From contig NZ_CP036319.1 of NCBI RefSeq assembly GCF_007752935.1, forward strand, positions 4,526,001-4,590,000: a stretch of DNA of 64,000 nt, written 5' to 3'. The stretch is from Crateriforma conspicua. Lineage in GTDB: Bacteria; Planctomycetota; Planctomycetia; Pirellulales; Pirellulaceae. This document shows, one piece after another, positions 1-64,000 of the stretch. Every line of letters starts with the position of its first letter. The stretch's first letter is position 1. The notes under the pieces were generated by a model. That model was not told where the DNA came from and searched no databases. It saw only the letters and a list, made by a program, of their open reading frames with translations. The position numbers were made by a program, and so were the translations under genes.

Positions 1-650
1 ACCTCCTCGGCCACCGTGATTTGGACGTGATCGACGTAGTTTCGATTCCACAGCGGTTCGAAAATCGTGTTCCCGAAACGCATCGCGAAGATGTTTTGAA
101 CCGTTTCTTTGCCCAAGTAATGATCGATACGATAGATCTGGTCTTCGCGAAAGACTTGGTGAATGGACTCGTTCAGTTTGCGGGCCGATTTCAAATCCGT
201 ACCGAACGGTTTTTCGATGATCACCCGACGATAGCCATCGCTGTCATCGGCCAACCCGGCGGCGCCAAGCTGACGAATGGCTTCTTCGTACAACTGGGGC
301 ATCGTCGACAGATAATACAGCCGTCCGTCGGCCGGCGTGTCTTCGATCTCGCTTAGAAACCCCGCCAATGCCGTGAAGTCTTCGGCGCTCTTGATGTCAC
401 CGGGTTGATAGAAGACGTGCTGACTGAATTGGTCCCACGTTTCGGCATCGAACAACTTGGGTGAAAACTTGGCCGTCGTTTCCCGCAGCGAATCCCGCCA
501 CTGCTGGTGTTCGAACTTGCTGCGTGACACGCCGACAATTCGCGTCGTCTTGGCCAAGCGTTTCTTGGCAAACATGCTATACAAGGCGGGAATCAGTTTT
601 CGACTGGTCAGGTCGCCCGAAGCGCCAAAGATCACGATCGTGTCGGTCAT
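1..650 (-). CDS. zwf: glucose-6-phosphate 1-dehydrogenase, N-terminal part (cut by window edge)
   Basis: Oxidises glucose 6-phosphate to 6-phosphogluconolactone with NAD(P)+ in the cytoplasm, opening the oxidative pentose phosphate pathway. Reading right to left, the protein opens with TIVIFGASGDLTSRKL, the dinucleotide-binding GxxGDL region. It then shows IIEKPFGTDLKS and the substrate-binding signature RIDHYLGKE, both diagnostic of the family. About 216 of the usual ~480-510 residues lie in the window; the C-terminal half is off the left edge. The ATG at 650 gives MTDTIVIFGASGD, the usual short N-terminus; in-frame ATGs at 668 and 686 are alternatives and no strong ribosome binding site separates them. 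The gene is divergent from yidD. Confidence 0.95.
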   Translation of the reverse strand, partial: MTDTIVIFGASGDLTSRKLIPALYSMFAKKRLAKTTRIVGVSRSKFEHQQWRDSLRETTAKFSPKLFDAETWDQFSQHVFYQPGDIKSAEDFTALAGFLSEIEDTPADGRLYYLSTMPQLYEEAIRQLGAAGLADDSDGYRRVIIEKPFGTDLKSARKLNESIHQVFREDQIYRIDHYLGKETVQNIFAMRFGNTIFEPLWNRNYVDHVQITVAEE

Positions 651-791
651 GGTTCGCGATTGCTCCATCGGTTCCAAAAACGTCATCGATGCGAAACGGA
701 ACGATCCGCCGCTGCGTCCGCAGGATAGGCGACCAATCGTCGCAGCGGAACGGCACCAATTTTTGAAACGGCCGCCGGAAAGGTTCGCCCC

Positions 792-1001
792 ATGCTTCAG
801 CGTTTGGCCATCGCCGCGGTGCGAATGTATCAGACCACCATCAGCCCACTGATCGGTGCCAGTTGCCGCTACACGCCCACGTGCAGCGAATACACCGTCC
901 AAGCGATTCAGAAATACGGTTTGTGCCGGGGAATTTGGAAAGGCGTCTGCCGCATCGCGCGGTGCCATCCTTTTTCCCGCGGCGGATATGACCCGCCCTG
1001 A
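792..1001 (+). CDS. yidD: YidD-type membrane protein insertion efficiency factor
   Basis: A 69-residue protein with the complete YidD pattern: an amphipathic N-terminal helix, ISPLIG, then [10 protein letters not shown], a middle helix and the C-terminal [13 protein letters not shown]. In other bacteria YidD lies at the inner membrane and helps YidC-dependent insertion. Family members are 70-90 residues, so this copy is full length. A GGAAAGG stretch 8-9 nt before the ATG supports the start. The usual rpmH-rnpA-yidD-yidC cluster is absent, so the gene is detached from its typical neighbours. Confidence 0.93.
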
Positions 1002-1216
1002 AAATAGGACAGACCGCTCCGCCCGCGCTCCACAACTCTCACGGCCCGATTCCCTGGCCACCCGGCATACGTATGCGGCCAGCGATGAAAGCGCCGGCGG
1101 ATGAAAGCGGACCGCCTGTGGTGCATAATGGGCGTTCTCGGCCGCGACGCGTGCCGCCCTACCTGAAACTTCGGTTTTCAATTCCCCAACATCTCTCCTG
1201 CCAGGATTTCACCGCC

Positions 1217-2779
1217 GTGACCCGGAAAGCTCTCGCCAAAACCTTGCCCCAACGCCTGTCTCGTCGCCAGTTCCATGGCATCGCCGGATCGGCGGCCGCA
1301 TTGATGGTCCATTCGTCGGTATCGGCCGACAGCCCCAGCGGCGATATCGGCGTCGCGGTCTGCGGTGTCAACGGACGTGGCGGCAGCCACCTGGCCGCGT
1401 TCATGAAAGAACCGCGCACGGTCGTCAACGTGATCGTCGACATCGACGAAGCGGTGGGACAAAAACGTGCCAGCGAGGTCGAACGACAACAGGGCAAACG
1501 TCCCGTCGTGATCTCCGACGTCCGTGAAGCGGTCCAGCGGGATGACGTCAAAGTCGTCAGTTGTGCGACGCCGAACCACTGGCACGCATTGATCGGCGTT
1601 CTGGCGATGCAAAACGGCAAAGACGTCTATCTGGAAAAACCCATCAGCCACAACGTTCAAGAAGGCAGCGCCCTGGTGGCCGCCGCCAAGAAGTACGGCC
1701 GCATGTTGCAAACCGGCACCCAATGCCGCAGCAGCACCGCGTGCCAGGACGCAGTCGAGTTCATCAGGTCGGGCGGAATCGGCGAAGTCAAATTTGCACG
1801 CGGCCTGTGTTACAAACGCCGCAAGTCAATTGGCGCGTTGGGCGATTACGAGATCCCCGAACAAGTCGACTTTGATCTGTGGAGCGGTCCGGCCACGTTG
1901 ACGGATCCCAAACTGACTCGGCAACGCTTCCATTACGATTGGCACTGGCAACGTCACTACGGCAACGGCGACTTGGGTAACCAAGGTCCCCACCAAACCG
2001 ACATCGCGCGTTGGGGCTTGGGCGTCGACGTCCAACCCAATTCGATCCTGACCTATGGCGGTCGGCTGGGCTATCAAGCCGAACGTAACGACCCCAGCTA
2101 TGTCGATGCCGGCGACACCGGAAACACCGAAGTTTCCATCTACGATTACGGCGATAAGTGCATCGTTTTCGAAACACGTGGTCTGTCAGTGGACAATTCC
2201 GCCGACGACGAAATCAACAAGCTATTCGGATTCTCCAAGGGCAACAAGATCGGCGTGATCTTCTACGGCAGCGAAGGATACTTGGCCCAAACCAGCTATG
2301 GCAGCTGCGAGGCGTTCGACAAGAACATGAATTCGATCAAGAAGTTCGGTCACCAGTCGAAGTACGGCGATGGGTTCAACCTGAACGACGATCACTTCAT
2401 GAATTTCCTGGACGCCGTGCAAACCCGTGACGCTTCGGTGCTGCACGCCGACGCGAATACCGGCCACCTGTCGGCATCGGTCAGCCACCTGGGCAACATT
2501 TCGTACTACTTGGGTGAAGACAACAAGGTTTCACCGGACGAACTGAAGCAACAACTGGCCAGTGTGAAGAGCCTGGATGACAACATCGAAACGGCCAATC
2601 GCACCTTGAAGCATTTGACCGACAACGGCGTTGACCTGGACAAGTATCCGGTTTCATTGGGACCGCTGTTGAAGTTCGATCCGGAAACTGAAAAGTTCCT
2701 GAACAACGACCAGGCCAACGAATTGCTGACGCGGCAGTACCGCGACGGTTTTGAGGTCCCCGCACCGGCGGACGTTTGA
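1217..2779 (+). CDS. Tat-exported Gfo/Idh/MocA family oxidoreductase
   Basis: NAD(P)-dependent oxidoreductase of the Gfo/Idh/MocA fold, probably acting on a sugar or sugar derivative outside the cytoplasm; the substrate cannot be told. From the GTG at 1217 the protein has 520 residues. It starts with a twin-arginine signal (SRRQF at about residues 15-19, then a small hydrophobic stretch). The Rossmann motif GVNGRGG follows at 50-56, then TPNHWHA and the family EKP motif (LEKPISHN) near 139-146. The frame is open further upstream to an ATG at 1073, but that would put 64 extra residues in front of the Tat motif, so GTG 1217 with AGGA about 10 nt upstream is preferred. Such Tat-exported paralogues are numerous in planctomycetes. 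Confidence 0.88.
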   Translation: MTRKALAKTLPQRLSRRQFHGIAGSAAALMVHSSVSADSPSGDIGVAVCGVNGRGGSHLAAFMKEPRTVVNVIVDIDEAVGQKRASEVERQQGKRPVVISDVREAVQRDDVKVVSCATPNHWHALIGVLAMQNGKDVYLEKPISHNVQEGSALVAAAKKYGRMLQTGTQCRSSTACQDAVEFIRSGGIGEVKFARGLCYKRRKSIGALGDYEIPEQVDFDLWSGPATLTDPKLTRQRFHYDWHWQRHYGNGDLGNQGPHQTDIARWGLGVDVQPNSILTYGGRLGYQAERNDPSYVDAGDTGNTEVSIYDYGDKCIVFETRGLSVDNSADDEINKLFGFSKGNKIGVIFYGSEGYLAQTSYGSCEAFDKNMNSIKKFGHQSKYGDGFNLNDDHFMNFLDAVQTRDASVLHADANTGHLSASVSHLGNISYYLGEDNKVSPDELKQQLASVKSLDDNIETANRTLKHLTDNGVDLDKYPVSLGPLLKFDPETEKFLNNDQANELLTRQYRDGFEVPAPADV

Positions 2780-2803
2780 TCCGACCGCCCGCGATCCAGG
2801 TGG

Positions 2804-2828
2804 CTCCGGTCGTCTACAACGACCGGAG
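2804..2828. terminator. stem-loop between convergent genes
   Basis: Perfect 10-bp stem, CTCCGGTCGT (2804-2813) paired with ACGACCGGAG (2819-2828), with a 5-nt loop. It lies between the stop of the Gfo/Idh gene and the stop of the convergent isomerase gene and overlaps the latter's last codons. There is no T-run on either side, so it is a candidate bidirectional terminator or mRNA 3' end stabiliser rather than a textbook intrinsic terminator. Confidence 0.5.
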
Positions 2829-3653
2829 ATAACTGATCCCGTCGGCCATTTCCGCCATCGCCGATTCGTCCGGCATGTCGGCGCGGCCGACAACAAAAGG
2901 GCCGCGATAGGGCAAATCTTCCAGTCGCCCCAGCAAGTTTGGAAAGTCCGCGGTCCCCTGACCTAAGGGGACCATCAATCCGCGGCCGGCGGCAAAATCC
3001 AGCACGCCGTCGACGGCGCAGACTAAGTGGATCCGATTGCCCAGCGCCGCGATCGCTTCATCGACATCAAATCGGTTGATGATCAATTGGCCGGGGTTCA
3101 ACGCGGCGGCAATGAACGCTTGGTCGGACAGCCGCAGCATGCTTTCCAAATCGGGCCCGCTTTCGGATCCCGTTTCAGCGGCCAAGACCGCGCCGACGCG
3201 TGCGCCATAGCGTCCCAGGTCATCCAGGACCAATTGCAACTGCTGCATCTCCGGCGACAACGGCTGCGGCGTCTCTTCATCGCCATCGGTTTGTGGCATC
3301 GGTTGAACACGCCCGATTTGGTTGACCACCACCGGTGCCCCCAAGCGATAGGCGAACGACAACGCCTGCTTTGTCGCGTCGACGCGCCGTTCTAAATCAC
3401 TCGGGTTGTCATATCCGCGCCGCGTTTGAAACCGGATCGCTGCGACCCTCAAATTCAAATCATCCAGCATTTTCCGCAATTGCCGAACGCCCGTGTCCGA
3501 TAATTCCGAAGGCCGGACCGTCTGTCGGGCACAAAGTTCCACGGCATCGACCCGCAATGCCGCCGCGGCGATCAATGCTTTCTTGAGCCCGCCGGGGCGT
3601 CGGGTATCGATCGGAATGGCGTCCAGACGGACGGCCAGTTTCAGTTCTGCCAT
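2814..3653 (-). CDS. sugar phosphate isomerase/epimerase-like TIM-barrel protein
   Basis: A 279-residue cytoplasmic protein resembling the xylose isomerase-like TIM-barrel (AP endonuclease family 2) superfamily. The barrel strands can be followed: LKLAVRLDA at the start, VDAVELCA near residue 35-42, LRVAAIRF near 68-75, APVVVNQIG near 105-113, GAVLAAETG near 150-158 and IHLVCAVDG near 207-215. Enzymes of this fold isomerise or epimerise sugars using a divalent metal; the substrate is unknown. It is convergent with the Gfo/Idh oxidoreductase, and the two families often occur together in sugar catabolism, which is only suggestive here. Confidence 0.72.
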   Translation of the reverse strand: MAELKLAVRLDAIPIDTRRPGGLKKALIAAAALRVDAVELCARQTVRPSELSDTGVRQLRKMLDDLNLRVAAIRFQTRRGYDNPSDLERRVDATKQALSFAYRLGAPVVVNQIGRVQPMPQTDGDEETPQPLSPEMQQLQLVLDDLGRYGARVGAVLAAETGSESGPDLESMLRLSDQAFIAAALNPGQLIINRFDVDEAIAALGNRIHLVCAVDGVLDFAAGRGLMVPLGQGTADFPNLLGRLEDLPYRGPFVVGRADMPDESAMAEMADGISYLRSL

Positions 3654-3993
3654 CGTTTTGGTCGGAAAAAAGAAGATTCCGGATTGTTCAGTTTCATGCT
3701 GCGGTGACGTCGCCCTGTCGTTTCCCTCAAGGATCGCGGCGAGGCAACCAGTCGACCGCCCACCGTTGTTTCATCCACATTCGTTTCACGCCAGACGCTG
3801 AAAGCCAACTTTGACCGCTCGGACGTCCCATGACCGCCGATGCGATACGTCGCGACGGTTGATGTCGACGACGACGCCGAAGGTCTGGAATTTCTTGCTG
3901 AGCGTATGGGCGGCGAAATTGGATCGGTGCCGACCGTCAATCCTAAGATCGCACCGGCGGTCCGACCATCAGGGATCACCTCTGCGCCGGGTC
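3654..3993. other. gap between divergent genes, no gene recognised
   Basis: Intergenic stretch between the isomerase (leftward) and the large exported protein (rightward). It presumably holds both promoters. The downstream frame is open back to an ATG at 3811, but that extension is Arg-rich and precedes a good signal peptide, so it is treated as non-coding. Confidence 0.4.
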
Positions 3994-6900
3994 ATGATCC
4001 TGATCGCAGGGCTCGTGTTCATGACCACCGGCAGTTTCGGCGTTGCCCAAGACCCCGCGGTGTCGTTTGAAAAGCGTGGTGACAACGATGCGTATCAAAA
4101 CCGATTGACCGAATTGCTGTTCGGCAAACAAAGTCGGATGCCCGTTCGAATCAGCAGTTCGGCGCCGCTGCGTGGCCCCGACGTTCACGAAGGTCCGGCA
4201 GGTCTGAAGGGCTACGTTTGGGATTTCGGACGCACCAACGACAACGACCACGACCTTTGGCCCGACGGCTGGGGACGGCGTGAAGGCCGGGGATATCCCA
4301 ACTACATCGAAATCGGAATCGAATCGGCCGGCAATCCGACAACCACTCTGCTTCGCAACATCGACGCTTGGTTGCTGGGACAGGAGGCCTACATCGACGT
4401 TTGGCAATGGGTGCGAAAAAACGTGCCCTTGGTCGCCTTGATCCAACCGCCGTCGCCGCAGCCGATCGTCATGATCAACCGGTTTGCCACCCATCCGGTG
4501 TTGCCGATCCTGCCGCCAACGCTGCCCGACTTGGCCGAAGACAACTATTTGCGGTTCCAGATGAACGGCGGCTTGGCAGAAGTCTGGTCCACGGTGGTGC
4601 CGACCAACCGGGCCTATCAGTACCAGTTCCGTTGTCGGGCAAAAACCACCGGATTGAAACACGATCAGGCGATCGCCGAATTGGTTTTCTTGGATGAAGC
4701 CGATCGAGAAGTGGACGTCCATGCGATGTCACCGATCACCGGCACCACGCCCTGGACCCAATACCAGATCGATCATATCCGTCCGCCCCAAACCGCATCC
4801 AAGATGCTGGTCCGTCTGCGCATCGAAGGCTCCGGGGACGGACTGCAGGACATTCGAGGCGAAATCGGATTCGACGAGATTCACATCGAACAGTTTCCGC
4901 AATTGCGAGTGGAAACGGATCGCGAACGCGGCGTTTACTGGGTGGACCAGCCGATCGACGTCACCGCTCGCGTGATGGGTCTGGGACACCACAACTTTTC
5001 GATTCGTTTCCGGATGCTGGATCAGTACGACCGCGAAATCGCAACCAAGCTGGTGCCCATTCGCCCCGGTGCCGCCTTTGTCGCCCGCGACTCCGGTGCA
5101 AACCCCAGTAACGCACCTTCCGATGCGAATCGTCTGATGGTTCGGCTGACCAGCCGCGACGACGTCCGCGTGGACTGGTCACCACCATTGCCGCCGCCGG
5201 GCTTTTATCGGTTCACCGCCGCGTTGGAAGACGGCCACCGGACCAGCTTGGCCAGTGAAACCACGGTCGCGGTCATCGATCGTTTGGTCGATCGTCCGGT
5301 CCGCGGCCCGTATGGATGGACGCTGGATAACTTTTCCGCCCGAACGGAAGACCGCCCTGATTTTTCGCCCGAATCGATCACTCAGTGGCTCCAGGCGTTG
5401 GGTGTTTCGCGAGTCAAAATCCCGGCTTGGCTTGGCCCTGATGATCACGAGGGTGCCGAACGTTTGACGCAACTGTTCCGCCGACTGCAGGATGCCGGCA
5501 TCCAAACGGTGGGCATGCTGGACGTCCCACCCCGCAGCCGCCTGTCGATGTACGACCTGCGCGGTGCCGATGACGAAGTTGCCGCACAGTTGTTCCGAGA
5601 TGAAAAGGTCTGGCAATCGGAATTGGAACCGGTGATGACGCGGTTGACTTTGAAGTGCCGGGTCTGGCAATTGGGGGCCGACGGGGACCACAGCTTCCTG
5701 GGTCGCCCCGGACTGCGTGATTCGGTCCAGGAGATTTCGCGTGGGTTGCAAGGATTCGGCCAGCCACTGGATCTGGCGTTGTCATGGCCTTGGTTGGAAC
5801 CGTTGCCGCCGCCGGAAGAAACGTCTTGGCAAGCCAATTGCCGAACGTTGGATCTGCCAATGACCAACGATGAATTGCACGAAGTCCTCACGCGAAACGA
5901 ATCGACTCGCAAGCTGGGACCGCGGACGTGGATGCTGATGGACCCGATTCGCAAGGACCAGTATTCACGTGACGCACGCATTCTGGATCTGGTGTTGCGG
6001 ATGGCGACGATTCGAAATCACCGTGTGGAAGCTTCCTTTGTCAGCCGACCAACCGATACCGAAAGCGGACTGTTGCGTCCCAACGGGCGCCCCGGCGAAC
6101 TGTTGCTGCCCTGGCGTACGACGTCACGTTTGCTGGGCGATCTGCGATACATCGGTTCGATCGAAATGCGCAGCGGCGCCCAAAACGCGGTCTTCGCCGG
6201 CAACGGCCGCGCCGTGATGATGGTCTGGTCGGACCAGCCGACCCAAGAAGAAATGTACTTGGGTGATCAACCACGACAAATCGACGTCTGGGGACGTTCC
6301 AATCGATTGCAAGAATCCCCCGGTCGCGAACATCCGGTGCATCGCTTTGTCATTGGCAAGACACCGACGTTCTTGGTCGACATCGATCCCACACTGATCG
6401 CCTTCCGCATGTCGGTGGCATTGCAGCCCGCACAACTCGACAGCCTGCTGGGCATCAGCCAGCCGATCGTGGTCAGCTATTCCAACCCGACCGATGTCAG
6501 CTTGCTGGGCACGTTACGGATGATCGGCCCGGATTCATGGCAGGTTCAATCGCCGCTGCGTCCGTGGGAAATTTTGCCGCATAAAGGCGCCCGCGAGGTG
6601 TTCAATGTCATCTTGGAAAACGACACCACCGTCGGCGATTACGAGATCCCCATTCGGTTCCAATTCCAAACCACGCCGCCACGTTCCATCACCGTATACC
6701 GTGACATCCACATCGGTCCCGAAGGCTTGGAATTGCAGGCGACCACGCGGATGGTCGGGTCGGAAATGCTAGTCCAGTTGGAATTGACCAATTCGGGACC
6801 GCGAACCCGCACGTATCAGTTCATCCTGTTTCCGCGAAACGGACGCCAAGACAAACGTCTGATCTTGAGCGTCCAACCAGGCAAGACCGTGAAGCGTTTC

Positions 6901-7008
6901 TTTGGACTTGAAGACGGCGAAGAACTGGTGGGTCAAACAATGTGGCTTCGCGCGATCGAACAAGATTCCGATCGCGTGCTGAACTACACAATCACTGGCA
7001 CGCGTTAA
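3994..7008 (+). CDS. large exported protein with a glycoside-hydrolase-like central region, function unknown
   Basis: About 1004 residues from ATG 3994, which begins a signal peptide (MILIAGLVFMTTGSFGVAQ). An open frame extends to ATG 3811 without a plausible N-terminus. The first ~400 residues look beta-rich and sugar-binding-like, with LRFQMNGGLAEVWST, WTQYQIDHIRPP and IGFDEIHIEQFP. The middle, from about 430, has alternating strand/helix elements typical of a (beta/alpha)8 barrel (ITQWLQALGVSRVKIPAW, LQDAGIQTVGMLDVPP). The C-terminal ~250 residues look like immunoglobulin-type domains. I do not recognise a named family and see no assignable catalytic pair. Its job, perhaps polysaccharide binding or turnover at the cell surface, is a guess. 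Confidence 0.72.
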   Translation: MILIAGLVFMTTGSFGVAQDPAVSFEKRGDNDAYQNRLTELLFGKQSRMPVRISSSAPLRGPDVHEGPAGLKGYVWDFGRTNDNDHDLWPDGWGRREGRGYPNYIEIGIESAGNPTTTLLRNIDAWLLGQEAYIDVWQWVRKNVPLVALIQPPSPQPIVMINRFATHPVLPILPPTLPDLAEDNYLRFQMNGGLAEVWSTVVPTNRAYQYQFRCRAKTTGLKHDQAIAELVFLDEADREVDVHAMSPITGTTPWTQYQIDHIRPPQTASKMLVRLRIEGSGDGLQDIRGEIGFDEIHIEQFPQLRVETDRERGVYWVDQPIDVTARVMGLGHHNFSIRFRMLDQYDREIATKLVPIRPGAAFVARDSGANPSNAPSDANRLMVRLTSRDDVRVDWSPPLPPPGFYRFTAALEDGHRTSLASETTVAVIDRLVDRPVRGPYGWTLDNFSARTEDRPDFSPESITQWLQALGVSRVKIPAWLGPDDHEGAERLTQLFRRLQDAGIQTVGMLDVPPRSRLSMYDLRGADDEVAAQLFRDEKVWQSELEPVMTRLTLKCRVWQLGADGDHSFLGRPGLRDSVQEISRGLQGFGQPLDLALSWPWLEPLPPPEETSWQANCRTLDLPMTNDELHEVLTRNESTRKLGPRTWMLMDPIRKDQYSRDARILDLVLRMATIRNHRVEASFVSRPTDTESGLLRPNGRPGELLLPWRTTSRLLGDLRYIGSIEMRSGAQNAVFAGNGRAVMMVWSDQPTQEEMYLGDQPRQIDVWGRSNRLQESPGREHPVHRFVIGKTPTFLVDIDPTLIAFRMSVALQPAQLDSLLGISQPIVVSYSNPTDVSLLGTLRMIGPDSWQVQSPLRPWEILPHKGAREVFNVILENDTTVGDYEIPIRFQFQTTPPRSITVYRDIHIGPEGLELQATTRMVGSEMLVQLELTNSGPRTRTYQFILFPRNGRQDKRLILSVQPGKTVKRFFGLEDGEELVGQTMWLRAIEQDSDRVLNYTITGTR

Positions 7009-7054
7009 GACGGGTTCAGACAACGCGGTTCGCTGCCGCAACAAAAATCAACGT

Positions 7055-8536
7055 CTAGTCGTCCGAATCGTTCCGCCAGAGGTGCGACTGGCCGATCAAA
7101 CCTTCCAGGTCGGCAAAGTAATTCGGATAGGTCTTTGCGGTGCAGGCGGGGTTTTCAATCTGGATGCCAGGAATCCGCAGTCCGACCAAAGCCAGACTCA
7201 TCGCCATCCGGTGATCGTGATACGTGGCCAAGCGGATCGGCGGCGCGTCCTCGCTGCGGCAAACCTGCGTTTCAGTTAGGGGGTGAATCGTCATGCCGTC
7301 ATCATGTTCTTCGACGGTCGCGCCCAGCTTTCGAAGTTCGCACGCCAAATCGCCAATCCGGTCGGTTTCTTTGAACCGGTTGTGCGCCACGCCTCGCACG
7401 CGGGTCGGCCCGTCGGCAAACAGGGCGACAACGGCAAGCGTTTGAACGGTGTCGCTGATTGCATTCATGTCGACATCGATGCCGGTCAGTCGTTGGCCGG
7501 GCGGGACACCTTGGACCGTCAGGTGGCCGTCGGACTTTTCAACAGCACAGCCCATCTTGGCCAAGACATCAACCAAGCCGACGTCGCCCTGCAACGCATC
7601 CGGTGACAATCCTTGCACCGTGACTTTGCCGCCCGTGATTGCCGCCGTGGCCCAAAAATAACTGGCGGCCGACGCATCGGGTTCGATGTCATAGTCGACC
7701 GGTCGGTAGGCAACCGGTTCGATGACGACTTTCAGCGCCGCATCGCCCGATTCGGCTTGCGAATCCTGCAGATGCACCACCGCACCAAAGTCCGCCATCA
7801 CTTTGGCCGTCATGTCGACGTAGGGCCGCGATACCAATTCGCCAGACACTTCGATAACGGTGGGCTGGCCGGACGCGGCGATGGGTCCGGCCATCATCAA
7901 TCCACTCAGGTACTGGCTACTGACGCTGCCACGGACTTTCAATTGGTGGCCATTCCATCCGCGGCCTTCCATGCAAACCGGCGGGCACCCGCCATCGGAT
8001 TCGGTCACGATGCGGCCGTCGATGACCGATGCGATGGCGTCCGTCAAATCGCCGATCGGTCTCTGGTGCATCCGCGGCACGCCCGACAGACGATAGTCAC
8101 CGCCGGCGGCCGACAGCGCGGCGGTCAGAAAGCGGATCGTCGTCCCGCTGTTGGCGATGAACAGTTCGGCCGGCCCGTCGCCTTTGGCGGATGCATTGGA
8201 ATCGCCAAGACGTCCGCCAACGGTGATCTCCGTACCGTCGCCGGAAACGTCGATGTCCCAACCGACTTGGCGAAGCGCCGCGACCATGACCTCGGTGTCT
8301 TCGCTTCGCAAAGCGCCATGCAACACCGCCGGTGATTCGCCAACTGAAAACGCCGCACAGATCAACGCCCGGTTGGTCAAGCTTTTGCTGCCCGGCGGCC
8401 GGATCGCCCCGACCACCGGTGGCGATGGCCGCACCTCCACGGTGCAATTCGTCGACGCGTGATCGATCGACGACTTTTCCGCGGCGGAGTCGTCGGAGTG
8501 TTGCGAACCGGAGGGGGCAGATTCAGATCTTGTCAT
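7055..8536 (-). CDS. aroA: 3-phosphoshikimate 1-carboxyvinyltransferase (EPSP synthase)
   Basis: Catalyses transfer of enolpyruvate from PEP to shikimate 3-phosphate, the sixth step of the shikimate pathway. The PEP/S3P-binding motif PPGSKSLTNRA is at residues 47-57, NSGTTIRFLTA near 129-139, and the closing DHRMAMSLALVGLR is present. The protein has 493 residues, longer than the usual ~430-450, because of an N-terminal polar extension of about 35 residues (many Ser/Asp) ahead of CTVEVRP. The first residues may be untranslated, but no better internal ATG is available. It is convergent with the large exported protein and not in an aro cluster. Confidence 0.95.
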   Translation of the reverse strand: MTRSESAPSGSQHSDDSAAEKSSIDHASTNCTVEVRPSPPVVGAIRPPGSKSLTNRALICAAFSVGESPAVLHGALRSEDTEVMVAALRQVGWDIDVSGDGTEITVGGRLGDSNASAKGDGPAELFIANSGTTIRFLTAALSAAGGDYRLSGVPRMHQRPIGDLTDAIASVIDGRIVTESDGGCPPVCMEGRGWNGHQLKVRGSVSSQYLSGLMMAGPIAASGQPTVIEVSGELVSRPYVDMTAKVMADFGAVVHLQDSQAESGDAALKVVIEPVAYRPVDYDIEPDASAASYFWATAAITGGKVTVQGLSPDALQGDVGLVDVLAKMGCAVEKSDGHLTVQGVPPGQRLTGIDVDMNAISDTVQTLAVVALFADGPTRVRGVAHNRFKETDRIGDLACELRKLGATVEEHDDGMTIHPLTETQVCRSEDAPPIRLATYHDHRMAMSLALVGLRIPGIQIENPACTAKTYPNYFADLEGLIGQSHLWRNDSDD

Positions 8537-8616
8537 CAGTCGACGGCTGTGTGTCGTGCCGCCGAAGCGGACGCCGAAAAACGCGTCGGATCAGTGAGGA
8601 CAATTAAAGACCAAAA

Positions 8617-8937
8617 TCAAACGGCCACCGACGCGTCATGGTCCGGAATGATCAGGGCCCCCACGATCATCAACGCCAGCGTGCTCATGTGAAAAATCCA
8701 TGCGTCGTCGCAAACGATGACCGTTCGGAGGGTGACGATCGTAATCACCAACAGGCAGGCGAAAAACCGCCGTTGTGCCTTTGCCAACGACTCTCCGCTG
8801 GCCAATTTCGCACTCAACAGCGTGGAAACCCCGATCACAGGCATCGCCATCGTGCTAAGCACTGACGCCATCAACGTGGAATCCAGCAATAAATTGGTTG
8901 CCAACGACAGTGATCCGCAGACCGTTTCGAACAGCAT
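8617..8937 (-). CDS. small membrane protein, function unknown
   Basis: A 106-residue hydrophobic protein. The frame is open to ATG 8994, but ATG 8937 is preceded by AAGGA at a 9-nt spacing, which decides the start. Three likely membrane segments can be seen: about residues 8-40 (including LMASVLSTMAMPVIGVSTLL), 55-75 (ACLLVITIVTLRTVIV) and 80-97 (MSTLALMIVGALII). No enzyme motif is present. It lies just upstream of aroA on the same strand (81-nt gap) and could be co-transcribed. Confidence 0.65.
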   Translation of the reverse strand: MLFETVCGSLSLATNLLLDSTLMASVLSTMAMPVIGVSTLLSAKLASGESLAKAQRRFFACLLVITIVTLRTVIVCDDAWIFHMSTLALMIVGALIIPDHDASVAV

Positions 8938-9226
8938 GGGCGAAAATCCTTTTTCGCGACATGAACAGAAGATAAGCCAAAGGCGTTGTCGCAAGTCCCC
9001 CCGGATCGGCGAAACATCGACTTGAGTGATTTTGCAAAATTTTCCGGAATTTCCTCAAGATCGCTTCATCCGTCAAATTCGACGCAATCGTCACAGTTTG
9101 ACTCAGGCGACGGCACCACGGCGGTCGATCAAACCCGACAAGCCGCCGATGCACCGCGTTGCCGGCCCGTTCCGAGCATCACGCACCCGAATTCGGCACC
9201 TCCCCCAAACGCCTCCGTCGACCGCC

Positions 9227-9757
9227 ATGTTCACCCGACCAGATCGACCGATTCCAACGATCATCCGTCGTCCCCGACCGGCACAGGGCCCATCACGCGG
9301 CATCACCACAGCAACGCCGCCGCGTGCGGTCCGCCGTGCAAAGTGGCTGGCGATTGCCTTGGCCGCGACCACCCTGACGGGATGCAGACTGTGTTCGACC
9401 TGTGAAATGGAAGACTACTCGGCATACGGCGGCATCTGGGAACGAACACAACGCGACAGCGGGCGGGTGGGCAGCCTGTTCGATCCTGCGGGCGTTCGTG
9501 GTGCCAGCCTGGCCAGCAAATCGGACCCGCCGTCGGCCGCCGAACTGGAACGACGTCGACAGCAATCTTTTGCCGAACCCGAATCCGGCGGCGATGGATC
9601 ATCCGGCGATATCGACAACGGATCGCAAGGTGACGCCCCGCCAAGCAACGGGGACAGCCCGGATGTCGACGCTGCACCCAAGCCCGACTTGGAAGAACTG
9701 AAACTGGAAGACATCGACGTCACGATGAAGCCGCTGGAGTTCCCGCGTCTGCACTGA
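9227..9757 (+). CDS. planctomycete-type lipoprotein, function unknown
   Basis: From ATG 9227 this gives 176 residues: an Arg/Pro-rich leader, a hydrophobic segment and a lipobox (ALAATTLTGC) near residue 42, so it should be lipidated and exported. After the Cys comes CSTCEMEDYSAYGGIWERT, then GRVGSLFDPAG, and a low-complexity acidic tail ending KPLEFPRLH. I know the YGG.WER and GRVGSLFDP phrases from planctomycete hypothetical lipoproteins, but the function is unknown. The frame remains open to 9026; the upstream part is Arg/Pro-rich and unlikely to be translated. Confidence 0.65.
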   Translation: MFTRPDRPIPTIIRRPRPAQGPSRGITTATPPRAVRRAKWLAIALAATTLTGCRLCSTCEMEDYSAYGGIWERTQRDSGRVGSLFDPAGVRGASLASKSDPPSAAELERRRQQSFAEPESGGDGSSGDIDNGSQGDAPPSNGDSPDVDAAPKPDLEELKLEDIDVTMKPLEFPRLH

Positions 9758-9812
9758 CCGATTCGATCCTGGTTGGCGGGACGCCAGAAAACGACGGTCC
9801 CGCCTGAATCGG
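9758..9812. terminator. double-stem terminator between convergent lipoprotein gene and uvrA
   Basis: Two stacked stems: an outer 7-bp pair CCGATTC (9758-9764)/GAATCGG (9806-9812) and an inner 8-bp pair GGCGGGAC (9775-9782)/GTCCCGCC (9797-9804). The element exactly fills the gap between the two convergent stop codons, the expected place for a bidirectional terminator. There is no long T-run. Confidence 0.55.
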
Positions 9813-9813
9813 G

Positions 9814-12675
9814 CTAGTCCGGTTGGGCATCAGCCCAGCGACGCAAACAATCCGCCGTCGCGCCCCGGCCGTCGGCCATGATTTGTTCCGGTGTCCCGGT
9901 GGCAACCACTTGGCCACCGTTTTCCGCCGCGCCCGGCCCCAAATCGATCAGATAGTCGGCCGCCCGCATCATCAGCGGATGGTGTTCGACGACGATCATC
10001 GAATGTCCGTCGGCGATCAAGGCGTCAAAACAGTCCACCAACCGGACGATGTCCGCAAAATGCAATCCGGTGGTCGGTTCGTCCATGATGAACAACGTCT
10101 TGCGTTTCGTCTGGCTGGCCAAAAACGCGGCCAGCTTCAACCGCTGACCTTCGCCACTGGAAAGCGTCGTCGCCCCTTGGCCAAGCGTGACATAGTCCAA
10201 CCCGACGTCGATCATGCGTTTCAAACGCGATTGGACTTTGGCGTGTCCGCGAAAAAAGTGGTACGCCTGGTTGACCGTCATCGCCAACACATCGGCGATG
10301 CTGCGATCGCGATAATGGGCCTGCAGAATCTCGGGACGGAATCGTGTCCCGCGGCATTCGGGACACTGCATGCTGACGTCCGCCAAGAACTGCATGTCGA
10401 CTTCTAAGACGCCCGCACCTTCACAGCGTGGGCATTGGCCTTTGCTGCTGTTGAAGCTGAAGTGCCCCGGGGTCAGGTTCATCGTTTTGGCTTGGACGGT
10501 TTCCGCAAAGACCTTGCGAATCGGATCAAACGCTTTGACAAAGGTCACCGGACAACTGCGGGCGCTGCGGCTGATCGGTGACTGATCGACCAACAGACAA
10601 TCATTCAGCCCGACCAAGCCCCCGATCGATTCCAACGGCAAGACATCACCGGATCGATCGACCGCTCGTGTCCCCAAGGCCGCGCACACTGCCGGATACA
10701 ACGTGTCGTGCACCAGCGAACTTTTGCCGCTGCCCGAAACACCGGTGACCAGACACATCACGCCCCGCGGAATGTCGACATCGATGGATTGCAAGTTGTG
10801 TCCATCGGCACCGCGGATTTGGATCCATCCGGTCGGTTTTCGCGGTGTGCGGTGCGTCAACGTCCTGCCGGATTCGCGACGCAGATATCCCGCGGTGATC
10901 GATTGACGGCTGCGCAGCAGTTGTTTGGGGGTCCCGTCAAAGACGACTTCGCCACCGCCGACGCCCGCTTCCGGACCGATTTCGATCACGCGATCGGCCA
11001 AACGTATCAGCGTTTCATCGTGTTCAACGACGACCACGGTGTTGCCGCGATTCTGCAACCGGACGATGGATTCGACCAATTGGTCCACGTCGGCCGGATG
11101 CAACCCCGCGGTCGGTTCGTCCAGAACATACAGCATGTTGATCAGGTCGCTGCCCAACGCGCCGGTCAACGCCACCCGCTGAGTTTCGCCTCCGGATAAA
11201 GTCCGCAGCGTCCGGTCCAACTGCAAGTAGCCCAGACCCACCGAGTCCAAGAACTGCAAGCGGCGGGTGATCTGATGCACCGGCTCCGATGCAATGTCTT
11301 GTTTGGTTCCTTGCCATTGCATTGCGTTCAAGAAATCACCGACATGCGATGCCGACATGGCCATCACATCGGCAATTGATTGGTCACCGATTCGGTAAGC
11401 CAACACTTCGTCGCGCAGCCGTTTCCCGTGACAATCCGGACAGGTCCGATAGCTGCGATAGCGTGAAGCAAAAATGCGGATGTGCATTTTGTACTTTTTG
11501 CGATCCAACCAAGCAAAGAATCCGTCCAGCCCGCCAAAGTCGCGTTCGGGTACACCGCCGATGATCCACTTCAGATGCTTCTTCTTCAGCTTTTTGAACG
11601 GAACATCCACCGGGATGTCATAGTCGTCGGCCAAAGCCAACAGCTCATCCAACTCGTGACGATAAGACGGCGTATTCCACGGTGCGATCGCGCCTTCGGC
11701 GATCGACTTGTCACGATCCGGGACCACCAAGTCCATATCCACGTCGACGACATCGCCGAAGCCTTCGCAGGTCGGGCAGGCCCCCAGCGGATGATTGAAA
11801 TTGAACAACCGTGGTACGGGATCAGGAAAATCAATGTCACAGGATTCGCAGCGTCGCGACCGGCTGATCACTCGCCGTTGAAACGACCGCCCGTCCACTT
11901 CCATCACCGATGCGGACCAGGGTTCGGCGTTGAAATCATCCGGCGTTTGCGCCAACACGACGGCTTTGCCATAGCCTTCGGTCATCGCGGTTTCCAGCGA
12001 TTCGGTCAGCCGGCTGAGATCATCACGGCCGGAAACACGGTCGACCACCACGATCGCTTCGGTTCCACCACGCCCCACTTTGGCCGCCATCGGACGTCGG
12101 TCTTCGTCAGACAGCCGGAACGTCTGGCCTCCGATGATCAGCCGGACATAACCTTCCTGCTGCAATCCCAACAGGATCTCCGATGCGTCCTTGCGATTGG
12201 GTAGATGCACCGGGAACCCGATCACCGAACGAGTCGAATCGCCCAGCGACCGCATTTGCGCGGCTACCGTTTCCGGATCGTCGGCCACCACCGGCTTGCC
12301 ACAGGACGGGCAAATCAGATCGGCGGCCTTGGCGAACAACAACCGCAAGTGATCGGCAATGTCGGTGGCGGTGGCGACGGTGCTGCGGTTCGTCTTGGTG
12401 GTGCCTTTGCGTGTGACCGCCAAAGCCGGTGGGATACCGGTGATTTGATCACAGTCGGGCTTGTCCAAACGTTCCAGATACTGCCGCGCGTATGCGGAAA
12501 AACTTTCGATGTAACACCGCTGGCCTTCGGCATACAAAGTGTCCAGGGCCAGCGACGTCTTCCCGCTGCCCGACAGCCCACACACGGCCACCAGCGCACC
12601 GTGCGGAATGTCCACATCGATATTCTTCAGGTTGTGAACGCGGCATCCCCGCACCCCGATGACAGATCCAGCCAA
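9814..12675 (-). CDS. uvrA: excinuclease ABC subunit A
   Basis: Damage-recognition ATPase of nucleotide excision repair, working with UvrB and UvrC. The 953 residues carry the full UvrA layout. Walker A GLSGSGKT is at about 33-40, followed by the Q-loop region YIESFSAYARQYLERLDKP. A Cys-pair zinc module starts at CESCDIDF and ends at CPTCEG. The first signature is LSGGETQRVALTGALGS with Walker B MLYVLDEPTAGLHP. The second Walker A is GVSGSGKSSLVHDTLYP, the second zinc module runs from CPRCEGAG to CPECRG, and the second signature is LSSGEGQRLKLAAFL with LFIMDEPTTGLHF. The length fits a single-copy UvrA, not the tandem-duplicated UvrA of some planctomycetes. No recognisable LexA operator was found upstream. 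Confidence 0.96.
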   Translation of the reverse strand: MAGSVIGVRGCRVHNLKNIDVDIPHGALVAVCGLSGSGKTSLALDTLYAEGQRCYIESFSAYARQYLERLDKPDCDQITGIPPALAVTRKGTTKTNRSTVATATDIADHLRLLFAKAADLICPSCGKPVVADDPETVAAQMRSLGDSTRSVIGFPVHLPNRKDASEILLGLQQEGYVRLIIGGQTFRLSDEDRRPMAAKVGRGGTEAIVVVDRVSGRDDLSRLTESLETAMTEGYGKAVVLAQTPDDFNAEPWSASVMEVDGRSFQRRVISRSRRCESCDIDFPDPVPRLFNFNHPLGACPTCEGFGDVVDVDMDLVVPDRDKSIAEGAIAPWNTPSYRHELDELLALADDYDIPVDVPFKKLKKKHLKWIIGGVPERDFGGLDGFFAWLDRKKYKMHIRIFASRYRSYRTCPDCHGKRLRDEVLAYRIGDQSIADVMAMSASHVGDFLNAMQWQGTKQDIASEPVHQITRRLQFLDSVGLGYLQLDRTLRTLSGGETQRVALTGALGSDLINMLYVLDEPTAGLHPADVDQLVESIVRLQNRGNTVVVVEHDETLIRLADRVIEIGPEAGVGGGEVVFDGTPKQLLRSRQSITAGYLRRESGRTLTHRTPRKPTGWIQIRGADGHNLQSIDVDIPRGVMCLVTGVSGSGKSSLVHDTLYPAVCAALGTRAVDRSGDVLPLESIGGLVGLNDCLLVDQSPISRSARSCPVTFVKAFDPIRKVFAETVQAKTMNLTPGHFSFNSSKGQCPRCEGAGVLEVDMQFLADVSMQCPECRGTRFRPEILQAHYRDRSIADVLAMTVNQAYHFFRGHAKVQSRLKRMIDVGLDYVTLGQGATTLSSGEGQRLKLAAFLASQTKRKTLFIMDEPTTGLHFADIVRLVDCFDALIADGHSMIVVEHHPLMMRAADYLIDLGPGAAENGGQVVATGTPEQIMADGRGATADCLRRWADAQPD

Positions 12676-12914
12676 ACGAATTTCCCGTGTCGTCGATCGT
12701 TCGCGTCAAAAAGACATTTCTTGCGGCCATCGGTGGCGATTGTTCGCCGACCGGCAAAGGTCCGCAATTGTGGCGGCATTGTTTCGGGTCAACAATGGTC
12801 GACCTGACCGGCCGCGATCCCGCGGTGAACCATCCCGCTGAAACGAACCACCGATCGCCCACTCGATCCCTTTTGCCGTTGCCCCCCGGCCGGCGTGTAC
12901 CACGAGCCCATCGC

Positions 12915-13454
12915 ATGAGCACCAGCGAACCCCGCGTTTCATCATCCGATGCCGACACCCCCGCCGGTGTCCGCACCGACCGCCTAGCGCCGACGCCACG
13001 GCTGTCCAGTCGCGGTCTGTCGATTGCGTTGTTGATGACCTGCCTGTTGCCGCTTTGTGGGCTCAGCCTGTACGCCGTTTTGTTCGGCCGGGCGGCACAG
13101 CACACGCTGGATGTCGACGTCCAACTGGACCGTCGCGCGGTTCCCGCCGTGGGCGGCGGCGGTGCGTTTTTGACCGAAGTGGTTGTGATCGAAAACCAGT
13201 CGGATCAGGATATCCCCAACCTGACGGTCGATTTAAACGGACAGTATTTCCTGTACCAAGACGCACCACTGTCGCAGGGCGACACGCTGGTCGTGCCGCA
13301 AAACATCTTTGCCACCAAAAGCAACCAGCGTTTCGTTCCGGGACGCTATCCGATCACCGATGTCACGGTGACCGGCCGTCTGCCCAGCGGTGCCCGCGGC
13401 GTGACCGAAACGTTGTTCGATCCCGAAACAGGTGCCGCCATCGACCACGAATGA
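12915..13454 (+). CDS. membrane-anchored protein of unknown function
   Basis: From ATG 12915, 180 residues: a polar N-terminus of ~35 residues, one transmembrane segment (SIALLMTCLLPLCGLSLYAVLF, about 36-57), and an extracytoplasmic beta-rich domain with VGGGGAFLTEVVVIENQSD, IPNLTVDLNGQYF and RYPITDVTVTGRLPSGARG. The frame is open to 12687, but the upstream part lacks protein character. It ends 22 nt before the probable start of the S9 peptidase and is likely co-transcribed with it. No function is recognised. Confidence 0.65.
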   Translation: MSTSEPRVSSSDADTPAGVRTDRLAPTPRLSSRGLSIALLMTCLLPLCGLSLYAVLFGRAAQHTLDVDVQLDRRAVPAVGGGGAFLTEVVVIENQSDQDIPNLTVDLNGQYFLYQDAPLSQGDTLVVPQNIFATKSNQRFVPGRYPITDVTVTGRLPSGARGVTETLFDPETGAAIDHE

Positions 13455-13476
13455 CGTTTTCGCGAGCCCCAACCTC

Positions 13477-15969
13477 ATGCGTGACCGTACCAATCAAAGC
13501 TCCGTACCGTCCGCATCGCGGTTGTTGTCAACGCATCGGTCGCGCGTGATTTGGCTTTGCGTTCTTGTCGCGTGGATCGGCACCGCGGGGCCAAGTTTCG
13601 GCCAGGGCAGCCGCAGCGACTACCAGCGATGGGAAACGCTGGATCGCACCGTCGCCGGCAAGGTCTTTCGCAATGACGTTTCGGCTCATTGGATCAACGA
13701 CGACCTGTTTTGGTACCGCGTGCGGACCCGCGACCAGGGCGAACGGTTTGTGGTGGTCAACGCCGCGACCGGGAAAAAGTCGTCCGACTATGACCGCGAC
13801 CAACTCCGCGATGCCATCGCCGGCGATGCCGAAGACGTGGACATCGATTCGATTTTTGGGCTGAAACCCCGTCGAACCATCGCGTCAAGCCATTATCGTG
13901 GTTCGCCCACCAGTATCGAATTTGACAACCGCACCGACCAGGATTTGAAAGTCCATTACCGCAGCGGCGACGGCACCGAGCGGTATTACGGTGACGTCAA
14001 AGCCGGCGCGTCACGACAGTGGTCCACCTACGACGGACACGCGTGGGTCTTGCGGAACGCCGACGGCAAGGCGATTGCATGCTTTGTTGCCGACACGACA
14101 CCGGGCATCGCCGTAATCGATGCGGACACCCCACGCCCCGCGTCTGCCCAGCCCAGACGCCGACGCGATGAATCACGATTGCAGAAATCGCCCGACGAAG
14201 CGTGGGAAATTCGTATCGACGACCACAACCTTCACCTGACCCACCGTGACGACGCAGCCAAAAATTGGACCACCGCGGACGGATCGCAACCGCACAGTTA
14301 TGGCGGCAAAGTTCATTGGTCGCCCGATTCGAAACACTTCGTCGTGATGAAAACACGACCGGGAACACGACGCAAAATCCATCTGATCGATTCTTCACCG
14401 GACGACAGCCATCACGGCAAACTGCTCACTCTTGATTACGCCAAACCGGGTGACGATTTAGACGTTCGCACATTGATTCTGTTTTCCGCCGATGGTTCAC
14501 GACGTTTCGAGATCGACAACACGCGGTTTCCGAATCCTTATCAGTTGTCCGATTTCCAGTGGGATCCCGATTCGTCGGGCTTCAGCTTCCTGTACAACCA
14601 ACGCGGGCATCAGGTGTTGCGTCTGGTCAGGGTGAATGCGGATGACGGGTCGACGTCAACGCTGATCGATGAAACCAGTGATACGTTCATCTGCTATTCC
14701 AGCAAGAATTATCTGCGTCGCTTGCACGGAAGCGATGAAGCGATCTGGATGAGCGAACGCAGCGGCTGGAATCATCTGTATCTGGTCGATCAGAAGTCCG
14801 GCAAGATGTCCGACATCACGCACGGATGCCTTGGGCTGGACGGCCAATTTGTGGTTCGCGGCGTGGAAAAGGTGGATGCGGAGAAACGCCGACTTTGGGT
14901 GAAAGTCAGCGGCATCCATCCGGGCGAAGATCCCTATCACGTACATTTGTTGGCGGTCGACTTCGACGGCAACAACGCGACCATTCTTACCGGGGGCGAC
15001 GGCAATCACCGCTGGGACTTCAGCCCGAATGGACGCTATCTGATTGATCAATACAGCCGCGTGGACCTGCCGAACCGATCGGTGCTGCGCGATGCGGAAA
15101 CGGGCAAAAGTATCTGTGAACTGGAAACGGCCGACATACGCGCGCTGTTGGAAACCGGATGGCGTGTCCCGGAACGTTTTGTCGCCAAAGGCCGCGACGG
15201 CCAAACCGACATCCATGGAATCATTGTCCGTCCGACCGGCTTTGATCCGCGGCGGAAATACCCGGTCTTGGAATACATCTATGCCGGCCCCCACGGTTCA
15301 TTTGTCCCCAAGTCATTCGGCACGCATTCGCGGTTGTACAAAATGGCGGAACTGGGGTTCATCGTCGTCCAAATCGATGGCATGGGCACCAACCACCGCA
15401 GCAAAGCCTTTCACGACGTGTGTTGGAAGAACCTGGGCGACAGCGGGTTCCCCGATCGCATCGCTTGGATGAAAGCGGCCGCGGAAACACGCCCCGAGAT
15501 GGACCTCCGCCGCGTCGGCATCTGGGGCGGTTCGGCCGGCGGACAAAGCGCACTTCGCGCGCTGTTGGCACACGGTGACTTCTATCAAGCAGCCGTCGCC
15601 GACTGTGGTTGTCACGACAATCGCGTGGACAAGATCTGGTGGAACGAACAATGGATGGGCTGGCCGATCGGTCCCCATTACAAGGAACAATCCAACGTCA
15701 CTTGTGCACATCAATTGCGGGGCGATCTGATGCTGATCGTCGGTGAACTGGATCGCAACGTGGATCCGATCAGCACGATGCAAGTGGTCGATGCGTTGGT
15801 CCGTGCCGACAAAGACTTTGAACTGTTGGTCATGCCCGGTGTCGGTCACGGTGCGGCCGGACATCCGTATGCGGCACGTCGGCAAGCCGATTTCTTTGTC
15901 CGCAAACTTCAGGGCCGCCAACCACGCTGGGACTCCGACGACCGGAACAACGAACCGGACACCGACTGA
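13477..15969 (+). CDS. exported S9 family peptidase (dipeptidyl peptidase IV-like)
   Basis: Prolyl oligopeptidase-clan serine peptidase, expected to release dipeptides outside the cytoplasm. From ATG 13477 the protein has 830 residues: a signal segment (VIWLCVLVAWIGTAGPSFGQ), an N-terminal beta-propeller (for example WDPDSSGFSFLYNQRG and WMSERSGWNHLYLVD) and a C-terminal alpha/beta hydrolase domain. The nucleophile sits in GIWGGSAGGQSA near residue 685, the Asp in GELDRNVDP and the His in GVGHGAAGHP, so the triad is complete. An in-frame ATG at 13432 overlaps the upstream gene, so 13477 is preferred. A ~100-residue insertion before the propeller (IEFDNRTDQDLKVHYRS) looks like a small beta domain. 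Confidence 0.9.
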   Translation: MRDRTNQSSVPSASRLLSTHRSRVIWLCVLVAWIGTAGPSFGQGSRSDYQRWETLDRTVAGKVFRNDVSAHWINDDLFWYRVRTRDQGERFVVVNAATGKKSSDYDRDQLRDAIAGDAEDVDIDSIFGLKPRRTIASSHYRGSPTSIEFDNRTDQDLKVHYRSGDGTERYYGDVKAGASRQWSTYDGHAWVLRNADGKAIACFVADTTPGIAVIDADTPRPASAQPRRRRDESRLQKSPDEAWEIRIDDHNLHLTHRDDAAKNWTTADGSQPHSYGGKVHWSPDSKHFVVMKTRPGTRRKIHLIDSSPDDSHHGKLLTLDYAKPGDDLDVRTLILFSADGSRRFEIDNTRFPNPYQLSDFQWDPDSSGFSFLYNQRGHQVLRLVRVNADDGSTSTLIDETSDTFICYSSKNYLRRLHGSDEAIWMSERSGWNHLYLVDQKSGKMSDITHGCLGLDGQFVVRGVEKVDAEKRRLWVKVSGIHPGEDPYHVHLLAVDFDGNNATILTGGDGNHRWDFSPNGRYLIDQYSRVDLPNRSVLRDAETGKSICELETADIRALLETGWRVPERFVAKGRDGQTDIHGIIVRPTGFDPRRKYPVLEYIYAGPHGSFVPKSFGTHSRLYKMAELGFIVVQIDGMGTNHRSKAFHDVCWKNLGDSGFPDRIAWMKAAAETRPEMDLRRVGIWGGSAGGQSALRALLAHGDFYQAAVADCGCHDNRVDKIWWNEQWMGWPIGPHYKEQSNVTCAHQLRGDLMLIVGELDRNVDPISTMQVVDALVRADKDFELLVMPGVGHGAAGHPYAARRQADFFVRKLQGRQPRWDSDDRNNEPDTD

Positions 15970-15989
15970 TCCAAAGATTCGGCGAAGTC

Positions 15990-17582
15990 TCAGCTTGCGG
16001 AAACCGGCTGTTTGGACGTCCGCTGCTGTTCGTCGATCACGCGTTTTGGCACCAGCGTTTTTCGTGGCAGCGTGATCGTTGACGAGATCAGCAGGCTGGA
16101 CAACAGCCCTATCACGGCCGTCCCGGTTAACAGGAATGGCACCCACACCGGCACTTGGTTCACGTCCAACGACAACGTCCAAGCCCAATTGGATATTTGC
16201 CAAGTGCTGTAACGAAAATCACGCCCATCGGCCAAATAGAGACCGATCGAATAGGGAATGACCGCGGCAAACACCGCCACCACGATGAAAGCGGCGATGC
16301 CGAATTCGACACGGACGTGATGAAACCGACGCACGAAAGCGACCAACCAACGCGTGGCGACCAAAAAGATCACCGCATAAGCACCAAGCATGGTCACAAA
16401 ATTGGTTGCCTGGTCAAAGAAGCCGGACGGCATCGTACTGTTCGGCTGATTGCGGTACAGACGCAATACTTCCAAAGAAACCACCAACACACTGACCAAA
16501 CCGACCACGCCGAAGATCAATCCAGCGGCGGGCCCCGGCGTCAAGAATGTGCCCACCGCGCGACCGGCGAACGTTTCCGGCAATTCACGCCGAATCCGCG
16601 GCGTCATCGCCGGTGATTCCGCAGCCATCATCGATCCGCTGACCAACCACAAAATGGTCAAGAAAATCGCGGTCGGAAACGCAAGCACCAGCCCCTCTTC
16701 GGCAAACACTTGGACACCAAAAACGTTCAGCCCGATCGCGATCACGGTCAACAACAACAACGACAATCGCAAACGCGTCGACCGGTTTTCGCTTTCCGGC
16801 GTCAGCATCATTGCCGTCGTGGTCACCAACAGGTTGCCAATCGCAAACGAAAGCAACAAAGCCGACACGACCGCGAACACAATCAAGGTGGTAGGGAACG
16901 GAATGCCAAACCAGATCATCGTGATGCAGGCGGCACCGATGACGTATTCACCCAGCAATAACATCGACAAGACCAACAACAGCGTGACCACGCGGGCATT
17001 ACGCGATCGCGACTGGGGGGCAAACGTCAACGCCGCGGTGGTCAGCAACAGACCACACAGAAACAAGAACGCCATCACCAGCAATAGCGTGGGCAAATCA
17101 ATACCTCGCAACGTGTAGGCGAATGCAAAGCAGGGCAACAACGCGACGAAATACAGGGTCATCTGCAGCGTGCCGCTGGCCAATTTGCCCAGCACGATTT
17201 GCCAGGGGCTAAGCGTCGATATCGACAACAGTTCCAACGTGCCGTCGTCCAACTCCGCCTCCAAACTTCGATACGCTGCCAGCGGAACGACCAACAGCAT
17301 CGGGACGGCCAGCACCACGTAGTAACCAACCAGCATGAAGGACGCGGTCGGCGTGGTGTAGATCTGGGGCATCCGCATCATGCTGCCGACGATCGTCCAG
17401 CCGAGTGCGGCGATCAGCAACAAGGAAAACGTCACCAGAAATTGCCGACTCTTCAGGGCCTGGCGAGTCTCCTTGACCAGAATCGGATTGATCCAGTCGC
17501 CGATCCGCAAACACCAATCGTCGATTTTTCGCAGCCACGGCGGAGTCGAATCCGACGGCCCGGTCAACGCAGGGGAAGCCAT
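15990..17582 (-). CDS. ABC-2 type transporter permease
   Basis: About 530 residues with roughly 12 hydrophobic segments. Near the N-terminus it has INPILVKETRQALKSRQF, typical of ABC-2 permeases related to export and gliding systems, then AYRSLEAELDDGTLELLSISTLSPWQIVLGK, the conserved cytoplasmic loop of the family. AAGGAAAA immediately before the ATG at 17582 supports that start over the upstream ATG at 17600. No ATPase subunit is encoded next to it in this window, so the partner and substrate are unknown. A perfect palindrome (17621-17634) lies 39 nt upstream. Confidence 0.8.
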   Translation of the reverse strand: MASPALTGPSDSTPPWLRKIDDWCLRIGDWINPILVKETRQALKSRQFLVTFSLLLIAALGWTIVGSMMRMPQIYTTPTASFMLVGYYVVLAVPMLLVVPLAAYRSLEAELDDGTLELLSISTLSPWQIVLGKLASGTLQMTLYFVALLPCFAFAYTLRGIDLPTLLLVMAFLFLCGLLLTTAALTFAPQSRSRNARVVTLLLVLSMLLLGEYVIGAACITMIWFGIPFPTTLIVFAVVSALLLSFAIGNLLVTTTAMMLTPESENRSTRLRLSLLLLTVIAIGLNVFGVQVFAEEGLVLAFPTAIFLTILWLVSGSMMAAESPAMTPRIRRELPETFAGRAVGTFLTPGPAAGLIFGVVGLVSVLVVSLEVLRLYRNQPNSTMPSGFFDQATNFVTMLGAYAVIFLVATRWLVAFVRRFHHVRVEFGIAAFIVVAVFAAVIPYSIGLYLADGRDFRYSTWQISNWAWTLSLDVNQVPVWVPFLLTGTAVIGLLSSLLISSTITLPRKTLVPKRVIDEQQRTSKQPVSAS

Positions 17583-17620
17583 GGTTTTCCTTTTCTTCAC
17601 CGAACATTTGCCATCATTTT

Positions 17621-17634
17621 GGGGTGATCACCCC
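17621..17634. promoter_or_regulatory. perfect 14-bp palindrome, candidate operator
   Basis: GGGGTGATCACCCC is a perfect dyad 39 nt upstream of the ABC permease start codon, in the space shared with the divergent lexA gene. The position and symmetry fit a dimeric repressor site. It is too short, and lacks a loop, to act as an RNA hairpin. The cognate regulator is unknown. Confidence 0.4.
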
Positions 17635-17738
17635 CATCGACCGTCGTAAGATCGATATCATACAAACAACCAGGTAGACGGTTGACCAGACTTCGCCAAT
17701 CAGCCGTCACGGGCAATTGGTATGGACGCCTGTGCAAG

Positions 17739-17758
17739 TAATGCTAATATGTGCATTA
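17739..17758. promoter_or_regulatory. candidate lexA promoter/operator dyad
   Basis: TAATGC and GCATTA form a perfect 6-bp inverted repeat around TAATATGT; the spacer includes a -10-like TAATAT. It lies about 90 nt upstream of the lexA GTG. LexA usually represses its own gene, so a dyad across the -10 is a plausible SOS box, but the consensus in this lineage is not known to me. Confidence 0.35.
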
Positions 17759-17849
17759 TCAAAATGATCTCAACGGTCATTTGCGCCCCCATCCACGGTC
17801 GGCGATTCGTTGGCGACGCCATTCTCGCAAAGGTTTAGGAGGTATCCGA

Positions 17850-18455
17850 GTGACGACCACGGCACAGTTGACCGAGCGTCAGCAGAACGTTTACGACATG
17901 ATTCGCGGACTGATCATCGAGCGGGGCTACGGCCCGACGGTCCGAGAAATCGGTGAACACTTCGGCATCAAAAGCCCCAACGGGGTGATGTGCCACCTGC
18001 GTGCTCTTGAACGCAAAGGTCTGATCACTCGCAGTCCCAACAAGTCTCGTGCTATCGAATTGACATCGCCGGCGGACCGCAGCGGCCACGCGTTGCCGAT
18101 GGTCGGCGTCGTCGCGGCCGGCCCGACGACTCTTGCATTTGAGCAGAACGAACGGGTCGATGTGGGACAGTTGTTGTTCAGCAACGATCGATTCATGTTG
18201 CAGGTCAGCGGCGACAGCATGGTCAACGCCCACATCGCCGACGGCGACTACGTGGTCATCCAGCGTCAAGAAAACGCTCAGCCCGGCCAAATGGTCGTCG
18301 CGCAGACCCCCGACGGCGAAGCGACGTTGAAGTATTGGTATCCCGAAGGCGATCGGATCCGATTGCAACCGGCCAACGACAACATGGACCCGATCTTCGT
18401 CCGCGAAGCCAAGATCCTGGGTATCGCCGTCGGCGTGGTCCGCACCCGAGTCTGA
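17850..18455 (+). CDS. lexA: LexA repressor / SOS regulator
   Basis: Transcriptional repressor of the SOS regulon, inactivated by RecA-stimulated self-cleavage. It starts at GTG 17850 after a perfect AGGAGG, giving 201 residues; the open frame upstream to 17751 has no such site. The N-terminal winged helix spans about 5-70 (PTVREIGEHFGIKSPNGVMCHLRAL is the recognition region, in two stretches). The Ala-Gly cleavage site is at A90-G91. The catalytic Ser is S123 in VSGDSMV and the Lys is K161 in EATLKYW. All functional residues are present. The gene stands alone, divergent from an ABC permease. Confidence 0.95.
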   Translation: MTTTAQLTERQQNVYDMIRGLIIERGYGPTVREIGEHFGIKSPNGVMCHLRALERKGLITRSPNKSRAIELTSPADRSGHALPMVGVVAAGPTTLAFEQNERVDVGQLLFSNDRFMLQVSGDSMVNAHIADGDYVVIQRQENAQPGQMVVAQTPDGEATLKYWYPEGDRIRLQPANDNMDPIFVREAKILGIAVGVVRTRV

Positions 18456-18537
18456 TCAGCCGCATCATTCTGATCTGCGGCATCCGCACGCACGGCCGAC
18501 GCGGTTCGGCCGGGTCAGGACCGATGACCGACCGCGT

Positions 18538-19239
18538 CTACAAAGATGCCAGCACTCGCGGCACTTCTTCCGAAGCCCGGCCGCGAATCGTTTCATCAAA
18601 CGCACCACTGGCCGGCGTGTCGTCCAAATTGATTTCGATTCGGCGACAATGAACGGGCGTCTGACTGACGATGCCCGCCGCGGGATAGACCAGCCCCGAC
18701 GTGCCGATGGCCAGAAACACGTCGGCTTTCCGGGCCGCCCGTTCGATCGATTCCAATCCCAACGGAACCTCGCCAAACCAAACGACGTGTGGGCGCAATC
18801 GCCCACGCAGTTTCGCATTTTCCGGGTCAGCCGGGTGCGGGGTTTCAAGCGAAAGGTCTTCCGTCCAGTCGAACAGTTCACCGGTGTCGATGCATCGGAC
18901 CTTCATCAGTTCGCCGTGCATCGGCAACACCCGCTTGCTGCCGGCCCGTTGGTGCAGGTTGTCGATGTTCTGGGTCACCAACAAGAAATCACCCGAATCA
19001 TGGCCACGTTCGAAGTCCGCAAGCGCAACATGCGCCGCGTTGGGCTGGATCAACGGGTCCTGTAGTTTGCGTCGCCGCAAGTTGTAGAACCGATGCACCA
19101 ACACGGGATCGGCATCAAAGCCCTCCGGCGACGCCACTTGTTCGACCCGATGGCCTTCCCACAAACCATCGGCACCACGAAACGTGGGGATACCCGATTC
19201 CGCGGAAATCCCGGCACCGGTCAAAATGAGAACGTTCAT
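18538..19239 (-). CDS. cobB: CobB-type NAD-dependent protein deacylase (sirtuin)
   Basis: Removes acyl groups from lysines using NAD+. The 233 residues begin with ILTGAGISAESGIPTFR, the NAD-binding signature, followed by TQNIDNLHQRAGS and the catalytic His in LPMHGELMKVRC. RPHVVWFGEVPLG, IGTSGLVYPAAG and a final INLD segment match class III/CobB sirtuins closely. The zinc module is degenerate: only the first Cys (VRCIDTG) remains, and the later Cys cluster of E. coli CobB is replaced by PHPADPENAKLRG. The ATG at 19239 starts directly at the Rossmann strand, which is short but consistent. Confidence 0.9.
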   Translation of the reverse strand: MNVLILTGAGISAESGIPTFRGADGLWEGHRVEQVASPEGFDADPVLVHRFYNLRRRKLQDPLIQPNAAHVALADFERGHDSGDFLLVTQNIDNLHQRAGSKRVLPMHGELMKVRCIDTGELFDWTEDLSLETPHPADPENAKLRGRLRPHVVWFGEVPLGLESIERAARKADVFLAIGTSGLVYPAAGIVSQTPVHCRRIEINLDDTPASGAFDETIRGRASEEVPRVLASL

Positions 19240-19353
19240 CGAATCGGCCCGTCGCTCAAAGGATGCAGTCGATCAATGGATGCAGTGGTGCGGATGCCCG
19301 GCGGCACTTCGACAAGCGACGCGCCGGGCGGGGTCAAACTCGGGCCCGTTCGA

Positions 19354-20778
19354 TCAGACCTGCGGTTCGGTCATCTTCCAAGGATCAAGCGCTTCGGTCA
19401 GTTCGGCTTCCGGCAAGATGCCATCGGCCTGACACAGTTCGCGAATCGTGCGACCTTCGGCGAACGCTTGCTTGGCCAACTTGGCGGCCTTGTCGTATCC
19501 GATCAACGGGTTCAGCGACGTGCACATCGACAGACTCTGTTCAACGGCTTTTTCACACTGTTCCTCGTTCGCTTCCATTCCGTTCAAGCAGAATTCGACG
19601 AACGCGTCCGTACCGCCGGTCAGCAACTGGATCGATTCCAGGACGGTGTGCGCCAGCACGGGCATCATGATGTTCAACTGGAAATTGCCACCGGATGCAC
19701 CGGAGACCGTCATGCAGGTGTCATTTCCCATGACGCGGGCACACAGCTGCATCATCGATTCGCACATCACCGGATTGACCTTGCCGGGCATGATGCTGCT
19801 GCCCGGTTGTCGTGACGGCAAGGCGACTTCATAGAACCCACAACGCGGGCCGCTGCCCAACCAACGAATGTTGTTGGCGACGTTGAAAAGAGTCTGGGCG
19901 ATGCACTTCAAATTGCCGTGGGCTTGGACCAAAGCGTCGCGCTGGGCGTTCGCTTCGAAGTGGTTTTCCGCTTCCACAAACGGAACGCCGGTCTTTTCCG
20001 CCAAGACCTTGGCAACGCGTCCGCCGAATTCCGGATGGGTGTTGATCCCGCTGCCGACCGCGGTGCCGCCGACCGGCAATTCCAACACGGCGTCGCGGGC
20101 CTGTTCGGCGCGGCGGACCGACAGTTCCAACTGGCGTGCGAAACCACCGAATTCTTGACCCAAGCGAAGCGGCGTGGCGTCCATCAAGTGCGTCCGACCG
20201 ATCTTGATGATCTTATCCCATTGCTGGGCCTTGGCCTTCAAGTCATCCGCCATCTTCGTTAGTGCTGGGATCAGCACATTGTGAATCTGGTACCCGGTCG
20301 CGACGTGGATCGCCGTCGGGAACGTGTCATTGGTACTTTGCCCCATGTTGACGTGATCATTGGGGTGAATCGGCTTCTCCGCCTGCAACCGATCGCCGCC
20401 GGCGATCTCGATCGCTCGATTGCTGATCACCTCGTTCACGTTCATGTTGCTGCTGGTGCCGCTGCCGGTCTGGAAAACGTCGACCGGGAACTGATCGGGC
20501 AGTCCACCGCCGGCGACTTCTTCGGCCGCCTTCAACATCGCGTCGACCTGGTCGTCGGCCAGCGGGTTCTTTCCGGTTCCGGTCAACTTGCCCAGATCGC
20601 GATTGGCGACGCCGCAGGCATATTTCACCCATCCCATCGCCTGGATCATCGCCGGCGGCAAACGCCAACCGCTGATGGGAAAGTTCTCGACGGCACGCTG
20701 GGTCTGGGCACCGTAATAGGCGTCGGCGGGAACGCGGACTTCGCCCATCGAATCACGTTCGGTTCGAAAATCACTCAT
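19354..20778 (-). CDS. fumC: class II fumarate hydratase
   Basis: Interconverts fumarate and malate in the TCA cycle; iron-independent homotetramer. From ATG 20778 it has 474 residues (family ~460-470). Visible signatures are TGSGTSSNMNVNEVI, HPNDHVNMGQSTNDTFPT (active-site HxN region), GRTHLMDATP and the superfamily motif GSSIMPGKVNP. The frame is open to 21045, but the ATG at 20778 gives MSDFRTERDSMGEVRVP, the conserved FumC start. It lies 115 nt downstream of cobB on the same strand. Confidence 0.96.
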   Translation of the reverse strand: MSDFRTERDSMGEVRVPADAYYGAQTQRAVENFPISGWRLPPAMIQAMGWVKYACGVANRDLGKLTGTGKNPLADDQVDAMLKAAEEVAGGGLPDQFPVDVFQTGSGTSSNMNVNEVISNRAIEIAGGDRLQAEKPIHPNDHVNMGQSTNDTFPTAIHVATGYQIHNVLIPALTKMADDLKAKAQQWDKIIKIGRTHLMDATPLRLGQEFGGFARQLELSVRRAEQARDAVLELPVGGTAVGSGINTHPEFGGRVAKVLAEKTGVPFVEAENHFEANAQRDALVQAHGNLKCIAQTLFNVANNIRWLGSGPRCGFYEVALPSRQPGSSIMPGKVNPVMCESMMQLCARVMGNDTCMTVSGASGGNFQLNIMMPVLAHTVLESIQLLTGGTDAFVEFCLNGMEANEEQCEKAVEQSLSMCTSLNPLIGYDKAAKLAKQAFAEGRTIRELCQADGILPEAELTEALDPWKMTEPQV

Positions 20779-21117
20779 GGCTTTCTGTTCTTTTTCCGGT
20801 TGGTCGAAAGGGGGACGGTGACGATCCGGCGGCGCCGCGAGCGATGCTGCGGGGCGCGGTTTCGACTGGAAATAAAAAGGAAATTGGACGTTTACCCAAG
20901 GGGGCACCCGTCCGGAACCGCCCAAGCGTCGCGGGGATTGCCCGGTGTGCGACAAAAGACCATCCGGGCGACAGGATTTTTCCGACACCGAGGTGCAACG
21001 ACACGTCCGTGGACACCCGGCCAGTTCAGAAATCGACTGCCCCACGTCAACGGGTGTGCTTGGGAAGGACGCAGACTCGGCCAGCCGCCCAGCAACCGGG
21101 CGGCGTGGTTGAAATCC
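20779..21117. other. intergenic, no gene recognised
   Basis: Stretch between fumC and the coiled-coil protein gene, both leftward. It probably contains the fumC promoter. Open frames on both strands here are Arg/Pro-rich and lack protein character; no hairpin with a T-run was seen. Confidence 0.4.
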
Positions 21118-21504
21118 CTAGGCGGCCTTGGCCGGCGGTTCGGCAGCAGTCGCCTCAGCAACGGTTGGCTCGGCTCCAGACTCGGCCGATTCGCTGGATC
21201 CAGCCGTTTCATGGTCGATTGCCGCGGGCGGGGCGGCCGACTTTGACTTTCGGGCCGCCTCTTCATCCTCGATCGGGGTCGCTCCGAATCGTCGCATGAC
21301 GTCAATCAGCCGGTTTTCCAAGGCTTCCAGTTCGGCCAAGGCTTGATCCTGACGGGCTTCCAGTTCGGCCAGCAAATGGCCCGGACCGTTCGGGTCGGCG
21401 TCCTCGGATGCGGGGCGTCCGGTCTGCGGCGACGCCGGCACAGCGACCACGGCAGCGGATGCGGAACCGGTGACATCAACGTTTGAACAGTCAGAAACCG
21501 ACAT
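21118..21504 (-). CDS. small protein with a predicted coiled coil, function unknown
   Basis: From ATG 21504, 128 residues: a Ser/Ala/Val-rich N-terminus, a helical segment with heptad character ([20 protein letters not shown] and the following [12 protein letters not shown], about 60-95) and an Ala/Glu-rich, low-complexity tail. The only indicators are the coiled coil and a compositionally biased tail. An ATG at 21594 is an alternative start. The gene is divergent from rpsU. Confidence 0.5.
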
Positions 21505-21879
21505 ACTGATTGGACTCGGCGGCAGCGTCGAAGCGGGCAAGTGCTGGGGAGCGACGCCGGCGCGTTGCCGGCGTTGCCGCCCCGTGACTGCCATCGGCGT
21601 CCGGTTGAACCGATACTGACTGTCGGTCCGGTCATTCCTGTCCGGGAGTCTTGGCGAACTATGCGGGTTGGCGAAATCCTGTTCGTTGGGTCGTGCGTGT
21701 CGGCAAAATGTCCAAAAGGCCGGCTCGATACGGATTGTCACTGGGGGTTGGACCGCGTTACACTTTGGGGCTTCCCGGTCCAGTGCCGATCCTCGGTAAC
21801 AGGTCCGTCCAAACGAATCTCCAATCACAGGAGGTGCGGCAACCCAAATGGCATATCACTCAGCTTTAACGGAGAAAAA
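21505..21879. other. regulatory gap upstream of rpsU
   Basis: Holds the probable rpsU promoter and a ~110-nt leader, and the 5' region of the divergent coiled-coil gene. Open frames that run through it in the rpsU frame are upstream extensions without homology signals. Confidence 0.4.
21735..21764 (+). promoter_or_regulatory. candidate sigma70-type promoter for rpsU
   Basis: TTGTCA (21735-21740), an 18-bp spacer and TACACT (21759-21764) fit a vegetative promoter (4/6 or better in each box). It would give a leader of about 110 nt before the rpsU ATG. Based on consensus matching only. Confidence 0.35.
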
Positions 21880-22074
21880 ATGGTCAAGTTAGTAGTTCGT
21901 GATCGCGAAACGATTCAAGAAGCCGTTCGTCGTTTCCGAAAATTGGTCGAACGAAGCGGCATTAAGAAAGAAATGCGCCGTCGCGAATACTACGAAAAGC
22001 CGAGTGAAACCAAGCGCCGCGCCCGCCTTCGTGCCGAGCGTCGCAGTCGCCGTACCCGCATGCTGGCCCGCTGA
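21880..22074 (+). CDS. rpsU: 30S ribosomal protein S21
   Basis: A 64-residue basic protein: [19 protein letters not shown], a central [23 protein letters not shown] and an Arg-rich tail ending RRTRMLAR, the S21 pattern. S21 joins the small subunit late and assists initiation. The ATG at 21880 follows GGAG; longer open frames upstream are not part of the protein. The gene is followed by tRNA-Val, a common grouping of translation genes. Confidence 0.95.
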
Positions 22075-22233
22075 GTTGGCCCACTGAGTTGCGGTTTCCA
22101 ATTGCGGCCGCACACCGCGATTTACCCACCATCGACGAACGATTGAAAAGCCTCGGCCCTTCACTTAGCCGACCTTTCCCGGCCGTGCCTCCAGACCGAT
22201 CGTTCGCAAATTCGGTTGCATCCCACAAGAATC

Positions 22234-22309
<76 letters not shown>

Positions 22310-22316
22310 TAAGGGA

Positions 22317-22340
22317 AGCCCGCAACAAGCGGGCTTTTTT
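22317..22340 (+). terminator. intrinsic terminator after tRNA-Val
   Basis: AGCCCGC, loop AACAA, GCGGGCT followed directly by a T-run (six T including the stem end): a textbook Rho-independent terminator 10 nt after the tRNA. Confidence 0.9.
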
Positions 22341-22433
22341 CATGCGCCGTCGGTTCTCTCACTGAACAAACGACGCTGTCTTCTCCCGTTTCCCTGTGCC
22401 AGGCACCACGATGGAAACAACCCTGCACTGAAG

Positions 22434-22695
22434 CGGGCGACTGACCACCGCCCCAAAACCAACGCATGTTGGTTCGCGAGGCAGACAGTCGCCAACTTTT
22501 CCAAAGTCGGTCCTCTCCCTAAACGGAGATTCGCTATGCAGATTCCCGCGTCGGAGACACGGGCGACTGACCACCGCCCCAACGCCAACGCATGTCGGCT
22601 CGCGAGGCAGACAGTCGCCGACTTTTCCAAAGTCGGTCCCCTCCCCAACAGAGATTCGCTATACAGATTCCCGCGTCGGAGACACGGGCGACTGA
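22434..22695. repeat. two tandem ~126-bp repeats with REP-like hairpins
   Basis: Copy 1 starts at 22434 and copy 2 at 22560, each opening with CGGGCGACTGACCACCGCCC; a truncated third start (CGGGCGACTGA) is at 22685. Each copy contains CCAAC-gcat-GTTGG-type and CCGACTTT-tcc-AAAGTCGG-type hairpins and ends TTCCCGCGTCGGAGACA. Differences in copy 1 fall partly in the stems. The tract lies directly upstream of the HUH transposase gene, and the second hairpin resembles one behind that gene (23414-23432), so these are probably its REP substrates. Confidence 0.75.
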
Positions 22696-22725
22696 TGACG
22701 CGGACCAAGAGGACACAAGTGACTG

Positions 22726-23406
22726 ATGACCGATCCCGAGAATTTCGAAGAAATCGGCCACGTCCTTGACCGCGACGCGGACATTGAAATCTCGACGCAC
22801 GCTCGGCCGCACTGGGCACAAGCAGGCACGATCACCTTCATCACACTTCGACTGATCGACTCCATTCCCAAAAAGGTCATCACCCGATGGGATCAGTTGC
22901 GGTGCGAGTTCATTGCCCGAATCTTGCCCGCCCCCACCGATGATTGGCGTGCCGACCGCGATCGTCTGCCCGACGCCAGTCGCAAAGCTTTCGACAAACA
23001 GTTCAAACGTCTTCGCGAAGACACACTCGACTCCTGTCTTGGCCAGTGTCCCTTGCGGGATCCCATCGCCGCTCAAATCGTGCTCGACGCCCTGAAATTT
23101 TTCGATGGAGATCGCTATTTGCTGGGCGACACCATCATCATGCCCAATCATGTGCACTTGCTGGTGGTGTTCCGTGATGCCAATGCCATGCGGAAGCAAT
23201 GCACGTCTTGGATGCGATACACGGCGCGGCGAATCAACGACCACCTCGGTCGGCAAGGTCATCTTTGGCAGAGCGAACCCTTCGATCATCTCGTCCGCAA
23301 TGAGAAGCAGCTCGAGTACCTTCGCGACTACATCGAAGACAACCCGACCAAAGCAAAGCTCACCCAAGGCGAGTTCCTCTACCGCCGATCCGATCGAGCA
23401 TTCTAA
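22726..23406 (+). CDS. REP-associated tyrosine transposase (HUH/Y1 family, RAYT)
   Basis: A 226-residue single-strand nuclease of the Y1/HUH transposase superfamily, expected to recognise and cut REP palindromes. The HUH pair is in IIMPNHVHLLVVF (H142, H144). The family phrase LWQSEPFDHLVR is at about 180-191, and the catalytic Tyr lies in YLRDYIEDNPTKA (Y198 or Y202). The N-terminal THARPHWAQAGTITFITLRL is the typical opening strand region. The gene is intact and flanked on both sides by REP-like hairpins (22434-22695 and 23414-23462), the arrangement of a domesticated REP/RAYT unit. There are no transposon ends with target duplications that I can define. Confidence 0.87.
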   Translation: MTDPENFEEIGHVLDRDADIEISTHARPHWAQAGTITFITLRLIDSIPKKVITRWDQLRCEFIARILPAPTDDWRADRDRLPDASRKAFDKQFKRLREDTLDSCLGQCPLRDPIAAQIVLDALKFFDGDRYLLGDTIIMPNHVHLLVVFRDANAMRKQCTSWMRYTARRINDHLGRQGHLWQSEPFDHLVRNEKQLEYLRDYIEDNPTKAKLTQGEFLYRRSDRAF

Positions 23407-23413
23407 ACCGTCG

Positions 23414-23462
23414 CCGACGTTTCCAACGTCGGTATCCCGGGATCCCCGCGTCGGAGACGCGG
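23414..23462. repeat. REP-like hairpin pair downstream of the RAYT gene
   Basis: Two hairpins in a row: CCGACGTT-tcc-AACGTCGG (23414-23432) and CCGCGTC-gga-GACGCGG (23446-23462), separated by 13 nt. The first shares its design and TCC loop with the hairpins in the upstream tandem repeats. The second matches the CCCGCGTCGGAGACAC end of those repeats. This paired-palindrome (BIME-like) form is what RAYT enzymes act on in other bacteria. Confidence 0.72.
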
Positions 23463-23548
23463 TCGACGCTCCACACCGAGCCGACCGTGGCAGGACTCTT
23501 TGTTGCCGTTTCAAACACACATTGATCGTGATCAACGGGCAATTCAAG

Positions 23549-23674
23549 ATGCCTCGAAACCTGAAGCTAGTCGCAGCGGCTCGCCACTATTCAACGATAT
23601 GGTGGGCAGATGCTGAGTGGCTCGTTCCCGTTGACCAATTGCGAGTTGCTGATCTAGCGCAAGAACAACTCTGA
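23549..23674 (+). CDS. possible 41-residue peptide
   Basis: ATG 23549 opens a short frame (MPRNLKLVAAARHYSTIWW, then ADAEWLVPVDQLRVADLAQ) ending 18 nt before the next gene's ATG. The residue usage looks protein-like, but there is no clear ribosome binding site and no recognised family. It could be the remnant of a larger gene left by rearrangement at the island. Confidence 0.25.
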   Translation: MPRNLKLVAAARHYSTIWWADAEWLVPVDQLRVADLAQEQL

Positions 23675-23692
23675 AGAATAACGAGGACCATC

Positions 23693-23971
23693 ATGGAACC
23701 GAACCGAAGAGAGCCCAATCCGAACGATGTGCTTGGTCCTGCACCTTCTTGTCTAACGCCCCTTGTTGAAGAATACGCAGCTTTGGTTCCAGACTCGCGA
23801 GAGCCGAATTGGGAGCTGATCGAGGCAAAGCTGATCGACCATCACGAATGGACACCGGACGCGGCTCACTCGCTTGCAAAGATGGCAAAGCAATACGGCT
23901 GGTTCTTTCTGAGAAACGCAGCCGCCTTAGCCATCGCATGCGATCACGAAGACGGTGACCTGGGGATTTGA
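23693..23971 (+). CDS. hypothetical protein of 92 residues
   Basis: The ATG at 23693 follows CGAGGA at about 6-8 nt. The protein is soluble and acidic, with a helical C-terminal half (DAAHSLAKMAKQYGWFFLRN, then AAALAIACDHEDGD). Not recognised. It ends 10 nt from the stop codon of the convergent nuclease-helicase gene, inside the tRNA-adjacent island, so it is probably accessory. Confidence 0.5.
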   Translation: MEPNRREPNPNDVLGPAPSCLTPLVEEYAALVPDSREPNWELIEAKLIDHHEWTPDAAHSLAKMAKQYGWFFLRNAAALAIACDHEDGDLGI

Positions 23972-23981
23972 CTAACCGAAG

Positions 23982-25973
23982 TCAAATCTCGCAAAATCCG
24001 ATCGACCTCAGGTAATCGTAGGTCGAGTCATAAAACGCAGGATCCCTGGTTGGGTCTTGTGTGTCACCTTCCGGGACGACGACGACCATTCCCTGCCTCG
24101 CTCGCGTTAGAAGCACTCGATAGGCATTTTTCAAATACGATTGCCGCTCAGCTTTGTTGATCTTCTGCCACTTATTGCCTCGGAACGAGCGGTAGACCCA
24201 GCCATCGTCGGCATGGCGAAAATCCGCATCCCACGTCACGCAGGCCCAGTCGAGTTCCAGGCCTTGGATGTCAAATTCCGTGGCAACGTCCTCCAGGTAG
24301 TAGGAAGACCGGACATCTTCGCGTCCCGCAAGAAACCAATGGATCGGGTTGGGTTGCAATCGAACGTCGATCGCCAAAGGTTTGAGACGGTTCGCTTGTG
24401 ATGACACCACGATGCCGTAGCGTTCGCTTCCGCGAGATTGTTGACGCAGCCACGCCTTCGCTTTGGCCAAGTCCCGAGTCAAAACGATTGAGTAGTTTTC
24501 ACGAATGGACCGCAGGGTTTGCGAGGCACTATCGGCGTCCAAATCCAGAATCTCTTTGACCAGCCTCGATACGTTCTCTGCACGAAATGACCGCATGGAC
24601 ACGGACAGGTGCAGGCCTGAGTCGTAGTGCACGTTCTCTCGAGACTCGATACTGGACAGCACCTCGCCCGCACCGTACTCGCTGTCGGTTAAACGATCGG
24701 AAATGTGTATGTGCCAGTCAGGGAATGAGCGATTCAGTGCTTCGATCCATTCTGCGATCCCGGCCTCTCCGGTGTTGATTTCCTGGCCACCACCGACGAG
24801 ACAGACGATGACTCCCCAGTCTTTGTGACGGTCGATACACGAGATCAGAAACTCAGGTTCTGACTGGTTAAAATTTGGCTGGTTCTTCTTCTGCCGCATG
24901 AACTTGGAGGTCTGCTGCAAATCCCAAGCTCGCTGGGCTTCATCGAACAAAGCAACGTGGTCCGCCGGTGCCCGGCTGTCTTTCAAATACTCATCGCGAT
25001 AGTGATGGACATTTTGAATGAATGTCTTCACTTCACTGCGTGCCGCTGATTTGGTGACTCGACGCCCTGCAGCCTTTTTACGTGCCACCTTATCGCGAGC
25101 AAGTGCTTCCTGAAGAATCTGGACGAGGGGACCGTTGCCCGACAGAAAAACACTGTAGGTGTTGTTTTGGTCATCCAAATGACGCGTCGCGATGTTCAAC
25201 CCGATGAGTGTTTTCCCAGCACCTGGTACTCCTGTCACAAAGCAAATCGCCTTGTAATGGCCCGCTCTGGCGTTCTCAATGACAGTCGAAATTGTGTCCG
25301 TGGTGCGATGCAATTCGGCGCCGCTCGCATCGCTCCGTGAAATCTCGGCGACCGAATGCCCGTTGTACAAAGCCATTGCGGCTTCGATGATCGTTGGCGT
25401 TGGAAGGTATTTTCCGTTTTCCCAACTCGACGACTCGATCTGAGTGCGATCACCCGCTGCTGCTGATTCGACGAACTCTTGAACTTCACGAATGATTGTT
25501 CCAAGATTGTTTCCATTGGACCGTACCGTGGCCAACAAACCATCGCGATGTGGCGTTGGTTCAATTCGCACTGGCGACGCTTTGGCTTCGGTTGCGATCA
25601 GAATTGGTACGACAAAACGATCGTGGCTGGCATCGTGGAAGTTCTTCAAGTCGAGTGCGTAGTCGGTGACTTGGTTCATAGCCCCCGACCAGTGCTGAGT
25701 ATCGCCAACCTTGAATTCGACGACGAAGATGGCATTGCCGATCAACAGCAACACATCAACTCGCTTTCCCATTCGCGGAATCGAATACTCGAAGTAGATC
25801 GTGCCACCCAATCCAACCAGCCACTCTTTCAGAAGCTTGATTTGATACGTCCAAGCATCACGTTGAGTGTTCTCGACCGCGAATTCGCTGTTGCTAACCA
25901 GATGCCCCAGAATCGTATTGCGATTCTCGGTAAGAAAGTTTGCGACGGAATCAGAGTAGTAGGCACGCTTCAT
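23982..25973 (-). CDS. DUF2075-type nuclease-helicase: PD-(D/E)XK N-terminus plus SF1-like NTPase
   Basis: 663 residues with two parts. The N-terminus carries a PD-(D/E)XK nuclease-like core: [12 protein letters not shown] (D73) followed by IFVVEFKVG (E86, K88). The C-terminal ~430 residues are a P-loop helicase-like ATPase: Walker [10 protein letters not shown] (247-255), Walker [11 protein letters not shown] (342-351), VVSSQANRL, a motif-V-like [14 protein letters not shown] and a motif-VI-like [17 protein letters not shown]. This layout matches DUF2075 proteins, which are uncharacterised to my knowledge. A nucleic-acid-processing role, possibly phage defence, is inferred from the fused domains and the island setting. 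Codon and base composition look less GC-rich than in the housekeeping genes. Confidence 0.78.
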
Positions 25974-26598
25974 GACGAGATTTTAACGAGGTTGATTCGC
26001 AAAGTAATGCGACGGCAACAGTCACGCAGATCGCTCAAGAGCATCGCGGGCTTTTGAGCCCGGTGCAGGCTGTCCGCGAGTCGGTTCGCCAACGTCTTTC
26101 GAGGGTCCACGTCGATCGGTAGGCCACCGCTTCGATCGTCTGTTCCGGTCGTCCGCTTCGCTTCGTCAAGCGGTTACATCCGCTTTCGCGCGGTTCCGCT
26201 GGATTGATCCGACTTGGCTGTAGATCGTCGATTACGACCTTGATCCATCGTTCGGGGGCCAATCGGCGAATATCCGCTAAATCGACGCGATCTACTTCAT
26301 CTGCGAATAGCATTCCCCCGGCGAGCATTGACGCGGCGCCCGCCGCTTTCCGCCTGCCGGTGGCGGTCGCAGCGTTGTGCAAGCGGCATTTGGATGAAGG
26401 CTTTGTTCGGAGCGTCGTCGTCGCTGCCAAGTCGGCCTCCGCTCCGGTGCAACGCTCCGTCTTGTTTGGTTTCGCGGTCGAACCAGACTCAAGGACACGT
26501 CATTCTTGACGAAGGCCACGACCTCACAATGGACCGTGGACGATCCCATGCACACGATCACATCGTCGTTGACCCCCTCGAGCAGATCTGTGGCCGCC
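25974..26598. other. 625-bp tract without a convincing gene, possible dispersed repeat
   Basis: Open frames on both strands (for example 26035-26430 and 26292-26561, leftward) are Arg/Pro-rich and have no start signals. A small hairpin CGGGCT-tttg-AGCCCG lies at 26047-26062. The leftward reading contains the phrase HNAATATGRRKAAGAAS, which I associate with recurrent spurious ORFs in Rhodopirellula-like genomes, so this may be a copy of a dispersed element. That is memory, not a search result. Confidence 0.35.
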
Positions 26599-27072
26599 TC
26601 ATCCGTCCCGCTGTTGGGTGCCGTTCATGAAACAAATCCAGTTGCCATCGTCGTCTTGCATTTCGCTGGTCATCTGCCAGCAATCCGCGTCAATGATTTT
26701 GATCGTATCGCGGTACGGGCACGTGCCGGAACCATCAAACTTGGGGCCCTCTGTCTGCAGAACCACCGCGTTGCCCGCCTCGTTGCGGTCGCCCTGATAC
26801 AGCCAAAGATTGTCCATCATGGACGCGACGAAAGAACCAACGTAAGCCGACTTTGTGTTGTCATAGCCCAATGCCATGATCGATGACCATTGCTCCTCAC
26901 CCGAACCGCCGCTGTACTCACACACCAGCCACAAATTTCCCAGCATCCGACAATCGACGCGGCCGTCGACTTGCATCTTGGATCCATCGGGATTGATGCA
27001 TTCGTGATGGAACGTCCATTGCCCGACCAATTGCTCCAGCCACTGATGCGGTTCGGATGTATTCGAAGACAT
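26599..27072 (-). CDS. DUF1579 family protein
   Basis: 157 residues starting MSSNTSEPHQWLEQLVGQWT; the WLEQLVGQW(T/S) opening and the beta-barrel-like body (VDGRVDCRMLGNLWLVCEY, MALGYDNTKSAYVGSFV, FDGSGTCPYRDTIKI) match DUF1579. These are small cytoplasmic proteins of unknown function. AGGAGG lies about 12 nt upstream of ATG 27072; the frame is open to 27369, but the extension is Arg-rich. The gene is divergent from the sulfatase gene. Confidence 0.75.
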   Translation of the reverse strand: MSSNTSEPHQWLEQLVGQWTFHHECINPDGSKMQVDGRVDCRMLGNLWLVCEYSGGSGEEQWSSIMALGYDNTKSAYVGSFVASMMDNLWLYQGDRNEAGNAVVLQTEGPKFDGSGTCPYRDTIKIIDADCWQMTSEMQDDDGNWICFMNGTQQRDG

Positions 27073-27387
27073 GATGACGGGAATCCTCCTGGCAATGGTT
27101 TGACGAAGCAGCCGACGTATGGACCGTTCGGATCGATAGCGATGAAAGCGTGTTTTAACGAGTTCGCATCGCCGGCGGTGAAGCCAATGCGTGTCGACCG
27201 GAAATTTCGTTCGCCCAGCCGCGACGGTTGACAGTCGCCACATCGGGGCCTGGGTCGCCCACAGGGGTCCGGAACGCAAGTAAACTGATCGGTGGAGTGT
27301 CGTAAATGGGCCTGTTAATCGGACTCGCGCGATACCGGGCCCACTTCCCACCTTCGCACCGCCCCCCAACGCCGCCTTTCAATCAAC
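27073..27387. other. gap between divergent genes
   Basis: Separates the DUF1579 gene and the sulfatase gene and presumably holds both promoters. It contains the AGGAGG of the DUF1579 gene near 27082-27095. Nothing else recognised. Confidence 0.4.
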
Positions 27388-28866
27388 ATGTATTCGAATC
27401 AGTCCCAAGTCCCTGTCATGCGGCCGCGAACCCTGGTCCTGGCCTGCTGGATTGCCGTCGTGTCGTCACTTGGCGTCATTGCCCAAGCCGCGAACCAAAG
27501 CAATCAAGGCAGTAACGAACCAGCCGCCAAGCCCAACTTTGTGATCATCTTTGCCGACGACCAAGGCTACGGTGACCTCAGCTGTTTCGGATCGCAGACC
27601 ATTGCCACGCCGAACATTGATCGCTTGGCCACCGACGGTCGCAAGTTCACCAATTTCATGGTCGCTTCACCGGTGTGCACCCCGTCCCGCGCCGCTTTGC
27701 TGACGGGGTGCTATCCCAAGCGTGTCGGCATGCATCAACACGTTTTGTTTCCGGCATCGACCAAGGGCTTGAACCCGAACGAACACACGATCGCCGATCA
27801 CTTGAAGGGGCAGGGTTACGACACCGCCTGCTTTGGCAAATGGCATTTGGGACATCATCCGGAGGTGTTGCCGATTTCCAACGGCTTTGACACCTATTTT
27901 GGGATCCCGTACTCCAACGACATGAACCATCCCGACAACAAAGGCAAACCCAAGGGCGGTCCCGACGGGATGGACATTTTGTGGCAAGATCCCGAATCGA
28001 CGCTGACCAAGTGGAACACGCCTCTGTACGAAGACGACAAGATTGTCGAATTGCCGGTCGATCAGCGAACGGTCACCCGGCGGTACACGCAAAAGGCGAT
28101 TGACTTTATCACCGAGCATCGCGACGGGCCGTTCTTCGTTTACCTGCCGCACTCGATGCCGCACATTCCGCTGTATGTCCCCGATGACGTTCGCGACCCG
28201 GACCCGTTGAACGCCTACATCAACGTGATCGAACACATCGATTCCGAAGTCGGCCGATTGCTGGACACGCTGGATACGTTGGACCTGACTGAAAACACTT
28301 ACGTCATTTACACGACCGACAACGGTCCGTGGTTGACGTTCAAGCATCACGGCGGATCGGCGGGACCATTGCGTGATGGCAAAGGCACAACGTTCGAAGG
28401 CGGCCAGCGGGTGCCATGCGTGATGCGTGGTCCCGGGATTCCCGCTGGTACGGTCTGTGACGCGTTGACTGGAACAATCGACGTCCTGCCGACCATCGCG
28501 TCGATCACCGGCACACCTTTGCCGGCGGACAAGAAGATCGACGGACTGGACGTGTCGGAACTTTGGATGGGTACAGCCGATCAATCGCCGCGTGATGAGT
28601 TTGTGTACTTCACGTCGCATGGTGCCGTGGAAGGCATTCGACTGGGCCAGTGGAAATTGCTGGTTAAAAAGCCGCGTCAGAACAAGAACGCAAAAAACCC
28701 CAAGCCGGCTCAGGTGATGCTGTTTGATTTGAGCAAGGACATCGGCGAACAGAACAATCTGGCCGATGCGAAGCCCGATGTGGTGCAGCGTCTGCGGAAT
28801 CGCATGATGGCGGCGGACGAAGAAATCACGCGGAATGCTCGGGAGCCGTGGCACAAGGAAAAGTAG
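27388..28866 (+). CDS. exported type I sulfatase
   Basis: Hydrolyses sulfate esters, in planctomycetes usually of sulfated algal polysaccharides. The 492 residues have a signal segment (about 12-34), the metal-binding FADDQGYGDLS (DD at 57-58), and the formylglycine motif CTPSRAALLTG with the modifiable Cys at C97. GKWHLGH, the second metal site in YTTDNGPW and a GTTFEGGQRVP loop follow, all typical of the arylsulfatase A/GALNS type. A second Met (11) just before the signal segment is an alternative start. An anaerobic-type maturase (anSME) or FGE is needed and is not in this window. Confidence 0.93.
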   Translation: MYSNQSQVPVMRPRTLVLACWIAVVSSLGVIAQAANQSNQGSNEPAAKPNFVIIFADDQGYGDLSCFGSQTIATPNIDRLATDGRKFTNFMVASPVCTPSRAALLTGCYPKRVGMHQHVLFPASTKGLNPNEHTIADHLKGQGYDTACFGKWHLGHHPEVLPISNGFDTYFGIPYSNDMNHPDNKGKPKGGPDGMDILWQDPESTLTKWNTPLYEDDKIVELPVDQRTVTRRYTQKAIDFITEHRDGPFFVYLPHSMPHIPLYVPDDVRDPDPLNAYINVIEHIDSEVGRLLDTLDTLDLTENTYVIYTTDNGPWLTFKHHGGSAGPLRDGKGTTFEGGQRVPCVMRGPGIPAGTVCDALTGTIDVLPTIASITGTPLPADKKIDGLDVSELWMGTADQSPRDEFVYFTSHGAVEGIRLGQWKLLVKKPRQNKNAKNPKPAQVMLFDLSKDIGEQNNLADAKPDVVQRLRNRMMAADEEITRNAREPWHKEK

Positions 28867-28890
28867 CCTTTATCCAGCCCGATCGAATCA

Positions 28891-29358
28891 TCAATACGAC
28901 GCGGCGCCGAACACGGGGCGCGTCGGCACCGGATGAAACTTTGGCCAAGGGACCTCAGGCTTTTCAACCGGGACATCACCGCCGCCATCCATGCCGATCG
29001 GTGCGCCAAAACATTCGTCTTCGAAACTGCCGGGGCCACCGACCGGGCCATGCACGCCGCCGCAATGTCCGGTCGGGCCACATCCCATTGGGGCGTCCGA
29101 ACGATCGCTTGCGATGACCGACGAATCGCCGGGGACCGGCGTATCGATCGGGACGCCCAAGCGTTTAGGTTGGTTCCAGCCGCCAAAAACGCCGCCGTCA
29201 TCATGCGGATCCAAGTGGCGATAGCTGGGGATGTTCAATGCGACGCAACCACCGCAGCTAAGACATCCGAAGCCGACCAACGCGATCAGCATACGACGAA
29301 ATAAACCAGCCCAGAGGGCGGCATTCGCATCGGCGTGATTGTCCAGGTTGGTCGTCAT
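28891..29358 (-). CDS. planctomycete lipoprotein with Cys/Gly-rich tail, function unknown
   Basis: From ATG 29358, 155 residues: a polar N-terminus, a hydrophobic segment (LIALVGFGCLSCGGC) whose end gives a lipobox, then VALNIPSYRHLDPHDDGGVFGGW, a phrase I know from planctomycete lipoproteins. A Gly/Pro/Cys-rich tail follows (GCGPTGHCGGVHGPVGGPG). Probably outer-surface or periplasmic; function unknown. It is convergent with the sulfatase gene (24-nt gap). A perfect 15-bp stem-loop lies about 37 nt upstream of the start. Confidence 0.65.
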   Translation of the reverse strand: MTTNLDNHADANAALWAGLFRRMLIALVGFGCLSCGGCVALNIPSYRHLDPHDDGGVFGGWNQPKRLGVPIDTPVPGDSSVIASDRSDAPMGCGPTGHCGGVHGPVGGPGSFEDECFGAPIGMDGGGDVPVEKPEVPWPKFHPVPTRPVFGAASY

Positions 29359-29758
29359 GGAAAGAAACGAATCGCTGTGAAGGAGTGCCTGTGAATCAGC
29401 CGGCCGGCAGCGAATGCCGGCCGGCTGATCTGGCACAGTGTCCCCCCCAGGACCTGTTAAGCTGTATCGGTCGATCCGGTCGTGCGAATGAGCGAAGTCG
29501 GTTGGATCAGATCGTTTTTTTCAAAAATGCCCTTGCAGGCGACCTGGTCGCTGCCAAGCATCGGCGTCCGCGGCCGAACAGGCAGTCGATCCGCCCCAAC
29601 GCGCCGCGTGTCGACGACATGACGACAGGGTTTCACACCCGCCGTGGTTTCACAGACGTGCGGTTTGGTCGAAGCATGTGCCGGCCAAATCAGTCGTCGT
29701 TCCAGCTTGAGCTTTCGGCGCAGACGACACCATTTTCCGAACGCCCACCGATGCGACA
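29359..29758. other. 400-bp gap between divergent genes, with a strong stem-loop
   Basis: Contains the inverted repeat at 29395-29429 and otherwise only short, overlapping open frames on both strands without start signals or protein character. Confidence 0.4.
29395..29429. repeat. perfect 15-bp inverted repeat
   Basis: ATCAGCCGGCCGGCA (29395-29409), 5-nt loop GCGAA, TGCCGGCCGGCTGAT (29415-29429). It would form a very stable hairpin in the 5' leader of the leftward lipoprotein gene. No T-run follows on either strand, so it is not a classic terminator. Confidence 0.75.
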
Positions 29759-31006
29759 ATGAATTCGCCCACTGCCGTGTTTGCTCCATCCGCCGCGATT
29801 CCCGCGACGCGTTCGCCGGCGTCGATACCGATGTCCGACCAAACAGCAACGGGGGAGGCAACGGCACGGCGCATCATCACGCTGGGCAACCGCCTGGGAC
29901 GGCTTTGGCGTTGGCTGAGCCGAACAGTCGCCACCAGTTTCAACTTGGCATCATTGATCGCGTTGCTGGCTGTTGCGGCCGCGGTTCCCGTGATCCAGTT
30001 GGTGACGTTGGGCTACACGGTCGGCGTGGCGGGGCGCATCGCCAGCGGGCAATCTGTTTTGTCGTCCATGCCGGGATTACGCCAAGCGGGGCGTGTCGGC
30101 TTGGCCGCAATCGTCGTCTTCGTGTTTGCGTTGCCGACCAAAATGTTGGTCCATTGGGCTTCGGTCGCGGGCCTGTTGGGCAGCCCCCCGACGACCGTTT
30201 TTTTGTTGCACCTGGCATCTTGGTTGGCCGCCGGTGTGACTTTGGTCTATCTGTGCTGGGCTTGGATTCGTGGCGGACGCTTGGTCGATTACCTTTGGCC
30301 CGCGCCGGTGCGTTTCGTCAAATCGGCTTGGCATCCGTCGACCTGGTCAACCGCGGCGGACCGTTTGTGGCGGCTGACGGGAAGCTTTGACGCGATGGGG
30401 CATTTGTGGCTGGGGATTCAGACGTTCGTGGGGACATTGATCTGGTTGATCCCGGCGATGCTGATCATTGCCGCGAACCGCAACGGAAAAACGGGGCTGG
30501 CTGGTTTGATCGGTGTACTGTCGCTGTTGGCACTCGGACTGGCGATGTTTTACTTGCCGATGCTGCAGGTTCAATTCGCCCGCGAGCGTCGTTTTCGCGC
30601 CTTGTTCGATGTCAAAGCGGTTCGTCTGGCGTTTCGTCGCAGCCCCTGGGCTTACACGGCGGCGATGCTGGTCAGTTTGGTCCTGGCACCGATCCCGTTG
30701 TACTTGCTGAAAATCGAAGCAACGCCACGTGAGGTCGTGTGGCTGCCGTGCGTGGTGTTTGTCACGTTCATGTTGCCGGCTCGGGTTTGCGCGGGATTGG
30801 CGATGCGGCGTGCCCGTCGCTTCACCGAAGTCCGCCGTGGTTTCTGGCCCACGACCAGTCGCGTGCTGGCTCGCCTGTCGATGGTACCGATCGTTGGCTT
30901 GTACCTGTTGTTCGTTTATCTTTCACAGTACACCAGCTGGGACGGTCTTCAGACGTGGATCCAGCAACACGCGATTTTGGTCCCCTATCCATTCTTGGGC
31001 GTATAG
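29759..31006 (+). CDS. multi-pass membrane protein, function unknown (possibly DUF4013-like)
   Basis: 415 residues with about eight hydrophobic segments, including LASLIALLAVAAAVPVIQLV, VGLAAIVVFVFALPTKM, LASWLAAGVTLVYLCWAW, IWLIPAMLIIAANR and AAMLVSLVLAPIPLYLL. The first ~45 residues are polar; an internal ATG at 29831 (MSDQTATGE) may be the true start. No transporter or enzyme signature is seen. It ends 3 nt before the S41 protease start, so the two genes are surely one transcript and probably act together at the membrane. Confidence 0.7.
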   Translation: MNSPTAVFAPSAAIPATRSPASIPMSDQTATGEATARRIITLGNRLGRLWRWLSRTVATSFNLASLIALLAVAAAVPVIQLVTLGYTVGVAGRIASGQSVLSSMPGLRQAGRVGLAAIVVFVFALPTKMLVHWASVAGLLGSPPTTVFLLHLASWLAAGVTLVYLCWAWIRGGRLVDYLWPAPVRFVKSAWHPSTWSTAADRLWRLTGSFDAMGHLWLGIQTFVGTLIWLIPAMLIIAANRNGKTGLAGLIGVLSLLALGLAMFYLPMLQVQFARERRFRALFDVKAVRLAFRRSPWAYTAAMLVSLVLAPIPLYLLKIEATPREVVWLPCVVFVTFMLPARVCAGLAMRRARRFTEVRRGFWPTTSRVLARLSMVPIVGLYLLFVYLSQYTSWDGLQTWIQQHAILVPYPFLGV

Positions 31007-31009
31007 ACG

Positions 31010-32470
31010 ATGCCTCCACGGCACCTGAACTTCATTCTTTTTTCGGCCATGGTGTCGCTGGCCTGCTACACGACCTATCAATTCATCCGCCCGGCGATTG
31101 TCGTCGGCGATGCGATCCAGTTGATCGATCGTTATTACGTCGAACCCATCGACACCGACAAATTGGTCGACGGCGCGATGGACGGTGTGACCGGCCAATT
31201 GGATGAAAACAGCAGCTTCATTGCTCAGTCGGACTATCAAGCCTTCCAAGACACCATCAACCAGGAATTCGCGGGCATCGGAATTCTGATCGAACAACCG
31301 GCCGAAGATCAGCCCGTCCGAGTCATCACGCCCATGGTCGGGTCACCGGCATTGGCGGCGGGATTTCGCCCCGGTGATCTGATTGTCCGCGTCGAGCAAA
31401 CGGACACGTCGGCAATGACGATCAGCGATGTCAGTTCGCTGCTGCGAGGTCCCATCGGGACTCAGGTCGACGTGGGTGTCCGGCGCGGCGACGAAACGTT
31501 CGACCTTTCGGTGAAGCGAGAATCGATCCCCCTGGAATCGGTCGTCGGCGACCATCGCGACGCGGACGACCGGTGGGTCTATCGGCTGAAGGAAGATCCA
31601 CGGATCGCCTACATTCGCTTGACGACCTTTGGCGAAAAAACGCCGGAGGAACTGGAGGCGGTTTTGAGGGATTTGGACAACGATTTCGAAGCGATGATTT
31701 TGGACGTCCGTGGCAACGGCGGCGGTTTGTTGACCACGGCGGTCAGCGTCTGTGACATGTTCCTGGACGACGGCTTGATCGTCAGCACCAAAATTCGTGG
31801 TGGTGTTCCGGAAGACCGCTGGGAGGCATCGCCCGGCGTTTTGGTGAATCCCGAGATTCCGTTGGTCGTGATGGTCAACAGCGGCAGTGCCAGCGCCAGC
31901 GAAATCGTGGCCGCTTGCTTTCAGGACCGTGGCCGCGCCGCCGTCGCCGGTGTCCGCAGCTATGGCAAAGGCACCGTCCAGAACATCTTGCCGCTGCAAT
32001 TCGGCCGCAGTGCGTTACGTTTGACGGTCGCCACGTTCTATCGGCCCAGCGACCGAAGCATTCATCGCGGGCTCAATGCCACCGAAGAAGACGAATGGGG
32101 CGTGACGCCGAACCCCGGCTTGATGGTTCCGATCACCGAATCACAGGCTGAAAAGATTGCCGATCGTTGGTTGCAGGCTTCCTATCCGTTGCTGGCCCAA
32201 GAAGCACAATCTGAGACCGACGACGATGCGAACGCGACGACGGATGAAGAATCAACCGGGAACGATGACTCGTCAGCCGATTCCGCCAAGGATTCTTCCG
32301 GCGACACACCCCAGGATGATCCGCTGGTCGATGACGGTGAAGTCGCAGACCCACCGCTTGGGCCGCCCATTACTGAGGATCCCCCCTTGGACCAAGCGAT
32401 TCATTATCTGCGTGACCTGATTCGCCAAGACGCACTTCCCGACGCGCCGCCGCAAGCCGTCGCGGCCTAA
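31010..32470 (+). CDS. S41 family carboxy-terminal processing peptidase (CtpA-like)
   Basis: Membrane-anchored serine protease of 486 residues. It has an N-terminal membrane segment (LNFILFSAMVSLACYTTYQF), a helical region, and a PDZ domain around 85-170 with MVGSPALAAGFRPGDLIVRV. The S41 core follows: DVRGNGGG, the nucleophile Ser in MVNSGSASASEIVA (about 285-298) and the Lys in SYGKGTVQ (about 317-324). The C-terminal 90 residues are acidic, Ser/Asp-rich low complexity followed by a helix (LDQAIHYLRDLIRQDA). It trims C-termini of periplasmic proteins. Coupled to the upstream membrane protein gene. Confidence 0.92.
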   Translation: MPPRHLNFILFSAMVSLACYTTYQFIRPAIVVGDAIQLIDRYYVEPIDTDKLVDGAMDGVTGQLDENSSFIAQSDYQAFQDTINQEFAGIGILIEQPAEDQPVRVITPMVGSPALAAGFRPGDLIVRVEQTDTSAMTISDVSSLLRGPIGTQVDVGVRRGDETFDLSVKRESIPLESVVGDHRDADDRWVYRLKEDPRIAYIRLTTFGEKTPEELEAVLRDLDNDFEAMILDVRGNGGGLLTTAVSVCDMFLDDGLIVSTKIRGGVPEDRWEASPGVLVNPEIPLVVMVNSGSASASEIVAACFQDRGRAAVAGVRSYGKGTVQNILPLQFGRSALRLTVATFYRPSDRSIHRGLNATEEDEWGVTPNPGLMVPITESQAEKIADRWLQASYPLLAQEAQSETDDDANATTDEESTGNDDSSADSAKDSSGDTPQDDPLVDDGEVADPPLGPPITEDPPLDQAIHYLRDLIRQDALPDAPPQAVAA

Positions 32471-32485
32471 CAGCGACGGGACGAT

Positions 32486-33742
32486 TCAATTCACCGAATT
32501 CATCGCTGAAGATCGCGCGGGACGGCCGGCATAGGTCATCCATCGCCAAACATATTCCATGGGACCGAATCGGAAACGCGATACCCACCATCGCGACGCG
32601 ATCAATTGCAACGCCCAAATGGCCACGACCACGACAGCTTGTTGCACCCGAGACACGGAACCGAACCAGCCCGCCGCTGCCAGCCATCCCATCACGTGTC
32701 CATAAAACAGTGTGGTGCAGATCAGCGTTTGCATCAGGTAGTTCGTCAGTGCTGTCTTGCCGACCGGTACCAACCAGTTCGCCAACGTCGGGCCGACTCG
32801 GGTCCGGCGGATCCATTCCAGCCCGCCGATGTAGCCGGCTGCGACGAACAGGCTGCCGACGAAATTGGGAATCTGGCCAAAAAAGAAGCTGTATCCGACG
32901 TCCCACTGGTGCTGTTCATGTTGCCAGATGCCCCACGCGACCACGGGCAAACCGATCGCCAGTCCGATGACGGTCATCATTTGATAGAAGAAGATGCTGC
33001 GCCGACCAGACAATACGCCCATTTTCATCAGGGCGGCACCGATCAGCATCATCGCCCCAATCCGCCAAGAAAGAATGACGGGAAACACAAACAACTGCAT
33101 CGAAAGAGCCCCCGGAACACGGTACTCGGATTGCTCCAACCAACCGCCGCGGTACGCCGCTAATTCTTGTGACAGCATCTGGGCATCGGGACGCCATTCG
33201 GCAGCCACCTGTGCCGCGGCCGCTTCATCCCACTGGGGCATCGACCAGCCAAACAACACGTCGATGGCAATCCGAATCAAAAGCAAGCCAACGGCGAGGC
33301 CCAACAAATATCGACATCGAAGCCCGATCAACGGATAGATCAGGCACCCGCAAATCGCATAGGGCACCAAGATATCGCCGATCCAGAACACATAGGCGTG
33401 CACCATGCCAATGACAAACAGGCCCGCCATGCGTCGATAGTGCAGGGCGGTTGCCGGGCGGCCGTCCCGTTTCGCCCGCTGGGCCATCAACGCAATTCCG
33501 GCACCGAACAGCGTTGAAAACAGAGTCATGAACTTGGTGTCGGCCAATAACGCCGCCAAATACCAGACGGCATAGTTCCACCCGGTCAAATCACCGTACG
33601 CCGTCGGGTTCAAATAGGCCGCCGACGGCATGGCGAACGACTGGACGTTCATCACCAAGATGCCCAACAATGCGAATCCGCGGATCAAATCAAGCGTTTC
33701 AATACGCTCGGTCGATCTCGTCGCTTCGCTAATGGTCGCCAT
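32486..33742 (-). CDS. DUF418 family membrane protein (YeiB-like)
   Basis: 418 residues, about ten hydrophobic segments. The N-terminal RIETLDLIRGFALLGILVMN is the heparan-alpha-glucosaminide acyltransferase-like opening shared by DUF418/DUF1624 proteins. The C-terminal third (NWLVPVGKTALTNYLMQTLI and FGPMEYVWRWMTYA) is the DUF418 hallmark. The function is unproven; an acyl transfer or transport role is proposed for relatives. Its ATG lies inside the last codons of the upstream antiporter gene (14-nt overlap), which implies translational coupling. Confidence 0.88.
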   Translation of the reverse strand: MATISEATRSTERIETLDLIRGFALLGILVMNVQSFAMPSAAYLNPTAYGDLTGWNYAVWYLAALLADTKFMTLFSTLFGAGIALMAQRAKRDGRPATALHYRRMAGLFVIGMVHAYVFWIGDILVPYAICGCLIYPLIGLRCRYLLGLAVGLLLIRIAIDVLFGWSMPQWDEAAAAQVAAEWRPDAQMLSQELAAYRGGWLEQSEYRVPGALSMQLFVFPVILSWRIGAMMLIGAALMKMGVLSGRRSIFFYQMMTVIGLAIGLPVVAWGIWQHEQHQWDVGYSFFFGQIPNFVGSLFVAAGYIGGLEWIRRTRVGPTLANWLVPVGKTALTNYLMQTLICTTLFYGHVMGWLAAAGWFGSVSRVQQAVVVVAIWALQLIASRWWVSRFRFGPMEYVWRWMTYAGRPARSSAMNSVN

Positions 33743-35435
33743 TCTGGTCGCTCTTGGATTGTTGGCGATTCTTTTGGTTGCGGTCGCGGATCAGCAGATT
33801 CGTCAGGTCGCCGCGACGCAGCGTCCCGATCAAAACATGAGGTGAATCATCGCTGACCACCGGCACACAGTCATCGGTCGTTTGTCGAAAAAGTTCGACG
33901 GCGTCGCGAACCGGCTGGCTGGGACGCAACAGCACTTCGGGCGGTGTGGCCAAATCGCTGGCCAGCAACAAATGATCTTCGTGCGGATCAAAGCAAGCTT
34001 GGTTCAATAAATCAAATCGGATCAAACCCACCACCGCTCTCCGGTCATCCAACACGGGAAACGTATTGTCGTGCGAATTTTCGACGAAGTGCAGGACTTC
34101 ATTGAAATCGGCACTTTCCGCGATCCCGTCGACACTGCGGCGCATCACTTGTTCCACATTCATCCGGTCCGTCTGGGGTTCACGCCTCGTCAGCCCCGCC
34201 GATCCCGACAAACGTGTCCAAACATTGCGTAGCGCCGACATCGGAGTTCCGAACGTGTGATGAATCGAATTGGCGATCGGCATTTCGCCACTTTGCAACA
34301 CGGATCGTCGCGTCAACAACGGTCCGATGATTTCGAAAAAGATCACCGTTCCCAGAATGATTGCTTGAACGTCGCCGCCCATTTCTGGGTCGCGTGTTTT
34401 GGCGGTGGTCGCAAGCGAAATGGCGGCACCTGCCTGAGCCAGCAATGCTGGCCCCAGCCACACTTGTACCTCACGTGAAACCGATGCATAGGGAGCGGTG
34501 AAATACACGCCCAGGACTTTGCCGACACACCGCAGAACCACATAAGCCGCACCGACGGTCCCGACCTGCCACAACAATTGCAGGTTCATTTCTGATCCGT
34601 GGACAGAAAAAAAGACGACGGTCAACAAACCACCAATCGAATCAAACTGGCCGATGATCTTCTCCGCCGCGCCCGATGAATTGACCACCACCACGCCCAG
34701 CACGAGGAAGGTCAACATGTATGGCAAGTCCAGCGATTCGCTGATGCCCAGCAACAATCCGCACACGCCGATCAACAACACCAGCCAGCGACCAGGGCTG
34801 AGCAGTTCACATGAGTAGCTGACCACCAATCCGCCCAGGAAACCCAGAAACGCTGACCCGAACAGATCGATTCCCAGCGTGGCCAGGACCTCGGCCGGCT
34901 GAACATCGGAATCACCGCCGGCCAACTGGATTCCCAGCCAAACCAATTCGAACAACACCACCGCCGCGATATTGTTCAACGTGACCAACGTACCGGTCAT
35001 CGTCGTCACCGGACCGGCCGCCCCCGTTTCGCGAAGCACCAGCATGGTCGTCGCCGGGGCGGTGGCCACCGCCAACGTTCCCAACAACAAAGCTTTCGAA
35101 CCACTGACACCCAACAGGATCAATCCAGCGGTGACCAACACCACCGTTAAAAAGATTTCACCCAGTGACAGCGGAATCGCCTTGGCCGCCAACCGCCGCA
35201 TTTGCTCCATTGGGAATTGAGTCCCCAAATGAAACAGAACCAGCGCCATCGCCAACTTCGTGAGCGGTTCCAAGAATTCGTGATGATCGTGCGGAACCAG
35301 ATCGAAAACACTGGGCCCCAACAACAATCCGGCAATCAAATAGGCCGTGACCTTGGGCAGCCGCAACCATTCGCCCACCAAACCGGCCAGCAGACTGGCA
35401 GCCAGTAACATTCCAATCGTTGTGGCAATGTGCAC
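33729..35435 (-). CDS. CPA2 cation:proton antiporter (KefB/NapA-like) with C-terminal CBS pair
   Basis: 568 residues. Roughly the first 390 form a Na+/H+-exchanger domain of 11-13 hydrophobic segments beginning WLRLPKVTAYLIAGLLLGPS, with LVLFHLGTQFP. The C-terminus holds two CBS motifs: VMRRSVDGIAESADFNEVLHF...VVGLIRFDLL and LLRPSQPVRDAVELF...LIGTLRRGDL. This suggests nucleotide control of transport. The TrkA-N domain of true KefB/C is absent. The cation is not predictable. It overlaps the downstream DUF418 gene. Confidence 0.88.
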   Translation of the reverse strand: MHIATTIGMLLAASLLAGLVGEWLRLPKVTAYLIAGLLLGPSVFDLVPHDHHEFLEPLTKLAMALVLFHLGTQFPMEQMRRLAAKAIPLSLGEIFLTVVLVTAGLILLGVSGSKALLLGTLAVATAPATTMLVLRETGAAGPVTTMTGTLVTLNNIAAVVLFELVWLGIQLAGGDSDVQPAEVLATLGIDLFGSAFLGFLGGLVVSYSCELLSPGRWLVLLIGVCGLLLGISESLDLPYMLTFLVLGVVVVNSSGAAEKIIGQFDSIGGLLTVVFFSVHGSEMNLQLLWQVGTVGAAYVVLRCVGKVLGVYFTAPYASVSREVQVWLGPALLAQAGAAISLATTAKTRDPEMGGDVQAIILGTVIFFEIIGPLLTRRSVLQSGEMPIANSIHHTFGTPMSALRNVWTRLSGSAGLTRREPQTDRMNVEQVMRRSVDGIAESADFNEVLHFVENSHDNTFPVLDDRRAVVGLIRFDLLNQACFDPHEDHLLLASDLATPPEVLLRPSQPVRDAVELFRQTTDDCVPVVSDDSPHVLIGTLRRGDLTNLLIRDRNQKNRQQSKSDQNGDH

Positions 35436-35829
35436 GGTGCCGATTCCCGTTGTCCATTAATCGCGTCCACACCTCGGCGGTGGGATTTCGGCCATAGATT
35501 AGCCGAATCGGTGGAAATTTTGGGAGACGGATCACGCGACGTCACCGACGGAGTCGCCAAATAGTGACATATTGCAAACCTGTCCCACCATGCCCCCGGT
35601 CGATGGCTGCCAAACTCCCCCGCAGACCCATGCCCGCCGTAGGCCCACGCATTAGACGCTTCGAAATCACCGGGCATTCCGTCCACCTCGATCGTGATCG
35701 AGCCGTGACCAAGCCGACGCGTATCTGGAACTTCTTTGCGCACGAAAGATCGATGGGACACCCCAAACGATGCCTTGGGACACCGGATAAAATGAGCCCC
35801 AATCATCCGATCCGTCGTGCGGCACCGCC
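35436..35829. other. gap between divergent genes, nothing recognised
   Basis: Lies between the antiporter gene and the FG-GAP protein gene. Overlapping leftward frames (for example 35667-36095) are antisense shadows of the next gene. No RNA gene or repeat seen. Confidence 0.4.
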
Positions 35830-37140
35830 GTGACGTCACCTTGCACCCCTTCAGCGATCATGCCCATGCCTTCGGTATCGCCGATTGGATTTTCACGCCG
35901 CATCTTGCCAACCGTTTGCCTGGTGACGTCGATGATGCCCGGATGGAATCGTGATTCATCGGCTGATCCACCATCGACTGAAGTCAGGTCATCCGATCCT
36001 GCCGCATTCTGGCGACGGCACACGATCGACGAATCACTGGTCGGGGCCGACGGAGTCCGATTGGGCGACTTCAACAACGACGGTCGGATCGACATCGTGA
36101 CGGGATGGGAAGAATCCGGGGTGGTTCGCCTGTACTTGCATCCGGGGTCAGACGCCGCAACACAGCCTTGGCCAGCATTGACGATCGGTCACGGTGATTC
36201 GGTCGAAGATGCTTTTCCGATCGACATCGATGGCGACCGACAGTTGGAAGTGATCAGTTGTCACGAGGGCAAGACACGGCAAGTCATGCTTCATCGACTA
36301 GACGGAAACACGATGAAAGGCATCGACTTTCAAAATCCCAATCAAAACGCGACAACGCGGTGGCAAAGCCAGACGCTGCACCAACTGGCGGCAGAACAAT
36401 GGATGTTCGGTCATGGTATCCGTTTGCATGACGGTCGACAGGCGATTGTCCTGGGATCCAAAGGACGTGATGCGTCGATCACGCTATTGCGTCCCACCGC
36501 CGGAACGCCTGAACCGATCGAACAATGGGCGCCGCAGCGATTAAGAGACGCGGGATGGATCATGTCATTGCGATGCATCGATATGGATCAGGATGGCGAT
36601 GACGACATCGTCTACAGCGACCGCAAAGGACCGCTGCGCGGGGTCGGCTGGCTGGAACAACCCGACGATCTTTCGGGTGACACGCCCTGGAATGACCACA
36701 CCTTGCACCGGAGCAATCACGAAGTGATGTTCTTGCAAGCCGATCCAAATCAATGGTTCGTTGCGACCCGAGATGGTGTCTGGTTGCGTTTCGACCGAAA
36801 CGATGATGGGACGTGGCATATCCGACCGTTTTCTAATCCGGTCGGTGTGGCGCACGGAAAAGCGATCGCGAGGCTGGATGACGGACGCTTGGTCATGACG
36901 GCCAACACGCTGGACGATGCCGATCCAACGCCCGCCATCGGAATCTGGATCTCGGATCCCAAGCACACGTCTTGGTCCCGCCTGGGAACCACGCAAGGCG
37001 CAAAGTTTGATCGCATCGAATGCGTGGACATCGACGGTGACGGCGACCAAGACATTCTTACGTGCGAAGAACGATTCGCCTTGGGCGTGGTGTGGTACGA
37101 AAATCCACAGTACGACCGGTCCCAGCAAACCAACCGCTAG
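35830..37140 (+). CDS. FG-GAP/VCBS repeat protein
   Basis: 436 residues of a probable beta-propeller surface protein. Ca-binding FG-GAP cores can be counted: VRLGDFNNDGRIDIVTGW, AFPIDIDGDRQLEVISCHE, CIDMDQDGDDDIVYSD and CVDIDGDGDQDILTCEE. The N-terminal ~40 residues (IGFSRRILPTVCLVTSMMPG) may be an unusual export signal, and ATG 35860 is an alternative start. In planctomycetes such proteins are exported and of unknown ligand. Its stop shares the CTAG tetranucleotide with the stop of the convergent glycosyltransferase gene (4-nt overlap). Confidence 0.8.
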   Translation: MTSPCTPSAIMPMPSVSPIGFSRRILPTVCLVTSMMPGWNRDSSADPPSTEVRSSDPAAFWRRHTIDESLVGADGVRLGDFNNDGRIDIVTGWEESGVVRLYLHPGSDAATQPWPALTIGHGDSVEDAFPIDIDGDRQLEVISCHEGKTRQVMLHRLDGNTMKGIDFQNPNQNATTRWQSQTLHQLAAEQWMFGHGIRLHDGRQAIVLGSKGRDASITLLRPTAGTPEPIEQWAPQRLRDAGWIMSLRCIDMDQDGDDDIVYSDRKGPLRGVGWLEQPDDLSGDTPWNDHTLHRSNHEVMFLQADPNQWFVATRDGVWLRFDRNDDGTWHIRPFSNPVGVAHGKAIARLDDGRLVMTANTLDDADPTPAIGIWISDPKHTSWSRLGTTQGAKFDRIECVDIDGDGDQDILTCEERFALGVVWYENPQYDRSQQTNR

Positions 37141-38078
37141 ACCAAGTGGAACTGGCCGTATTGCTGGGCGATCGGTTCATGAAAGCAGGTTCCCGCATCC
37201 AAGCACCGCATCCAAATCGCCAATTTTGCACTCAACGACAAATCGACAACGCGCGTCGGCGCTTCAACGAAGATGGTTTGCGTGGCCGGATGCACATCCT
37301 TGGCGGCCCGCATCACGGCGACGGCAATCGCCGCCCCGGTCGAAAGCACAACATCCGGACGTTCACGATCGATCCAGCGTCTGGCACGCGCGTAGTTTTT
37401 GCACAATTTGACAAGACTGCGGTTGGTCGGCCCGACACCGCGATAAACGGTTGCCGTCGAATTGTCCCCGAGATCCGTATCATTCAACGTGACCCAACAG
37501 CGTGATTCGAACTCATCCCAGAACGGACGAATCGCTTTCATCGTGTCCAAGTGTCCGCCGCCCGATGTCACTAACATGACTTTTCCGCGGCGTCCCAGGG
37601 TCAATTCACGCAAACGGTCGCATGGGCGAGACTTGTCGATATAGAACGGTTGAAATCTTGGTTGCCGAGTGAAACCTTCTAGTTCGTCGCACAACCAATC
37701 CACATCGGGTGATACAGCCGTCGGCACATGATGTTTGCCGGCCAGATCCGCCAGTTCCAGTTGATGGTCGTCGACGTGTTCTGAAAGCTTGGCACGCCGT
37801 GGAACCAATAGATAGGGCTTTTCCAACTGGTTGGCCATCGCCAAACTGCCGTCGCCCGCATGGGTCATGATCACATCGCTGTTGCGAACAACATCACGAT
37901 ATCGAGTTTCCGGCAACAGCGTGAACGCTTCGACATTGGATCCAGCGGGAACATACTGGCTGGAACCATACTGCACGACAAACTGATTTTCGGCCTGCCC
38001 CGCGGCCAAACGTTCGACGGCTTTCATCAATCGATCAAACTGGAACTGTTCGGTTCCGACGGTTACCAAGACTTTCAT
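37137..38078 (-). CDS. fused Alg13/PssE-like + Alg14/PssD-like glycosyltransferase
   Basis: From ATG 38078, 313 residues in two halves. Residues 1-155 resemble the Alg13/EpsF/PssE catalytic half (MKVLVTVGTEQFQFDRLMKA, SDVIMTHAGDGSLAMANQL, HVDDHQLELADLA, a UDP-sugar-binding C-terminal GT-B domain). Residues 165-313 resemble Alg14/PssD (GKVMLVTSGGGHLDTM, PDVVLSTGAAIAVAVM, TIFVEAPTRVVDLSLSAKL), but the usual N-terminal membrane helix of Alg14 is missing. The pair normally adds the second sugar to a lipid-linked first sugar. It lies 97 nt downstream of the O-antigen ligase-like gene on the same strand, which fits extracellular polysaccharide synthesis. The open frame upstream to 38246 overlaps that gene and is rejected. 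Confidence 0.85.
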   Translation of the reverse strand: MKVLVTVGTEQFQFDRLMKAVERLAAGQAENQFVVQYGSSQYVPAGSNVEAFTLLPETRYRDVVRNSDVIMTHAGDGSLAMANQLEKPYLLVPRRAKLSEHVDDHQLELADLAGKHHVPTAVSPDVDWLCDELEGFTRQPRFQPFYIDKSRPCDRLRELTLGRRGKVMLVTSGGGHLDTMKAIRPFWDEFESRCWVTLNDTDLGDNSTATVYRGVGPTNRSLVKLCKNYARARRWIDRERPDVVLSTGAAIAVAVMRAAKDVHPATQTIFVEAPTRVVDLSLSAKLAIWMRCLDAGTCFHEPIAQQYGQFHLV

Positions 38079-38175
38079 GGTGCGAATCCAGTGGCAAAAC
38101 GACAACGTCCATGAAGGCTTGGACAGGAATCCATTAATCGGCGGTTCGACGTTTGCGTCGCGAAATCCAGGGCGT

Positions 38176-39651
38176 TCATGCCAGCCCCACAGACGGGCCG
38201 GCAACCTTGCCATCAGCCACAGTTTGGGCGGCACGGCGATTGACACCGGCCGATGCTTCCGCGGTTCCCACCGCTTGCACCTGATGACTGGTGACGGTCA
38301 ATCCCACCAGAAACATCAAGTACGATGTCATCGTCGTGATGATGGAAAGATCGTGGAACATTCCATTGACGAAATAGGCGGCCAACCAACCGACCATCAG
38401 CATTCCCACCGCATGCGAGGCAGTGTCATCCTTGCCGGTCGACTTCAGCCCCCACGCCAAACAGAAGATGCCAACCAGAACAAACAGGTGCAGGCACAAA
38501 CCGACCAACCCCAGATCGGTCAGGTAGGACAGAAACAGATTGTGTTGGACATACGGCCGGACTTTTTCCAGCGGCATGTCGTAGCTGCGAATGGTGTGAT
38601 AGGGCTTGGCTTTTTGACGGTACTGACCAAATCCGTGCCCGGTGATGGGACGGTCCTTGAACATTTCATAGGCGACCAACGCCAGCAGCGGCCGCAATTC
38701 CACGCTTTCCTTGGTCTGAGCCGCCGACAATGATTCATCGCGTTTGAAGGCCAGCAGATGGTCTTTCAAGCCGGCAAACATGGCACCAATCAAAACGGCT
38801 CCGGCGACGATCGTTACGATCCGCAACCGCATCGGCACACGGGAAAAGCACAGCAGACCGGCGGCCAAAAACGCGCCCATCCAAACGCTGCGGGTCATCG
38901 TGCACATCGCGCCGGCCAGCATGATCACCGCCAATGATCCGTATCCGATCTTTCCGACACGTCCGCTGGAAAAGAAGCGAACGATGCACGCGCACAGCCC
39001 CAGCGTGATCACCATCCCGTTGCCGATCGGGTTCAACAACGGTCCTCGACCACGACCAAAGAACTCCCAATGCTCCGGATCATTGATGAATCGCGGAAAC
39101 ACCAGTCCACGCCAACCTCGCTGTTCGAAAACACTGGTCAACGCCAGATAGACGCACAGCGTGATCAAGATCGTGATGGCCCACTGGACGCTGCGCTGGA
39201 AGTTGTCGTCACGGCTTTCCGAATCGGTTCGCTTTTCAGGACTGTCGCCGGTCGTCGGGCGGATGCGAACGCTGAAATAGATGACGACTGGCACCGCAAC
39301 AGTGAACAGCCACCGGGCAATCGCCGGAGGATCACCTTTGGTCAAACCATAGACGGCACAGTTGGCCAACGACCAAACGGCAAACAAGACCACGACGACG
39401 TCCAGCCGTGACAACGATTCGATACGATCCCCGAATCGCAACACGCGGATCGCCATCAACATGACCAGTCCGGCCAAAAGGATTCGATCCAAACTCAGCT
39501 GAACGGGACCATTGATGCTGAAAAAATTGGGTCCAAGAACGGTCCCAATGGCCAGAATGATGGCGGCAAAACGCACCGGTTCGGTACGCGGCGCGACCAC
39601 TAACAGCCACGGCAAAGACGCGAGAACGAATAGAATGACCAGCCAGCTCAT
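38176..39651 (-). CDS. O-antigen ligase/Wzy-like polymerase family protein
   Basis: 491 residues from ATG 39651 (MSWLVILFVLASLPWLLVV), about 12 membrane segments. A large polar loop near 320-400 contains LRPLLALVAYEMFKDRPITGHGFGQYRQKAK, given here in two parts for its conserved R/GHGFGQY elements, typical of the Wzy_C domain. LTDLGLVGLCLHLFVLVGIF follows it. It polymerises or ligates polysaccharide units at the outer face of the inner membrane. It is the first gene of the pair with the Alg13/14-like transferase. Confidence 0.85.
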   Translation of the reverse strand: MSWLVILFVLASLPWLLVVAPRTEPVRFAAIILAIGTVLGPNFFSINGPVQLSLDRILLAGLVMLMAIRVLRFGDRIESLSRLDVVVVLFAVWSLANCAVYGLTKGDPPAIARWLFTVAVPVVIYFSVRIRPTTGDSPEKRTDSESRDDNFQRSVQWAITILITLCVYLALTSVFEQRGWRGLVFPRFINDPEHWEFFGRGRGPLLNPIGNGMVITLGLCACIVRFFSSGRVGKIGYGSLAVIMLAGAMCTMTRSVWMGAFLAAGLLCFSRVPMRLRIVTIVAGAVLIGAMFAGLKDHLLAFKRDESLSAAQTKESVELRPLLALVAYEMFKDRPITGHGFGQYRQKAKPYHTIRSYDMPLEKVRPYVQHNLFLSYLTDLGLVGLCLHLFVLVGIFCLAWGLKSTGKDDTASHAVGMLMVGWLAAYFVNGMFHDLSIITTMTSYLMFLVGLTVTSHQVQAVGTAEASAGVNRRAAQTVADGKVAGPSVGLA

Positions 39652-39966
39652 GCCGAAAGCTAGGTCGCACTCTCGCCCCGCGCGACGCAGACCTGGCAAT
39701 CGAGATCCTGTTGACGGCGCAGGATCGCGGCAATCTTTTCGTTGGCGCGGGTTATGACGATTTCGCCGACTCGGCCCGCTGGTGTGCCGTATCGGCTAGC
39801 CGCCCCGCCATTGACTTCTTCAGCTTTCGCCTGGCCCATTGAAGCCACGCCATTGCATCGTCAACGATGCGGGTGTTGGTCGGTCAACGGTGAACACGTT
39901 ATAGTCCTGTCCACTGTTCACTATTCACCGGCAATTCTTACCGCCTGACGCACTGGGATTGAATCC
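39652..39966. other. gap between divergent genes with a candidate promoter
   Basis: Lies between the O-antigen ligase gene and the DUF2853 gene. It contains the promoter/operator described at 39876-39921; the rest shows nothing recognisable. Confidence 0.4.
39876..39921 (+). promoter_or_regulatory. candidate promoter with flanking dyad for the DUF2853 gene
   Basis: TTGGTC (39876-39881), an 18-bp spacer and TATAGT (39900-39905). GTGAACA (39890-39896) and TGTTCAC (39915-39921) form a perfect 7-bp inverted repeat around the -10, the place where a repressor dimer would bind. About 60 nt upstream of ATG 39967. Confidence 0.4.
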
Positions 39967-40281
39967 ATGAGCGACTATTTAAAAAACGTCAAAGAGTACG
40001 TCGAATCGCCCAATGAAGATGCCGTGGCCGCGTTGGTCAATCATCTCGGCATCGCACTGGACAACCGCGATTCGGCCATCGTCGCAGCGACCGACGATGG
40101 CGAACTGGAATCCATCAAGGACGGCTATTGCCGTAAGACGCTTGATCTGGATGAAGCCGAAGCCGACAAGGCGATTCAAGCGGTTTGCGAGCGAATGAAA
40201 GGCGATCGAGCCAAATGTCGCGTCACGTTCTATTACCTACTGGCCGAAGAAAGCGGCAAGATGAGCCGATTGGCCGGCTGA
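39967..40281 (+). CDS. DUF2853 family protein
   Basis: 104-residue acidic cytoplasmic protein. VNHLGIALDNRDSAIVAATD, CRKTLDLDEAEADKAIQAVC and KCRVTFYYLLAEESGKM are the conserved blocks of DUF2853, a small helical family of unknown function. The length matches the family. It has its own promoter-like region and stands alone between the polysaccharide genes and the sulfatase-like gene. Confidence 0.85.
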   Translation: MSDYLKNVKEYVESPNEDAVAALVNHLGIALDNRDSAIVAATDDGELESIKDGYCRKTLDLDEAEADKAIQAVCERMKGDRAKCRVTFYYLLAEESGKMSRLAG

Positions 40282-40325
40282 TCCGAGTCGCCGAAACGAC
40301 GGATGCCAACGCCGACTGCCTGCGG

Positions 40326-41462
40326 TTAACCATCCGTCGATAAACGATCCAAGGCGTCGGGCGCTAAGCGGCCGACGTCGTTATGATCGTGGCGGTCATC
40401 TGGCTTCAAATACAAATGTTCGCTTTGATCACTATCGCGAACATAGAACCATCCGCTGGTATTGACGCAACGATCGGCGGTTTCCGTTTGCGTGACCAGA
40501 ATTTGATCAATAGCGTCCACTGAATCGGCGGCCCATTGTTCGGCCGTAAATGGCAGACGATTCACCAAATCTTCCGCAAAAACCGTCGCGGCAACGTCCT
40601 GGGACCCGGTCAATTTGGGCCATCGCATCCCAACATCGCGATGAATCCCCTGTGGCGTTCGGACGATCAGCGGCACCTGAATTTGGGCACTTCGCAAAGG
40701 TCCGCAACCGTGCCCGATCCAACCGTTTTGCCCGAGATTGAATCCACTGGTCCCCATCAAAATCAAGGTCGCGTCGATTTGATCAGCCAAATCGACACAT
40801 CGATCCAGCAACTGATCAATCAACCTCACTTGGCACCCATAGGTACGCATCCAAGCCATGATCAGATCCACCGGATCGTCGGCAACCATTGGATGCACCG
40901 GAGGTTCTGCGCCTTCGAAAATTGGCGGACAAGCACCTTCGCCGCTTGTTCCCGATGGTGCCGTTTCGCCTGACAAGGCTGCTGATGGTTCGGTGTCCAG
41001 GAATTCTTGATCGTCGTCGTCCCAACTTTCGTCGACTGGAAACAGGTCCCGCGGCGCGTCCCAGTGCCGTGCCAAAAAACCACTGTGCAACCAGAGACGT
41101 TCTGGCGGCTTGTCTGCATTCACGGCTTCGTCCAATCTCTGGACCAACCGCGAAAAGTGAGTGTCTTCCACGCGATTGGCCACGGATCTGTCGGCGGAAT
41201 CGATCGGAATCGTTTGAACCGAATCGAATGTTTGGCCCACCGCCGGCATCGTGCCATCATCGATCAGCAATCCACCGGTGCGACTGGAAACCAGGGACGC
41301 CAGAACGACGTCCGGCCGATCGTCGTGACAGACCAGTCGGTCCCACACAAACCCGTCGGACGCCATCGCATCGATCGTCGGCGTTTGATTGAATGCGGAA
41401 CCGTAGCAACCGATCGCATCGACGGAGAGTCCTGCCAAAGTGATGACGATCTGGCGTGTCAC
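40326..41462 (-). CDS. sulfatase-fold protein lacking the formylglycine site, function unknown
   Basis: 378 residues. The opening VITLAGLSVDAIGCYGSAFN, followed by TPTIDAMASDGFVWDRLVC, and the later GTSGFNLGQNGWIGHGCGPL and RSAQIQVPLIVRTP follow the alkaline phosphatase/sulfatase fold. However, the C/S-x-P-S-R modification site is absent (DRPDVVLASLVSSR at the expected place) and the first metal-binding DD is replaced. It has no signal peptide. A Ser/Glu-rich insertion fills the middle (about 150-190). Probably a catalytically dead or altered relative. Confidence 0.65.
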   Translation of the reverse strand: MTRQIVITLAGLSVDAIGCYGSAFNQTPTIDAMASDGFVWDRLVCHDDRPDVVLASLVSSRTGGLLIDDGTMPAVGQTFDSVQTIPIDSADRSVANRVEDTHFSRLVQRLDEAVNADKPPERLWLHSGFLARHWDAPRDLFPVDESWDDDDQEFLDTEPSAALSGETAPSGTSGEGACPPIFEGAEPPVHPMVADDPVDLIMAWMRTYGCQVRLIDQLLDRCVDLADQIDATLILMGTSGFNLGQNGWIGHGCGPLRSAQIQVPLIVRTPQGIHRDVGMRWPKLTGSQDVAATVFAEDLVNRLPFTAEQWAADSVDAIDQILVTQTETADRCVNTSGWFYVRDSDQSEHLYLKPDDRHDHNDVGRLAPDALDRLSTDG

Positions 41463-41772
41463 GTTAATCCTGCGAACGAAGGTTTCATGAGAAGGCCGCC
41501 CGGCGATCCGGTGCCAACGAAGCCAAAATGAAGCGAAGTCATGCTAGCGGCGTCCCGCCATGATGGCTTTGGCATCGCAATGACAAAAGGGTCACACGCC
41601 GGCGCGACCGGGAGGATACGCTGCCGTCATGATCGCTATCAACGGGGCAATCGTCACACCAAGGCGGCATCCCCTGACAACACAAGTGTTCATCACAGAA
41701 GCCGCACGGCGGAAGCGTCCTAAGGTTTGGTTGACCACTCTGACGTTTCATCCCGACCTGAAGCTTCGCCCG
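41463..41772. other. gap between divergent genes
   Basis: Contains a GGGAGG about 13 nt before an in-frame ATG at 41629, an alternative start for the next gene. Otherwise nothing recognised. Confidence 0.35.
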
Positions 41773-42813
41773 ATGTCTGCACCGACGATTCTGCCCGGTT
41801 CACAGTCCGTGCCCGATGTCACCATCCTTCCGCCCGCCACCGACGTGACGGAATCGGCACCCGGTCGCGCCGCAATTTCGCAGAACATCGGTGCGTGCGG
41901 TCCGGCACTTCAGCAACCCGACTTGGAAACGATCCGGATGTCCGGCACCTCGATCGCCAAGTTGACGATCGGTGAAACGCTGCATCGAATCGCGGTGATG
42001 GTCCATCAACGAGCGGGACAGACCGTGATCCCGGTCAAACTGGCCGACTTGCGACGCCGGCACGAGGACCCCCAAACGGCGAAAGCACTGGATCGTGCTG
42101 CGTTCTGCGTCATCAGCAGCCGCATCGGCAATTGGCGCAGTCGCTTGGCCGGCACACCGATGCCCGAAAGAGTCTGCGACACCAAGCTTGCGGACGCGAT
42201 CGCCCGTCATTCGACCGACTGCGGTTGGCGGATCTCGGTGCTGGGACGCGACGTTGAATCCACTGAGAACATGATTCGGAAACTTCGCGAAACCGGTGCG
42301 AAAGTGGATCGCATCCGCTTGGAAACCTCCGCGTCGTCGAATCGTCTGGGGTCACTTCTGCGTAGGTCTGGCACCCGGCCAAACCGTGAATCGAACGGAC
42401 GATCCGTTGAACAGCAACTTCAGCAGCACAGCCCCGACGTTCTGTTGGTGGCGCTGCCGCGTCCGGACGCGTTGCACTGGATTGCCGCACACCAAGATGC
42501 CTTGAACGTTCCGGTATGTCTGCCCATCGATCCGCTGGCTTACGTTCTATCCGGTGGGCCTTGGCTGGTTTCAGATCGTTGGCAGAACAACGTGAAGGTC
42601 GGCGCACAACGATCCGTTCGCATCGTCTATGAATGCGTGCGTCGAATCCCCGGCTTGGCCGCCGACAGCCTGTTCGTCGCTGAACGTCTGTGTCGCGAAT
42701 GGTGCCGTATGGTTTCGCGTTGGGGTATGTGGGAAAGCGATCAACCGGTGTCGCCTGGCGAAGACCGACGTCGCAACCCACCGACATCATCGCGTCAATC
42801 TTCCGCACGGTGA
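41773..42813 (+). CDS. divergent WecG/TagA/CpsF-like glycosyltransferase
   Basis: 346 residues from ATG 41773 (394 if ATG 41629 is used). The order of elements follows the WecG/TagA family: LTIGETLHRIAVMVHQRAG near 65-82, AGTPMPERVCDTKLADAIARH near 126-146, WRISVLGRDVESTENMIRKL near 152-171 and PDVLLVALPRPDALHWIAAH near 221-240. The family then has a (V/I)G.AFD.(L/V)SG element, here CLPIDPLAYVLSGG. The usual TPN..H motif is altered to IPVKLADL, so activity is uncertain. Family members transfer ManNAc(A)-type sugars to lipid-linked GlcNAc. It lies near the polysaccharide genes but on the opposite strand. Confidence 0.62.
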   Translation: MSAPTILPGSQSVPDVTILPPATDVTESAPGRAAISQNIGACGPALQQPDLETIRMSGTSIAKLTIGETLHRIAVMVHQRAGQTVIPVKLADLRRRHEDPQTAKALDRAAFCVISSRIGNWRSRLAGTPMPERVCDTKLADAIARHSTDCGWRISVLGRDVESTENMIRKLRETGAKVDRIRLETSASSNRLGSLLRRSGTRPNRESNGRSVEQQLQQHSPDVLLVALPRPDALHWIAAHQDALNVPVCLPIDPLAYVLSGGPWLVSDRWQNNVKVGAQRSVRIVYECVRRIPGLAADSLFVAERLCREWCRMVSRWGMWESDQPVSPGEDRRRNPPTSSRQSSAR

Positions 42814-42934
42814 CGGGTCGCTGTCGGTTGCCAAAACGGCATTCAATCGCAACAGTAGTTTCGGATCGATCAAGCATTCGATCGACGCATCCGACGGCCA
42901 CATTTGTGGTGGCTGATCTCCGAAGCCCCTTGAC

Positions 42935-44194
42935 GTGATACCGGAATTGTCCGACCCCAAGCCATCACCGGCCGAGTTCACCGTCGCCCGACGCCTGACC
43001 GGTCAGGGACGTTCGGCGGTCGCGGTGGTCCAAGTCCTTGGTCCCAACGCTCTGTCGGCCATCGGAACCTATTTCAAGGCTGCTTCCAATACGGATTGGC
43101 GAACCGGTCAAATTCGATTCGGCCAATGGCACGGTGGCCGCAGTGACAGCGGCGAAGACGTCGTGGTCACCCCGGTTTCTGACGACCAGTTCGAAGTCCA
43201 TTGTCACGGTGGGATCGCGGCAGTGGGTCGAATCATGGACGACCTGTCCGGATCGGGAGTCCATTGCGATACGTCCCAGGTGTCACCCGAAACGGGTGCG
43301 AACCTGCTGATCAGTGAAGCCACCGATTGCCTGATCCACTGCACAACGAAACGGACCGCAGGATACGCGGCTACCCAAGTTCGTGCGGGACTGGCCCGAT
43401 GGACCACCGATGCGTTGGATCAACTGGAATCGGATTCTCAGGCGGCGGTCGCGTCCCTGGCGCAACAAGCCAACCAGATTCTGCATCATGCCAAATGGTC
43501 GACTCGATTGTGCGATCCTTTTCGAGTGGTTCTCTGCGGACCAGCCAATGTGGGCAAAAGCAGTTTGGTCAATGCGATTGTCGGCTACCAACGAAGCATC
43601 ACCTACGATCAACCTGGCACCACTCGCGACGTCCTTTGGACATCGACCACGCTGGACGGATTGCCGATTCGGCTGGCCGACACGGCCGGGCTTCGTCAAT
43701 TGGTCGAAAGTGAATCGAACGTCATCAGCTCGGATGATCGGATCGAAATGTCGGGCATCGAGCACGCACAAAAGGTGCTGGCCAAAGCCGATTTGCTAAT
43801 CGAAGTCACCGACCTTCCGAATTGGAAAGCGGCCACCGCTGATTCTGACTCCGGGGACGCGTGGAATGTCGACGCATTCCTGCCGCCCAAGTCAGCGTCG
43901 GCGGACGGACCGTCGATCATTCGGCTAGTCAACAAGATCGACCTGAACAACGACGCCCGAAATACTCCGATGACGTTGGACCGTAAAGACTCAGTGCTGT
44001 GGGTTTCCGCAACCACCGGTCAGGGTTTGGACGCACTTTGCCAACAGATCGTCGGCAAATTGGTTCACCAGTTTCCTTCGATCGATCAGCCCCTGGCGAT
44101 CAATCCGCGACAAGCCCAATGGCTGGCCCGCCTGCGTCCCGATCAACGCCCGCAACAGTTTCGCGAAACGCTGAACGCGTTGCTGATGGGCTGA
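42935..44194 (+). CDS. MnmE/TrmE-like GTPase lacking the C-terminal Cys motif
   Basis: 419 residues from a GTG start. The N-terminal folate-binding domain (ARRLTGQGRSAVAVVQVLGP, FEVHCHGG at 86-93) is followed by a helical part and an inserted G domain: GPANVGKSSLVNAI (202-215), PGTTRD, DTAGLRQ (249-255) and NKIDL. Canonical MnmE (~450 residues) ends with the catalytic C-(I/V/L)-G-K; this protein ends in FRETLNALLMG with no such motif. MnmE with MnmG modifies U34 of certain tRNAs. Without the Cys motif the tRNA-modifying activity is uncertain and a regulatory or shifted function is possible. Confidence 0.85.
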   Translation: MIPELSDPKPSPAEFTVARRLTGQGRSAVAVVQVLGPNALSAIGTYFKAASNTDWRTGQIRFGQWHGGRSDSGEDVVVTPVSDDQFEVHCHGGIAAVGRIMDDLSGSGVHCDTSQVSPETGANLLISEATDCLIHCTTKRTAGYAATQVRAGLARWTTDALDQLESDSQAAVASLAQQANQILHHAKWSTRLCDPFRVVLCGPANVGKSSLVNAIVGYQRSITYDQPGTTRDVLWTSTTLDGLPIRLADTAGLRQLVESESNVISSDDRIEMSGIEHAQKVLAKADLLIEVTDLPNWKAATADSDSGDAWNVDAFLPPKSASADGPSIIRLVNKIDLNNDARNTPMTLDRKDSVLWVSATTGQGLDALCQQIVGKLVHQFPSIDQPLAINPRQAQWLARLRPDQRPQQFRETLNALLMG

Positions 44195-44224
44195 GCCAAT
44201 GTTGGCGGCGCTGCCCGCGTTCGA

Positions 44225-44869
44225 TCAACGCAGCGGTTTTCGACCGTGGTGCTGGCGAACCTGATTGACCCACTGTAATGCTGCAGGTTGGCCACGCAAC
44301 AGACGGACGATCGCACTGGTCGACACGTTCCAATCATCCGCCACAAGGCTGGGTTGCCCGCCCGCGTCCCAAAGATCATCCAACAAGACCGCCAGCACCG
44401 ACGCCAGATTCGCGTTGGATGAAGCGATTCGAAGCGGCGTCCCCGCGTACTGATCGCGCCAGCGTCGCGCGACCGGGTCCTGAATCCGCGGATCGTCGAC
44501 CGACCGTGGATCAGTACGGACCGCAATCGCCAATTTCATCCGTAAACGTTGAAACGCCTCTCGTTGATTGTCGACTTGGCTTCGCCGTTCCGTGGCTTCA
44601 CCAATATGCCCGGTCGGAACATGAGTCCAGAAAATGCCCGTGCTGGTCTTATTTCGATGCTGACCGCCCGGACCGCTGCGACGCTGTGCCCTTCTTTCAC
44701 ACTGCCGCAACAAATCATCTTCATCGATCGTGGCGGGATGCGGATGCGGCACGATGGTGGCCGGAAATCGTTCGTCGGCTTCGGGTCGTTTCGCGCTGTG
44801 GTCATCACCGTCACGTTTGCCATGCCGGGCATCCGGGGTGTTGGAATCGTCAGTATCGTCACGCGACAT
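44225..44869 (-). CDS. peptide chain release factor-like protein (GGQ domain)
   Basis: 214 residues. Residues 50-120 carry the catalytic RF domain: RRSGPGGQHRNKTSTGIFW followed by HIGEATERRSQVDNQREAF. GGQ is the peptidyl-tRNA hydrolysis motif and the QxxNR-like part matches RF-H/ArfB-type proteins. The codon-recognition domains of RF1/RF2 are absent. The C-terminal ~90 residues (for example LASVLAVLLDDLWDAGGQPS and VSTSAIVRLLRGQPAALQWV) are unusual for ArfB and resemble a small helical domain. Probably ribosome rescue or a related function. It lies 33 nt downstream of the M50 gene and may share its mRNA. Confidence 0.8.
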   Translation of the reverse strand: MSRDDTDDSNTPDARHGKRDGDDHSAKRPEADERFPATIVPHPHPATIDEDDLLRQCERRAQRRSGPGGQHRNKTSTGIFWTHVPTGHIGEATERRSQVDNQREAFQRLRMKLAIAVRTDPRSVDDPRIQDPVARRWRDQYAGTPLRIASSNANLASVLAVLLDDLWDAGGQPSLVADDWNVSTSAIVRLLRGQPAALQWVNQVRQHHGRKPLR

Positions 44870-44902
44870 GCGTTTGATCTTGGTGCACGGACGGGGAAAG
44901 GA

Positions 44903-46960
44903 CTAAGACGAATGAATCCATCGTAACCAAGCCTCTTTGAGATGCCCGAGCAAGCTACGTGATTTCAGGTGAAAAACCGCGTGACATTCACCGCCCATGT
45001 CGGCCAACACATGCAGCGGTTCTGCTTCGGACGATTCAGCATTCAAGAGCGGACAGCTGACCTGATAGCTGGCCTGCTGCCAGGGCGACGACTCGGCGAC
45101 TTCATCACTGACCGACACGGATTCGACAAAGGAATGCCAGACTTGGCCAGGACGCGTCGCAACGGCCAAACTGACATCGACACCGCGAAAGATCTCGTCT
45201 CGATCCTCGGCGTCAATCTGCAAGACCGCAACCATCGATCCGTCGCGAGCGACACGGCACCAGCCCGACTCCGGTGCAACTCGCTGTCCCACACCTTGGG
45301 ATAACCCGATCGCTGACACACGCGTCCGATCGGCCGACCAGGACTGGGTGCGGTCCCAACGCGCCAGCGGTGGCAAAACCAGCCCTGCGTGCGGCGCGAC
45401 CACTTGAGTACTCGACAATGATCCTTCTGCGGATTGCCTTTTCGCAATGGCGGATTTGACCAACGATTGAGCACGAATCCAATGCTCTTGCTGACGCTGG
45501 TGATTGCCTGCCAAATTCCTGGCACCGGACAACTGCTGTTGGGCAACCGCGACTTCGGATGACGCACGAATCCATTCCAAACGCTGCTCACTCGAATCGA
45601 CTTCGGCCAGCACCGTGTTTCCATCGACCACATCACCAAAGCCAACCGAAACGCTTTTCAGCACGCTGGAATCTGGAAGATAGACCGCGGTTGCGGATCC
45701 GGAATCCAGATATCCGGTGGCGTATCGATACCGAGGCAGCGGCACCAGCAAAACAATCAACAGCAATCCCAGAATCGAGACCGCGAAGATCAATCGTCGT
45801 GGCGTTTCGACTTGCCCCCAAACCGATTGACCAGACGCCACGGCCCACCACCGTGTTGCCATCCGCGTCATCCAAACGATCAATGCCAGCGTGATGACGA
45901 GCGTCCCCAACCCACCGGCACCCGCCGCATCGAACAACCAAGCGACAAAGCCTGCGATGCTGACGAGAACCGTCAATCGATACGCCGTGGAAGCGACATG
46001 GTAGACCAGCATCCCAAACCTGCGGCGGGCGGTCCCCGGCATCGCCGCCGAGCGTCGTCCGACCAACCGCGTCACGATCCACTGGCGACTGCATTGAGCC
46101 GCTTCATGGCGAAGGTTCACACTGTGCACCCAATCGGCCAACACGTGGTATCCGTCGAAACGCATCAACGGATTGCCGTTGAACATCAACGTGCTGATGC
46201 CACACAAGACGATCAGATTCACACAAACCAATCGCATGGAAGGATCGTCGGATACCGACCAGACGATGACCGACAATGTCGCGATGATCCATTCGACGTA
46301 GATTCCCGCCAGCATCACGGCTGCGCGACGCCATCGAGACGCCTGACGCCAAACATCCGTCACATCACAATAGGGACACGGCATTCCGCAAAAGAAAAAG
46401 ATCCCAATCTTTCCCGGTGTCGCCCCCACGCGATGACAGGCAATCGCGTGCCCCAGTTCATGACAGATTTTGGTGAAGCACAACAACAGGAACGGTACCG
46501 CAACCGGCAACTGCCCCAAACGCTTGGGCAAAGCGGCCAGTTCCGATGCAAATACCTGGAACTGCAATAACAACAAAACACAAGCGACGACGGACAACCC
46601 GATCCAAAACTTCACTGCGATTCTTGCAAACAGCCAACTCGTCCAGCCCGAAAGCTTGGCGGCAATCGACGCGGCGGCAAACAAGGGGACTTCGACCGCC
46701 AAGGGCGAAGGCAATCGCCGGGCCGCCCCCAAACGTTGTCGCGTCCAGCCAACTCGCGCTGCTTGTTCCCAGTGTTCCGGATCAGCGTTCCCCGATTGAA
46801 GCCGTTCCCATAATCGCCGTGTGGTTTGTGCAAACGTCTTGCTGATGTCGCAATAGACGGTTCGGAACCGAGACTCGGTGCCCTCATGCAACACCTGCAA
46901 GTCGGTCCGCAACCGCGGTGACGTCACCGAATCGCCGACCGAGCACGGAGACGAACTCAT
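44903..46960 (-). CDS. M50 (site-2-type) metalloprotease fused to a HlyD-like adaptor
   Basis: 685 residues from ATG 46960. The N-terminal ~90 residues are cytoplasmic. Then a multi-pass membrane domain carries HELGH (167-171) in FTKICHELGHAIACH, a CPYC pair at 195-198 and the third metal ligand region NGNPLMRFDG (261-270), the full S2P zinc set. After a membrane helix (391-408) comes a HlyD-like biotinyl-lipoyl domain (TAVYLPDSSVLKSVSVGFGD), a coiled-coil hairpin (about 455-520) and a beta-barrel tail. It overlaps the upstream HlyD gene by ATGA. The fusion places a protease in the membrane linked to a periplasmic adaptor; substrate unknown. Confidence 0.85.
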   Translation of the reverse strand: MSSSPCSVGDSVTSPRLRTDLQVLHEGTESRFRTVYCDISKTFAQTTRRLWERLQSGNADPEHWEQAARVGWTRQRLGAARRLPSPLAVEVPLFAAASIAAKLSGWTSWLFARIAVKFWIGLSVVACVLLLLQFQVFASELAALPKRLGQLPVAVPFLLLCFTKICHELGHAIACHRVGATPGKIGIFFFCGMPCPYCDVTDVWRQASRWRRAAVMLAGIYVEWIIATLSVIVWSVSDDPSMRLVCVNLIVLCGISTLMFNGNPLMRFDGYHVLADWVHSVNLRHEAAQCSRQWIVTRLVGRRSAAMPGTARRRFGMLVYHVASTAYRLTVLVSIAGFVAWLFDAAGAGGLGTLVITLALIVWMTRMATRWWAVASGQSVWGQVETPRRLIFAVSILGLLLIVLLVPLPRYRYATGYLDSGSATAVYLPDSSVLKSVSVGFGDVVDGNTVLAEVDSSEQRLEWIRASSEVAVAQQQLSGARNLAGNHQRQQEHWIRAQSLVKSAIAKRQSAEGSLSSTQVVAPHAGLVLPPLARWDRTQSWSADRTRVSAIGLSQGVGQRVAPESGWCRVARDGSMVAVLQIDAEDRDEIFRGVDVSLAVATRPGQVWHSFVESVSVSDEVAESSPWQQASYQVSCPLLNAESSEAEPLHVLADMGGECHAVFHLKSRSLLGHLKEAWLRWIHSS

Positions 46961-48087
46961 CGCAAAATCTCCGAGCTTCGCCGATGTCGGCTCAGGCGAA
47001 TCTCTGCCTGCAAACTGGCTCGCGATGGCATCGTGCCGCGACGAACCGCAGGTTGACCCGTCAAGGGGATCGACGCACTTGAGACCGTCCCAAGGGGATC
47101 CGGCGTGGAAGGATGGAGCGTTGGTGACATGACCGCCACCGTCATGCGAATGTCTTGTCCCGGATACAGCATCCAATCGGCAATGCCATCGTGACCGATA
47201 CCGATCAATTGATTGGCGACGTCGACATGGATGCGGCGGTACCCACCAGGCAGCCACTGCGGATCCACCGATTCAACGACACCGTCCAATCGCCGCGTCT
47301 GTCGATTCCCGCCCTCATCCGCGACGTCCCACCGAATCGACACGGGACATCCCTGGCAATGCGAACGTCCGACGACCTGCTGGGAGATCAGCGCGTCGAC
47401 GGTCAGGTGTTCCAGACTGACAATCTTGGCAATCGGTTGGCCGCGTTCGGCCCATTCGCCGCCGTCTCGATAGACATCGACCAAGATCCCGTCGATTGGC
47501 GATCTTAACTGCAAGGCCAGACAGTCCGTGTCGATCTCCGCCAGTTCACTCTCTCGGATTCTCCACAGTTGCTCTGCCGCGTTGTGTTCGGCCAAGGCCT
47601 GGTCGTACTGTCGCTGGGCCTGAGACACGACTTGGGTCAACGCTCGAAACGCCGGATTGGCAAGGGAATCCGGTTCGCCGAAACGATTTCGATAGCGTCG
47701 CAATTCCTCTTTCGCAGCCGCCATCGCGGCTTCCGCATGATCCAACGTCGTCGTGTCTTCGGCTTGCGTCCGAGCCAAACGTAATCGCTCGATCGCAGTC
47801 TGCCGCTGACGGGTCAATCGATCATTGGTCAGCGTGACGATGACTTGGTTCTCGACCACGACCTGATTGCGTCCGACTGCCCATTGAGTCACCGCGCCGT
47901 CGGACAAGGCCGGTAGATCGATTTCGGTGCCGTAGCGGACAACGCACTGGCTGGCCTGGACATCAATGCGATTGACGCGGTCACCTTCCCCTTGGCCGCC
48001 GACAACGACCGAAGCAAACAGCATCCAAAAGCAAACCGAAGTGATCGGCAACGAGGCGGGACGAACGTTCATAGCGAGGCGAATCAT
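46957..48087 (-). CDS. HlyD-family periplasmic adaptor protein
   Basis: 376 residues: a signal/anchor (about 10-32, ITSVCFWMLFASVVVGG), lipoyl-half motif ALSDGAVTQWAVGRNQVV, a coiled-coil hairpin (about 92-180, LRLARTQAEDTTTLDHAEAA onward), the returning lipoyl half LRSPIDGILVDVYRDGGEWA, and a beta-barrel. The His/Pro/Ser-rich C-terminus may be unstructured. Such adaptors bridge inner-membrane pumps and TolC-type channels. Linked by 4-nt ATGA overlaps on both sides to the neighbouring genes, so stoichiometric synthesis is likely. Confidence 0.85.
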   Translation of the reverse strand: MIRLAMNVRPASLPITSVCFWMLFASVVVGGQGEGDRVNRIDVQASQCVVRYGTEIDLPALSDGAVTQWAVGRNQVVVENQVIVTLTNDRLTRQRQTAIERLRLARTQAEDTTTLDHAEAAMAAAKEELRRYRNRFGEPDSLANPAFRALTQVVSQAQRQYDQALAEHNAAEQLWRIRESELAEIDTDCLALQLRSPIDGILVDVYRDGGEWAERGQPIAKIVSLEHLTVDALISQQVVGRSHCQGCPVSIRWDVADEGGNRQTRRLDGVVESVDPQWLPGGYRRIHVDVANQLIGIGHDGIADWMLYPGQDIRMTVAVMSPTLHPSTPDPLGTVSSASIPLTGQPAVRRGTMPSRASLQAEIRLSRHRRSSEILR

Positions 48088-50336
48088 GTCGATGCCTCCG
48101 TCTTCTTGAGTGTGCCAAAGTGAAGCCCCCAGAACGATCGCACCGAATCAATGGCGTCACGGAACAAGACGTATGCCAGCGGTGACGTCCCACAGTGGAA
48201 ACGAACTCGCACCGGCATCCCCTCGTGAGGAATCGTGGCAACGAAATCCTCGCTTGCCATCGCATTCCCGGCCGTATTTATGCGTGCGGGCGACGCGACG
48301 GGCTTCCGCGAATCAAAGGAACCCCGCGAAGCCACCTCGCTGGAATCCTCCGATATCGATAGGTGGTCGGGCAAAGCCAACTGCACCAGGGTCGCCGAAC
48401 CGGATTCTGATTCGATGGCGGGTCCGATCGATTTCACGGCGGCATCCCAGCGGACATCGGGCTGGGCGACGGGGGAAACGGCCACTGACAAATCACCCGA
48501 GTCGCCCGAGAGCATCAGATCGCCCATGCGACGCTGATCGACTTCCGCTTCGGCATTCCAAGCGGTGCCCAACTGCACCACTTTCAACAACGGTTCGCCG
48601 AATCGCACCGGTCGATCGATCAAACGTTGCCGCAACCGCCAAGCATCGACGATTCCGGATTGTTTTGCGGTCACGTGAAGTGAAGCTTCGACGCTGCGCA
48701 GATGCTCTAGTTGGGCGTCGATCCCATCGATTCGCAACTCGGTGACACGACGACGCGAATTGGCTTGCGACCGTGCCGCAGACCGATCGCCGGCGGGATG
48801 AATCAGATTCTCCGTTTCCACGGCCAATTCGGCCTCCAGCCGCAAACGTTCCGAACGCAGTTGTTTGATCTGCTGTTCCAACGTTTCATCTTTCAGCGTC
48901 AGCAATGGATCGCCGACTTCGACACGATCGTTGTGACGCACATAGATGGCGTCCACCACCGCGTTGCGGGGCGAACAAACGCTTTGCCACTGTTGGGGTC
49001 GCAACACCGCCGGTGACGTCACGATATTCGGGACAGGCATCGCCCCCACGATGATTGCGGCCAATGCTCCCAGCCCGGTCATCCACTGGCGTCGGTAACG
49101 CTGATACCACGAACCATGCATTGCACCGGAGGGCGCAAGCCAACGCCCCAGTACCGAACGATTCGTTGCCGATGACTTGATGTCGACGGCGATGCCCGCC
49201 ATTCGGCAAAGCCGGATCAGATGGTCACGATGGTCTTCGGCACACCCGGCATGGTTGACATTTCTCAGCCCGATCAAGGCCAGATCACTGGACGTTCCCA
49301 CGCGAACCAGACAATCCAACACCAAGCTTGCATCTTGGTCGTCACCATCACCGACGTCACGATCGGGATTGAAATAGCATCCGTTATCGTCGACCGGTGT
49401 TTGAAGCGATTGTTGCAAAATCCAGCGGACCGCTTCGCTGTGTCGATCAACTTGGTCAACGTGGCTGACGGCAATCACTTCGCGTGGCCGTTCGCGTCGT
49501 ACCACGGCAACACGATCGAGATGAAAACCTTCGGCGACCAAATCGGCCAATGATTCGATGACGCTGCGTGGGTCCGACAATCGGCTCCATCGATCGAATT
49601 GTTGGTCGATCCAATGCGATAGCGAGGCATCGTCGCGAAGTCGCCGGATCAATTGGCGACGCATGAATTCACCCGCCAAGTCGGCCATCTGGGCGACAAA
49701 CCGCAGATAGCCTCGTTGCGTGACGGTGCCCCCACCGGATTCCAGATGGACTTCAATCAAGTAGGTGGCGTCGGAGCCTGAAGATTCACCCATATCGGTG
49801 TCGATCGCGACCACGGCGACGGGGTGCGGCGACGGATTGGCGGGCTGTTCGGGGTCAGCCGCACCGGGCGTGGACGGCACCACCGCGGGACCGGCACCGG
49901 TCGCAATTTCGTGCAACATGCATTGATGCGATTGCCGGGCCGCATTGGTCCAGTCTTGGAAATCAACATTGCCCAACCGGTGACAGATATCAAACTCCGT
50001 CGCCGATGCTTTTCGCCAAACGGTGACTCCCTCGGCCGCCATCGCCCGCAGAATGCGATCGGCAAGAAATGCCCAATACCTTGATTCCGGCATCTGGGCG
50101 GTCGCCGCCGCGGCCACCTCGCGAACGATATCGGAGATTTCGCGTTGGGCATCGCGGACCAAGCCTTCCCCGGATTCAACCGTCCGGCCCGATCGACGCG
50201 CAGCATCCGGCGGTGCCGTCGCTGTTGCGGCGGCGGCACGATAGACAAATGGCTGCTGGGGTGCGGCGTGTTTCACGCGATCGCGTCGATGTCCAGGGAT
50301 GCGGACGTACCGATGACATTCTGAGATGCCAAGCAT
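48084..50336 (-). CDS. cytoplasmic GAF-like sensor fused to a HlyD-like adaptor
   Basis: 750 residues. The first ~400 are soluble, with two GAF-like segments (about 85-230 and 255-385; the second begins SVIESLADLVAEGFHLDRVA). A membrane helix at 418-437 (WMTGLGALAAIIVGAMPVPN) follows. Then comes a periplasmic HlyD-type part: lipoyl half VDAIYVRHNDRVEVGDPLL, a coiled coil (485-570), the second lipoyl half around SGIVDAWRLRQRLIDRPVRF and a barrel to the C-terminus. The GAF assignment is from pattern, not a search. It could sense a cytoplasmic ligand and signal to the adaptor side. It overlaps the HlyD gene by ATGA (48084-48087). Confidence 0.75.
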   Translation of the reverse strand: MLGISECHRYVRIPGHRRDRVKHAAPQQPFVYRAAAATATAPPDAARRSGRTVESGEGLVRDAQREISDIVREVAAAATAQMPESRYWAFLADRILRAMAAEGVTVWRKASATEFDICHRLGNVDFQDWTNAARQSHQCMLHEIATGAGPAVVPSTPGAADPEQPANPSPHPVAVVAIDTDMGESSGSDATYLIEVHLESGGGTVTQRGYLRFVAQMADLAGEFMRRQLIRRLRDDASLSHWIDQQFDRWSRLSDPRSVIESLADLVAEGFHLDRVAVVRRERPREVIAVSHVDQVDRHSEAVRWILQQSLQTPVDDNGCYFNPDRDVGDGDDQDASLVLDCLVRVGTSSDLALIGLRNVNHAGCAEDHRDHLIRLCRMAGIAVDIKSSATNRSVLGRWLAPSGAMHGSWYQRYRRQWMTGLGALAAIIVGAMPVPNIVTSPAVLRPQQWQSVCSPRNAVVDAIYVRHNDRVEVGDPLLTLKDETLEQQIKQLRSERLRLEAELAVETENLIHPAGDRSAARSQANSRRRVTELRIDGIDAQLEHLRSVEASLHVTAKQSGIVDAWRLRQRLIDRPVRFGEPLLKVVQLGTAWNAEAEVDQRRMGDLMLSGDSGDLSVAVSPVAQPDVRWDAAVKSIGPAIESESGSATLVQLALPDHLSISEDSSEVASRGSFDSRKPVASPARINTAGNAMASEDFVATIPHEGMPVRVRFHCGTSPLAYVLFRDAIDSVRSFWGLHFGTLKKTEAST

Positions 50337-50455
50337 CGGGGACTAGCAAAACCCGGCCTTCATCAGCAACGGCAATCCGCCCGGCGACCAGCGTCGGCAT
50401 GCCCGCCCCGCCGCCGAATGCCTCGTTCCGTAATGGCTTTCCCGCGGACCGCTGG

Positions 50456-51772
50456 TCAACGCCCCGGCTTCAACCTCCATTCCGATCGCTGTCTGGCCTG
50501 ATGGCGATCGGCCGGTGATGAAAACCCCAACGACTGGACGTCCAATCCCCAGGTCGGATCCGCACGACAAAACTGAAAGCCGTGGTCACGCGGATCTTCG
50601 CCTTGGCGTCTGATCTCAAACGCCAAGGCCACATCGCTGACCAGCGTCTGGCAAGGCTTCGATACGCCCGCACATTGATAGCCCTGGTGAACGGGACGAT
50701 GATCGGAAGCCGCGATACGCCTGACCGAAGCCCAAGACGACTGTTCCTGATCCGAAGCCTCCGCAAGGATCGCGACCGCCGCCGCGCGAGTGATCGGCGA
50801 TGCGATCGGATCTTTCAGCCGGCGATGTGCGATCTGTCGCGTCCACGATGGATCACAGTAAGCTGCCATGGCACGCAAATGCCGATCGTCGACTTCCGAG
50901 GTCGGCAGGCTTCGCAACCAATGGTCGGCAACGGTGTCAAAGATCGTGTCCGAATCCTTGGCGACATCGACACCATGATGCCAAGTCGATGTCGCACAGC
51001 GCGAAAGGCAATCAATCATCGCCGACGTCGCGATGCGTCGTGCCGCGGTGGGTTGAACCGCCGTTATTGATCCCGGCGTCTGGCTTTGGCTCACGAGATT
51101 TTGGTTTTGCAGATACAAATCCAAAACCAGCACACTGAGCGTTCGGCATCGTTGATGAATGGGATCCACACGCCCGTCATTCGTCGTGAACGAGAACTCA
51201 CGGTACAAGCTTGACCAAGGATCATCCATCTGTGCCGGAGCACAGACACCGCGATCGTCGAATGCTTGAAACAGCGAATGACAACGGCGGACCATTTCGG
51301 CGAATCGATCGCGAGTCTGCCACGTGTCACCCACCAGTCGCACATAGACCGACCATCCGGGAATACGAATCGGCACGGCCGAAGCGTGCGGCGGCTGATC
51401 CAATGCGTCGACGCGTTCTTGCCATTGTCGATCTTGGTACCGCATCAAAACTCGAGCGGCAGAAAATCGCAATTGCAGATCGCGACTGGTGGTGGCACGG
51501 CGGACCTGACGCAGTAGTTGCATCTGTTGCGACGATCCATCCGGCAATTGCCGCAAAACGTCCAACAGATCCGTCGACGCCCGATTTCGACTCAGGTACG
51601 AATCCGATGCCAGCGCGATCAATCTTGGATCACTGGGAATCGATTCGGCGCGATTCAACTCCATCCGCTGATGCGAACCGGCATCGGCGAACAACGGCAT
51701 CGAATTGGCCGACGCCAGAATTGCAAAGAACGAAAGAACTCGCCAATCCAAACGCACGCGGTCGCCCCACAC
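50456..51772 (-). CDS. secreted helical (HEAT-like) protein of unknown function
   Basis: 438 residues: signal peptide (VLSFFAILASANSMPLFADA, about 12-31) followed by mostly helical sequence with repeat-like pairs (LIALASDSYLSRNRASTDLL, LQLRFSAARVLMRYQDRQW, ITRAAAVAILAEASDQE), which recall HEAT/armadillo repeats. No catalytic motif. It lies 119 nt upstream of the GAF-HlyD gene on the same strand and is probably the first gene of the adaptor/protease operon. It could be the system's substrate or a periplasmic partner; that is inference. Confidence 0.7.
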   Translation of the reverse strand: MWGDRVRLDWRVLSFFAILASANSMPLFADAGSHQRMELNRAESIPSDPRLIALASDSYLSRNRASTDLLDVLRQLPDGSSQQMQLLRQVRRATTSRDLQLRFSAARVLMRYQDRQWQERVDALDQPPHASAVPIRIPGWSVYVRLVGDTWQTRDRFAEMVRRCHSLFQAFDDRGVCAPAQMDDPWSSLYREFSFTTNDGRVDPIHQRCRTLSVLVLDLYLQNQNLVSQSQTPGSITAVQPTAARRIATSAMIDCLSRCATSTWHHGVDVAKDSDTIFDTVADHWLRSLPTSEVDDRHLRAMAAYCDPSWTRQIAHRRLKDPIASPITRAAAVAILAEASDQEQSSWASVRRIAASDHRPVHQGYQCAGVSKPCQTLVSDVALAFEIRRQGEDPRDHGFQFCRADPTWGLDVQSLGFSSPADRHQARQRSEWRLKPGR

Positions 51773-51979
51773 GGTGTGTCAGCCAAAAAACCGACCCTTT
51801 CGTCTCGCCCGCACGGCGACAAAACGGCCAAAACCATCGGTCGCAGACTAATTACGGCCGTGGCCCCCCGTACCGGCAAACCGACCAACGCGACCGATCG
51901 ACGAAAATGGTCCATGGTTTAAACTGCGCAGCCCCGATAATCCCACTATCAGCGACCTTTTCTTCCGCACGACTGATTC

Positions 51980-53260
51980 ATGCAAATCATCTGTTTCGAA
52001 GACCGACACGTGGACCGCTTGGCCCCGATCACTCACGCTCGGCCCGCCTACGCGATCACGTGTGCCAGCCACCGGTTGATCGATTGGCTGAAACGATTGG
52101 TCGACGAGGGGCATGCCCAAAGTGTTCAGGCGATGGTGCGTGATTACTTGTTGACGTTGCAGCAATTGGATCACCAAATCGAAGCACCATCCCAAGTGGG
52201 CCAGGGCGGTCAAAGTGTGATGCTGGTCAACGCACGATTGGCTCCCACCGTTGCGGCGCTGGACGCACTGCGGAAATTGGCCAAACGGCAATCCGACGGC
52301 GTGATCGTGGACGAACGTGATCAAGCGGTGTTGGCGGCGGTAATCGGACCGAAGGAATTACAGGCGATCGAAAAGCGGGCTCCGACGACGCCATTGGTCG
52401 ACGCGCTTCTGCAGACGGCTGGACAGTTACCCGCAATCACCGAGACCACGGTGACCGACGCCATCGCCGCGTTCTACTGGCCGCACGATGTGATCGAAAC
52501 CCACATGGCGGAAATGCAATCGGCGATGCAATTCCGCATTGACAAGGGCGACTATGAACAACGTCAAGACGGTGTCTTCGTACGTCCGGGCGTGAAGATC
52601 GGCGACTATGAATCGATCCATGTCAACGACGGTCCCATCGTGCTAGAAGAAGGAGTCCAGATCGGCCCGTTCTGTTTTTTGGAAGGCCCAGTGTATGTGG
52701 GTGCCAACACTCGGATGCTGGAACATTCCGCCATCAAGGACGGCGTGTCTCTGGGACACACGGTCAAAATTGGCGGCGAGGTCGAAGCATCGATCATCGA
52801 ACCTTATACCAACAAACAGCATCATGGTTTCCTGGGACACAGTTACTTGGGCAGCTGGATCAACCTGGGCGCCGGCACCTGCAACAGCGACCTGAAAAAC
52901 ACATACGGAAAAATCAACATCGAATATGGCGATACCAAAGTCGCCACCGGAATGCAGTTCCTGGGATGTGTCATGGGTGACTATTCCAAAACGGCGATCA
53001 ACACCGGCATCTTCACCGGCAAAGTCATCGGCGTGTGCAGCATGATGTACGGCTTCATCACCGCGAACGTGCCCAGCTATGTGAACTACGCTCGACTGTT
53101 CGGGCAAACGTCGCTCCTGCCGGCGGACGTGATGATCAGCACCCAACAACGGATGTTCGCACGAAGAAAAGTCCAGCAACGCGACTGTGACAAACAGTTG
53201 ATCATTGATATGTATGAACGCACCGAAAATGAACGAGAGTCCGAACAGATCGGGTTTTGA
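51980..53260 (+). CDS. alternative GlmU-type sugar nucleotidyltransferase/acetyltransferase
   Basis: 426 residues. The C-terminal two thirds form a left-handed beta-helix (VRPGVKIGDYESIHVNDGPI, EGVQIGPFCFLEGPVYVGAN, HSYLGSWINLGAGTCNSDLKN). The last of these is the GlmU acetyltransferase active-site signature GA.T.NSD-like. The N-terminus (MQIICFEDRHVDRLAPITHA, RPAYAITCA) matches the putative nucleotidyltransferase domain of the alternative GlmU family (TIGR03991-like). It probably makes UDP-GlcNAc or a related sugar for the envelope. A classical pyrophosphorylase GxGTRM motif is absent. Confidence 0.82.
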   Translation: MQIICFEDRHVDRLAPITHARPAYAITCASHRLIDWLKRLVDEGHAQSVQAMVRDYLLTLQQLDHQIEAPSQVGQGGQSVMLVNARLAPTVAALDALRKLAKRQSDGVIVDERDQAVLAAVIGPKELQAIEKRAPTTPLVDALLQTAGQLPAITETTVTDAIAAFYWPHDVIETHMAEMQSAMQFRIDKGDYEQRQDGVFVRPGVKIGDYESIHVNDGPIVLEEGVQIGPFCFLEGPVYVGANTRMLEHSAIKDGVSLGHTVKIGGEVEASIIEPYTNKQHHGFLGHSYLGSWINLGAGTCNSDLKNTYGKINIEYGDTKVATGMQFLGCVMGDYSKTAINTGIFTGKVIGVCSMMYGFITANVPSYVNYARLFGQTSLLPADVMISTQQRMFARRKVQQRDCDKQLIIDMYERTENERESEQIGF

Positions 53261-53305
53261 TCTCCTTGGCTTTGCCGCAGCAACAATTTGACCGAAAGCA
53301 AATTC

Positions 53306-54316
53306 ATGAACGTACGTGTCGGAATCGTCGGCGTGACCGGATACACCGCGGCGGAATTGATCCGCTTGCTGGACCGTCACCCCAGCGCGAATTTGACCGC
53401 CGCAACCAGCCGTGGCGATGCGGGCAAGCCGATTCACGTGGTGCACTCATCGTCCGCCGGTCGCAACGACGTGATGATCGAAAGGTTCGACCCGGAAAGG
53501 ATGAAGGCCTCCTGTGATGTCGTGATGTGCTGTCTGCCGCACGGTGCAAGTGCCGAAACGGTTCGCCAATTGATCGATGTGGGATTGCGAGTCGTCGACT
53601 TCAGCGCCGACTTTCGGCTTTCCAGCGTCGAGGTTTATCAAAAATGGTACGACGTGCAGCACCCGTGGCCCGAGCGGATCGGCGTGACGGCGTATGGCAT
53701 GCCTGAGTTCTTTGCCGATGACATTCGGTCCGCCGATGTGGTCGCAAACCCTGGTTGCTATCCGACGTCGGCTATTTTGCCTTTGGTACCGCTGATCAAG
53801 GCAGGCCTGGTGGATCCTTCGGATGTGATCGTCGATAGCAAATCAGGGGTCAGTGGCGCCGGTCGGTCGCCCAAACTTGCGACGCTGTATTGCGAAACCA
53901 ACGAATCGATTGCCGCGTACGCGGTGGGTTCCCACCGACATCAACCTGAAATCAAAGATCTGGTCCATCGAATCAGCGGAAAAGACATCGACGTCACGTT
54001 CACGCCGCACCTGACACCGATGGACCGTGGCATTTTGTCGACGATCTACTTGCGTCCCACCGGCGGATCCATCGACGACGGCATGCAGGCCTGGAAACAA
54101 CAATACGATTCGTCACCGTTCGTTCACGTGGTCGACCATTTGCCGGCCACCAAGCATGTCAGCGGAACAAACCATGTCCAAATGACGTTGCGGCAAGCCG
54201 GCGACCGCTGGATTGCCGTTTGCGCCATCGACAACTTGACCAAAGGTGCCAGCGGTGCGGCGATCCAAAACATGAACGTGATGTTCGGGCTGAACGAAAC
54301 GGACGGTTTGCTATAG
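53306..54316 (+). CDS. argC: N-acetyl-gamma-glutamyl-phosphate reductase
   Basis: Reduces N-acetylglutamyl phosphate to the semialdehyde with NADPH in arginine synthesis. It has 336 residues, with GIVGVTGYTAAELIRLL (nucleotide binding, 6-22), CCLPHGAS, VDFSADFRL, and the catalytic Cys in ANPGCYPTSAILPL (C151). HLTPMDRGILSTIY follows at about 231-244. ATG 53306 is preferred over a TTG at 53288. It follows the GlmU-like gene by 45 nt and may be co-transcribed; no other arg gene is in the window. Confidence 0.95.
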   Translation: MNVRVGIVGVTGYTAAELIRLLDRHPSANLTAATSRGDAGKPIHVVHSSSAGRNDVMIERFDPERMKASCDVVMCCLPHGASAETVRQLIDVGLRVVDFSADFRLSSVEVYQKWYDVQHPWPERIGVTAYGMPEFFADDIRSADVVANPGCYPTSAILPLVPLIKAGLVDPSDVIVDSKSGVSGAGRSPKLATLYCETNESIAAYAVGSHRHQPEIKDLVHRISGKDIDVTFTPHLTPMDRGILSTIYLRPTGGSIDDGMQAWKQQYDSSPFVHVVDHLPATKHVSGTNHVQMTLRQAGDRWIAVCAIDNLTKGASGAAIQNMNVMFGLNETDGLL

Positions 54317-54376
54317 CCATCTTGCTGTAGCCACCTGATTCCAACAGGCATCATGCCGGCTTTTTTTCGGTCGCTG

Positions 54377-54452
54377 GGCGTCACGAGGAATTGTGACGCC
54401 GGTTCGCCGGATGCCTACACTTAGCTGCAACCAAGGGCGTTTAGCTGCAACC
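54377..54452. repeat. short inverted repeat and direct repeats upstream of the CPBP gene
   Basis: GGCGTCAC (54377-54384)/GTGACGCC (54393-54400) with an 8-nt spacer, then two copies of TTAGCTGCAACC (54421-54432 and 54441-54452) spaced 20 bp apart, about two helical turns. They could be regulator sites for the CPBP gene starting at 54524. Confidence 0.35.
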
Positions 54453-54523
54453 GCCGGATCACCATGATCGGTCCGCAATCTCGTGGTCGTTCGGATTTCT
54501 TGTCTACATGACGGCATTTCTGC

Positions 54524-55552
54524 ATGGACAGTCACCAGTCGCCATCTTCACCAACACCCTTCGCCCCGCCGTCGCCGTCGGACAAGGTTTCCGGCACCGA
54601 CATGGTCGATCCCACGGAAAGTGAATCATCGGCGATCGTCGCGCGTCCCAGACGAATCTGGCCCGTGTTTTTGGTGATCGCCGCGTCACTTGGCACCTAC
54701 ATGGTCGCCAGCGCGGCGGCATTTCTGTTGGCGATCTTTGTGGTTACCGGCCAGTTGTCGCTGGATCAATTACGAGATCCCGACACCGCCATCAGCATCA
54801 CGGAATCTCGGCTGGGATTTCCCATCGTGGTCGTCCTTCCACAATTCGCGCTGATCGCTCCCTGCATCATCGCGGCGTGGTTATCCCCGGTCGGCTTTGC
54901 AAACCGACTGGGACTGCGGCGTGGCAATTGGCCCTATTGGGCTTGGGTATCGGCGATGCTGGCGACCCCGTTGGTGGGCATGACATCTGGATTGGTCGGC
55001 GGGCTATTTTTCGAAGAAAGCGATCATCTGAAAGAACTGACGCGAATCTTTCGCCAGCACGGTACCGACGGTTTCCTGATTCCGCTGGCGTTGATGATCG
55101 GTGCAACGCCGGCGATTTGCGAAGAACTGCTGTTTCGTGGCTATGTGCAAACGCGTTTGACAGATTCACTGGGACGCTGGTTTGGCGGACGCATCACTTT
55201 TCCCGTCGGCCGGGCGATCGGCGCTCTGCTGGGCCTGATCATTGCATCGCTGGTGTTTGCCGCCTTTCACATGGATCCGGTGCACGTCGTCACCGTGTTT
55301 CCCATCGGCTTGTTTTTGGGTTGGGTGGCCTACCAAAGCGGGTCGATCTATCCGGCGATGCTGGGGCATTTCGCCAACAACACGCTGAGCGTTGTAATCA
55401 CGGTGCTGGCACCGGAAGAAATGCCCGACACGCTGGCGCTGCCATCGGTGATGTTCGCCTTTGCGATCTTTTCGGCAGGCATGTTGGGATTGGCCGGGTC
55501 CGTCTTGGCGTCGCTACTGTTCAGCCAGCGTCCGGATCACGAGCTGATTTAG
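54524..55552 (+). CDS. CPBP family intramembrane glutamic protease
   Basis: 342 residues with a ~45-residue polar, Ser/Pro-rich N-terminus and about eight hydrophobic segments. The CPBP/Abi motifs are present: ICEELLFRGY (EExxxR, about 199-205), VFAAFHMDPVHVV (second motif His, about 245) and the third motif around GHFANNTLSVV. Relatives (Rce1-type) cleave peptides inside the membrane or act in bacteriocin immunity. Which applies here is unknown. Divergent repeats lie upstream (54377-54452). Confidence 0.88.
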   Translation: MDSHQSPSSPTPFAPPSPSDKVSGTDMVDPTESESSAIVARPRRIWPVFLVIAASLGTYMVASAAAFLLAIFVVTGQLSLDQLRDPDTAISITESRLGFPIVVVLPQFALIAPCIIAAWLSPVGFANRLGLRRGNWPYWAWVSAMLATPLVGMTSGLVGGLFFEESDHLKELTRIFRQHGTDGFLIPLALMIGATPAICEELLFRGYVQTRLTDSLGRWFGGRITFPVGRAIGALLGLIIASLVFAAFHMDPVHVVTVFPIGLFLGWVAYQSGSIYPAMLGHFANNTLSVVITVLAPEEMPDTLALPSVMFAFAIFSAGMLGLAGSVLASLLFSQRPDHELI

Positions 55553-56220
55553 TTCGCAATTCGGGAACTGCCAATCAAGCCGTCGACAAAGGATCGCCGG
55601 AACGGGCACGATCGTTCGGGCAAAACCATATCGATGAAACGGGCGGTTGCGTCGGCAGCGTTTCCGATTGGCGCGATTGTGTGGCGTCTGCAGCTGGTAA
55701 CAAAGAACGCAGCCCATGCAGCGGCAAATTGCGATTCAAACGTCGCACCCGCCCGGCGGCAACGAGCAACCTTGCGTCTGTGAGTTAACGTTCTGGTGAG
55801 TGGACCAGCGTGGACGTGGGGCAAACCAGTCGACGACTTGGCGATCTCTCATCGGCTTCCGGTCGATCAGTCGTCTGCTGGGGCAAGCAGCCGAATCACG
55901 TTGTGGGGATGTGATTCCATTGGTCGACCGGAAGCCTTTATTCTTGCCGCGTTAAGCTAGCGGCCCGAATCTCAGCACACGGTGAGACACGGCTCACACG
56001 AGCCCCAATCCGCCGGATTCTCTGCCCGTCCGCACTGTTTCTTCATCGGACGCCACTGCTGGGGTTAGCCTGACCTTCGTTCAGACGCAAACGGCCTGCC
56101 TTCGCAACAGCGACACCACGAACGGTCCGATCGCTGCCATCCGTCGTCGATCGGGAGATACCATTCCATTTAGATACGGGGTGCGGGCGATGGCCGTATG
56201 AAATGGTGCAGTGCTTCGAC
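55553..56220. other. 668-bp gene-poor tract with a structured element
   Basis: Leftward frames (55549-55824, 91 residues; shorter ones after) have no start signals and biased composition. The only clear structure is the three-way-junction-like element at 55854-55936. The remainder, up to the PEP-CTERM stop at 56221, shows nothing recognisable. Confidence 0.4.
55854..55936 (+). ncRNA. candidate structured RNA (three-way junction)
   Basis: GGCTTCCGGTCGA (55854-55866) pairs perfectly with TCGACCGGAAGCC (55924-55936). The stem extends inward by five more pairs including two G-U (55867-55871 with 55919-55923). The interior holds two hairpins, CTGCT/AGCAG (55875-55879/55886-55890) and GAATCAC/GTGATTC (55893-55899/55911-55917). 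TTTATTCTT follows on the plus strand. The nested, consistent pairing suggests a folded RNA or a structured terminator; expression and strand are unproven. Confidence 0.4.
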
Positions 56221-56952
56221 CTAGGAAACCCGTCGCCTGCGACGAACCATTCCAGCCAAGCCACAAAAGGTCAAAGCGGCTAAGCTGGCGGGTTCAGGAA
56301 CCGCGACGACTCCGGTAATCTGTGGATCGGTGAAGGTTCCAGAGTCGAAGTGGCTGATGATTCTCCATGTACTATCCTCGTCCATGTCTTCTTCTCCTGG
56401 TATCGATGGACTAGCCGGTGTGACTCCTCCAACGTTAAGGAATCGCAGACGAAAGTCTCCGGTGACGGTACCGATGGATGCCAGGCTGATGATGCTGTTG
56501 CTAAAGTTGCTGTCCTCATCGATGGTGGCGATGGCCGTTGTAAATCCGTCAGTCGACGCGAAAACCCCAATCTGACTTGGACCGCTTGTAGACGACCTGG
56601 TTCCAATAATCAATTCATCTAGGGTCGCAGAATATCCCGGATCGAGCGAAAAGCCGATCTCCACGTAACCGTTGGGATTTAGCACCGTCGGGGCACCATC
56701 CAAATTAATGGCCCAATTGTCAGAATTGAAAGCGTTGTTCGTTGGTGTGTACTGAAGCCCCCCGCCACGAGTCATGTCGATCCCTGTGACTCCGGTAAGA
56801 GTGGTATCGCCAGCGACACTATCGCGGACACCGCTGTCAGTATCGCTATAGGGAAATGCCGCGTATGAAACAATGATGTCGGCGTAAACAGGAAGGCTGG
56901 TTGCGGCCGAAAGCAGAGCAATGCCAAGGCTGAAGAAGTTGAAAGATCTCAT
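56221..56952 (-). CDS. PEP-CTERM sorting domain protein
   Basis: 243 residues: signal peptide (MRSFNFFSLGIALLSAATSL, cleaved near ADI), a beta-rich body (for example GYVEIGFSLDPGYSATLDEL and TGDFRLRFLNVGG), and a C-terminal PEP-CTERM tail VPEPASLAALTFCGLAGMV followed by six basic residues. The tail is recognised by exosortase, so the protein is exported and anchored or released at the surface. No exosortase gene is in the window. The gene and its flank look less GC-rich than the surroundings, which may mean recent acquisition. Confidence 0.9.
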   Translation of the reverse strand: MRSFNFFSLGIALLSAATSLPVYADIIVSYAAFPYSDTDSGVRDSVAGDTTLTGVTGIDMTRGGGLQYTPTNNAFNSDNWAINLDGAPTVLNPNGYVEIGFSLDPGYSATLDELIIGTRSSTSGPSQIGVFASTDGFTTAIATIDEDSNFSNSIISLASIGTVTGDFRLRFLNVGGVTPASPSIPGEEDMDEDSTWRIISHFDSGTFTDPQITGVVAVPEPASLAALTFCGLAGMVRRRRRVS

Positions 56953-57660
56953 GTTGTTTTTTCGAGGTTTGCATTTGCGTCAGTTAGTCGCCCCGTGGCC
57001 TCAAAATAACGAAAAAGCCCCTGGCTTACCAAAGGACACACCCCAGTTTCCCCAAATTATCGCTAGAACCGTCGCCATCATCATCACCAAAGCAAGATCG
57101 TTGGATGGAAAAACCCTTGATTGCAAACGACACCTCTTGGCCTGAAACCAAATCTATTGAGTAAGGACACAGTTGACTGGGAGGCGGTCAATTTGAAATG
57201 CTGAAGCACTCAGGGGAAGCCTCGAACGCACTGTTCAACCACAAGGCAAGAATCAACGCCTCCGACTTGGCCATCGACATAAGGCAGCCCCCCCTGTTTG
57301 GAAGAATGGCACCACCAAAACGGAACTGCCGATCGCCAATGTGTTGCCTCTGCCATTCACATGGCTAGCAAGATCTTTTTGACTGCCGGAAAATCTGGTG
57401 CCTTTGGAAAATTTGCTTTCTACTCTCGCACAAAACCACTCTTCCGGCCCCCAAACCGACATCCACGTAAGGGGCCCTGGTGTAATGCATGTGGCTGCGA
57501 TCAGGCGTACCATAGGGTTTGCCTGAAGAAATAGGTCTGCCCGAAGTAGCTGAATCACCCCCCGAAGCACGATGCGAGGTCGCATTGATGCGGCCGACGT
57601 CGTCTGGGGCAAAATCGCGACCACCGGAGAAGAACGATAGAAACGCCGTTTGCCGTTCCG
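56953..57660. other. 708-bp tract between PEP-CTERM and VWA genes, no intact gene
   Basis: The composition is more AT-rich than usual here, with many short interrupted frames (for example leftward 57253-57624, whose middle reads GPLTWMSVWGPEEWFC). This could be the decayed remnant of a gene. No tRNA, repeat pair or insertion sequence end was found. Confidence 0.35.
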
Positions 57661-60600
57661 TTGCTGGCTTTGTTACCAAGTCTGCGTTTGGGATTTGACC
57701 ACCCCGGTTACCTTTGGTTGTTGGCGGCGTTGCCCGTGCTGTGGTGGATCGGCTCGGGCCCCCTGCAAGTCTTGGGGCCTTGGCGACGCCGTTTCGCGTT
57801 GCTGTTTCGCACGATCGTTTGGGTCGGCGTGGTTCTGGCCATCGCGGGTGTCCAGTTGGTTTGGGTCAGCGACCGCGTCACCGTGATGTATGTGCTGGAT
57901 CAATCCGAGAGCATCCCGCTGGCCAAACGGCAGGTCATGCTGGACTACGTGACCCGCAGCGTCGCGACCCACCGGAATCACACGCGTGAAGACCGGGTCG
58001 GCATCATCGTTTTTGGCCGCGACGCGATCATCGAAATGCCTCCGTTCGATGAAGACATTGCGGTCCGGCGTCTGGAATCCAATCTGGACCGAACCGATGC
58101 GACGGACATTGAATCGGCATTGAACCTTGCGCAAGCATCGATGCCCGAAGACACCGCTCGCCGCATCGTGATCGTCACCGATGGGAACGAAAACCTGGGC
58201 CGCGCGACGCAGATGGCATCAAGACTGGGCGACGCCGGCATCGGTATCGATGTGGTGCCAGTCGAACTGGATTTCGCGAACGAAGTCTTGGTGGAAAAGG
58301 TCGACTTGCCGACCGAGATTCGCACCGGGCAACCGTTCGAAGCACGCATCGTCGTGACCAACTATAGCGATGACGGCGGTTCGGCAACGCAAAACGCCGG
58401 CGACGATGCTTCCGACGACGATGTGGCTGGTCCAGTCAAGGGTTTGTTGCGAGTCAAACAATCGGTGTCCGGTGAAGAATCACTGTTGCTGGAACAAGAG
58501 ATCGAACTGGATCCGGGCAAAAATGTCTTTCCACTGCAACACACGATTGATCAGCCGGCGCCGTACACCTACGAAGCAGAGTTCATCCCGCAAAACGATG
58601 ACCAAGACGGGCTTCGCAAAAACAATCGAGCGACCGGGTTTACCTATGTGCGTGGCAAAGGACGCGTGCTGCTAATTGAAGACCGGTCGCGACAAGGCGA
58701 TTTTGACCTTTATGTTCAAACGCTACGCGACGCGGACATCGAAGTCACCAAGCAATCCACCGATCAGCTGTTCGGATCACTGGCGGAATTGCAAACGTTT
58801 GACGCCGTAATTCTGGCAGGCGTTCCCCGTGTTGGTGGCGGCGAAGGCAGTGGGCTGGTGTCGTTCACCGACGAACAAATCCAGATGTTGGTTCGGAACA
58901 CACAACAACTGGGGGCCGGCCTGCTGATGATCGGCGGTCCCGAATCGTTGGGTGCCGGTGGCTGGACGGGAACCGAGCTTGAAAAGGCAATGCCGGTCGA
59001 CTTTAAAATTCGCAATACCAAGATCCAAGCGGTCGGTGCGTTGGCGCTGATCATGCACGCCAGCGAAATGGCCGAAGGCAACCACTGGCAAAAGGTCATC
59101 GCGCGTGCGGCGGTCAAGCAGTTGGGACCGGCCGACTATGCGGGGTTGTTGCACTGGACCATGGGCGGCGACGCTTGGCTGTGGGGCGGTCGCCAGGGAT
59201 TGCTGCCAGTCGGTCCGAACCGTCAAGCGATGATGGCCGCGGTTGGACGCATGACCCCCGGGGACATGCCACAATTCGATCCCGCGATGCGGATGGCGGC
59301 TGCCGCGTTGACTCGGACTCCGGCGTCGATGAAACACTGTGTCATTATCAGTGATGGCGACCCGAGTGATCCGACGCCTGGAACAATCGCCGCATTCAAG
59401 AACAACAACATTACGATCAGCACCGTTGCGGTCGCCTCACACGGGCTGACCGAAAGTCAACGACTGCGGCGGATCGCCCAGGCCACCGGCGGAAAATATC
59501 ACCAAGTCAAAGACGGCCGGGCGTTGCCAGAAATCTTCCAGCGGGAAGCTCGTCGTGTTGCGCGGCCCTTGGTCTTCGAACCGTCCGGCGGCACCGTCCC
59601 GGAAGTCATCTTTCCGCACCCGATGCTGGACGGTGTGGATCGTGTCATGCCACGGATCGGCGGATTCGTACTGACCCAAACCAAGAACAGCCCGCTGGCC
59701 CAAGTGCTGATCCAGTCCCCCAAACCCGATTCGCCGGAAAACGCGACCATCCTGGCGGCATGGACGTATGGGCTGGGCCGGACAGCGGTTCTGACCACCG
59801 ACGCGGGTGCACGCTGGGCGTCATCGTGGACGCCGTGGAACGACTACGAAAAATTCCACAGCCAGTTGGTCCGCTGGCTGATGCGACCGACCGGCGATAC
59901 CGGAAAGTTCACTTTGGCAACGCAAGTCCGCGACGGCGAAGTCGAAGTCATCGTCAATGCGTTGGACAAGGACGATGAGTTTTTGAACTTCCTGGAGATG
60001 AACGCGACGGCGTTGGATCCCGAATTGAAACCCATCGCATTAAGCATGCGACAAGTCGCACCGGGGCGATACGTCGGTCGCTTTCCGGTGGATCAAGCCG
60101 GCAGCTATTTCGTCAACGTGATCCCTGACGAAGGCACTGCGCCGTTAACGACGGGCGTCAGCGTTCCGTTCAGCGAAGAATATCGAGTCCGCCGAACGAA
60201 CCTAGCTTTGATCAACGCATTGGCGGAAACCAAGGTCAACGGCGGCGAACCGGGAATGGTATTGCCGGCGATCGATCAACGGGCCGCCGATGAATTGGTC
60301 CAAATCGACACGTTCCGCGGGGGATTGCCACCGGCGCGCAGTATCAAGGACGCTTGGCCGTGGTTTCTGTTGGCCGCATGTGTGCTGTTCCTGTTCGACG
60401 TGGCCGTCCGCCGGATCGCGATCAGCTTCGCATGGTTGGGACGATGGGTCCGCAAACGTTTCGGCAAAGCCAAAGCGTCCGACACGCCCACGACACGCCG
60501 CTTGGACGAACTGCGTCAAAGCAAAGACGCGGTTTCGCAATCCATTGATGCTCGACGACGCAGCGTTCGGTTTGATCCGCAATCCGTGCCGACCGATTTG

Positions 60601-60780
60601 ACGGGTCAAACCGGTGCACCGGAGTCTTCGTTTGATTCGCCCGCGAGCTCCGGAAAGCCGCCCAAAGAATCGGCCAAAGACGGTAGCCGCCAAAGCGACG
60701 GGTCGACCTCGGACGCCCCGGTCAGCTATACCGAACGTCTGCTGGAAGCCAAACGGCGTGCTCGCAAGAATCGCGATTAA
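57661..60780 (+). CDS. large VWA-domain membrane protein with glutamine-amidotransferase-like domain
   Basis: About 1039 residues. Two membrane helices (DHPGYLWLLAALPVLWWIGS and LLFRTIVWVGVVLAIAGVQL) precede a VWA domain with an intact MIDAS start, VLDQSESIP (D80-x-S-x-S84), and IVIVTDGNE. A GATase1-like domain follows (GRVLLIEDRSRQGDFDLYVQ, AVILAGVP, GAGLLMIGGPES) with a second VWA-like part (VIISDGDPSD). A third membrane helix lies near 898-920 (WPWFLLAACVLFLFDVAVRR), then a charged cytoplasmic tail. Such proteins accompany MoxR ATPases and BatA/B-like systems. No ATG fits: TTG 57661 is used, but the frame is open further upstream. Confidence 0.87.
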   Translation: MLALLPSLRLGFDHPGYLWLLAALPVLWWIGSGPLQVLGPWRRRFALLFRTIVWVGVVLAIAGVQLVWVSDRVTVMYVLDQSESIPLAKRQVMLDYVTRSVATHRNHTREDRVGIIVFGRDAIIEMPPFDEDIAVRRLESNLDRTDATDIESALNLAQASMPEDTARRIVIVTDGNENLGRATQMASRLGDAGIGIDVVPVELDFANEVLVEKVDLPTEIRTGQPFEARIVVTNYSDDGGSATQNAGDDASDDDVAGPVKGLLRVKQSVSGEESLLLEQEIELDPGKNVFPLQHTIDQPAPYTYEAEFIPQNDDQDGLRKNNRATGFTYVRGKGRVLLIEDRSRQGDFDLYVQTLRDADIEVTKQSTDQLFGSLAELQTFDAVILAGVPRVGGGEGSGLVSFTDEQIQMLVRNTQQLGAGLLMIGGPESLGAGGWTGTELEKAMPVDFKIRNTKIQAVGALALIMHASEMAEGNHWQKVIARAAVKQLGPADYAGLLHWTMGGDAWLWGGRQGLLPVGPNRQAMMAAVGRMTPGDMPQFDPAMRMAAAALTRTPASMKHCVIISDGDPSDPTPGTIAAFKNNNITISTVAVASHGLTESQRLRRIAQATGGKYHQVKDGRALPEIFQREARRVARPLVFEPSGGTVPEVIFPHPMLDGVDRVMPRIGGFVLTQTKNSPLAQVLIQSPKPDSPENATILAAWTYGLGRTAVLTTDAGARWASSWTPWNDYEKFHSQLVRWLMRPTGDTGKFTLATQVRDGEVEVIVNALDKDDEFLNFLEMNATALDPELKPIALSMRQVAPGRYVGRFPVDQAGSYFVNVIPDEGTAPLTTGVSVPFSEEYRVRRTNLALINALAETKVNGGEPGMVLPAIDQRAADELVQIDTFRGGLPPARSIKDAWPWFLLAACVLFLFDVAVRRIAISFAWLGRWVRKRFGKAKASDTPTTRRLDELRQSKDAVSQSIDARRRSVRFDPQSVPTDLTGQTGAPESSFDSPASSGKPPKESAKDGSRQSDGSTSDAPVSYTERLLEAKRRARKNRD

Positions 60781-60901
60781 ACCGATCTGCAGACCGCACC
60801 AGCATTGACGTTTTCGCGAGCGGACCCCAAGCATCCACTGGCTTTTTTTGCCGCCCGCTTTGTTTCAAACCGCCTTTCTCTGACGACGCAAAACGATCGC
60901 C

Positions 60902-61498
60902 ATGTCCTCCGTCCCGTGGTGGCGTCGCTTCTATGCGACCGCCGTCTTTTATCCCACGCTTGCCTGGAACTACTTGCTGGGCCGCGTGCTGAAGACGCGT
61001 CGATGGTGGGACTTTGTCGACACCAACGTCATCGTCGGTGCTCGTCCATTTCCTCGCGATGTCAGCAATTTGAACGAGGCCGGAGTCCGTGCGGTGGTCA
61101 ACACGTGCGAAGAATACGCCGGCCCGATCGTTGAATACGACCAGTTCGGCATTGATCAACTGCACATCCCGACGACCGACTTTACCCACCCACGCCTGGA
61201 AGACGTACGCATCGCGGTGGATTTCATTCAGTCCTATGTCAGCGAAAACAAGACGGTCTATGTGCACTGCAAAGCGGGGCGTGCACGCAGTGCGACCGTG
61301 GTGATGTGCTGGCTGATTCAGTACCGCGGCATGACTGCCGAACAGGCCCAGCAAGCTCTGCTAAAAGCACGGCCGCACGTCAATCCCCATCTGTATCGCC
61401 GGCCGGTCGTCACCCAGTTCGTTCAATCGCTGGGTGACGACGCTTCGGACCATTCACCGGCGGCGTCGACCGCCGTTACAGGGGAGCCTCACCGCTGA
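60902..61498 (+). CDS. PTPMT1-like dual-specificity phosphatase
   Basis: 198 residues. The P-loop VHCKAGRARSATVV carries the catalytic Cys (C123) and Arg of the HCx5R motif. The opening FYPTLAWNYLLGRV, the WWDFVDTNVIVGARPFPRDV region and NTCEEYAGP follow the mitochondrial PTPMT1 pattern, whose members dephosphorylate phosphatidylglycerophosphate during cardiolipin synthesis. A lipid phosphatase role at the membrane is therefore likely, though protein substrates cannot be excluded. The gene overlaps the 3' end of the convergent TolC-family gene by 23 nt. Confidence 0.88.
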   Translation: MSSVPWWRRFYATAVFYPTLAWNYLLGRVLKTRRWWDFVDTNVIVGARPFPRDVSNLNEAGVRAVVNTCEEYAGPIVEYDQFGIDQLHIPTTDFTHPRLEDVRIAVDFIQSYVSENKTVYVHCKAGRARSATVVMCWLIQYRGMTAEQAQQALLKARPHVNPHLYRRPVVTQFVQSLGDDASDHSPAASTAVTGEPHR

Positions 61499-64000
61499 CC
61501 GAAATCGGTTGCGGCATCCGTTGGATCGGTTGATCCATGGGGACACCCCCGGTGTAATCGTTTTGCACCGGCACCGGTTCGCCGACCGGGACGTCGCTGA
61601 TGATCACTTCGTTGGGAACCACACCGGATTCCAGCATCGCACCATAGGCATAGCCGTAGTTCGGTCCCAACGGTTGACGTCGGATCGGAATACAGCATTC
61701 GTCTTCACAGCAGCCGCACAGGTTGGGGTTCTTGGTTCCCGGCAGGGTCAACAAGTATTCCGCATCCAGTTCGCCCGGATCCATCCACAATCCGTCCGGC
61801 GTCAGGTCCATCACACCAAGGTCAAAGTACAAGCCGCGACGGACGACTTCGTAGTTGACGTAGATGTTTAGCAACTGGTTTTGCGATGCCAGCAGAGCAT
61901 CCAACGCTCGAATCGTATCCTGGGCGGCGGTGGGTCCGCTGTTCAATCCTCGGGCGTCACGCAACAGTCGGATGTCTTCGTTCAATTCGATCTGTGCCGC
62001 AGCAATTCGCACGGCTTGTCGACCGAGTTCGAAATTCAATCGGTTCTGTTGCAACTGGCGAACGGTGCTACGCATCAGACTCCAAATGCCGTCTTCGTAT
62101 TGATAGTAGCTTCGTTTGGCTCGATCAAACTCAATCAACGACTGACGATACGTGTTGCGTTCTTGCAGTCGAGTGATGGGTGCATCCCACTGCAACCCGA
62201 CTCGCAATCGTCCGGTGTCGCCACGCAGTGCGAACGGATTGTTGCCGACGTTTTGGACATCACCGCTGAAGACCACGTCCAGGCTGCTTTCCAAGTCATC
62301 CGCGTTGAATTCGATCAGACGCCACGAATCGACCAGCGATGCACGAGCATTGGCCCAGTCGCGGCGATTGACGCGAGCGATCTGGAACGCTTCGGCCGGA
62401 TCAATTTCGATCTCGGGCAACAGCACACTTTCGACGCGGGCACGAGCCTGGATCAGCTGGACCGCCAAGACGTCGTCGCCCAGTTCGGCCAACAAGTCTT
62501 GGGATTCCAAAATGATTTCGTCACGCAATCGGACGGCCAAATCGGATTCGTCGCCGGCACCTTGATTGGCCAGCAAGTCTTCGATGCTTTCATCCAGAGC
62601 TTGGATCCGTTCGCCGTACGATTCCAAGCGTTCTTGCAACGCCGTGAAACGATCAGCCAGTTCGTCGGACAGTTCATCCAGTTCTTCGATTTCAAAGATC
62701 GACTCGTCGATTTCTTTGATGTTCAGCAGCGTGCAAATCTGTGCCTTTTCCTGTTCATACAGGTCGTACAGCGATTCGTTCTGGCTGCGTCGATCGGGCA
62801 ACGTCTCGATGAACTGTGCCAAGTCCTCTTTGACCCGTGGCAAGTCGTCTTCCAGCAAGGTTTCTCGGAAATCGGCCAGCGGGTCGATCTGTTGTTTCAA
62901 ATCACGCAGGAAGTCGGCAACCTTGGGCGTCCATTCGATCGTCGATTCGGGCAGCCCGGTTTCCTCGTTGATCACCGGCTTGGCGGTTTCCAACAAAGAC
63001 ACGTTCAACGCCCCGACATTGGTCCGCACGTCGACCAATTGTTCGCGTCGTCCACGCAGCTCGCGATCGATCAGTTCGAATCGCTTCAAGATCGGATCGT
63101 CGATTCGCACACAGATGTATGGCGGCAAACCAAGTTGGACCAGGAACCGATCCAGCGACGTTTGGTATCCGACCTTCTGTTGAACAAGCTGGCTTTGCGA
63201 GCTCAGCAGGGCCGAACGGGCCTGTGCGACTTGCAACCGTTGACGCACGATCGCTTCAGCGTCGTCGGGAATCGTGGTCAACAGTTCGACCAAGGTGTTT
63301 TCCAGCACCAGCAGGTTTTCGCTGAGCCGGGCGATGTTTTCTTCCAAGTTTTGGATCTGCAATTGGTCCTGCAACAAGCCCAGCAGACCACCGGCTTGGG
63401 GCACGCCACCGAAACCGGCAGCACCACCACCGCCCCCGGTCAGACCGGCAAATCCGCCACCCAGACCGGTGAAGCCGCTGAGTCCGACGCCGAAGACCCC
63501 ACCACTACGTTGAACATTGCTTTCGGTCGATCGCCCGACGGTGATGTTCAGATAAAAGCTGCGACGATACCGCTCGAACGCCCGCACGTTGGATAGCAGA
63601 CGACGTTCCGACAACGTCAGTCGTTCCAGCACACGGTCGCGGCCGGCGTTTCGCAGCAACGGTTGAATCAGCGAAAAATCCAGAACCGTCGATGCGCTTT
63701 GTGCGTTCGGGCCGCTCAGTTCCCAGACGATGCTGTTGGCCACGCCGGCGACCAATTCGCCGCCGGTCGCGAAGGACCGTTGTAACGCCAGGTTTCGTCG
63801 TCCGGTGCTGTAGGGACCAACTTCCAGACGAGTGCTGCTGTCGCTGCCACCGTTACGACGCCGGCCGTCGGCGGTCAGGAATGTCCGTGCCCCGCCGAAA
63901 AACTGGGTATCAAAGCGGAATCGTTCGCTGCTGACGTCCAGCGCGGACAGGTACAGTTGTTCCAGCTGCTGTTGATAGTCGGGCGAATGCAGCAGAGCCA
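61476..64000 (-). CDS. TolC-family outer membrane protein (N-terminus beyond window)
   Basis: At least 840 residues are visible and the frame is open to the right edge, so the start is outside. TolC-type features: repeated long helices (LQIQNLEENIARLSENLLVL, VGYQTSLDRFLVQLGLPPYI, RIAAAQIELNEDIRLLRDAR) and the late SQNQLLNIYVNYEVVRRGLYFDLG block. It is longer than E. coli TolC (~470), with a Gly-rich segment (GLGGGFAGLTGGGGGAAGFG) and an extended acidic coiled-coil region. The C-terminus is Cys- and Pro-rich (CGCCEDECC). It probably forms an outer membrane export channel. Confidence 0.85.
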   Translation of the reverse strand, partial: ALLHSPDYQQQLEQLYLSALDVSSERFRFDTQFFGGARTFLTADGRRRNGGSDSSTRLEVGPYSTGRRNLALQRSFATGGELVAGVANSIVWELSGPNAQSASTVLDFSLIQPLLRNAGRDRVLERLTLSERRLLSNVRAFERYRRSFYLNITVGRSTESNVQRSGGVFGVGLSGFTGLGGGFAGLTGGGGGAAGFGGVPQAGGLLGLLQDQLQIQNLEENIARLSENLLVLENTLVELLTTIPDDAEAIVRQRLQVAQARSALLSSQSQLVQQKVGYQTSLDRFLVQLGLPPYICVRIDDPILKRFELIDRELRGRREQLVDVRTNVGALNVSLLETAKPVINEETGLPESTIEWTPKVADFLRDLKQQIDPLADFRETLLEDDLPRVKEDLAQFIETLPDRRSQNESLYDLYEQEKAQICTLLNIKEIDESIFEIEELDELSDELADRFTALQERLESYGERIQALDESIEDLLANQGAGDESDLAVRLRDEIILESQDLLAELGDDVLAVQLIQARARVESVLLPEIEIDPAEAFQIARVNRRDWANARASLVDSWRLIEFNADDLESSLDVVFSGDVQNVGNNPFALRGDTGRLRVGLQWDAPITRLQERNTYRQSLIEFDRAKRSYYQYEDGIWSLMRSTVRQLQQNRLNFELGRQAVRIAAAQIELNEDIRLLRDARGLNSGPTAAQDTIRALDALLASQNQLLNIYVNYEVVRRGLYFDLGVMDLTPDGLWMDPGELDAEYLLTLPGTKNPNLCGCCEDECCIPIRRQPLGPNYGYAYGAMLESGVVPNEVIISDVPVGEPVPVQNDYTGGVPMDQPIQRMPQPISVSGEAPL

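What the first reader, a model, noticed from the sequence alone, without database searches (positions are those of the whole stretch)
44903..51772. Operon of two HlyD fusions, a HlyD adaptor and a secreted protein without a transport ATPase
Four leftward genes encode a secreted HEAT-like protein, a cytoplasmic GAF-like domain plus membrane helix plus HlyD adaptor, a HlyD adaptor, and an M50 protease (HELGH, NGNPLMRFDG) plus HlyD adaptor. Two ATGA overlaps (48084-48087 and 46957-46960) couple the last three. HlyD adaptors normally serve ABC, RND or MFS pumps; none is encoded here. Three different adaptor chains, one tied to a sensor and one to a site-2 protease, suggest a mixed adaptor ring that could link cytoplasmic sensing, intramembrane proteolysis and an outer membrane channel.
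Basis: partly seen in the sequence, partly recalled or inferred. Interest (0 to 1): 0.78.

Follow-up and report, generated by a model that had tools for sequence, protein, structure and literature searches.

The report
Pump-less adaptor trio with protease
Three co-transcribed membrane-fusion (adaptor) proteins, one joined to a sensor part and one to a membrane protease, form a copy of a little-studied bacterial export module that has no classical pump and probably handles giant surface proteins carrying a short shared N-terminal tag.

Summary
In detail: four leftward genes, two ATGA couplings, M50-HlyD, HlyD and GAF-like-TM-HlyD proteins, no pump gene beside them. The kind is known: Kamneva et al. 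2015 (PMC4452313) describe GAF/HlyD, M50/HlyD and HlyD proteins next to a secondary SecA. This genome carries six copies; 59 of 60 genomes searched (own included) have the M50 protein. In 80 homologous loci a same-strand ABC signature within 6 kb occurs once, SecA-like in 11, TolC in 7. The secreted gene is lineage-specific; the protein at 61476 is not a supported partner. New here: giant proteins beside many modules share an N-terminal LE-x-R-x-x-[LF]-[DSN]-[AG] (LEPR-XLL-type) tag. A tag profile (E <= 0.002) found 11 of 13 module-bearing and 0 of 276 module-less alphaproteobacterial genomes, and 24 of 53 against 5 of 233 in a verrucomicrobial class. Best reading: a non-ABC, TolC-linked export route for tagged giant proteins, the M50 part recognising or cleaving the tag. 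The window copy has no linked cargo, SecA or TolC and would act in trans. Export, cleavage and energising are inferred, not shown.

The parts
44903..46960 (-). M50 site-2 protease domain fused to HlyD-type adaptor (685 aa, ATG start); HELGH at residues 167-171, NGNPLMRFDG at 261-270
   Evidence: H167, E168, H171, N261, D269 invariant in 53 rows; model, Foldseek
46957..48087 (-). Periplasmic HlyD-type adaptor (376 aa) with a hydrophobic N-terminal stretch
   Evidence: (HlyD_3 1.8e-9), homology, hydropathy
48084..50336 (-). Cytoplasmic double GAF-like region, predicted TM helix about 410-432, HlyD-type adaptor (750 aa)
   Evidence: searches (HlyD_D23 1.8e-8; GAF in 32 of 47 homologues), model, Foldseek
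50456..51772 (-). Predicted secreted protein, 438 aa, no known family; upstream on the same strand but lineage-specific, doubtful part of the module
44225..44869 (-). RF-1-domain (peptide release factor-like) protein, 214 aa, 33 bp downstream of the M50 gene; same linkage in 5 of 6 window-clade loci, the window included
   Evidence: (PF00472 2.5e-13)
48084..48087 (-). ATGA stop/start overlap between GAF-HlyD and HlyD genes
46957..46960 (-). ATGA stop/start overlap between HlyD and M50-HlyD genes

Best explanation
The operon is one of six copies, in this genome, of a non-ABC, type-I-like export module. Proposed working: giant surface proteins without an obvious N-terminal hydrophobic signal carry a leader ending in an LE-x-R-x-x-[LF]-[DSN]-[AG] tag. 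The tag is recognised in the cytoplasm by the N-terminal (in some members PqqD-like) part of the M50-HlyD protein. A SecA-type motor (module-linked in some loci, otherwise in trans) drives the chain across the inner membrane. The adaptor chains form the periplasmic conduit to a TolC-family channel, and the M50 site clips the tag or gates the path. The GAF part of the membrane-anchored adaptor senses a cytoplasmic ligand. The window copy lacks linked cargo, SecA and TolC, so it would use partners encoded elsewhere: two SecA_DEAD proteins besides the canonical one, and at least four tagged proteins not beside a module, exist in this genome. Shown: domain content, recurrent gene neighbourhood, scarcity of pumps beside it, conserved catalytic residues, co-occurrence of tag and module. 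Inferred: export, tag recognition, tag cleavage, energising by SecA, and use of these partners by the window copy.
For: Both other adaptors lie within 6 kb of the M50 gene in 49 of 66 loci with at least 2.6 kb upstream, any adaptor in 61 of 66; in 43 of 66 they are upstream on the same strand in the window's order, in 1 of 66 swapped. SecA-like in 11 of 80, TolC in 7 of 80, same-strand ABC signature in 1 of 80. Plasmid loci with giant protein, TolC, adaptors and M50-HlyD: Variovorax, E. coli, Citrobacter, Azospirillum, Kosakonia and, with NCBI's own label LEPR-XLL, Thalassospira; SecA annotated in Alisedimentitalea. Tag on adjacent giants. Tag profile at E <= 0.002: 11 of 13 module genomes, 0 of 276 others in Alphaproteobacteria; without four training genomes and two near-identical kin 5 of 7 against 0 of 276, Fisher 1.4e-9. 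Verrucomicrobial class: 24 of 53 against 5 of 233. HExxH, N261 and D269 invariant in 53 rows. PqqD in 12 of 55 M50 proteins; daptide and YydH protease models match 55 of 55. Own genome: three SecA_DEAD proteins, one inside a module. The window-clade genome of L041 has five LEPR-8K matches over the cut-off.
Against: The window clade (6 loci) has no tag, TolC or SecA beside it, so its cargo is unknown. By the strict motif only 8 of 80 loci have a tagged protein in reach. The 0.002 threshold was set after seeing the list: at 0.01 it is 11 of 13 against 2 of 276, at 0.05 11 of 13 against 20 of 276; in the verrucomicrobial class at 0.01 26 of 53 against 7 of 233. 29 of 53 verrucomicrobial module genomes show no tag at 0.002 and 5 module-less genomes do. 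NCBI's own LEPR-8K model matched 6 of 289 alphaproteobacterial genomes at E <= 0.01, only two of them with the module. Module genomes may be larger and richer in giant genes; related genomes are not independent. PqqD is not matched by Pfam in the window protein. No experiment was available.
Confidence: 0.5

Rival explanations
1. Signalling link: the GAF chain senses a cytoplasmic signal, the M50 chain performs regulated intramembrane proteolysis, and the adaptors couple this to an outer membrane channel; no protein cargo.
For: GAF-like domains and an intact M50 site in the window clade; no cargo, TolC or SecA beside the window clade.
Against: In related loci the recurrent companions are other adaptors, and where more is linked it is often TolC, SecA-like or a giant tagged protein. 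Some modules have a membrane adaptor of under 580 residues, too short for two GAF domains (TMshort rows).
Confidence: 0.12
2. Orphan adaptors serve an unlinked ABC, RND or MFS pump; the M50 part is an accessory.
For: The adaptor halves fold like MacA, MexA and EmrA, which act with such pumps; pumps can be encoded elsewhere.
Against: Within 6 kb a same-strand ABC signature in 1 of 80 loci and an opposite-strand one in 2 of 80; same-strand proteins with at least 8 predicted TM segments in 2 of 80, identity not resolved. Several plasmids carry the module with TolC but no pump listed in the operon.
Confidence: 0.15
3. RiPP-like peptide maturation and export: the M50-HlyD protein cleaves and exports a small leader-bearing peptide.
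For: Daptide and YydH/LiaK protease models match 55 of 55 M50 proteins; PqqD (leader-binding in RiPP pathways, recalled) in 12 of 55.
Against: The window protein scores 122.7 of 300 and 30.4 of 225 bits, far below the cut-offs; adjacent cargo-like genes are giant. Small precursor ORFs were not searched for.
Confidence: 0.1
4. A decaying or redundant copy of the module without present function.
For: No linked cargo, SecA or TolC; N-terminus of the window M50 protein shorter than in the paralogues (alignment).
Against: dN/dS 0.13-0.26 for the trio against the same-genus genome, catalytic residues intact, trio kept in all six window-clade loci.
Confidence: 0.05

Closest known systems
Secondary SecA_DEAD / type-I-like locus of Kamneva, Poudel and Ward 2015 (PMC4452313; abstract, sections 16 and 17 and passages read)
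   Same: GAF/HlyD, M50/HlyD and HlyD proteins encoded together, no ABC transporter; a version with SecA and TolC lies elsewhere in this genome (L031)
   Different: The window copy has no linked SecA; the paper's main text does not contain 'giant', 'LEPR' or 'cadherin' and calls the role unknown, whereas a tagged giant cargo class is proposed here
Type I secretion system (HlyB-HlyD-TolC) and MacAB-TolC type tripartite assemblies
   Same: Adaptor fold (MacA best Foldseek match for both fusions); TolC linked in a part of the loci
   Different: No ABC exporter beside it; two of three adaptors are fusions; N-terminal candidate signal (C-terminal signals of type I substrates are recalled)
Daptide (NF041824) and YydH/LiaK (NF058609) M50 proteases of RiPP pathways
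   Same: M50 sequence models that match all 55 aligned members
   Different: Window protein below the cut-offs; fused to an adaptor; known neighbours in related loci are giant proteins
LEPR-XLL (NF012209, LEPR-8K) N-terminal motif of very large proteins
   Same: Tags beside the module match or resemble it; the Thalassospira cargo carries that name
   Different: Here broadened to LE-x-R-x-x-[LF]-[DSN]-[AG] (including FDAA types) and tied to an export module

Membership tests
Kamneva secondary-SecA type-I-like module | M50/HlyD, HlyD and GAF/HlyD proteins encoded together | tested here: met
   neighbourhoods
Kamneva secondary-SecA type-I-like module | Secondary SecA_DEAD protein in the neighbourhood | tested here: not met
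   None beside the window locus; two SecA_DEAD proteins besides the canonical one elsewhere, one in module L031. Filed therefore as a SecA-less paralogous variant, not as a complete member
Type I secretion system | ABC exporter with the adaptor | tested here: not met
   No ABC gene among the genes read beside the operon; same-strand ABC signature in 1 of 80 homologous loci
Tripartite periplasmic adaptor (HlyD/RND_mfp) | Barrel-sandwich and hairpin adaptor fold | tested here: met
   (the two fusions modelled; the middle protein by Pfam only)
Peptidase M50 site-2 protease | HExxH and a distal Asp (N-x-NP...DG) in a membrane domain | tested here: met
   invariant columns; 27.4 bits over cut-off 27.2; profile hit to MJ0392 3b4r, E 4.5e-4
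Peptidase M50 site-2 protease | Proteolytic activity | not testable with these tools
   No assay
GAF domain | GAF fold in the cytoplasmic part | tested here: inconclusive
   No Pfam match in the window protein; GAF in 32 of 47 homologues; short PDB profile hits to sensor proteins; compatible model; no GAF structure among the 50 Foldseek rows shown
Daptide/YydH RiPP protease | Score over the equivalog cut-off | tested here: not met
   122.7 of 300 bits and 30.4 of 225 bits
Daptide/YydH RiPP protease | RiPP precursor gene nearby | not tested
   Small ORFs were not examined for precursors
LEPR-XLL cargo link | Tagged giant protein beside the window operon | tested here: not met
   No strict tag in the window or in the five other window-clade loci; tagged proteins exist elsewhere in the genome

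The most novel reading that the evidence does not exclude
LE-x-R (LEPR-XLL-type) tags are the address label of a further, non-ABC protein export route of Gram-negative bacteria, in which a PqqD-like/M50/adaptor fusion reads and cuts the tag, a SecA paralogue (or SecA itself) supplies force, and mixed adaptor rings dock to TolC. The window operon is a GAF-regulated, cargo-unlinked copy serving several tagged proteins in trans.
Probability: 0.35. Interest if true: 0.87.

Novelty: new variant of a known kind. Interest (0 to 1): 0.62.

Why it matters
The 2015 module has had no stated cargo in the sections I read, and LEPR-XLL turned up in only two papers of the held library, neither giving it a role in export in what I saw (one passage of one paper read). 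Linking the two makes both testable: it predicts which giant surface proteins depend on the module and which residues matter. If true it adds a protein export route found in planctomycetes, verrucomicrobia, rhizobia, Azospirillum and some enterobacterial plasmids.

Tried and rejected
Rejected: GTG 47257 as start of the M50 protein (ATG 46960 fits the coupling). Rejected: the 61476 protein as the module's TolC (no Pfam OEP up to E 1; best domain -3.7 bits against the module TolC profile; no meaningful PDB match); it may still be an outer membrane factor. Rejected: the secreted 438-aa protein as a core part. No PADLOC defence match for the four proteins or the L031 SecA. A second structural aligner for the GAF question was unavailable. 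NCBI's LEPR-8K model was too narrow, so a 21-row tag profile was built. Literature searches: (8 of 10 allowed); PMC4452313 was the only listed paper that I judged relevant to the module. PMC10868602: one passage; all other papers: listings only. Supplements were not consulted, so Kamneva's clusters 4 and 5 are known to me only from figure legends.

Limits: the gene picker for fetched loci is crude (homology first, then longest ORF), so absences are lower bounds on presence; one search kept the best 80 of 590 relatives; 12 plasmid loci were opened of 81 and 78 records matched, picked by me for variety; the 38-residue tag profile gives noise-level matches above about E 0.003; A5 was built from module-linked proteins, hence the repeat without training genomes; the 0.002 threshold was chosen after the result.

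Full report
1. Observation. Searches confirm the four leftward ORFs and both ATGA overlaps. The M50 gene starts at ATG 46960 (685 aa); the longer GTG frame overlaps the upstream gene. Pfam and NCBIfam give Peptidase_M50 and, by NCBIfam RND_mfp below its cut-off, an adaptor half for the last gene, HlyD_3/biotinyl-lipoyl for the middle one and HlyD_D23/HlyD_3 for the GAF-like fusion. The secreted 438-aa protein matches nothing convincing. Against the same-genus genome G001, dN/dS is 0.13 (M50), 0.26 (HlyD), 0.18 (GAF-HlyD) and 0.25 (secreted).

2. GAF and adaptor folds. The window's own GAF region is not matched by Pfam, but 32 of 47 aligned homologues are matched by GAF PF01590. A profile of 19 N-terminal regions has four PDB hits up to E 0.01: two histidine kinases (6oap, 8k9o) and phytochrome-like Cph2 (4bwi), which I recall as GAF-type sensors, over 40-50 residues, and one designed helical protein. 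The AlphaFold2 model (mean pLDDT 79.7, pTM 0.50) shows two alpha/beta domains, long helices, one helix at 410-432 and an adaptor. Foldseek puts MacA first for both fusions (50 rows shown each). The M50 model (mean pLDDT 84.0) has the membrane domain followed by an adaptor with hairpin helices of 27 and 29 residues. H167, E168, H171, N261 and D269 are invariant in 53 rows, and the profile also hits the archaeal S2P 3b4r (E 4.5e-4).

3. One of six. The genome holds six M50-HlyD proteins. The five other loci: L030, giant tagged DUF4347 protein on the other strand, then TolC, HlyD, TM-HlyD, M50-HlyD; L031, TolC, SecA-like, HlyD, TM-HlyD, M50-HlyD; L029, divergent TolC, then TM-HlyD, HlyD, M50-HlyD; L027, GAF-HlyD, HlyD, M50-HlyD, with a tagged ORF about 4.5 kb away; L028, GAF-HlyD and M50-HlyD only. 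The genome has three SecA_DEAD proteins: the canonical one, that of L031 and one elsewhere. Of 60 genomes searched (own included), 59 have an M50-HlyD match at E <= 1e-30.

4. Homologous loci. A scan of genome contigs gave 80 loci (the best 80 of 590, so nearest to the query). Of 66 with at least 2.6 kb upstream, 53 have the TM/GAF adaptor within 6 kb, 57 the other adaptor, 49 both and 61 at least one; in 43 of 66 both lie upstream on the same strand in the window's order, in 1 of 66 in the swapped order. SecA-like proteins occur in 11 of 80, TolC in 7 of 80, an ABC signature on the same strand in 1 of 80 (L074) and on the other strand in 2 of 80; same-strand proteins with at least 8 predicted TM segments in 2 of 80 (L073, L094), not identified further.

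5. The window's own clade. A quick tree of 104 M50 proteins places the window with five loci (L133, L041 of Rhodopirellula maiorica SM1, L134, L135, L136; SH-aLRT 100), all with the trio and none with SecA, TolC or a tag beside it. The secreted gene is found only in the window and L133; an RF-1-domain gene follows the M50 gene in five of these six (window, L133, L041, L134, L135).

6. Prior description. Kamneva et al. 2015 (PMC4452313; abstract, sections 16 and 17, and passages) report GAF/HlyD, M50/HlyD and HlyD proteins next to secondary SecA_DEAD proteins in Planctomycetes, Verrucomicrobia, Proteobacteria and others, note the missing ABC transporter, and suggest secretion with SecA_DEAD as ATPase and M50 as pore. 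They call the broader role completely unknown. So the kind is known; the window is a SecA-less copy.

7. Cargo tag. Giant proteins beside the module share an N-terminal tag: LESRQLFDGA (E. coli and Citrobacter plasmids), LEARYMFDAA (Variovorax), LEPRMLFDGA (Kosakonia), LEPRFMFDAA (Azospirillum), IEPRILLSAD (Thalassospira, named LEPR-XLL by NCBI), LEPRVLLNAD (Methylosinus), LEPRLLLSAD (Mesorhizobium and, in an upstream in-frame extension, Rhizobium), LEPRLLLAAD (Alisedimentitalea, same kind of extension), LEPRMMFDAA, LEARIAFDAA, LEPRYLLSAD (alphaproteobacterial genomes), LEPRLLLNAA (a verrucomicrobium), LEDRILLSGE (this genome, L030). Of 12 plasmid loci opened (chosen by me), 10 have such a tagged protein, Phyllobacterium's large neighbour has none, and in Azospirillum ramasamyi the N-terminus lies off the record start. 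Among 821 other ORFs in the 90 loci (in 10 loci, 8 of them among the 80) carry LE.R..[LF][DSN][AG] within the first 150 residues; 6 of the 38 that are at least 1000 aa long do. Of 21 tagged N-termini, 18 have more K+R than D+E before the tag, and 18 have no 15-residue window above a mean hydropathy of 1.6 (the other three reach 1.69-1.75), so a classical Sec signal is not obvious in most; some starts are uncertain.

8. Co-occurrence test. In 289 alphaproteobacterial genomes 13 carry the M50-HlyD protein. The tag profile (A5, 21 rows) at E <= 0.002 found 11 genomes, all among those 13; G173 and G211 were missed; 0 of 276 others matched. Twenty module-less genomes match at E 0.004 to 0.05 (two of them below 0.01), which I take for noise; the threshold was set after seeing this. 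Leaving out the four genomes that gave profile rows and two near-identical kin, 5 of 7 against 0 of 276 (Fisher 1.4e-9). In 286 genomes of a verrucomicrobial class 53 carry the module; tags at E <= 0.002 in 24 of 53 against 5 of 233 (Fisher 1e-15), 23 of 52 against 5 of 233 without the training genome, and at E <= 0.01 26 of 53 against 7 of 233. Of the 24 double-positive genomes 16 have tag and a listed module on one contig, and in 11 they lie within 20 kb. NCBI's narrower LEPR-8K model at E <= 0.01 matched 6 of 289 alphaproteobacterial genomes, two with the module. Caveats: phylogenetic non-independence, genome size, partial assemblies.

9. Mechanism. I infer an export route: tag read by the M50-HlyD N-terminus (PqqD in 12 of 55 members; NCBI names two such plasmid proteins PqqD family), force from a SecA-type motor, adaptors to TolC, M50 cutting or gating. 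None of these steps is shown. For the window copy cargo and motor must be encoded elsewhere: this genome has six LEPR-8K matches at E <= 1 (four over the cut-off), one beside module L030; four of the other five re-read as tags. The window-clade genome of L041 has seven such matches, five over the cut-off.

10. Verdict. Real, conserved, and already described in kind; the local variant (GAF trio without linked SecA or TolC) is a paralogous clade. The new and testable element is the tag-module link.

Noticed in passing
window 44225-44869: RF-1-domain (release-factor-like) gene follows the M50 gene by 33 bp; the same linkage in 5 of 6 window-clade loci (window, L133, L041, L134, L135).
   Followed up: partly
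L189 11324-11620; L186 9690-10010; L192 10748-11053; L200 27978-28358: A small DUF3467 gene sits directly after the tagged giant gene in Thalassospira, Methylosinus, Mesorhizobium and Rhizobium module operons; possibly a cargo chaperone (speculation).
   Followed up: no
L022, L023, L190 (E. coli, Citrobacter and Kosakonia plasmids): Plasmids of enterobacteria carry an operon of giant Ig-like protein with the tag, TolC, adaptors and M50-HlyD, without a SecA gene listed beside it.
   Followed up: partly
L030 3-5213 (own genome, about 2.63 Mb): Tagged DUF4347/LamG/cadherin protein in an open frame of 8497 aa next to a module.
   Followed up: partly
L194 and L201: Annotated starts of two giant genes (Alisedimentitalea, Rhizobium) look too short: the in-frame upstream stretch holds the LEPR tag.
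   Followed up: partly
L032 8213-10471 (own genome, about 3.28 Mb): A further SecA_DEAD protein (752 aa), 39% identical to the module SecA of L031 over 507 residues, with no M50-HlyD call in its locus.
   Followed up: partly
window 56221-56952: Protein with a PEP-CTERM sorting signal (E 3e-4).
   Followed up: no
   Followed up: partly
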